This document shows, piece after piece, positions 1 to 26,844 of a DNA stretch of 26,844 bases; position 1 is the stretch's first letter, and each line of letters opens with the position of its first letter. Position numbers and translations under genes: made by a program. The notes beneath the pieces were generated by a model, which was given only the letters and a program-made list of their open reading frames with translations, was not told the origin of the DNA and did not search any database. This stretch comes from a virus. Location: positions 1 to 26,844 of IMG/VR virus record IMGVR_UViG_3300027906_000123; one strand, 5' to 3'.

Positions 1-703
1 CTGTCTCAAACATATACGCTGAGTTCCTAGAAAGCATAGGCATATGTTCCTTCATATCTTCTGGTATATCTTTAGCTATCTCAGTGTGATACCACAGTAG
101 ATGTAACATGTGAGCTGCTGCCCACATATTAGCCAGCACAAGTTGAGGTGTTTCATCTTGTGCTTCACCAGTACATCCCGCTGCATGTATAGGTGAACCT
201 GTCGTGTCAGTTAGTATGTCAGGATAATAAACCCGTGGATCACATGGAGTCCCACGCATACTAGACTCATAGAAGTATGCATCAGCATCAGTGTAACCGT
301 TACCACCTATGATTGATTTGTATCCCTGAGTATCACATGCCTCCAGTATTAGTTTCCTAGCTGGATGATTATCGGCACAACCAAGAAGCCATGTGTATTC
401 TGGTGAACCAATGACCCCTTCCAGTTCTCCTGAGAAATACCTAGGTACTGTATACATCATGCACTGAGCTTCATTCTTATACCTAGATGAAAGTGCTTCC
501 GCTTTGTTAGAACCTATATCTTCTTTCCTGAACAGTTGCCTGTCCATGTTCTTCAACTCTAGATCATCCCCATCATGTATAGTAATGGAATCATGTTGAT
601 CTGCTAGTTTAACCAGAGCAGGTAGTAACCAACTACCTACTCCGCCTGCTCCTATTATATGATAATGTCTGTTCATGTCATTGGGTATATTAAAAATAAA
701 CAT
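1..703 (-). CDS. E1-like (ThiF family) adenylyltransferase, C-terminus cut by window edge
   Basis: By family this enzyme adenylates the C-terminus of a ubiquitin-like protein using ATP and passes it on as a thioester. Of the protein, 234 residues are visible. Translation from the ATG at 703 gives a nucleotide-binding glycine motif GAGGVGSW at residues 18-25, acidic D44 and D46, N52 with R55-Q56 (the N..RQ of E1 enzymes), K67, and D111 in GCADNHPARK. These match the ThiF/MoeB/E1 active site in order and spacing. C177 in HAAGCTGEA is the best candidate transfer cysteine, and no CxxC zinc pair is seen so far. The start follows the stop of the upstream gene directly (TAA then ATG). The context, with an E2-like gene two genes upstream and a double ubiquitin-like gene before it, fits the E1 of the PRTRC or related prokaryotic systems. 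The C-terminus lies outside the window. Confidence 0.88.
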   Translation of the reverse strand, partial: MFIFNIPNDMNRHYHIIGAGGVGSWLLPALVKLADQHDSITIHDGDDLELKNMDRQLFRKEDIGSNKAEALSSRYKNEAQCMMYTVPRYFSGELEGVIGSPEYTWLLGCADNHPARKLILEACDTQGYKSIIGGNGYTDADAYFYESSMRGTPCDPRVYYPDILTDTTGSPIHAAGCTGEAQDETPQLVLANMWAAAHMLHLLWYHTEIAKDIPEDMKEHMPMLSRNSAYMFET

Positions 704-1075
704 TTATTCTACTGTTCGTGATCTAATGCATTCATCTAAGATGCTCTGTGATAAAGTTCTTTTTTCACATTGAGTTATCTTAGATCTAATAAAGTACAGT
801 GGATTCAGAAGCATATCTGTATGTTCATCACCCATTCCCTCTATCCTGTTACCTTGCCTAAGGTAGATCCATATCAACTTCCACAGTTTCTCCCTACCTA
901 AGCTTCCCATTGATTCTAAAGATCTTACATTAGAAAACTCTTCAGGCCTGTCACTCATTATAGATGTAATAATTATAGCTTCGCTTTTTATTGACCTCTC
1001 TTCTAGATCACTCATCTCTGAGACAAGTTGATTATCTATAATCGTCATTGACTTTGGTATTGAATTTATTTTCAT
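704..1075 (-). CDS. Unknown 123-residue protein between E2 and E1
   Basis: I recognise no family. The 123-residue protein is mixed charged and mostly helical in appearance. A segment around residues 60-75 (REKLWKLIWIYLRQGN) is aromatic and amphipathic, and four Met/Ser-rich turns lie in the first half. It has two cysteines, near the C-terminus. Its start lies 2 bases after the stop of the E2-like gene and its stop abuts the start of the E1-like gene, so the three are almost certainly translated from one message. That position makes it a candidate partner of the conjugation enzymes (adaptor, target or specificity factor), which is inference from location only. Confidence 0.75.
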   Translation of the reverse strand: MKINSIPKSMTIIDNQLVSEMSDLEERSIKSEAIIITSIMSDRPEEFSNVRSLESMGSLGREKLWKLIWIYLRQGNRIEGMGDEHTDMLLNPLYFIRSKITQCEKRTLSQSILDECIRSRTVE

Positions 1076-1077
1076 TG

Positions 1078-1926
1078 TTATACGCTTATATTTTCTAAGT
1101 AAGTTTTACTGAAACTCTCCATAAGAATATGAGCAGGACACGGAACACCTAACTGCTGGTTTGTATCTGTACAAAACCTGAACAGTACTGATGAGTTCCT
1201 ACCTTTAGTTGAGTTTGTTAAGTCAGAGTTCCAAGGAGTGCTATAGAATAAGTCTATGTTCTTCTTAGTTGCATCAACAATTCCTATGTCCTCCATGTAA
1301 GTTTCACCAAAACATATCTCACTGTTCTCATAAACATTACCTGTAGGTAAAACAAACCACCCTTTAGATTCCTCATGCCATTTATTACTTTCATGAGATT
1401 CAATCTTGCAGTGAAGATAACTTCTAGCTGGTCGCCATGTATTGTTATCTGTTTTCCCGTGGTACTCCATTGTAATATATAATTTTATATATTCAGGAAC
1501 TACCCAGTCCAACGTGTAAGTCTGCCTGTTACTTCTAGATTCTGAATCGCCATTCCTAAATGTAGGGGACAACCATTTGTCAGGTAGTCCATCAAAATCT
1601 ATACATTCTTTCTCGTTATCATTTGAGAAAAGCATAAACACATCTTTAGTTATTACTTCAAATGTTGTGTTAAACTTAAGCTTACTCAATTGAGTGGTTA
1701 CTAAGCTTAGTGATATAGAATCTTCCCCTTTAGGTTCAAGCCTAGAAAAATTCATAGGCATACCAGCCATTGATGATATATTATTAACCATCATTGGTTG
1801 AGATTCTATATGACGCTTTAATCTTTGATCCATTGTACCTTTATACATCATTCTGTATTCAGGTTCGAACACACCTTGATCTGTTAGTATCAAGTGTTTT
1901 GATTTTATTATATCTTCGTATTTCAT
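1078..1926 (-). CDS. E2-like ubiquitin-conjugating protein (PRTRC-B / Prok-E2 family D type)
   Basis: The 282-residue protein is proposed to accept the activated modifier from the E1 on a cysteine and hand it to a target. The supporting stretch is residues 190-236: WFVLPTGNVY, then SEICFGE with C205, then DLFYSTPWNSDL. This reproduces the pattern NVy.dG.vC.G followed by F..S.F that I know from PRTRC system protein B, a UBC-fold E2-like family, with N197 and C205 as the likely catalytic pair. The N-terminal 150 residues are poorly conserved and may be a family-specific extension. Its ATG at 1926 has only AT-rich sequence upstream and no clear Shine-Dalgarno, and a terminator sits between it and the modifier gene, so it may be expressed at a lower level by read-through or its own promoter. 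Family assignment rests on motif reading without a profile search. Confidence 0.68.
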   Translation of the reverse strand: MKYEDIIKSKHLILTDQGVFEPEYRMMYKGTMDQRLKRHIESQPMMVNNISSMAGMPMNFSRLEPKGEDSISLSLVTTQLSKLKFNTTFEVITKDVFMLFSNDNEKECIDFDGLPDKWLSPTFRNGDSESRSNRQTYTLDWVVPEYIKLYITMEYHGKTDNNTWRPARSYLHCKIESHESNKWHEESKGWFVLPTGNVYENSEICFGETYMEDIGIVDATKKNIDLFYSTPWNSDLTNSTKGRNSSVLFRFCTDTNQQLGVPCPAHILMESFSKTYLENISV

Positions 1927-1951
1927 ATTATTATTTATTGTATAGAAACAG

Positions 1952-1980
1952 AAAAACCCCCACGGATTTACCCGTGAGGG
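1952..1980 (-). terminator. Intrinsic terminator after the double ubiquitin-like gene
   Basis: Read on the minus strand, a 9-bp stem (CCCUCACGG with CCGUGGGGG, one U-G pair) closes a 6-base loop and is followed at once by five U residues. It lies 43 bases after the stop of the modifier gene and just before the E2-like gene. It would let the modifier be made in excess over the enzymes. Confidence 0.72.
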
Positions 1981-2022
1981 CTGCAGTTCTGCTCCTAAAA
2001 GGCTAGCCTTGTAAGGCCAGAG

Positions 2023-2466
2023 TTAAACAGCCTTTGAATTGGCTGCGGTTTCAACACTAATCACATCACCTTCTGTGACAGTGTTTGATTCAGGCTGAGT
2101 AGCCCCGTCGATTAACGCTTTGACATTATCGCCAAAGCCCAGTGCTGCACGTACTCTTCTGAGTACATCACCAATGGAACTACCCACTGGAACAGAGGTT
2201 GTGATGCTCCGCTCAAGACCATACTTGACGGTCACGGAAACCTCATCTGCTGCCTTTGAATTGGCCGCAGTTTCGACAGTGATTACATCACCACATCTAA
2301 CAGTGTTAGACTCTGGTTGAGTAACACCACCAATTAAGGCTTTAACATTGCTGCCAAAACCTAGAGCAGGACGAACCTTCTCTAACACTTGAGCGATAGA
2401 TGAACCATCCTCAACCTCGATTGTAGCTTGACGCTCCAATCCATAACGAACTGTTATATTAATCAT
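2023..2466 (-). CDS. Tandem double ubiquitin-like (beta-grasp) modifier protein
   Basis: The 147-residue protein is two near-identical beta-grasp domains in series with a 74-residue period. Each runs: strand (NITVRYG / SVTVKYG), strand (ATIEVEDG), helix (SSIAQVLEKVRPALGFG), strand (NVKALI.G), then TQPESNTV..GDVI.VETAANSKA, the final GD-V/I strand being typical of the MoaD/ThiS/ubiquitin-like fold. The first domain ends ...ANSKAADE and the second ...ANSKAV with no terminal Gly-Gly, so conjugation would need processing or a different chemistry. I start at 2466 because AGGAGA lies 6 bases upstream. An in-frame ATG at 2493 has no such site. Base composition is more GC-rich than its neighbours. 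Genes for E1- and E2-like enzymes follow on the same strand. Confidence 0.8.
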   Translation of the reverse strand: MINITVRYGLERQATIEVEDGSSIAQVLEKVRPALGFGSNVKALIGGVTQPESNTVRCGDVITVETAANSKAADEVSVTVKYGLERSITTSVPVGSSIGDVLRRVRAALGFGDNVKALIDGATQPESNTVTEGDVISVETAANSKAV

Positions 2467-2472
2467 ATAACT
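2031..2472 (-). repeat. 222-bp tandem duplication encoding the two modifier domains
   Basis: The same coding unit occurs twice head to tail with a 222-bp period (compare CCTTTGAATTGG at 2031 and 2253). Identity at protein level is far higher than at DNA level: many third positions differ, so the duplication is not recent, and selection keeps both copies. Confidence 0.85.
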
Positions 2473-2576
2473 TCTCCTATTATCCCTAGGCATTACGCCA
2501 TGTTACAAGACAGGATCACACGGGATGGGAGTTCTCCTGTTTTCAGTCATCGTTGACTAGAAATTCTTACTGCAAT

Positions 2577-2780
2577 CTACCCTTCATAGTTTATGATTGT
2601 TAAATATGCTAACAGGTTTGTGTCGTAGCCTGACTTAATAATATTATCAGCTACGTCTGGTCTTCTGTAGAATTCTTTAAGAGCATTTAGTCTCATTTCT
2701 TTTCCAGCATCACATGATAACATTCTCTTAACTCTTATGTGCTGTTCTTCAGATAGTATCTGATCTAGATCTATTTTCAT
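2577..2780 (-). CDS. Unknown 67-residue protein
   Basis: The protein is small, charged and helical, with no recognised family. It begins MKIDLDQILSEEQH and contains a KEFYRRPDVADNIIKSGYD segment suggesting a short helical bundle. It lies between the ATPase-like gene and the modifier gene on the same strand, with an 84-bp gap before the modifier gene and a structured RNA just upstream. No Shine-Dalgarno is evident before the ATG. Function unknown. Confidence 0.6.
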   Translation of the reverse strand: MKIDLDQILSEEQHIRVKRMLSCDAGKEMRLNALKEFYRRPDVADNIIKSGYDTNLLAYLTIINYEG

Positions 2781-2793
2781 TGGTGTAAAAACA

Positions 2794-2865
2794 GATACAC
2801 AAGCGGCTATGACGGGGCAATATTCAACCCGACCCGCATCTTAATAGCGGGACTGCTTGTGTATC
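2794..2865 (-). ncRNA. Three-way-junction RNA element in the leader of the 67-residue gene
   Basis: An 11-bp perfect stem (GATACACAAGC at 2794-2804 with GCTTGTGTATC at 2855-2865) encloses two hairpins, CCCGC/GCGGG (9-base loop) and CGGG/CCCG (11-base loop). On the minus strand the closing stem is followed by UGUUUUU and then the ATG of the downstream gene 13 bases after the stem. It could be a leader regulator, an attenuator or the end of a small RNA. No known riboswitch class is recognised. Confidence 0.6.
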
Positions 2866-2870
2866 CTAAA

Positions 2871-3539
2871 TTATATATCCATGTGCATTATCCTTACACT
2901 TTTGTGACTAATATTTTTGTCACTTATTAATCTCTGAGTTCTCAGTATTATATGCTCAGAGTTAGATGTAATCACTAAAGGCTTAGTCGTCTTCCTGTTT
3001 TGCTGTTCAGTAAGTTTAATATCAGGCAGACCTACATCTTTCCCTGTAAAACCTCTCAACATATTAAGCCCATCATCTTGCTCCCAGTATCCTTTGTATA
3101 TAAGCCTGAGAAACAGATTAGGTAACTCGCATTGAATCGCTGGATGTAAGTGTGCCTCAGGTAATTGCCAGAATATATTAGATCCATTCTTAATTGCATA
3201 CATACATTCAAGTATCTTGTTGTATAGGTTTAAGTATCCACCACTCAACCAATCTATCTCTTCCCATTTGAGATAAGTCCCATGCTTCATAGCCATACAA
3301 TTTAACATGTCATGTGCCAGCTTGCGTTCCTCTTCTGATAAAGAATCACCTATAATCAATTCATCAGAAACTTTTACATAACTATGGTTCAATGGCGTGA
3401 AGTTAAAGTGTGTAGATATTCTTGGCCCATATATATACATAAGGGATGTATCCTCTGAATAATCTAGCACACTAGTTTCGCCGCTAGCTTTATTGTATAG
3501 AACAACATTGTGCTGTTCTTCATTTACTGTAGCCCACAT
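2871..3539 (-). CDS. ABC/OLD-type ATPase C-terminal lobe without P-loop
   Basis: The 222-residue protein carries the C-terminal half motifs of the AbiEii/OLD/DUF3696-like ABC ATPases: an ABC signature-like LSGGYLNL at residues 98-105, a Walker B/D-loop region FWQLPEAHLHP at 123-133 (family form: EQPELHLHP), and a switch segment SNSEHIILRTQRLI at 192-205 (family form: HSEHLLLRLQ). There is no GxxxxGKS/T anywhere, and the Walker B acidic residue before P is replaced by Leu, so it should not hydrolyse ATP by itself. The start overlaps the upstream stop by one base (TAATG). It may be a relic, a partner for a P-loop half elsewhere, or a decoy of host defence ATPases. The last two are speculation. 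Confidence 0.65.
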   Translation of the reverse strand: MWATVNEEQHNVVLYNKASGETSVLDYSEDTSLMYIYGPRISTHFNFTPLNHSYVKVSDELIIGDSLSEEERKLAHDMLNCMAMKHGTYLKWEEIDWLSGGYLNLYNKILECMYAIKNGSNIFWQLPEAHLHPAIQCELPNLFLRLIYKGYWEQDDGLNMLRGFTGKDVGLPDIKLTEQQNRKTTKPLVITSNSEHIILRTQRLISDKNISHKSVRIMHMDI

Positions 3540-3913
3540 TATTCTATTAAAGGAACTTCATACCCCTCCTCTTCTTTAAGTAACCTGTCTTTGTAATCTT
3601 TTAATACGTACTTGGCTTTCAGATCTGTTTTACTAGCATCTTCAAGCACTTCCATTATCTCATCAAAGAGTACTAACATAATTAAGAACTCGTTACTTAT
3701 ATCACAACAACGAGCACGTAGTTCATCATCCTCCCAATCAGTTGGGAGCCTTGGAGATCCTTTCCTCCCAATGTAAACATTTCTCGAATGGGGATATATA
3801 GGTAAGCTTAGCTTGTCCCCCTCTCTTGAAATATCAGAAGGTTGTGAGTGAATAGATGAGTGATCTTTTTCATTATAAAGATTCTCATCATGTGAATAAT
3901 ATGTCCTAGCCAT
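3539..3913 (-). CDS. Unknown 124-residue protein
   Basis: No family is recognised. The first 55 residues are polar and probably disordered (many Ser, His, Asp), with YIGRKGSPRLPTDWEDDEL in the middle. Residues 70-124 look helical (FLIMLVLFDEIMEVLEDASKTD) and acidic. Start and stop are both joined to neighbours by one-base TAATG overlaps, so it belongs to the same message as the ATPase-like gene after it and the small basic gene before it. Confidence 0.7.
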   Translation of the reverse strand: MARTYYSHDENLYNEKDHSSIHSQPSDISREGDKLSLPIYPHSRNVYIGRKGSPRLPTDWEDDELRARCCDISNEFLIMLVLFDEIMEVLEDASKTDLKAKYVLKDYKDRLLKEEEGYEVPLIE

Positions 3914-4059
3914 TATTTAATTTCCTTTCTTATCTTAGCAAACCTATCCCGTCCTTCCTTAGGAGAAACAAAGTAGTCTCCTATCACGTTCCTAAAAGTC
4001 ATCTGTCCTTTGTCAGATTCCTTCTTCCTCTTCTTTCTGTTTAACTTTCTCATTTGCAT
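3913..4059 (-). CDS. Small basic protein, 48 residues
   Basis: Starting MQMRKLNRKKRKKES, it is strongly basic over its first 15 residues, followed by a short mixed segment. I choose the ATG at 4059 because GGGAGGA sits 6 bases upstream and because it overlaps by TAATG the stop of a small membrane peptide. A longer reading from an ATG at 4107 would run through that other gene. It may bind nucleic acid by its charge. Function unknown. Confidence 0.62.
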   Translation of the reverse strand: MQMRKLNRKKRKKESDKGQMTFRNVIGDYFVSPKEGRDRFAKIRKEIK

Positions 4060-4148
4060 TATAAATCCTCCCACCAGTCTATTAGTATCATGGTTGAGAA
4101 TAAGCATAGGAAGATCAACGCCGCTATACCTAGTATGTTTATTATCAT
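4059..4148 (-). CDS. 29-residue single-pass membrane peptide
   Basis: A reading frame of 29 codons: a hydrophobic core from about residue 2 to 23 (IINILGIAALIFLCLF then STMILI) followed by an acidic, tryptophan-rich tail DWWEDL. That is one transmembrane segment with a short charged end. Its ATG overlaps the upstream stop as ATGA (4145-4148) and its TAA overlaps the downstream ATG as TAATG (4057-4061), the same coupling used by every neighbour. It overlaps a longer alternative reading of the basic gene in another frame. It could be a tiny holin-like or membrane-anchoring peptide, but size and topology alone do not decide. Confidence 0.62.
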   Translation of the reverse strand: MIINILGIAALIFLCLFSTMILIDWWEDL

Positions 4149-4333
4149 AATGATTTGTTGATTAAATAATCATGGCTCTTAGCCCATTCACGTAATTCAT
4201 TCACAGCTGTCTTATATAAAGGACTAGCTGTTGCCTCTGTTCTGATCGCTGTCAGATAAAAATCCAACATGCCTACAGATGATGGTGGTAGGTTTACTGT
4301 TTCCACCTTACCCTTTCCTTTTTCTTCACTCAT
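4145..4333 (-). CDS. Unknown 62-residue protein
   Basis: A small soluble protein with a Lys/Glu start (MSEEKGKGKVETVNLPP) and a helical second half (FYLTAIRTEATASPLYKTAVNELREWAKSHDY). No family is recognised. It follows the upstream gene by 4 bases and overlaps the membrane peptide by ATGA. Confidence 0.6.
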   Translation of the reverse strand: MSEEKGKGKVETVNLPPSSVGMLDFYLTAIRTEATASPLYKTAVNELREWAKSHDYLINKSL

Positions 4334-4337
4334 ATTG

Positions 4338-4553
4338 TTATCTTATTTGTTTTTGTACGCGATTATCCTCTGTCAGAATAATTGCGTTAAATCTATCTCG
4401 CCATCCCTTCTCCCTCTTGAGCTTAATGATGGCTATATCTATTCCATTCCTAGTACCTTCAACCATTACTGTTTTCCTCTTAAGTGTAACAGTAATATTA
4501 GTACCAGTTTCCTCATGTATCTTATTTACAACTCTAGTTCTAGGTAGGCTCAT
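4338..4553 (-). CDS. Unknown 71-residue protein, weak KH-domain resemblance
   Basis: The core VVNKIHEETGTNITVTLKRK then TVMVEGTRNGIDIAIIKLK has the order helix - strand - strand - helix seen in a minimal KH RNA-binding domain (i..I.eetg..I.v....v.v.G....i..A). The GxxG loop is not clear, so this is only a hint. It overlaps the upstream gene by ATGA and is followed by a 62-residue gene after 4 bases. It could bind RNA. Confidence 0.58.
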   Translation of the reverse strand: MSLPRTRVVNKIHEETGTNITVTLKRKTVMVEGTRNGIDIAIIKLKREKGWRDRFNAIILTEDNRVQKQIR

Positions 4554-4765
4554 AACTTATCGTTGCTCCTTGTCCTGTCAGGTTTCTTACCTCTCTGCTT
4601 AGGCACTGTCTGCTGATCCCATGAAGGGTCTAGCTTCCTATCCCTAGTAGCTGCGTTAAACCAACTACTAGCACTTATCCTAACGCTCTTAACACGCTGT
4701 CTAGTGTGAGGATCTATCCTCTCAACTATCCTAGGGTCAGGCTTATGATCTTTTCTTCTTCCCAT
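4550..4765 (-). CDS. Small basic protein, 71 residues, first gene of the left operon
   Basis: Rich in Arg, Lys and Asp (MGRRKDHKPDPRIVERIDPH..., ending KQRGKKPDRTRSNDKL), probably largely disordered and nucleic-acid binding by charge. No family is recognised. It is the first gene of the minus-strand operon after the structured region at 4800-5500, so the operon promoter is expected upstream of 4765 on the minus strand. I could not pick one with confidence. Confidence 0.55.
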   Translation of the reverse strand: MGRRKDHKPDPRIVERIDPHTRQRVKSVRISASSWFNAATRDRKLDPSWDQQTVPKQRGKKPDRTRSNDKL

Positions 4766-4768
4766 ATT

Positions 4769-4797
4769 TTTACTTTCTCATTTAAGGTGCATGTAAT
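4769..4797 (+). promoter_or_regulatory. Candidate sigma-70 promoter for the structured RNA region
   Basis: TTTACT and TGTAAT are separated by exactly 17 bases and agree with the -35 (4 of 6) and -10 (5 of 6) consensus. Transcription would start near 4804, at the foot of the first hairpin of the 4800-5500 region. In an AT-rich genome such matches arise by chance, so support is moderate. Confidence 0.35.
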
Positions 4798-4799
4798 CA

Positions 4800-5500
4800 T
4801 GTCCCTTTTGTGTGCCTATCATGTACCTGTAATAGACACAAAAAAAGGACACGGAGGCTCATAGTGTGATGGTCAGTGAACTACATAAGCGGCTCACTAT
4901 ATGCATCATCTAATCGCCTCCATATCCCTGATAAATAAGAATAGGACGAAACAAAACCCTCGATGTATGTTATACCCATACACTCAGGCCAGACACAGGA
5001 TGAGGTTAGTTGAGGTAAGTATCCAAAGGACTCTTCTTAATGCCCAGTATCTAACCCTTCCTTCGCAGACATGAAGCACTCCATGTCCACTACTAGCTAC
5101 CCCGAAGTTGGTAGCACCTAATCAGTCTCGCATACCCTTGCAACGACCACCTTGTCTGTTCTCACTTGTTCTCCAGAACCTATACCGACTTAAAGTCTAT
5201 GGCTTCTGCAGTTAACTAAACTGCCTATCGCACAAATGCAGACACAGATCGACCTGATCAGATCACACAGCTCCCGCTAGTTCACTTGGAACCACGTACA
5301 TGTTACGCATCCCATTAGGACACGACACACGTACAGCGTCACGCTGGCACGTCAAAGAACATAGTAGGCATAAATCCTACTATTCGAACACAACGTAACA
5401 GTCTTTGACTGTCACATAACTAAGCATTACTTAGCCTGTCGGTTCGAAATTATCAGATTAACGTGATAGTGTTAACCTGATGATTTTGAACAGTACTGGT
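4800..5500 (+). ncRNA. Candidate large structured non-coding RNA (~700 nt)
   Basis: The 787 bases between flanking genes hold no credible reading frame but a dense chain of stems: TGTCC..TTTTGTG..CTAT with ATAG..CACAAAA..GGACA (4800-4851); GGAGGC/GCCTCC (4853/4916) enclosing ATAGTG/CACTAT; TGTATG/CATACA with a 7-base loop (4964-4982); GACATG/CATGTC (5068-5087); GCTACC/GGTAGC (5096-5115); GTTCT/AGAAC (5158-5179); GCAGTT/AACTGC (5208-5224); ACGT-CAGCG/CGCTG-ACGT (5328-5352); ATAGTAGG/CCTACTAT with a 7-base loop (5361-5383); ACAGTC/GACTGT (5398-5412); CTAAG/CTTAG (5420-5434); and a 21-bp stem with two wobbles and one mismatch (5442-5491). Strand is inferred from a promoter-like match at 4769-4797, the terminator at 5507-5544, and G-U pairs in the last stem fitting the plus strand better. 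Size and phage setting recall GOLLD and ROOL RNAs; identity is not established. Confidence 0.5.
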
Positions 5501-5506
5501 ATAAAC

Positions 5507-5544
5507 AAAAAAAGAACACACCCCCAGCTTGGGGGCGGTTCTTT
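5507..5544 (-). terminator. Strong (bidirectional) intrinsic terminator
   Basis: Outer stem AAAGAAC/GTTCTTT and inner stem CCCCC/GGGGG around a 5-base loop. On the minus strand the stem runs into seven U residues, 9 bases after the stop of the 172-residue gene. On the plus strand it is followed after five bases by UUUUU and could end the structured RNA as well. Confidence 0.8.
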
Positions 5545-5552
5545 GTGGATTT

Positions 5553-6071
5553 TTACGACTGATAATCAATATCAGTCCTAAGATCAATTCTCACAGTCCT
5601 GACACCTGTACGATCAATATCATTAAATGTTCTGACATTCTTAGAAACATGAGCATGACCCGCTGTATCTAAATGGGCTTGTGCTTCTTCTTTGCCTAAT
5701 TTCTTGACCAAGGCATGAGCTTCTTTTACCTCAGACATTAGAGCTTCTTCAATTTGCCCTTTTGTCCCAGTGATGAACTCTTGTAGAGTTTTTAATCCGT
5801 TGTGCTGCAATGCTTTTGGAGCATTTACACGAACTGCTTGGATGAACTCGGGACGCAATTGAGTGGTGTCTTTGATCCCCTCTATAATTGGGAACGGTTC
5901 TTTCTCGCTCAATTGGTCCTTATTTGCGTTTTCAGGGACTTCACTCTCAACGCTTGGTTGAGACTCATTAGGTACTTCTGGAGTTTCCTTAGGAGCTTGT
6001 GAACGTGCCTTATCAGCTTTATCTGTCGATGTATTCGACCCTGTAGTAATAGTATTATTAGTCTTTGACAT
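5553..6071 (-). CDS. Unknown 172-residue protein with disordered N-terminus
   Basis: Residues 1-60 are low-complexity Ser/Thr/Glu/Pro/Asn, probably disordered. Residues 75-150 look helical (TLQEFITGTKGQIEEALMSE, then AHALVKKLGKEEAQAHLDTA), and the C-terminus is a mixed strand-like VRTVRIDLRTDIDYQS. No family is recognised. It stands alone, with an intrinsic terminator directly after it and a 294-bp intergenic region before it, so it is a single-gene unit. Size and composition resemble small phage virion or internal proteins, but nothing decides. No clear Shine-Dalgarno precedes the ATG. Confidence 0.72.
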   Translation of the reverse strand: MSKTNNTITTGSNTSTDKADKARSQAPKETPEVPNESQPSVESEVPENANKDQLSEKEPFPIIEGIKDTTQLRPEFIQAVRVNAPKALQHNGLKTLQEFITGTKGQIEEALMSEVKEAHALVKKLGKEEAQAHLDTAGHAHVSKNVRTFNDIDRTGVRTVRIDLRTDIDYQS

Positions 6072-6242
6072 AATAGTATTTAGTTTGAATTAAGAAGTTG
6101 AGACTTTCTAACCGATAGGCTAGTCCCTCTCAGATAGTAAACGATCCCTTTTGCCCTTTCCGTTTTCAGTATTAACAGAAAAGGGAAAATCTTCATTTTG
6201 TTGGTGTTATTTCCTAGAATGGTTCAGGTCGAGAAACACCTA

Positions 6243-6267
6243 GGGGGTGGGAGCGGGGCTATGGGGG
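6243..6267 (+). other. G-quadruplex motif in the 6072-6365 intergenic region
   Basis: Four runs of G (5, 3, 4 and 5) separated by loops of 1, 3 and 4 bases, in an otherwise AT-rich genome: a textbook G4-forming pattern on the plus strand. It lies just before the palindromic tract at 6274-6326 in a 294-bp gene-free stretch. The rest of that stretch holds a C/T-rich and A/G-rich imperfect hairpin near 6157-6188. Confidence 0.6.
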
Positions 6268-6273
6268 TTATCG

Positions 6274-6293
6274 CGGTATATATAAGTATACCG
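6274..6293. promoter_or_regulatory. Inverted repeat CGGTATA / TATACCG
   Basis: A 7-bp perfect inverted repeat with a 6-base AT spacer, flanked by CGCG on both sides. It could be an operator, an RNAP or initiator site, or a small hairpin. It sits between the G-quadruplex motif and the palindrome at 6313. Confidence 0.4.
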
Positions 6294-6312
6294 TGTTGCG
6301 CGACTTTAAGCC

Positions 6313-6326
6313 CATTTCATGAAATG
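6313..6326. promoter_or_regulatory. Perfect 14-bp palindrome CATTTCATGAAATG
   Basis: A fully symmetrical site 39 bases upstream of a small plus-strand reading frame, as expected of a dimeric repressor operator. A half-site variant, TTCCATGAA, follows at 6330. Confidence 0.45.
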
Positions 6327-6365
6327 ACTTTCCATGAACCCTAAATGTAGTAGGCTGTCTGAGCT

Positions 6366-6494
6366 ATGTCAGATTTAATTCTATCGCTGCAGGCAGCTAT
6401 TAACGAGCTGGACGAAACTAAAGACTATAAAGCGGTGAGAGTATTAAAGAGAGCCATAGAACAGGCTAAGAAAATAGGATCTATCCTTAAATAA
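6366..6494 (+). CDS. Small helical protein, 42 residues (tentative)
   Basis: ATG to TAA gives MSDLILSLQAAINELDETKD followed by a basic helical half ending KKIGSILK: one or two amphipathic helices with regular heptad hydrophobics. It runs against the surrounding minus-strand genes and overlaps the end of the nuclease gene tail to tail by 8 bases. Support comes from the coherent amphipathic pattern and from the palindrome upstream. Against it, no Shine-Dalgarno is visible and the length is short enough for chance. Confidence 0.42.
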   Translation: MSDLILSLQAAINELDETKDYKAVRVLKRAIEQAKKIGSILK

Positions 6495-6915
6495 CGTCTG
6501 TATATCCTTTATTTTCTAGTAGTCCCCATGCATTTACATGCATTACCCACGGAGATTTACAGGAATTACTTAAAGGAAAAGAGAAAGTCTTCTTACCTAT
6601 GATCAAATCGTAGGGAATTATTAGGAATAACTGGTGTCTTAGAGCTACGAAGACGTATATATCTATGTCTTCTATGTTTGGAACAGTAGTTTTCCTAGCT
6701 CCAGATCTCATAGTCCACCTATAAGTGGACCCTCTTTGAGAGTCTGAGGACTTAACTTGAATTTTTTTTATGAACTTATTCTTGGTAGCTATCTTATCGT
6801 AGGGTGCATAGTCACCCTCTGGGGTAGATACTACCCAATCTCGTTTTAATAGTTCAGCTGTAACTATAGATTCAGCTACACATCCTGATTGTCTGTTGCA
6901 ATTACTTGGTCGCAT
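6487..6915 (-). CDS. PD-(D/E)XK family nuclease
   Basis: The 142-residue protein has the restriction-endonuclease fold signature: E15 in GCVAESIVTAELLKRDW, D40 in GDYAPYDKI, then Q53-V-K55 in KKIQVKSS. This E...D...QVK pattern matches the PD-(D/E)XK group that includes intron-associated homing endonucleases and phage Holliday-junction-type nucleases. I start at ATG 6915, which overlaps the end of the helicase gene by 14 bases. A TTG at 6966 would also be in frame but would overlap by 65 bases. Coupling to the helicase gene suggests a role in replication or recombination intermediates. A homing role is possible, but no intron is visible beside it. Confidence 0.75.
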   Translation of the reverse strand: MRPSNCNRQSGCVAESIVTAELLKRDWVVSTPEGDYAPYDKIATKNKFIKKIQVKSSDSQRGSTYRWTMRSGARKTTVPNIEDIDIYVFVALRHQLFLIIPYDLIIGKKTFSFPLSNSCKSPWVMHVNAWGLLENKGYTDVI

Positions 6916-8284
6916 ACCCAAAAGAATCTCTGGGCGGTGCATCTGGCAGATCACTAATATTATCAATTAGAGAAGGAACTCTCATTTTAGTATATTGGGG
7001 TACAAATTCTACATCTACTTCCCCTACAGGCCCATTCCTTTGTTTGGCAACTATTAAAGACAATGGATATGGCCTATCCATCTTATTGTCAATGGCATTG
7101 TCCCTATGAATCATGACAACAACATCGGCATCTTGCTCGATAGCCCCGCTATCTCTTAGGTCAGTTAGCCTAGGTTTCCTGTCATTCTTTGCTCCTTCGC
7201 GGGATAATTGAGATAAGCATACTACTGGTACGTTTAGTTCTCTGGCTATTTGTTTAAGAGCGGAGGAGTATGCTGCTATTTCTCTATCTCTAGTTTCGTA
7301 TTTCTTATTTGTGCTTATGATCTGAAGGTAATCTACAATGATCATATCAATACCGAAGTCTCGTTTATATCTTTTAGATTTAGATTTAATTTGATGGATT
7401 GTAGAGGAGGGGGAGTCATCTATGAAGATGGGGTACTTTGCTACATAATCAATGCCTAAGGAAATTTTTTTTAATTGGTCATTTGACAGATCACCTTGTA
7501 GACAATCTCTGTAATTGAGGTTCATCTTGGAGCATATGGATCTCATCATGATTTCTGGTGCTGACATCTCTAAGGAAAAGAACAGAACCTTTTTACCTGC
7601 TTGAGCTGCAGCATCTGCTATACAGATTCCTAGTGATGTCTTACCTACTGATGGTCTAGCTGCAATGATATTGAGATGTCTATTGTTAAGACCGTTAATC
7701 ATTTTATCTAGGTTGGTGAGACCTGTTGTTATACCAGTGACCTTACCTTTATTTTCAAAACAAGTTTGGAAAAATTCTACAGCTTCAGGTGCTACTTCCT
7801 TATAAGTCTTTATAGACGTTTCTTTATCCTTATCCCTGCATAGACCCTCTACGCTCTCGTAAAGGCCTTCTAGTACCCCTGCAGGCTCAGCATGACCATC
7901 TGTTGATATTCTATGAGATACCTCATCGCACAGCTTCTTAGTTTCTCTGGCTTTGTGTAGGTCAGTTAGTATTCCATAGTAGTACTCCCAGTTGAACGAA
8001 GAGGGAGTTAATGATTCACATTCGTCCATGAATGCTATGGCATTTGTTTCCCTGTTGGATTTCAGTAGCTCATGGGAGATAGATACCCTGTCTACGATCT
8101 TACCTGTCTCGTTTAGCTTTAAGATAACCACCATTGCGTTGACGCAACTGTGGTTCGTTAAGAGTTGTAGTGGTTTTTCTGTTTTACCTAGAAGCTTATC
8201 TACAACTTCAGGGTCCATCATTATGCAACCTAGGAGAGCCTTTTCTGCGGTAGGGTCTTCTAAGTGGGTTTTCTTATTGCTCAT
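6902..8284 (-). CDS. dnaB: DnaB-like replicative DNA helicase
   Basis: The 460-residue protein has both DnaB domains. The N-terminal domain begins DPTAEKALLGCIMMDPEVVD. The RecA-like domain carries Walker A AARPSVGKTS (208-217), FFSLEM (235-240), Walker B DMIIVDYLQI (313-322), the VVCLSQLSR sensor (354-362) and LRDSGAIEQDADVV (376-389), all standard for DnaB and about the usual length. As a hexamer it unwinds the replication fork 5' to 3'. The start ATG 8284 is preceded closely by AAAGGA. The downstream nuclease overlaps its end, and a winged-helix gene and AT-rich repeats lie upstream, which suggests that origin, initiator and helicase are adjacent. No primase or polymerase is in the window. 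Confidence 0.95.
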   Translation of the reverse strand: MSNKKTHLEDPTAEKALLGCIMMDPEVVDKLLGKTEKPLQLLTNHSCVNAMVVILKLNETGKIVDRVSISHELLKSNRETNAIAFMDECESLTPSSFNWEYYYGILTDLHKARETKKLCDEVSHRISTDGHAEPAGVLEGLYESVEGLCRDKDKETSIKTYKEVAPEAVEFFQTCFENKGKVTGITTGLTNLDKMINGLNNRHLNIIAARPSVGKTSLGICIADAAAQAGKKVLFFSLEMSAPEIMMRSICSKMNLNYRDCLQGDLSNDQLKKISLGIDYVAKYPIFIDDSPSSTIHQIKSKSKRYKRDFGIDMIIVDYLQIISTNKKYETRDREIAAYSSALKQIARELNVPVVCLSQLSREGAKNDRKPRLTDLRDSGAIEQDADVVVMIHRDNAIDNKMDRPYPLSLIVAKQRNGPVGEVDVEFVPQYTKMRVPSLIDNISDLPDAPPRDSFGYATK

Positions 8285-8296
8285 TTCCTTTGTGAT

Positions 8297-8358
8297 AGAG
8301 ATATTAATTAACTAAAGATATTAATGTGTATTATTTACTTGTGTTAGAGATATTAGTA
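8297..8358. repeat. AT-rich tract with three AGATATTAAT-type direct repeats
   Basis: AGAGATATTAAT (8297), AAAGATATTAATG (8314) and AGAGATATTAGTA (8346) lie in the 117-bp gap before the helicase gene, followed by a run of TATA repeats to 8380. This is suitable as a DNA-unwinding element or protein-binding repeats. It lies within 100 bp of the iteron-like repeats at 8438-8540. Confidence 0.5.
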
Positions 8359-8401
8359 TTATATAATATATATATGTGATATAGATGATACCCCTTGGTT
8401 A

Positions 8402-8761
8402 TCAGGAGTATTTTTCGTATATTTCCCTATTAACTGGGTCATTTTCCATAACAGTTAGTTCATTTTCCTCAACTGCTCTGTCTTTTTCCATAGTTACGCT
8501 TAGGTTATTTTCCATAACAGTTGGGTTATTTTCCACACTGTGATCTATTCCTGTGTAGGTGTTAACCTTGGATCTGTTATTTGTTTTAACTACTAAGCCT
8601 TTTGCTTCCAGTTTTGGGAGTTTCTTGTTGATAGTCTTCCATGTGATGCCTGTCTTCGATGCGATTCTATTAACGCTCATGTCGCTTTCACAAAGTAGGC
8701 ATACATAGATCCTAAAGCTTTGTGCATCTAGTCTTATTCTGTTCAGTTGTGCTATTGTCAT
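8402..8761 (-). CDS. Winged-helix DNA-binding protein, candidate replication initiator or regulator
   Basis: Residues 1-70 form a winged helix-turn-helix: FRIYVCLLCESDMSVNRIAS, then KTGITWKTINKKLPKLEAKG as the recognition-helix region, then LVVKTNNRSKVNTY as the wing. Residues 75-115 are a degenerate 7-residue repeat (MENnlTV) that matches the 21-bp DNA repeats in the gene. This layout, a winged-helix protein with iterons inside its own gene next to a helicase gene, is like lambda O, though length and sequence differ. It could equally be a transcriptional switch for the divergent genes, since it faces the main divergent boundary of the window. Its ATG follows a structured RNA with an 8-U tract and has no Shine-Dalgarno. 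Confidence 0.7.
   Translation of the reverse strand: MTIAQLNRIRLDAQSFRIYVCLLCESDMSVNRIASKTGITWKTINKKLPKLEAKGLVVKTNNRSKVNTYTGIDHSVENNPTVMENNLSVTMEKDRAVEENELTVMENDPVNREIYEKYS
8438..8540. repeat. Five iteron-like 21-bp repeats inside the winged-helix gene
   Basis: The core A/TTTTTCC recurs at 8441, 8462, 8483, 8507 and 8528, at spacings of 21, 21, 24 and 21 bases. The two best copies share ATTTTCCATAACAGTT exactly. The period is two helical turns, so all copies face one side of the DNA. The repeats also encode a 7-residue peptide repeat, so protein-level selection is an alternative explanation. Confidence 0.6.
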
Positions 8762-8766
8762 TGTTC

Positions 8767-8855
8767 AAAAAAAACTCCCCCAGCGAGTCAAGTTAATTGC
8801 AGAGGTGGCGCTAGGAATGAGCAGAACTAGCTAGAGCCCTTGACCCGTAGGGGGA
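8767..8855 (-). ncRNA. Structured leader or small RNA ending in a U8 tract, before the winged-helix gene
   Basis: On the minus strand UCCCCC/GGGGGA closes an internal loop, then GUCAAG/CUUGAC, then a GGC-UCUA-GCUAG / CUAGC-GCC hairpin. The closing stem is followed by GUUUUUUUU and, 5 bases on, by the ATG of the winged-helix gene. The form is that of an intrinsic terminator or attenuator placed in the leader of the gene. Confidence 0.55.
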
Positions 8856-8900
8856 TAAATTTATTGTTGTTATTGTGGAAGACCGCTAACCTGCTCTTGG

Positions 8901-8962
8901 CCTTGCCACCCTCTGCGTTGAGAAAGCTAGGCATTAGCCAAAAATGGCACAAGGTTTTTTTT
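8901..8962 (+). terminator. Terminator-like hairpin with U8 directly before the 8970 start codon
   Basis: CCTTGCCA (8901-8908) pairs with TGG-CA-CAAGG (8945-8954, two-base bulge), followed by eight U and then A8-TG. The GCCACC segment used in this stem is the same one that can pair with GGTGGC at 8804-8809. The two folds exclude each other, as in an attenuator. Confidence 0.55.
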
Positions 8963-8969
8963 AAAAAAA

Positions 8970-9707
8970 ATGTATTTTGATGAAAAGCTCCTGAAAAAAA
9001 TAGCAGAAACAGGGGTTATAACCCTCCCTCAAATGAAGCTAGTATGGGAGGTTATGCAGGAAAAAATGCTTGAAAGACTGGTTGAAGATCAGGAATCAAT
9101 AGACTTAGGCTTTGCTGAATTATATCCAATACCATATAGGGCGAACTGGAAGAATAGTCTCTATGATGAGTTCAAAAACATAGGTCAAGACTTCAAAGGC
9201 AAAGGTCATGATGCTTGTGTAAGCATTGCTCAAGACAAGGGATTATGGGCAGAAATGAGTAATACAAGATTGCTAGCATTTAAGAATGAACATATTTATT
9301 GGGGCCTTGAAATCACACCAAAGAAGAACTGGTGGGATAATACAATTAGATCTGAAAAGAATAAACGGTCAAACCTAAGTGCTGCAGATTATTGCAGATA
9401 TGTGGCGAAGTCTGTTTACAAACTAAAAGGAAAACTACTAGATGTCTATCGTTCGTTCATATCGCAAGCGTCTATCCCGTGTGGGGGCATTCGCAACAGT
9501 CGCACTGCAGGGGGCCATTTCCTTGTGCCGTTCATTAAGTCCCGTCAAGTGTCTGCCAAACATCCTGATAACAGGGGGCCGATTGATGTGGTGGTCAATC
9601 TTCGGGATGCCTTACACGCAAATGGTGGACTCGACCACACGGCTGGCGAGATACCGAGAGTGCTGGCAGTGTCCGATATTCAACCACAAGAGAAAGACTT
9701 GCGGTAG
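8970..9707 (+). CDS. Unknown 245-residue protein, first gene of the late block
   Basis: No family is recognised. Residues 1-157 read as a soluble, aromatic-rich domain (notable: WGLEITPKKNWWDNTIRSEK). The last 88 residues are coded by DNA that is also open in a second frame (gene at 9442), where GC content rises sharply, and these residues look less like a natural domain. Either the two genes overlap by 266 bases, or the true end of this protein lies nearer 9440 and has been extended by a lost stop. The ATG follows a T8A8 tract with no Shine-Dalgarno, so translation may be leader-dependent or low. Confidence 0.65.
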   Translation: MYFDEKLLKKIAETGVITLPQMKLVWEVMQEKMLERLVEDQESIDLGFAELYPIPYRANWKNSLYDEFKNIGQDFKGKGHDACVSIAQDKGLWAEMSNTRLLAFKNEHIYWGLEITPKKNWWDNTIRSEKNKRSNLSAADYCRYVAKSVYKLKGKLLDVYRSFISQASIPCGGIRNSRTAGGHFLVPFIKSRQVSAKHPDNRGPIDVVVNLRDALHANGGLDHTAGEIPRVLAVSDIQPQEKDLR

Positions 9708-9819
9708 CCATGAAGAGCCTGAATTAGGCTGTATGTGCTATATGCCACTGAAAACTAAATACAAAGATGCAACATGCTGGGGAAGAGATAACGAATTAGA
9801 ATTTGGATGGAATGAGTGA
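9442..9819 (+). CDS. Cysteine-rich putative zinc-binding phage protein
   Basis: The 125-residue protein has a C-terminal half that is a clear zinc-ribbon-like pattern: CWQC, then CG, then GCMC, then CW (YRECWQCPIFNHKRKTCG... ELGCMCYMPLKTKYKD ATCW). I recall similar cysteine-rich proteins ending in GW next to terminase and portal genes in tailed phages. The first 75 residues are basic with a hydrophobic stretch VGAFATVALQGAISL that might be a membrane segment. The ATG has AAAGGAAAA about 10 bases upstream and an in-frame TAG right before it. Residues 1-88 overlap the end of the 8970 gene in another frame. The zinc part requires this frame, so this gene is real. Confidence 0.68.
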   Translation: MSIVRSYRKRLSRVGAFATVALQGAISLCRSLSPVKCLPNILITGGRLMWWSIFGMPYTQMVDSTTRLARYRECWQCPIFNHKRKTCGSHEEPELGCMCYMPLKTKYKDATCWGRDNELEFGWNE

Positions 9820-10456
9820 TACAGGAATAATGCAAGAAGACGAAAGACCTATGGATATGCCAGAGGGTGAGACTACTGTTGTCCCACCTACAAAGGGGAT
9901 GTTCTCAGCTAAAGAAGCTAAACAAGCCGCAGCTAGTACTGGATTAGTAGCTGTTAAAAGAAAGAAATATTCTGAGTTAAAGAAGCTTGGAGACTTCATA
10001 GAGAATGAAGGAGTTGTAAAGACCAGCATTGGTTATGTTTTCCTATCAGCAGAGAAGCTTGAACCATTAATGCAGCTTGCTGCTGATATAGCATATGAAT
10101 CTGATGATGATGCAATAAAGCTACAAGCAATAAGTAAAGCTGTTGAAGTATCTAAACAACTCACCGAATCCGCTAAAATATGCGGGAATATGGTGAATAA
10201 TAAGCAATTGAAGTCCGAAGAAACTAAAAAGAAAGCTAGCTTCATGCCCGGACAACAACTAACACCAATACAAATCAATGACCCAAAACAAGTCACTATC
10301 AGCGGAGGACAGCCTGACAGCGGAACAAGCTCAGGAGGCGATAATATTAACGCTAAAGAAAATGCAGGACAAACCGAGCCCAGCTTTCATGGCGGGGATA
10401 ATGTCGCAAGCACTGGATCTGAAGACCAGCATGGCGAAGAAAGCAGCGGAAGTTAA
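9812..10456 (+). CDS. Unknown 214-residue protein, possible small terminase-like or accessory head protein
   Basis: I start at ATG 9812, which overlaps the previous stop. A TTG at 9803 would add three residues. Residues 25-140 are helical and alternate Lys/Glu-rich (KEAKQAAASTGLVAVKRKKY; LGDFIENEGVVKTSIGYVFL; DAIKLQAISKAVEVSKQLTE). Residues 150-214 are Gly/Ser-rich and disordered, and are encoded in DNA shared with the next gene in another frame. The position just before the lysozyme and terminase genes and the helical core would fit a small terminase subunit, but no helix-turn-helix is certain. Confidence 0.7.
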   Translation: MSDTGIMQEDERPMDMPEGETTVVPPTKGMFSAKEAKQAAASTGLVAVKRKKYSELKKLGDFIENEGVVKTSIGYVFLSAEKLEPLMQLAADIAYESDDDAIKLQAISKAVEVSKQLTESAKICGNMVNNKQLKSEETKKKASFMPGQQLTPIQINDPKQVTISGGQPDSGTSSGGDNINAKENAGQTEPSFHGGDNVASTGSEDQHGEESSGS

Positions 10457-10721
10457 AGTAGAAAATTTAATCTTATTTGATAAGAAGCAAAGCGACTATG
10501 GTAGTAAGAATATAGCAGCTTGGGAGAAGAAAAACTTAAACATATTAGGTGTTGGATTTCGGCTAAATGATAAATTGCAAAGAATGATGAACCTAACATG
10601 GAAACGGATAGAGAACAAAGAATCGTCAGAAGCACAGAATGAGCCTATGCTAGACACAGCGAAAGACATAGAGAACTACGGTACAATACTGGAGTTACTA
10701 GAGTCCGATGAATGGAGTTAA
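10278..10721 (+). CDS. Unknown 147-residue helical protein
   Basis: The N-terminal part is helical (TAEQAQEAIILTLKKMQDKP) and lies over the Gly/Ser-rich tail of the previous gene for 179 bases in a different frame. The C-terminal half is acidic and helical (DTAKDIENYGTILELLESDE). No family is recognised. The coherent amphipathic pattern in the overlap suggests this frame is the older one and the tail of the upstream gene was created by overprinting. It ends 4 bases before a small basic gene. Confidence 0.68.
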   Translation: MTQNKSLSAEDSLTAEQAQEAIILTLKKMQDKPSPAFMAGIMSQALDLKTSMAKKAAEVKVENLILFDKKQSDYGSKNIAAWEKKNLNILGVGFRLNDKLQRMMNLTWKRIENKESSEAQNEPMLDTAKDIENYGTILELLESDEWS

Positions 10722-10725
10722 TATT

Positions 10726-10839
10726 ATGCCAACAGCAGGAAAGAAAAAATTCCCGTACACGAAGAAGGGAAAAGAAGAGGCGAGGAAATACGCTAAGAAA
10801 AAAGGTTTAACCGTTAAAAATAAAAAAGGTAAATATTAA
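10726..10839 (+). CDS. Small Lys/Gly-rich basic protein, 37 residues
   Basis: Begins MPTAGKKKFPYTKKGKEEAR and ends KKGKY: very basic, with an aromatic FPYTK core. I recall very similar short proteins (GKKKFPYT.KG...A) in structural modules of many marine phages, of unknown function, possibly DNA-binding virion components. Its TAA overlaps the lysozyme ATG (TAATG). Confidence 0.72.
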   Translation: MPTAGKKKFPYTKKGKEEARKYAKKKGLTVKNKKGKY

Positions 10840-11501
10840 TGGCTGATCCAAGATTAAAAAAATCAAGACCTACTCAAGCTCAATCATTATATGATTATAT
10901 TGTTAGGAGCGAAGGTAGAGGAAAAGAAGGAAGACCCGGTTACGCTTATAAAGATCATAAGGGTAATTTAACAATAGGGGTTGGACATCTTGTTACTGCC
11001 AATGATCCAGTCCTTAAAAGGATAGCAGGTGGAAATTATGACGCAATTAGGTCTGGCCGAATGCCTTTAAGCAATAAGCAGATGCAGCAATTGTTTGATC
11101 ATGATTCTCAATCTAAGATCAAACTAGCAAAGAGGAAGATTAAAAACTTTGATAATCTATCTAAATCAATGCAGAATGCTGTAGTTGATGGATTTTTCAG
11201 GGGTGACTTATCTGGTAGCCCTAAGACTTTAAAGTTAATCAACAGTGGGGATTTTAAAGGGGCGGCTATAGAGTACTTAAATAATAATGAGTACAGGAAA
11301 TCTAAAAAAGATAAAACTGGTGTAGCTCCAAGAATGGAGCGTAATGCTGCTATTTTTAAGTTAGCTTCTCCTGCAACTGTTAAGCCTTCTATTCCTTCAA
11401 GAAGAACAATTCCACCAGTAACTAAAAGACCATTATTAAGTGAGGGTGTTGTAAAGGGATCAGACGGACAGTCTTATTTCAGGATCAGGAAATCAAGGTA
11501 A
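10839..11501 (+). CDS. T4-type lysozyme (glycoside hydrolase family 24 fold)
   Basis: The 220-residue protein cleaves the peptidoglycan glycan strand. The catalytic triad spacing equals that of T4 lysozyme (E11, D20, T26): here E30 and D39 in EGRPGYAYKDHKG and T45 in NLTIGVGH. The N-terminal signature YDYIVRSEG and the later NAVVDGFFRGD fit the family. There is no signal peptide or membrane segment, so it would need a holin, or it acts from the virion. The C-terminal 50 residues are Pro/Arg/Lys-rich and not part of the enzyme fold. It lies in the structural block, which favours a virion-associated or end-of-infection lysin. No holin is certain in the window. Confidence 0.85.
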   Translation: MADPRLKKSRPTQAQSLYDYIVRSEGRGKEGRPGYAYKDHKGNLTIGVGHLVTANDPVLKRIAGGNYDAIRSGRMPLSNKQMQQLFDHDSQSKIKLAKRKIKNFDNLSKSMQNAVVDGFFRGDLSGSPKTLKLINSGDFKGAAIEYLNNNEYRKSKKDKTGVAPRMERNAAIFKLASPATVKPSIPSRRTIPPVTKRPLLSEGVVKGSDGQSYFRIRKSR

Positions 11502-11505
11502 CTAC

Positions 11506-11757
11506 ATGAACGAGACACAAAAAGCTATGGCTAGGAAAGTGTCTAATATTATTTCAGAACACTTCGGTCATGGTTTAGTTGTACTCGCTAGTAACGAGAT
11601 GGAAAGAGAAGACTATATAAGTTTAAGATTTTACGGAGGGGCGTTAACAGCAATCGGTATGGCTGAATACGCAAAGACATCTATAGCTGACTTATTAGGT
11701 GATGAGTCAGCTAACCCAGAAGATCTTGATGGGTTAGATTCTAAGGAGCTTGGCTGA
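11506..11757 (+). CDS. Unknown 83-residue protein
   Basis: Short soluble protein, helical start (NETQKAMARKVSNIISEHFG) then a mixed core (LVVLASNEMEREDYISLRFY GGALTAIGMAEYAKT) and an acidic tail. No family is recognised. It follows the lysozyme by 4 bases and runs convergently into the terminase gene, overlapping its end by 24 bases. Confidence 0.65.
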   Translation: MNETQKAMARKVSNIISEHFGHGLVVLASNEMEREDYISLRFYGGALTAIGMAEYAKTSIADLLGDESANPEDLDGLDSKELG

Positions 11758-13200
11758 CGGGCTGTCGCCTCCTATTTGTATATCGTGAAACATTTCACCC
11801 AATATACAGTATGTAGCAGCATCCCAAACGTGTTTATGTTTATTATTCCTGACGTAGGTTCTCTTACTCTTTCCCTTTGTTTTCTTAAGGCCTCCCTTTA
11901 ATGAGTCTATCATTCCGTCAGCTTTAACACTTATTGTTAATTTCCCTTCTGTAAGTAATTGTTTAGTAAGCATTACTCTCAACCTTACAGATTCAGCAAA
12001 CTTAGGACATGGACTTAGTTGTATTTCACCTCCAGTTACTTGAGAAACAATCATTGCATCCCAAGTTCCAGCAGCTGATCTGAATCTATCTACAGCACTA
12101 GCATCCGACCAATGAATCCATTGATAACGCTTACCATTTACTTCTTCCCATTCACGCATCATTTCTTGAAACGCTATTGTAAAATCTTCGATTGAAACTT
12201 CTTCCCCTATAATCACAAGTTCATCCAATACATTGAATGCTGGTCCAGTTGATGTGATTACTTTTTCCATTATAACTGCAGCATGATTCTTATCACCTAA
12301 ATCCCAACCAGTATAAAGTATGTCTGTGTCTTCCTGAGGTAGTAGAACATCCCAGTTGTCATATTTACCTTCAGCATTTCCTCCCACATGTCGTGAGCTA
12401 AATACTCCAGTGAAAAAAGAATCTTTAGATGTCTCAACCCACTTGCCTTCTACATAAGAAGCGTATAAGTCTGGGTCATGTGCGAAGGTAGCTTTAAGAT
12501 CTTCAAATTCTCTAGGATCTAAGAAAGTATTATCTGCGACTTGGGTTTCAATTAAGTGTAGATTCTTCTGATATTGAGGTACTGGGTGATCATCTCTCCT
12601 TGCTTCTTCATACCATATCTTATATGCCCAAAAGTCTTGTCCTTCATCTTCACAAGGGTTGGTATCAGCTATCCACATATGGCTGTCGTATGGAACCCCC
12701 GGCATACGAAGCTGACCCTTTGGAAAACGGAATACATAATCCTCTTTAAAGTTAGTAAGCTCAGAGACAAATATGCAGGAAAACACTGTTCCTTTAACCT
12801 TTTGGGCTATTTCATCCTCTATTTTAAGTGAATGAAGTTGAAATTCTGAAACACCTCCATGCATATTAGTTACTTTAAAATGCTCCATTCGAGTGGCTCC
12901 ATCCATTTTCATTGGCGTTTCAAGCTCACAACCTTCCAATTGTTCAGTCCATTCGGGTACAATCTTCTGATAAAGCAAATCCCACACACCAACCTTAGCG
13001 TTCTTTAAAGTGTTAGTGAATACTCCTATTCTAGCGAATGGGGTTTCCCATGCGTGACGCATTAATCTTTGAAGAACACCCCAAGTTTTAGCTGAATAAC
13101 GTGGGCCTGAAACTAAAACGTAACGTCCATAGCAATTGAATATTTCAAATTGTTTTGGACTGAGGCGTGGCATCCAAGGTCCACCTTCTTGTTCGCTCAT
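11734..13200 (-). CDS. terL: Terminase large subunit (TerL), minus strand inside the plus-strand late block
   Basis: This is the DNA-packaging motor: ATPase plus headful or end-cutting nuclease. With the start at 13200 (488 residues) it has Walker A SGPRYSAKT (31-39), Walker B CIFVSE (142-147), IADTNP (177-182), the RNase H-like nuclease beginning YTGWDLG (296-302) and HVWDAATYCIL near the end. Ahead lies RLSPKQFEIFN, a usual TerL entry segment. In-frame ATGs at 13272 and 13308 are possible. The farthest overlaps the divergent 13300 gene, and none has a well-spaced Shine-Dalgarno, so the start is uncertain. It is convergent with the 11506 gene and divergent from the 13300 gene, an unusual inversion for a packaging gene. 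Confidence 0.92.
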   Translation of the reverse strand: MSEQEGGPWMPRLSPKQFEIFNCYGRYVLVSGPRYSAKTWGVLQRLMRHAWETPFARIGVFTNTLKNAKVGVWDLLYQKIVPEWTEQLEGCELETPMKMDGATRMEHFKVTNMHGGVSEFQLHSLKIEDEIAQKVKGTVFSCIFVSELTNFKEDYVFRFPKGQLRMPGVPYDSHMWIADTNPCEDEGQDFWAYKIWYEEARRDDHPVPQYQKNLHLIETQVADNTFLDPREFEDLKATFAHDPDLYASYVEGKWVETSKDSFFTGVFSSRHVGGNAEGKYDNWDVLLPQEDTDILYTGWDLGDKNHAAVIMEKVITSTGPAFNVLDELVIIGEEVSIEDFTIAFQEMMREWEEVNGKRYQWIHWSDASAVDRFRSAAGTWDAMIVSQVTGGEIQLSPCPKFAESVRLRVMLTKQLLTEGKLTISVKADGMIDSLKGGLKKTKGKSKRTYVRNNKHKHVWDAATYCILGEMFHDIQIGGDSPSAKLLRI

Positions 13201-13299
13201 AAGCCCCGCGATAATAGTGTCGCATTTTTTTAATTCCAAGACTAGACTAGACATTAGTAAAATGTTAGACATAGTTCCTTTTAAGGAGATAGAAATATT

Positions 13300-13800
13300 A
13301 TGCCACATAAAAAACTAGGATCTGTAGATAAGCTTAAAGCTAAGAAAGCTGCAGCCGCTAAAAGAAAAGCAACAGAAAACAAAGCTAGAGCTAATAAGAG
13401 AAAAATGCTTGTTTCGGAATTGAAAGGTCTCAAAGAAGAAGGCAAGCATTGGGAAGATGTTATTAAAAAAACAGGGAGAAAAGAAAAGGCTACCAAAGTT
13501 ATTGAAGGTGTAGCCACAGCTGCTGGTTTTTTAACAGGTGTTGGGGGATTGGCAAAAGCTGGGGCTAAAGCAGCAGGTAAAAAAGCTACCAGCTTGGCAG
13601 CTAAAAGGATGAACAAGGTTTCCCAAAAAAGTAAAAATGCTGCGCGAAAACCAAGAGTAGGGGAAGCCACTACTAAAACAAAAGCAGCAGGAAAAAATCT
13701 TCCTGTAAAAAGAAAAATGATGGGTAAGTCTAATCAGAACCCGCCTAAGTTAGGATCAAATAAGAAAAAAACGAATCTTCCTGTTAAACGAAAAAAATGA
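13300..13800 (+). CDS. Lysine/alanine-rich histone H1-like protein, 166 residues
   Basis: Lys and Ala dominate (GSVDKLKAKKAAAAKRKATE). Residues 66-95 form a hydrophobic Gly/Ala segment (VIEGVATAAGFLTGVGGLAK) that may be a membrane-active helix, and the motif NLPVKRK occurs twice near the C-terminus. Composition resembles histone H1-like or internal virion DNA-binding proteins, and the Gly/Ala helix would suit ejection through a membrane. A strong AAGGAG lies 11 bases before the ATG. It overlaps the next gene by 4 bases. Confidence 0.72.
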   Translation: MPHKKLGSVDKLKAKKAAAAKRKATENKARANKRKMLVSELKGLKEEGKHWEDVIKKTGRKEKATKVIEGVATAAGFLTGVGGLAKAGAKAAGKKATSLAAKRMNKVSQKSKNAARKPRVGEATTKTKAAGKNLPVKRKMMGKSNQNPPKLGSNKKKTNLPVKRKK

Positions 13801-14000
13801 TCACGATCCAAATAGACTTATCAAAACCGGGGAATGAAGAGCTATCTGAGCTACTTAACTCTTACGTTGCTGGTGATTCTATTATGATGGAGAATGTTGA
13901 AGGAAGAGTTTCTTCAGCAAGTCCTGATCATGTTGAGATAGAGGTAGAGAATTTAGATTTAGAGGATTACATGTACGAGGTTCCTTCTAGGGACGAATGA
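13797..14000 (+). CDS. Small acidic protein, 67 residues
   Basis: No family is recognised. It has a strand-rich acidic core (ITIQIDLSKPGNEELSELLN; MMENVEGRVSSASPDHVEIE) ending in DEDE-like tail residues. ATGA overlaps join it to both neighbours in the head-gene operon, so it probably serves in head assembly or as a partner of the basic protein before it (inference). Confidence 0.68.
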   Translation: MITIQIDLSKPGNEELSELLNSYVAGDSIMMENVEGRVSSASPDHVEIEVENLDLEDYMYEVPSRDE

Positions 14001-14281
14001 GAGAAGCACCAGAAGATAATATTAAAGTTGTTGTCAATAAGGACAAACAAGGAAGATATTCTTTTTCCATTCATATCAAGCGACTCAAGCCTGATTTTGA
14101 TTTGGAAAAAGGTACAGTTGTTTTTGGGCAATACAACGGGGCGACAGGTCAAATCCAAGAAGGAGTTCCTGTTAAGATGTTTTTAAAGTTGTATGGTCAA
14201 AGCTCTCTCAAGGAAAGATTTAACAGGTTAAAGAATGCAGTTGAAGAAGCAGAGAAAAAAGGAAAGCCAGTTTTGATATGA
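13997..14281 (+). CDS. Unknown 94-residue protein before the portal gene
   Basis: A compact beta-rich part (IKVVVNKDKQGRYSFSIHIK; KGTVVFGQYNGATG) then a helical Lys/Glu end (LKERFNRLKNAVEEAEKKGK). No family is recognised. It overlaps both neighbours by ATGA and is therefore translated with the portal gene. Confidence 0.68.
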   Translation: MREAPEDNIKVVVNKDKQGRYSFSIHIKRLKPDFDLEKGTVVFGQYNGATGQIQEGVPVKMFLKLYGQSSLKERFNRLKNAVEEAEKKGKPVLI

Positions 14282-16635
14282 TAGATTTAGATATTTTAAA
14301 AGATCACGGGTACTCTCAAGAGGCTCTTAAGTCTTCGTTCACCGCTGAAGAGAAATCAGATAAGGTAGAAAAGTTGATCAATAGGATTCGCAATAGAATT
14401 CAAGAAGGCATTTCTAGAAGCTTAAGAGATCATAAGCTATACTATGCTTTAGACTTAGCTTGGAACGCCCCACTTAGACAAGTTTCTCCTACTCTTCTTC
14501 ACAGCTTAATGAACAAGGAAGATGATGACGCATCTGTCGCAAGTGCGTTAGAATCGTGGGGAGTGTCCCATCTTATAGAGGATCATGTTTCTGCTAAAGG
14601 TGAAACAACTAAAGCATTAAACCTTCCTAGGTTTTACAATATATTTGTTCCTCTTGTTAAAGCTTATGTTACTATACGTTGGGCTAGAATTTTTAACGAC
14701 AGGAATCTTGTTCCTTTGTTTAAGTATGAGCCTCATAAGAGTACACAAATTAATAGGATTAAAGGGGAAATAATTACAGATCGTGTTCAAATTATTTCAC
14801 AGCAGTACGATTACTCAAGTACACTTTCACAAAGTATCTTTCAGATGCTTCATTATGGTTATTGTTTTCAGTTCCCTAAAGAATCTTGGCACAGTGATAA
14901 ACAACTTGTTAGAGATACTGATGGTAGTGAAAAAGAAATATATACAAGGGAAGGTATAAGATACCACATGCCACATCCTGCTAGAACCTTTTGGGATGTT
15001 GCACATAGACCGAGTAGTTTTAACTCTGATTCAGGCTGTAAGTATAGTGGTTATTGGACAATACAAAGATATGGTGATGTAAATGGAAATAAGTATTACT
15101 ATAACAAGGATAAGATAAGTGCAGGTAGTATAGACTGGTTAACGTCTAATGCTAACTTTGGTCTTTATGTTAATTCTGGTTATTCAGGTACAGTAAAGTT
15201 TTTACAAAAAGAATCAGGATCTTTGTTGTTAGATCGTGAGAAGGATGTTCAATTTTACACTAGTGAGTATGATGATTATTCTGTGCTGTTAACTGAATAT
15301 TTTGAAAAGCTTAACCCCAAGGAAGCTGGACTCTTTGACTACGACCATGATGTTTGGTTTAGATTTTGTTTAGCTCAAGATGACACTGTTGTTTATGCTG
15401 AGCCTCTTCCTTACTGCCCTTCAGTTTACTATGGTTATGATAGTAATGAACTACAAACTGTAAACCCATCTCTATCTTTAGAGATACTTCCGTTTCAAGA
15501 TCATGTTGGTAATCTTTTAACTCAGTACTTATTAAGTATAAAACAAAATTTAACTAACCTTACATTTGTTGATGAAGATCAAGTAGGATCTGAAACAATA
15601 GAAGACATTAATGATGCTGGGCAAAATATGTATAGTACATTGAATTTTGTTGGGTACTCATCAAGGCAAGCTAGAGTAGGGCAGCACGACCCTAGCAAGG
15701 CGTTCACTTCTTTTAAGTTTCCACAACAAAACACAGCAGACGTAATCAATGGAGTTCGATCAATCTTGGATATTTTGGAGCGTGTTCTTGTTCTATCTGC
15801 TCAAGAAGTTGGTGCGGCTGCATCGCACGAACAAACTGCGGAAGAAGTAAGAAGTATTGCTAGTTACACAAGTAACAGACTTCAGTTCACTAGTTCCGCA
15901 GTCGACCGAGCTGTTTATGCTTGGAAGAAACAAGTTTATGATGGCTTGATGGCTTACGGGGAATCTCAATTCTATGCACAGTTACAAACTCCAGTTCCTA
16001 GAGAAAAGCTGGAAAGGCTTGGGTTTACCGTTGAAGATGCAGATGAAGGTATAACATCTAAACCAGTTGTGGAAGTCGTTGATAAAACTGCAATAGCTTT
16101 AGAATCATTCTCTTCTGTTAGGGACGGAATGGATAGGATTAATAATCCATCTAGTGCTAACGTAATGTCTCAGTTGTTTGGTGCTGCTATGAGTAATCCT
16201 TTAGTTGCGGAGGTTGTTGGACCTGAGCAAGCTGTAGGATTGTTGAATCAAATATTTGAATTAGCTGGAGTGCCTAGAGACTTTAGATTGAAGATGGCTA
16301 AATCCATTGAAGAACTTCAAGCTAGTCAAGAAGGGGAAGTTGATCCTCAAGCTCAAGAGCAAGCTGCTCAAGCTGGACAAGAACAACTCAATGCTCAATT
16401 CCAGCAAGCATCTCAAGCTATACAAGAACAAGTTGCTCAACAATTAATGCAAGCTAGTGAAGCAATAAGGCAGCAAGTTATTACAGACGTAGGAGGAATG
16501 ACGCAGCAAATAGCAGGTCAGTCTCAAGCAAATGCCAACCAGCTTTTAAGGCAGGCTGAAATAATAGAACAGTTAGTTAGAAGAGGGGGGCAATCACCTC
16601 AACCACCCCAACCTCAAACCTTAGATACGATTTGA
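14278..16635 (+). CDS. Portal protein
   Basis: The 785-residue protein forms the dodecameric DNA channel at the capsid vertex. Assignment rests on size, position between terminase-side genes and the scaffold and capsid genes, and sequence character: helical entry (KLINRIRNRIQEGISRSLRD), a wing region rich in Tyr and Asp, a stem stretch NLLTQYLLSIKQNLTNLTFV, and a conserved-looking SAQEVGAAASHEQTAEEVRS helix, the motif I know from large podovirus-like portals (EVGA..HEQTA.E). From residue 690 the C-terminus is a Gln/Ala coiled-coil tail (about 90 residues), unusual but seen in crown domains. It starts within the previous stop (ATGA). Confidence 0.88.
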   Translation: MIDLDILKDHGYSQEALKSSFTAEEKSDKVEKLINRIRNRIQEGISRSLRDHKLYYALDLAWNAPLRQVSPTLLHSLMNKEDDDASVASALESWGVSHLIEDHVSAKGETTKALNLPRFYNIFVPLVKAYVTIRWARIFNDRNLVPLFKYEPHKSTQINRIKGEIITDRVQIISQQYDYSSTLSQSIFQMLHYGYCFQFPKESWHSDKQLVRDTDGSEKEIYTREGIRYHMPHPARTFWDVAHRPSSFNSDSGCKYSGYWTIQRYGDVNGNKYYYNKDKISAGSIDWLTSNANFGLYVNSGYSGTVKFLQKESGSLLLDREKDVQFYTSEYDDYSVLLTEYFEKLNPKEAGLFDYDHDVWFRFCLAQDDTVVYAEPLPYCPSVYYGYDSNELQTVNPSLSLEILPFQDHVGNLLTQYLLSIKQNLTNLTFVDEDQVGSETIEDINDAGQNMYSTLNFVGYSSRQARVGQHDPSKAFTSFKFPQQNTADVINGVRSILDILERVLVLSAQEVGAAASHEQTAEEVRSIASYTSNRLQFTSSAVDRAVYAWKKQVYDGLMAYGESQFYAQLQTPVPREKLERLGFTVEDADEGITSKPVVEVVDKTAIALESFSSVRDGMDRINNPSSANVMSQLFGAAMSNPLVAEVVGPEQAVGLLNQIFELAGVPRDFRLKMAKSIEELQASQEGEVDPQAQEQAAQAGQEQLNAQFQQASQAIQEQVAQQLMQASEAIRQQVITDVGGMTQQIAGQSQANANQLLRQAEIIEQLVRRGGQSPQPPQPQTLDTI

Positions 16636-16931
16636 TTAATTACGTAAAGAACTCAACTACTGATAAAGAAATTGCTGATGTCAAAGAGTGGCTCAGAGAT
16701 AAAAGAGCACATGACTTCAAGAAATACGTAATGAATGATATAGCCTTCCATCAAGCAATGGGAGGTAAAGAGGCAAGCTTAACCCATCTTTCCAGCAGGG
16801 AATGGGAAGCTAATAATCATGTTGATACTGCAGCCAAACTAATAACTTTCATTAAAATACTTAATGAATATGCAAAACCAGAAAAAGAATTATACAAGCT
16901 TAGTTTTGAAATAGATCCTAATTTAGAATAA
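16632..16931 (+). CDS. Unknown 99-residue protein with TTG start
   Basis: Starts at TTG overlapping the portal stop (TTGA). No better in-frame start exists until residue 34. The protein is helical (EIADVKEWLRDKRAHDFKKY; TAAKLITFIKILNEYAKPEK). No family is recognised. Translation would be by re-initiation from the portal gene. It ends in a TAATG overlap with the scaffold-like gene. Confidence 0.7.
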   Translation: MINYVKNSTTDKEIADVKEWLRDKRAHDFKKYVMNDIAFHQAMGGKEASLTHLSSREWEANNHVDTAAKLITFIKILNEYAKPEKELYKLSFEIDPNLE

Positions 16932-18442
16932 TGTCTACATTACCACAGAAACCACAATTGGAGCTCAATCAAGGTATAGAAATTGAAGGAGCTATGGATG
17001 AGGAGAAAACACCTGCCAAAAAGAAAACATTAAATTATGAAGAGTCCCAATTTGAGTCTCCCGAAATAATTGAATACACAGGAAATAATTCTCAAAAAGA
17101 AAATAAAGATCAGGAAGAGGAAGTTAAGGAACCTGAAAAAGAAAACCCCAGTGAAGAAGTTGAAGATAATCTTCTTGAGTTAAGAAAAATGATGGGGATG
17201 GAAACAAAAAAAGAAAAAGAAGGAGCTAAGGAAAACCCAGAACCAGAAGTTAAAGAAGAGGAAGCAGAAGCAGTAGTAGAAACAGTAGCTGAAGTAGAAG
17301 AAGAGGAGCCCAGAAAAGAAACAAAGAGAAGAGAGTCTATTCCTTCTATGGAGGATATGGCTAAGCTTGCTGGGCAAGCTGCCGCTGAAGCTATTAAGCA
17401 AAGTAATAAGGAATCATATGAAGATATTCCTAATGATGTTTCATCCGATTTAGACGATGATGATCAAAGTACTTACGAAGTTTTTGCTGAGATGGAAAAA
17501 GCCAATCCAGATAAATATAAAGGGGCTAAAGAAAAGTTCGCTAGTTTTGTAGAATCTTCAAAAGCCTACCAAAGGGAATGGTCTGAAGATAATCCTCATG
17601 AAGAATTTGATCCTGACTCTGAAGAACATGCAGAATTTTATCGAAACAATGAGCCTAAATACTCTCAATCTGATTTCAAGAAAGCAGAAAAGAGAGTGGA
17701 AATGGCTCCAGTGTTAAGTGAAGTCGAAAAGAAATACCAAGAAAGAATAGATGAACTTGAGCACAAAATTCACAGAAAGAACGAGGCAGAACCAAAAGCA
17801 AGAGAGTCTGCTAGTGATGCGGTTAAAGAGATGGTAAAAGCCGTTAGCCCTGACTTAGAGAAGGTAATGAGTGAGAAAGGGTTAGAAGAGGCTGAAAAAT
17901 CTGACCCCCTTGTATTCGATAAAGTATCCCAAGCTGCTGACACTTTAAGTGTAATGGTTTATGAATTAGAACAAAATAAAACAGAAATGGGATTGTTTTC
18001 ACCTAATACTAAAAATCAAAGCCATTTAGCTATCAATGAATTTTTATCAAACAAAGAGGCTTACGTTAAAAGTTTGCCACCTGAAAGTCAGAACTGGAAC
18101 GGTAGAAGGTTTGCAACTAATGCTGAGTTCAAAAGGATGTCTAATGCAGAGAAATCTAGGCACTGGACAATAGACGCAAACTTAGCCAAAGCAGAACTAG
18201 TCAAGGAAATAACTGCTACTGTTAGCAGTCAAGTTGACCAATCTAGGAAAATGTTAGAAAGATATGGGGGTGCTCCTGCGGGGAAAAAGACGCAATCAAG
18301 ATCAACTGGCAAAACAAAAACAACAAATAAGCCAGCGTCTCCAGAGTCATCGTCAACATCTGCTTCATCGCCAAATTTGACCACAGGCACAGAAGAGATT
18401 TCTACACCAGAAAAAGAATTGGCAGATATGCTTTGGGGCTAA
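16931..18442 (+). CDS. Scaffold-like acidic coiled-coil protein
   Basis: The 503-residue protein has Glu/Lys-rich low-complexity sequence in residues 1-140 (runs of EEE, KEKEG, PEPEVKEE), then helical segments with coiled-coil character (VEKKYQERIDELEHKIHRKN) and a Ser/Thr/Lys disordered tail ending in ELADMLWG. An acidic, helical, partly disordered protein between the portal and the major capsid protein is the usual place and type of phage scaffold. The WNGRRFATNAEFKRMSNAEK segment suggests a specific C-terminal binding region. No protease domain is visible. Confidence 0.75.
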   Translation: MSTLPQKPQLELNQGIEIEGAMDEEKTPAKKKTLNYEESQFESPEIIEYTGNNSQKENKDQEEEVKEPEKENPSEEVEDNLLELRKMMGMETKKEKEGAKENPEPEVKEEEAEAVVETVAEVEEEEPRKETKRRESIPSMEDMAKLAGQAAAEAIKQSNKESYEDIPNDVSSDLDDDDQSTYEVFAEMEKANPDKYKGAKEKFASFVESSKAYQREWSEDNPHEEFDPDSEEHAEFYRNNEPKYSQSDFKKAEKRVEMAPVLSEVEKKYQERIDELEHKIHRKNEAEPKARESASDAVKEMVKAVSPDLEKVMSEKGLEEAEKSDPLVFDKVSQAADTLSVMVYELEQNKTEMGLFSPNTKNQSHLAINEFLSNKEAYVKSLPPESQNWNGRRFATNAEFKRMSNAEKSRHWTIDANLAKAELVKEITATVSSQVDQSRKMLERYGGAPAGKKTQSRSTGKTKTTNKPASPESSSTSASSPNLTTGTEEISTPEKELADMLWG

Positions 18443-18476
18443 TACAATCCCTGCACCTTTTTAGGAGGAAAATATT

Positions 18477-20417
18477 ATGCCTACTGTAGCGGAAAAACAA
18501 GCGATGTTGTTTGGGGATCATGGCCAGCGATGCGCCACAGCTATCTCTAACAACTATGATTCATGCGGAACGATTACTCGTTCTAATATAGCATATGCCA
18601 CTCCAGAGGGTCTTCTTAGTATATTCAAAAGTAGTGATGACTACCGAGATATGCAATCATTGATGACCACTAATATGGAGCTTAAGGCCTGCGGAACCAA
18701 GACATACGGTCTATACGACTGGCTTATGTCTTCTGCGCGTCCCGTGGGAGCACTGATCAACCAGAAAAAGATTCAAGGTACTGACTCCATTATGGAGCCA
18801 TTCATCTTGGCTTCTCAAAAGAGCATCATTAATGATGACTTCTGGGCTGTTCTAGAAAACGTAGCTGAAGGTAGTTACACGACTAACACTACTAATGGGG
18901 CCGCTGGCCGTCCAGTTGCGAAGACCAGTACAACTTACGGGGCTGTTACACACATTCTCCGTTTAAAGAGTCGTTATGGTTTAGACCCTAATGCTTCTCA
19001 TTTTGTGCCGGGAGCTACTCTTCACGTTTTTGGTCGTACCGGGGCAGGTGCTGCATCTCGCACTCAGTTTATTATTGCTGCTTCAGCTAACGAGAATGTT
19101 GCATCTGGAACACCTACTTGGACTGATGTTGCAGTAGTAGCCGTTTCCAACGGGGACTCTCATTCTCATTCAGGAGTAAGTTCTGGTGTTGCTGTTATCG
19201 GAGCTAACAATGTAAGCGATTACGAAAGCTGGTGTGAAAATCGCCCTGCACTAAACCCTAATCGTGTTGTTCCATTCTGGACTCAGACTTCTCGTTACAC
19301 TCTTTGTGTGGATGAGTTTTACAAAGAATGGTTTGCTAAGCTTAGTGCTAACAACCCTTATTTCTCTAAGTTTGGGGATGTTACTCTTGCTGAGCGTAAC
19401 CGCCAATTAGGAGCCATGTGGCAGCGTGAGTGGATGAACTCATTCTTCTGGGGCAAGCGTATTAGCAGTAACCAATCACTGGCTAACTGGACTGCACTTC
19501 CAGCCCAGTACGCACATTATTCTCCTAATGTTGGTGGCGTTACTGGTGCTCCAACAGGTGGTGTTGGCACTCACCTAGTTAGCCGTAAGGCAAACGCTAT
19601 TGGTGTTTATGAGCAATTACAGGCTTGTAGTCGTGTTAAAGACCTTAAGGGTCAGCGTCTTAACTTAGCTGAGCTATTTAACGAACTATACACTTTGTAT
19701 CGTACTCGTTCTAATAGTGGTCGTGCTTCTGATAGCATTGATTGTTACACAGACAGCAAGACAGCTGCTAGCATTCAGACTGCAATGGTTAAGTACTACG
19801 GTGCTGCTACTGTTACAGCTAACAGTAATAGTGCTATTACATTTGACTACCAAGTCAAAGATGGTGCTATTAACAAGCTAGGATTCCGTGTTCGCAGCTA
19901 TGAGTTGCTCTACCCGCAGGGTGTCACGCTAAACATTATCACCGATCATTACTTCGATGATTTTGTTTCTGCTATGAAGGCAGAGGAGTTGGTCGCCAAC
20001 CAGCACAACAACCTGCAAGGTGGCGGGTCAGGCGCACTTAACACTGAGGGTGCGTCTCGTAAGGTTGGTGATAGCGGTCGATTCCTTATGTTCTTGGACT
20101 TAGGTGGCGGTGTTTATCCGGGCGTTGTTGATTCAAATCGCAAAGTACACACAGTTGGTGCTCTTGAAGATTTGGCTAAAATTGACAGTGGTTATGGATG
20201 CGTAATGCGTTCACCAACCAAGGAAGTTACACTTAACAGTGTTACTTGGACTGCTATTGTTGAGTGTCCTGACGATAACCTTATCGTTGAGAACTTTGAC
20301 GATGCTGAGCCAGATACTGTAGTTAGTACTGCTAACTATTCTGCTCTCGGAAACACCGCAGTTGCGAGTACCGAGACTGACTTGCTATCTGACGATACCA
20401 CGCAATCTGGGGACTAA
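18477..20417 (+). CDS. Major capsid protein
   Basis: A 646-residue protein with the strongest ribosome binding site of the window (AGGAGGAAAATATT before ATG) and a codon choice unlike its neighbours (CGT/CGC for Arg, more GC). Both point to very high expression, as for capsid protein. The position after the scaffold-like gene and before head-tail genes, and a solitary terminator after it, agree. I see no clear short HK97 signature. The length is above the usual 300-500 residues, with an inserted Gly/Thr/Ser-rich stretch near 350-380 that could be a surface domain. Features such as LLFGDHGQ-like N-terminus and RNRQLGAMWQREWMNSF are consistent with, but do not prove, the family. Confidence 0.83.
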   Translation: MPTVAEKQAMLFGDHGQRCATAISNNYDSCGTITRSNIAYATPEGLLSIFKSSDDYRDMQSLMTTNMELKACGTKTYGLYDWLMSSARPVGALINQKKIQGTDSIMEPFILASQKSIINDDFWAVLENVAEGSYTTNTTNGAAGRPVAKTSTTYGAVTHILRLKSRYGLDPNASHFVPGATLHVFGRTGAGAASRTQFIIAASANENVASGTPTWTDVAVVAVSNGDSHSHSGVSSGVAVIGANNVSDYESWCENRPALNPNRVVPFWTQTSRYTLCVDEFYKEWFAKLSANNPYFSKFGDVTLAERNRQLGAMWQREWMNSFFWGKRISSNQSLANWTALPAQYAHYSPNVGGVTGAPTGGVGTHLVSRKANAIGVYEQLQACSRVKDLKGQRLNLAELFNELYTLYRTRSNSGRASDSIDCYTDSKTAASIQTAMVKYYGAATVTANSNSAITFDYQVKDGAINKLGFRVRSYELLYPQGVTLNIITDHYFDDFVSAMKAEELVANQHNNLQGGGSGALNTEGASRKVGDSGRFLMFLDLGGGVYPGVVDSNRKVHTVGALEDLAKIDSGYGCVMRSPTKEVTLNSVTWTAIVECPDDNLIVENFDDAEPDTVVSTANYSALGNTAVASTETDLLSDDTTQSGD

Positions 20418-20426
20418 TCCCAGATT
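20404..20426 (+). other. Perfect 8-bp hairpin across the capsid gene stop codon
   Basis: AATCTGGG pairs with CCCAGATT around GACTAAT, which contains the TAA. It may protect the 3' end of the message or act in termination with the next hairpin. Confidence 0.45.
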
Positions 20427-20447
20427 AGCTATATTGTTTTGCCACAA

Positions 20448-20490
20448 GGGTGGCAGGTGGGCTTACAACTGCTTGCCTGCCGCCCTTTTT
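20448..20490 (+). terminator. Intrinsic terminator after the capsid gene
   Basis: A 10-bp stem GGGUGGCAGG / CCUGCCGCCC with one G-U pair and an 18-base loop, followed by UUUUU. It separates the highly expressed capsid gene from the head-tail genes. Confidence 0.8.
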
Positions 20491-20509
20491 CATAATAAAT
20501 TAACAGGGC

Positions 20510-20923
20510 ATGAATAAGAGGTATTATAAGCAAGTTAATCCATCTACACCGTTGTATTTAAGCAACGGTCAAAAACTAATATTTCCAACAGTGGATAATG
20601 AATATGGATATATAGCAACTACGGATAAATTCCTTATAAACGAGATTAATACTGCAATAAACAAATTTATAGGAGGGGTCATGGTGTCGACCAAGGAAGA
20701 GTACAATGATTATCTAAAAAAAAAATCCTTGGGAATTCAGCCAGAAGAGAAGTGGAGGGACGAGATAAGAGGGGAGTACTCGACGGACTCGTCTCTTCCA
20801 CCCCAGTTCAAAAAAAATGTTCAGCCTGCGGTCAACAGCCAAGAATCTGGTGAGGTTGCACCTGAGCCAGCACCAGCCCCTAAAAAAAGGGTAGGTAAGT
20901 TTAAGAAGAAGAAATCTAAATGA
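20510..20923 (+). CDS. Small head-tail region protein, 137 residues
   Basis: No exact family is recognised. The N-terminal 50 residues (YYKQVNPSTPLYLSNGQKLI then FPTVDNEYGYIATTDKFLIN) have the beta-rich pattern of short phage head or fibre-associated proteins. The C-terminus is Ala/Pro/Glu then Lys-rich (PEPAPAPKKRVGKFKKKK), disordered. It follows the capsid terminator and overlaps the next gene by ATGA. Confidence 0.72.
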   Translation: MNKRYYKQVNPSTPLYLSNGQKLIFPTVDNEYGYIATTDKFLINEINTAINKFIGGVMVSTKEEYNDYLKKKSLGIQPEEKWRDEIRGEYSTDSSLPPQFKKNVQPAVNSQESGEVAPEPAPAPKKRVGKFKKKKSK

Positions 20924-21717
20924 CTTTTGCCACATTAAAAACAAATGTTCGTTCTCAGGTTTTCCCATATGGGGTTCCTGAGAACTTAAGTACAGTTATA
21001 GATAACTATATTATTGAAGCATTAGTACATCTCCAAAAGCATGTGCCATGTTTTCAGCAACTAAATGTTACTAAGACTGACGTAATGTCAGGAGGATCTC
21101 TTAACTCTGCTGTCGAAGAGTACATAAGGACATCTGTTATTGCTGCTCCAGATGGAGTAATTAATAGGCTTTACACGATAGACAGCGATTCAGCCAACAC
21201 GAACTCATCAAGTAAATTTGATGAGAGGCATTATAAACAAAAATCTTTTAAAGATATTACCGAATGGATCAAAGGAGAGGAAGGTACTGATTACTTAAAA
21301 GTTGCAACTAATAAATCTGCATCATCCTCGACAACAGATCCAACAAATGTTCAAGCAGCCAGCCAGACTTCTTCAGATACTGAGGAACGAGCCTTTAATG
21401 GAATGTGGGCTAAGTATAGAGGTAAACTTTATATTGCTCCTAGGCTTATAGATTCTGAGTCACTCGTAGTTGAGTGGACAGGATTTAAAAAGACATGGGC
21501 CGATAACGATACAGTAGATGGAGATGACCCAGAGGTTCAAAGAGCTGTAAGACTTTATGTAACTAAAGAACATGCCCGTGATTGGGATCATGATTCGGAG
21601 AGTTATGGTTTCGCTACAGCTGAGTTTAACGATACAGTTAGTGAGATGATTTGGGAATGCACCCAGAAAGACGACAGGCGACAACAAATTTATCCCGATC
21701 AAGGGAGACCAACTTAA
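20920..21717 (+). CDS. Putative head-tail connector (adaptor) protein
   Basis: The 265-residue protein has an N-terminal helical segment (LKTNVRSQVFPYGVPENLST; IDNYIIEALVHLQKHVP) and a beta-rich middle, ending with helical NDTVSEMIWECTQKDDRRQQ. Position after the capsid gene and the helix-beta-helix order suit a gp6-like connector that joins portal and tail. No motif decides. Overlaps the previous gene by ATGA. Confidence 0.6.
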   Translation: MTFATLKTNVRSQVFPYGVPENLSTVIDNYIIEALVHLQKHVPCFQQLNVTKTDVMSGGSLNSAVEEYIRTSVIAAPDGVINRLYTIDSDSANTNSSSKFDERHYKQKSFKDITEWIKGEEGTDYLKVATNKSASSSTTDPTNVQAASQTSSDTEERAFNGMWAKYRGKLYIAPRLIDSESLVVEWTGFKKTWADNDTVDGDDPEVQRAVRLYVTKEHARDWDHDSESYGFATAEFNDTVSEMIWECTQKDDRRQQIYPDQGRPT

Positions 21718-21731
21718 GGAAATAAAATAAT

Positions 21732-22091
21732 ATGAGTTCAAGTGGATACACACCAGACATAGGAGGAGGGCCGCAGCCTAGTAACATGATTACTGATGGA
21801 ACGGCTACACCAAGATCTGATTTCGAAACCGATGGTTCTAACGCTACGTTAGTAATTAGTTCGGCAGGAAATCCCGCTAGAAAGTCGATCACGATACAAA
21901 ATCAAGGAACAAGTACTTTAACTATAGCTATGGGAGCAACAGCTAGTGCTACTACATTCCATTATATACTAAAAGCCTGTTCGTCTACATATGACGGGAC
22001 TGGTGGAACTATCAAGATTGATGACTACACTGGAGCTATTAGTGCTTTTAGTGCCAGCAATTTAAAACTTTCATACGCAGAGTTCGTATAA
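21732..22091 (+). CDS. Small beta-sandwich tail or decoration protein, 119 residues
   Basis: Ser/Thr/Gly-rich with alternating strands (KSITIQNQGTSTLTIAMGAT, then the YDGTGGTIKIDDYTGAISAF segment). I recall this pattern (strand, GTGG.i.id.ytG.i) as a common short phage protein near tail-fibre genes, possibly a capsid decoration or fibre base. Preceded by AAGGAA. Confidence 0.6.
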   Translation: MSSSGYTPDIGGGPQPSNMITDGTATPRSDFETDGSNATLVISSAGNPARKSITIQNQGTSTLTIAMGATASATTFHYILKACSSTYDGTGGTIKIDDYTGAISAFSASNLKLSYAEFV

Positions 22092-22103
22092 GGAAACAGG
22101 CAT

Positions 22104-22466
22104 ATGGCAGCAGAAATAACAGGGTCAGGAGACTCAAGCACAAGCTCTGGGTATGTGCTTGATCTAACATGGAGCAACAGCAGCGGTGGTGGCGTGACTT
22201 ACAGTCATGACTCAACATCTGGTGGTGCACACGACACGGTTGAAATTACTCACGGTCTAGGCACGCGAAATGTAATTGTCGATGTCATTGATCTACAATC
22301 AAGTTCGTCAGATAACCTTAATGATCGTGCATATGACGGGGTTGATATTGGCCATACTCAGCATGTTGTTGTTAATAGAAACGGAGACAATACTGTTAAG
22401 TTATTTTTCAACGGAGCAAGGACAACAGGTTGGCAGTATAAAATCCTAGTACAAAAAGTTGGCTAA
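22104..22466 (+). CDS. Small tail-fibre-like beta protein, 120 residues
   Basis: The core HGLGTRNVIVDVIDLQSSSS ... DNTVKLFFNG ... WQYKILVQKVG resembles the HGLgtrdViVqv module found at the ends of phage tail fibres and adhesins. AGGAAACAGGCAT before the ATG serves as its ribosome site. TAATG overlap with the next gene. Confidence 0.6.
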   Translation: MAAEITGSGDSSTSSGYVLDLTWSNSSGGGVTYSHDSTSGGAHDTVEITHGLGTRNVIVDVIDLQSSSSDNLNDRAYDGVDIGHTQHVVVNRNGDNTVKLFFNGARTTGWQYKILVQKVG

Positions 22467-22759
22467 TGTCTGTTCGTACTAAAATACAGCATGAGACTAA
22501 AAGAGAAGGTCCACCCCGCAACTTAGGTCGGGGTGAGATCGCTTTCAATGAGGTCGATGGATTGTTGTATATTGGTACGGGTGGAGAGAACAGAGGTCAG
22601 GCTAGGCATAAGATTGCTATAGCTGGAATGAGTTTGGAAGAATCTCAAACCTTGACCGCTGATGAAATTAAAAAACTTCTAAAGATTGAGGGTGATGCAG
22701 TTGGAACTGAAAACTATCAAGACATACATAACAAGACACTTAACGGAGGATTTTTCTAA
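22466..22759 (+). CDS. Fibre N-terminal module protein, 97 residues
   Basis: Begins with the module KIQHETKREGPPRNLGRGEI then AFNEVDGLLYIGTG, which is repeated at the start of the next two genes and marks virion-attachment heads of phage fibres. The rest is acidic and helical and ends NKTLNGGFF. It is a small stand-alone copy, perhaps an adaptor for the long fibre. TAATG overlaps on both sides. Confidence 0.7.
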   Translation: MSVRTKIQHETKREGPPRNLGRGEIAFNEVDGLLYIGTGGENRGQARHKIAIAGMSLEESQTLTADEIKKLLKIEGDAVGTENYQDIHNKTLNGGFF

Positions 22760-23913
22760 TGGCAAATATACTTAAAATTAAACGCAGTGACAATGCTAAC
22801 GGTAATGCGCCAACTGCTTTAGCAAGGGGGGAGTTAGCTTATCATGAAGTTACTGATATACTTTACATAGGATCAGGAACAGAGACTGGTGGTGAAGCAG
22901 CTAACCAACCAGTAGTAGCTGGGCCTTTAAATTTAATGCCAGCCCCTACTGCAAACGTAAGTTTGAACAGTAAGAGATTAACTAACCTTGCCGCTCCAGT
23001 AAGTATTACAGATGCGGCTAACAAGCAGTATGTTGACGATCATGTTCAAGGATTAGATGTAAAAGAATCAGTGCGAGTTGCCACAACAACTGTTATGCCT
23101 AGTGGCTTTCCTAACAGCTACGGAGGATCAACAAGTGGAGGTCAAAATGTTATTGATGGTGTAACTCTTGCTGACGGAGATAGGGTTTTAGTTAAGTCAC
23201 AAGCTTCCAATGATGCGGCAGATGCAGCAAATGGTATTTATACTTATACCGATACAACTAAAGGATTTTCAAGGTCAACTGATTTTAACGAAAACGATGA
23301 GGTAACTGCAAATGCTTTTGTGTTTGTTGAGGAGGGTACTGTAAATGCGGATAATGGATTTGTTTTAACAACCAACAATACAATTACAATTGGATCTACG
23401 GCTATTCAGTTTACCCAATTTTCTGGGGCTGGTCAGATAGTTGCTGGAAATGGAATTAGTAAAAGTGGTAATACTTTAAATGCAGCTTTAACCACAAATG
23501 GCGGCTTAGAGATTCACAACACACAGATGCGTGTCAACTTAGGTGCGTCATCTATTAATGGAACCCTTCCTACATCAAAGGTTACTACAGAAGCAATTGC
23601 AGATGGAGGAGCTAACTTAGCAACAGCAGATCAGATACATACTTTTGTTACTGGTAGTTATGCTGGGGATATAACGTCTGTATCTGCGGGAACAGGATTA
23701 GGCGGTGGAGGCACAACAGGAACTGTTAACTTGTTTGTTGATTTAGAAGAAGTAGCAAACGGAGCTTCTGACCCAGTAGGCAATGACAAACTTGTTTATG
23801 TTACAGCGGGTGGTGATACAAAAAAATATGCATTCAGTGATGTGCCATTAACAATTTTTGATTCAGCTACATTCATTAAAGATTCATCAACCATAGACTG
23901 TGGAACATTTTAG
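22759..23913 (+). CDS. Tail fibre protein, 384 residues
   Basis: The N-terminus carries the same fibre-head module (LKIKRSDNANGNAPTALARG then ELAYHEVTDILYIGSG). Next comes KRLTNLAAPVSITDAANKQY, a phage tail-fibre repeat of the kind that precedes the trimeric shaft, then Gly/Ser/Thr-rich beta stretches. It looks complete, ending ...SSTIDCGTF just before the next fibre gene. Its role is host recognition or support of the long fibre. GGAGG lies 9 bases before the ATG. Confidence 0.82.
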   Translation: MANILKIKRSDNANGNAPTALARGELAYHEVTDILYIGSGTETGGEAANQPVVAGPLNLMPAPTANVSLNSKRLTNLAAPVSITDAANKQYVDDHVQGLDVKESVRVATTTVMPSGFPNSYGGSTSGGQNVIDGVTLADGDRVLVKSQASNDAADAANGIYTYTDTTKGFSRSTDFNENDEVTANAFVFVEEGTVNADNGFVLTTNNTITIGSTAIQFTQFSGAGQIVAGNGISKSGNTLNAALTTNGGLEIHNTQMRVNLGASSINGTLPTSKVTTEAIADGGANLATADQIHTFVTGSYAGDITSVSAGTGLGGGGTTGTVNLFVDLEEVANGASDPVGNDKLVYVTAGGDTKKYAFSDVPLTIFDSATFIKDSSTIDCGTF

Positions 23914-23916
23914 TAA

Positions 23917-26844
23917 ATGGCTAATACACTTCAGATTAAGCGCAAGGCAACTGCTGGCGTACCTAGCGGTTTAGCGGCTGGCGAGTTAGCAGTTAATCTT
24001 TCAGACAGTAAGTTATATGTCGGCAACGCTGCTGCCAATGGTGTCCTACAGTTAAACAATCATCTCCCCCTAGCTGGCGGCATACTTACTGGAGAACTGA
24101 CTTCCCGCAAAGTAGCCCCTTCGGCCAACAATACATACTCAAGTGGAGGAGCTAACTATAGGTGGAGTAATGTTTATTCTGTAGCTGGAGACTTTTCGGG
24201 TAACCTAACAGTAGCTGGAAGTTGCACTTTTGCAGCACTGTCTGGAACCACTGCTAACTTTAGTAGTAATGTAACAGTCGGTGGCAGTATCACTCGCTCT
24301 AGTGGAACCCTAAACATAAACGGTAGCAGCCTTGCCCTTAACAACGCTGGAGCAACCAAAACATATTTACTAGGCACAGATGGTGGATCAGTTCAACTAC
24401 GGTACAATGACGTAACTAAATTTGAGACTAGCTCCAGTGGGGCAACCGTTAGTGGAAACAACTCAACGACTCCCTTAAAAATTAAAGGGGGAACAATAGC
24501 AGTACCATCTATTCAATTAAACGGTGGTAACAACGAAGATGATAACTCGTCAATTTACGCTAAATATTCTTTAGCCCTCGGTTGTAATTCGTCCACTGTA
24601 ATTAGCAACCGTTCAATAACATTTAAGAATGGAACGACTGAACTTGCTAGGTTTGACAGTAATGGTCGGCTAGGGCTAGGGACTTCAGCCCCGACAAGCC
24701 TCCTCCATGTAACTGGTGACACAACTAACGGCCAGTTCTTAACAACAATACGCAACACTGGCACTCAGTCTGAGGACAATGGTTTACTAATTGAAACTGC
24801 TACCAGTAACGCAAGTTCTAACGTACTCAAGGTGCAGAGCGATGGTGATGCTAATATATTCATCGTAAAAGGAAATGGTAACGTAGGCATTGGGCTTTCA
24901 AGTGGGGCAATCAACGAAACATTCCACGTTAACGGTTCGTCTATAATTGAAGGTAACGGTTCCTTTGGAGGGTCAAACGCTACAAGTGCAAAATTATTTG
25001 TTAGAGGAGGTTACTCAGATTTTTGGCACAGCACTAATAGTCTATTGCGTGTTAGCCATGATGGAACACGGTCAAAACTGCAAAGCTTCACTGGGGGTAC
25101 TTACGATGTTATTGCATTAAATCCTGATGGAGGAAATGTTGCTGTTAAAGGTACAGTAGCAAATCAGATATTAACTATTCAGTCACCAACTGGCGATTGG
25201 GACAATGGACTAGGATTCCGTTTAGGATCAACTGATACCGCAAAAATAATTGTAGATGATGCTGGTTTAAAATTTAGAACATTTGTTAGCGGAGATCATC
25301 ATTATTTCCGAAACTCAGCTAACACCACAACAGCAATAATAACTGACACGGGTCGGCTAGGGCTGGGAGATTCAAGTCCATCCGAGAAGCTTTGCGTAAA
25401 TGATTCGGCCAACGACTTGCAAATGCGTATCGGATCGTTAACTGCTGGCCGAGACGCAAGGATTAGACTTCAAGGTAAGAATGCTGCAAACAGTGCAAAC
25501 CGTTTTGCCGATATTGGGCTAGATGCTGAAAATGGTATACTGCAATTTTGGACACCAAAGACATCTACACCAACATCAGTTGCCGCAACAATATCTGCTG
25601 CTGGAACATTCACTGTAAACAATAATTTAACGGTAGCAGGAAGCTGCACCCTTGCTGCAATTTCTGGAACTACTGCTACATTTAATGGTTTAACAACATT
25701 ATACACAAACTCCAGTGGCTACGCTTTAAAGATTTTTGAAAACCCATCCACAGGCGGCGAATATTTTCAGTTAGGAGTTAACCAGTATGGTGGATTAGAA
25801 ATTTACAACGAAACTGCTAAATGTGCCGAATGGTATGACACTGGTGATTTTAAAATTCCTGATAATATAAAAATTCTTTTAGGAACGGGAGATGATCTAC
25901 AAATTTACCATGATGGTTCTCATAGCATAATACATGATAACGGAACGGGTGACCTTCATTTACGAGGCAATGTAGTACGCATCAAAAATGCCGCTGGAAC
26001 AGAAAACATGGCATCGTTCGTTCAGGACGGTGAGGTTGTTTTAGCATACAACAATGTAACTAAGTTTCAGACTTCGGGATCAGGAACCACAACGACAGGC
26101 AACTACCACCAGAACACTCCCGGTACAGCAAGTTACGCCACCTCTGGAACACCAACGGCGAACCTAACAATTGACACTACTGGAGCGATTAACTCCGCTT
26201 ATACTTCGCTGCATATTGGAGCTAGAGGTTCAAGCGGGACAGCTAGGGGAGTTAACCTAACAGCGGTTCCAGATGGAGATGGTAATTCGCATTTAGCTAT
26301 AGCTACATCTTCTGGTTATACAGTTAGAGAGGTTGCTAGGTTTGCGAAGAGTGGTGCTTTACATTTCAACGGGCCTAGCAGTTCATTCATTTACAACGAC
26401 TCATCAGTGTTGCGTTTAGCTGGAGATGCGGGTGTCAAGATTCAGACCTACTACAGTGGCGGTTGGCAAGACCGCATTGTTGTGGCTGATGCTGGTCAGC
26501 TTCAATTAGGTGCATACGGTGGCAGCGGTTTAACAGGAACTATAGCCAAATATCTTGCAGTTGATTCTAGTGGCAACGTAATTCAGACAAGTAGTACGAG
26601 TTCGTTTAATGGTGGCACTATTACGAATAATTTAACTATAGACCGTGACAATGCGTTTGGCCCAACAATAACTCTTACAAATAATGCTACCGAAGGTTAC
26701 ATAAATTTCTGGGGTGCTACTGGTGGAGGTGCTGGCAGAACTAACCAATTTGAAATTAATGCAGTCCGAACGGGATACGGAATTACTCTCGCATCAATGG
26801 ACTATGTCCGTTTCAAAACTAACGGAATCGCTGACAGTGATGAA
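23917..26844 (+). CDS. Long tail fibre protein, cut by the window edge (976 residues visible)
   Basis: The frame is open from ATG 23917 to the last base with no stop. The start has the fibre-head module NTLQIKRKATAGVPSGLAAG then ELAVNLSDSKLYVGN. The body is Asn/Ser/Thr/Gly-rich with repeated motifs: LTVAGSCT.AA.SGTTA near 24205 and 25627, RLGLG.S.P...L.V near 24665 and 25352, GNVGIG near 24880, YN.VTKF.TS near 24409 and 26047, and DDLQIYHDGSHS near 25895. Such motifs are typical of receptor-binding fibres of marine phages in my recollection. A C-terminal chaperone or tip domain would lie outside the window. The opposite-strand open frames here are not genes. Confidence 0.88.
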   Translation, partial: MANTLQIKRKATAGVPSGLAAGELAVNLSDSKLYVGNAAANGVLQLNNHLPLAGGILTGELTSRKVAPSANNTYSSGGANYRWSNVYSVAGDFSGNLTVAGSCTFAALSGTTANFSSNVTVGGSITRSSGTLNINGSSLALNNAGATKTYLLGTDGGSVQLRYNDVTKFETSSSGATVSGNNSTTPLKIKGGTIAVPSIQLNGGNNEDDNSSIYAKYSLALGCNSSTVISNRSITFKNGTTELARFDSNGRLGLGTSAPTSLLHVTGDTTNGQFLTTIRNTGTQSEDNGLLIETATSNASSNVLKVQSDGDANIFIVKGNGNVGIGLSSGAINETFHVNGSSIIEGNGSFGGSNATSAKLFVRGGYSDFWHSTNSLLRVSHDGTRSKLQSFTGGTYDVIALNPDGGNVAVKGTVANQILTIQSPTGDWDNGLGFRLGSTDTAKIIVDDAGLKFRTFVSGDHHYFRNSANTTTAIITDTGRLGLGDSSPSEKLCVNDSANDLQMRIGSLTAGRDARIRLQGKNAANSANRFADIGLDAENGILQFWTPKTSTPTSVAATISAAGTFTVNNNLTVAGSCTLAAISGTTATFNGLTTLYTNSSGYALKIFENPSTGGEYFQLGVNQYGGLEIYNETAKCAEWYDTGDFKIPDNIKILLGTGDDLQIYHDGSHSIIHDNGTGDLHLRGNVVRIKNAAGTENMASFVQDGEVVLAYNNVTKFQTSGSGTTTTGNYHQNTPGTASYATSGTPTANLTIDTTGAINSAYTSLHIGARGSSGTARGVNLTAVPDGDGNSHLAIATSSGYTVREVARFAKSGALHFNGPSSSFIYNDSSVLRLAGDAGVKIQTYYSGGWQDRIVVADAGQLQLGAYGGSGLTGTIAKYLAVDSSGNVIQTSSTSSFNGGTITNNLTIDRDNAFGPTITLTNNATEGYINFWGATGGGAGRTNQFEINAVRTGYGITLASMDYVRFKTNGIADSDE

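Follow-up and report, generated by a model that had tools for sequence, protein, structure and literature searches.

A phage-borne gene cassette for a probable reversible ubiquitin-like protein-conjugation pathway

The IMG/VR virus record IMGVR_UViG_3300027906_000123, analysed in its entirety (26,844 bases; referred to below as the window), opens within a gene cassette that probably specifies a pathway, encoded by the phage itself, for reversible conjugation of a ubiquitin-like modifier to proteins. This assignment draws on sequences and structural models, and is carried by the gene identities, the conservation of catalytic residues and of gene order, and the fold of the modifier. The first 2.5 kb of the window is taken up, by ORF calling, with minus-strand genes for a modifier, an E2-like protein, a small protein (X) and an E1. 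A sequence-only reading had proposed these four adjacent genes, and they are found where it placed them, with conserved catalytic residues. The cassette is truncated at base 1, inside the E1 gene, and continues in relatives with a further small gene (Y) and a JAB protease gene. In bacteria, ubiquitin-like conjugation is familiar chiefly as a defence against phages (CBASS, Bil), and otherwise from the PRTRC sets of mobile elements. Here uncultured phages have the whole set, and its catalytic residues are retained across widely diverged members, so that which proteins phages tag becomes a question open to experiment; a complete tagging kit of their own suggests that protein tagging is carried out by these phages themselves.

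The E1 gene (positions 2-703, minus strand) is open at the contig edge and yields 234 of 245 amino acids; a complete copy lies at 10001-10738 of the closest relative, L003 (IMGVR_UViG_3300030376_005986; 65.9 kb, 99% identity). Its motifs comprise GAGGVG, N52, R55, Q56, K67, D111 and the catalytic C177, of which D111 and C177 are invariant (58/58); the GxGG glycines, D44, D46, N52, R55 and Q56 are kept in 56 of 58. With 63.5 bits to ThiF (PF00899; cut-off 28.1), the E1/ThiF identity first proposed from the sequence is secure. The protein also matches PRTRC_ThiF (TIGR03736; E 2.7e-11) at 43.3 bits, below the 144.75 cut-off, and PADLOC E1-E2 models match its Rossmann part.

The E2-like gene (1078-1926, minus strand) encodes 282 amino acids with the motif N197-VYENSEI-C205-FG. 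N197, C205, D235 and L236 are invariant in 47/47 homologs, the window included, and the Asn-to-Cys distance is 8 residues in 44 of the 47, which we take to be the HPN...Cys spacing of eukaryotic E2s. A search for a conserved histidine downstream of the cysteine gave none (the best His column is occupied in 11/47); D235 is invariant instead, and its position presumably approximates that of the catalytic acid of eukaryotic E2s. The match of the window protein to PF14460 (Prok-E2_D) is weak (E 0.012, below the curated cut-off); that of the relative L004 is better (E 9e-4), 7 of 10 members tested match, and among the other homologs, many of which match sub-threshold, L068 exceeds the curated cut-off. 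The AlphaFold model (pLDDT 79) runs from a beta meander through the Asn/Cys loop to two helices, a secondary-structure order as expected of a UBC fold. Its sole Foldseek match among viral models is an uncharacterised phage protein (A0A6J5NI06), and none was returned in the PDB at E <= 0.001. Because Foldseek gave no UBC structure, the claim made here stops short of that fold: what stands of the original E2-like call is the assignment favoured by the PF14460 profile, the motif, the predicted secondary structure and the neighbouring genes.

The modifier gene (2023-2466, minus strand) encodes 147 amino acids forming two beta-grasp domains, each terminating in VETAANSKA. Translation could also begin upstream, at 2493, for a product of 156 amino acids, but the homologs in L004 and L005 begin at the position of 2466, which speaks for that start. 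The AlphaFold model (pLDDT 82.8) has a bb-a-bbb arrangement twice; its confidence is low where the two domains end, at residues 69-73 and 143-147. In Foldseek it yields 166 PDB matches at E <= 0.001, headed by linear di-ubiquitin, ISG15 and FAT10 with E values reaching 8e-10, so that the two beta-grasp domains read from the sequence are borne out: as modelled, the window modifier is a linear di-ubiquitin/ISG15-like double beta-grasp protein. By profile it matches PADLOC BilA (E 7.8e-4) and, weakly, ThiS-like families; PDB sequence searches with modifier, E2 and JAB profiles gave nothing useful. Doubling is confined to the window clade and one other contig (L047), the modifiers of the other contigs being single-domain; relatives' modifiers are mostly monomers, often with a short tail. 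Natural linear precursors of paired ubiquitin-like domains are thus now found in viruses of bacteria.

A lysine in the modifier tail is invariant (n=45) and is followed by Ala in 36/45, by Gly in 5/45 (a count that includes L047, whose HDKG was read by eye, the script having classed it "?") and by Gln, Asn or Glu in four (L022, L070, L018 and L065); these four speak against the conjugation reading, as none of those three residues is known to sustain conjugation. The residue after the lysine is the very last in 20 of the 45. From these tails we infer that Lys-Ala is the working end of the modifier and that the JAB protease trims or splits whatever follows it. The cGAS proteins of Cap2/Cap3 operons have a C-terminal Gly or Ala, and an example with Ala is reported to be conjugated (Jenson et al., PMC10097602); Ala is therefore chemically acceptable as a modifier end, and the present proteins add Ala-ended beta-grasp modifiers in agreement with the Gly/Ala rule of cGAS. 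In the tree built from E1, the clade of the window, with Ala-ended modifiers, is sister to a Gly-ended pair, and hence the modifier end has changed more than once.

The suggestion that a JAB peptidase might lie to the left of base 1 is upheld in all four near relatives, L003, L004, L005 and L011 (the last three more divergent and, like L003, extending past that point). The gene occupies L003:12528-13598, and the proteins (356-374 amino acids in these relatives) carry HHHCSSSAFQSGTD, a perfect HxHx7SxxD JAMM motif that recurs in 60/61 contigs, the remaining one being a fragment. PRTRC_A (TIGR03735) is matched by 11 of 11 proteins tested (best E 4.7e-7; below the 101.8-bit cut-off in the member shown), in which R66, W78 and W81 of the N-terminal part are invariant together with the JAMM residues (n=11); the L092 protein exceeds the Prok-JAB cut-off. 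Searches of named phages by tblastn found no homolog of the JAB protein, the modifier or the window E2, nor did a plasmid search with the L004 E2.

A scan with the JAB profile added eight virus contigs, one with the E1 profile brought the total to 49 loci, and a genome scan contributed 12 MAG contigs, mostly labelled Verrucomicrobiota (MAG labels can be wrong). The 61 distinct related contigs that were compared include some near-copies and so represent fewer independent lineages. Modifier, E2, E1 and JAB follow one another in that order in 42/61 (37 IMG/VR virus contigs and 5 MAG contigs) and in another order in 3; nine lack the modifier, or both modifier and E2, most of them being cut by a contig end; four have JAB and E1 only and three JAB only. 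Invariance of C177, N197, C205 and D235 and retention of the gene order in 42 contigs argue that the cassette is not a product of chance. That a compact E1-E2-modifier set in a phage is unusual, as had been remarked, needs adjusting: the set is indeed phage-borne, but with its order present in about 37 IMG/VR contigs it is no one-off. A search of the open-licence literature, with subscription papers and preprints outside its range, turned up no report of a phage-borne set of this kind. Some loci depart from the pattern. In L043 (4266-13287), an Opitutus MAG contig, a second PF14460 E2 (67.7 bits) with an E1 lies a few kb from a phage-like cassette. The record of an unannotated human gut phage (L007, MT835919.1) has JAB, E1 and, at a distance of 5 kb, a PF14460 E2 that exceeds the cut-off (44.3 bits); no modifier was recognised there. 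Contigs L094-L097 (62-216 kb) have a large JAB followed by a distant-type E1, with neither modifier nor E2 beside the pair.

X (704-1075, minus strand; 123 amino acids) diverges fast, its place being kept and its sequence not (15-18% identity to L004, L005 and L011). Its gene abuts that of E1 (704/703) and lies 2 bases from that of E2. Beyond the window the order in relatives is E1 C-terminus, HNH, Y (L003:11959-12525), JAB, Z (L003:13595-13813) and W (L003:13815-14780). In three of the four window-clade phages the HNH gene separates E1 from Y (L003:10752-11954, L004:10771-11877 and L005:10735-11586); it is absent there in L011, in which a related HNH gene sits after W; read by eye, with no Pfam match, it looks like a mobile, homing-endonuclease-like element inside the cassette. 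The Y N-terminus and the W C-terminus have in common a domain with the motif APxNPxxRxxxRxxTNxVxPD, and the Y profile matches W (E about 1e-6). W was considered as a conserved seventh cassette gene and rejected, being specific to the window clade, with RecT or other genes in its place elsewhere; it could be an adaptor or a target.

Besides the cassette, the window has a DnaB match (Pfam profiles) on the same strand and lysozyme and terminase-like matches. The L003 copy of the terminase matches phrog_2 at 1e-20, which identifies the window virus as a tailed phage. The sequence-only reading had called it virulent-looking; since a tyrosine integrase is encoded by 4/4 near relatives, these are probably temperate and that label is wrong. 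RecT is found in 10/25 virus contigs, adjoining JAB wherever the neighbourhood was read, and genes for a DUF2800/PD-(D/E)XK nuclease, AAA proteins and helicases lie beyond the cassette in virus contigs; the surroundings are thus those of early replication and recombination genes. Positions 2871-3539 of the window (minus strand) encode a protein of 222 amino acids that resembles an OLD/ABC-type ATPase in its C-terminal half (PEAHLHP, TSNSEH), lacks Walker A and matches PADLOC HEC-03B (E 1.1e-8).

The conserved residues suggest how such a pathway might run. In the window clade the modifier would be made as a linear dimer; JAB would trim it after the Lys-Ala end and may split the dimer. E1 would adenylate the C-terminal Ala and take the modifier on to C177, from which E2 would accept it on C205, with N197 as the presumptive oxyanion-hole helper and D235 as acid helper, and pass it to a lysine of the target; JAB would then take the modifier off again. 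The setting of the cassette, amid genes for early replication and recombination, makes proteins that act early in infection, whether from phage or host, its likeliest targets. Tagging of host defence proteins or capsid components, or a block on host Bil/CBASS conjugation, as raised in the sequence-only reading, stays speculative. The analysis identified neither a target nor an E3 or degradation machine, and this counts against conjugation. It is a tentative proposal, for which we would give somewhat less than even chances, that temperate and other tailed phages possess a full conjugation pathway of their own, with Ala-ended modifiers, as a core early block that regulates replication or recombination proteins by reversible tagging. 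If this is so, the block amounts to a post-translational code of the phage's own rather than a host defence.

Other explanations of the cassette can be offered. The Bil defence system combines four activities, an ISG15-like double modifier, E2, E1 and JAB, and the same four here, along with the BilA match and ISG15 fold of the modifier and the integrases of all four near relatives, could indicate a prophage-carried, Bil-type anti-phage defence that tags virion parts of competitor phages. PADLOC, however, gave no BilB, BilC or BilD match for E2, JAB and E1, and the place and order of the cassette are kept, beside recombination genes, across divergent phages, most of them without a detected integrase, which gives it the look of a core gene block and not of a swapped-in defence gene; we regard this explanation as unlikely. 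Location on phages, and the second PF14460/E1 set near the phage-like cassette of the Opitutus contig, would also suit a counter-defence that competes with, or strips, Bil, CBASS or PRTRC modifications of the host; yet a protease or a decoy modifier would suffice for that purpose, whereas catalytic residues are kept in all the enzymes, and we consider it improbable.

A sulfur-carrier pathway, in which a ThiS/MoaD-like protein with ThiF and JAB feeds a modified nucleoside or cofactor, would account for the ThiF-family E1 and the weak ThiS-like matches of the modifier, and JAB-linked sulfur carriers have been proposed (Iyer 2006, PMC1779556). It does not explain the presence of a dedicated E2 whose Cys is invariant (47/47), a modifier that lacks a terminal GG, or tandem modifiers, and rhodanese is absent from the contigs searched (0/25); its probability is very low. 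Reversible protein conjugation accordingly remains the preferred reading.

The closest known system is PRTRC, whose gene set we read, from the two descriptions, as being the type 6d operon of Iyer et al. (2006, PMC1779556). Type 6d operons encode a Ub-like protein with a highly conserved C-terminal Gly, a PF14460-kind E2 with an absolutely conserved His downstream of its Cys, a ThiF E1, a JAB whose N-terminal domain has conserved Arg and Trp, and a fast-diverging accessory protein (PMC1779556). The phage cassette shares the ThiF E1, the PF14460-kind E2, the JAB with an Arg/Trp N-terminal domain and a diverging accessory protein. It differs in that its modifier ends in Ala, rarely in Gly, and is doubled in the window clade, in the invariant Asp of an E2 without the conserved downstream His, in the lack of ParB (ParB_N, PF02195, in 0/25 virus contigs, with 11/14 controls positive) and in PRTRC profile scores that, where seen, fall below curated cut-offs. 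With Bil it shares the four activities and a BilA-matching window modifier, but it is carried by phages, lies beside early genes and has the extra genes X and Y, and PADLOC gave no match to BilB, BilC or BilD at E <= 0.01. CBASS Cap2/Cap3 has in common with it a ThiF-type E1, JAB, and a conjugated C-terminus formed by Gly or Ala (PMC10097602). Where Cap2 is an E2-E1 fusion with a CD-NTase neighbour, the window and its relatives have one gene for E1 and another for E2, and their tag is a genuine beta-grasp protein where that of CBASS is a cyclase. The TAPI-TAPK proteins of Lambda/T1 tail assembly likewise pair a phage-encoded Ub-like domain with JAB (PMC1779556), but without E1 and E2, and the present cassette lies outside the tail module. 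Since terminal Gly, E2 His and ParB of PRTRC/6d are lacking and only BilA among the Bil proteins is matched by profile, the cassette is best called, on present sequence comparisons, a phage-borne variant that would work like PRTRC/6d and Bil and has parts homologous to theirs, while being a member of neither.
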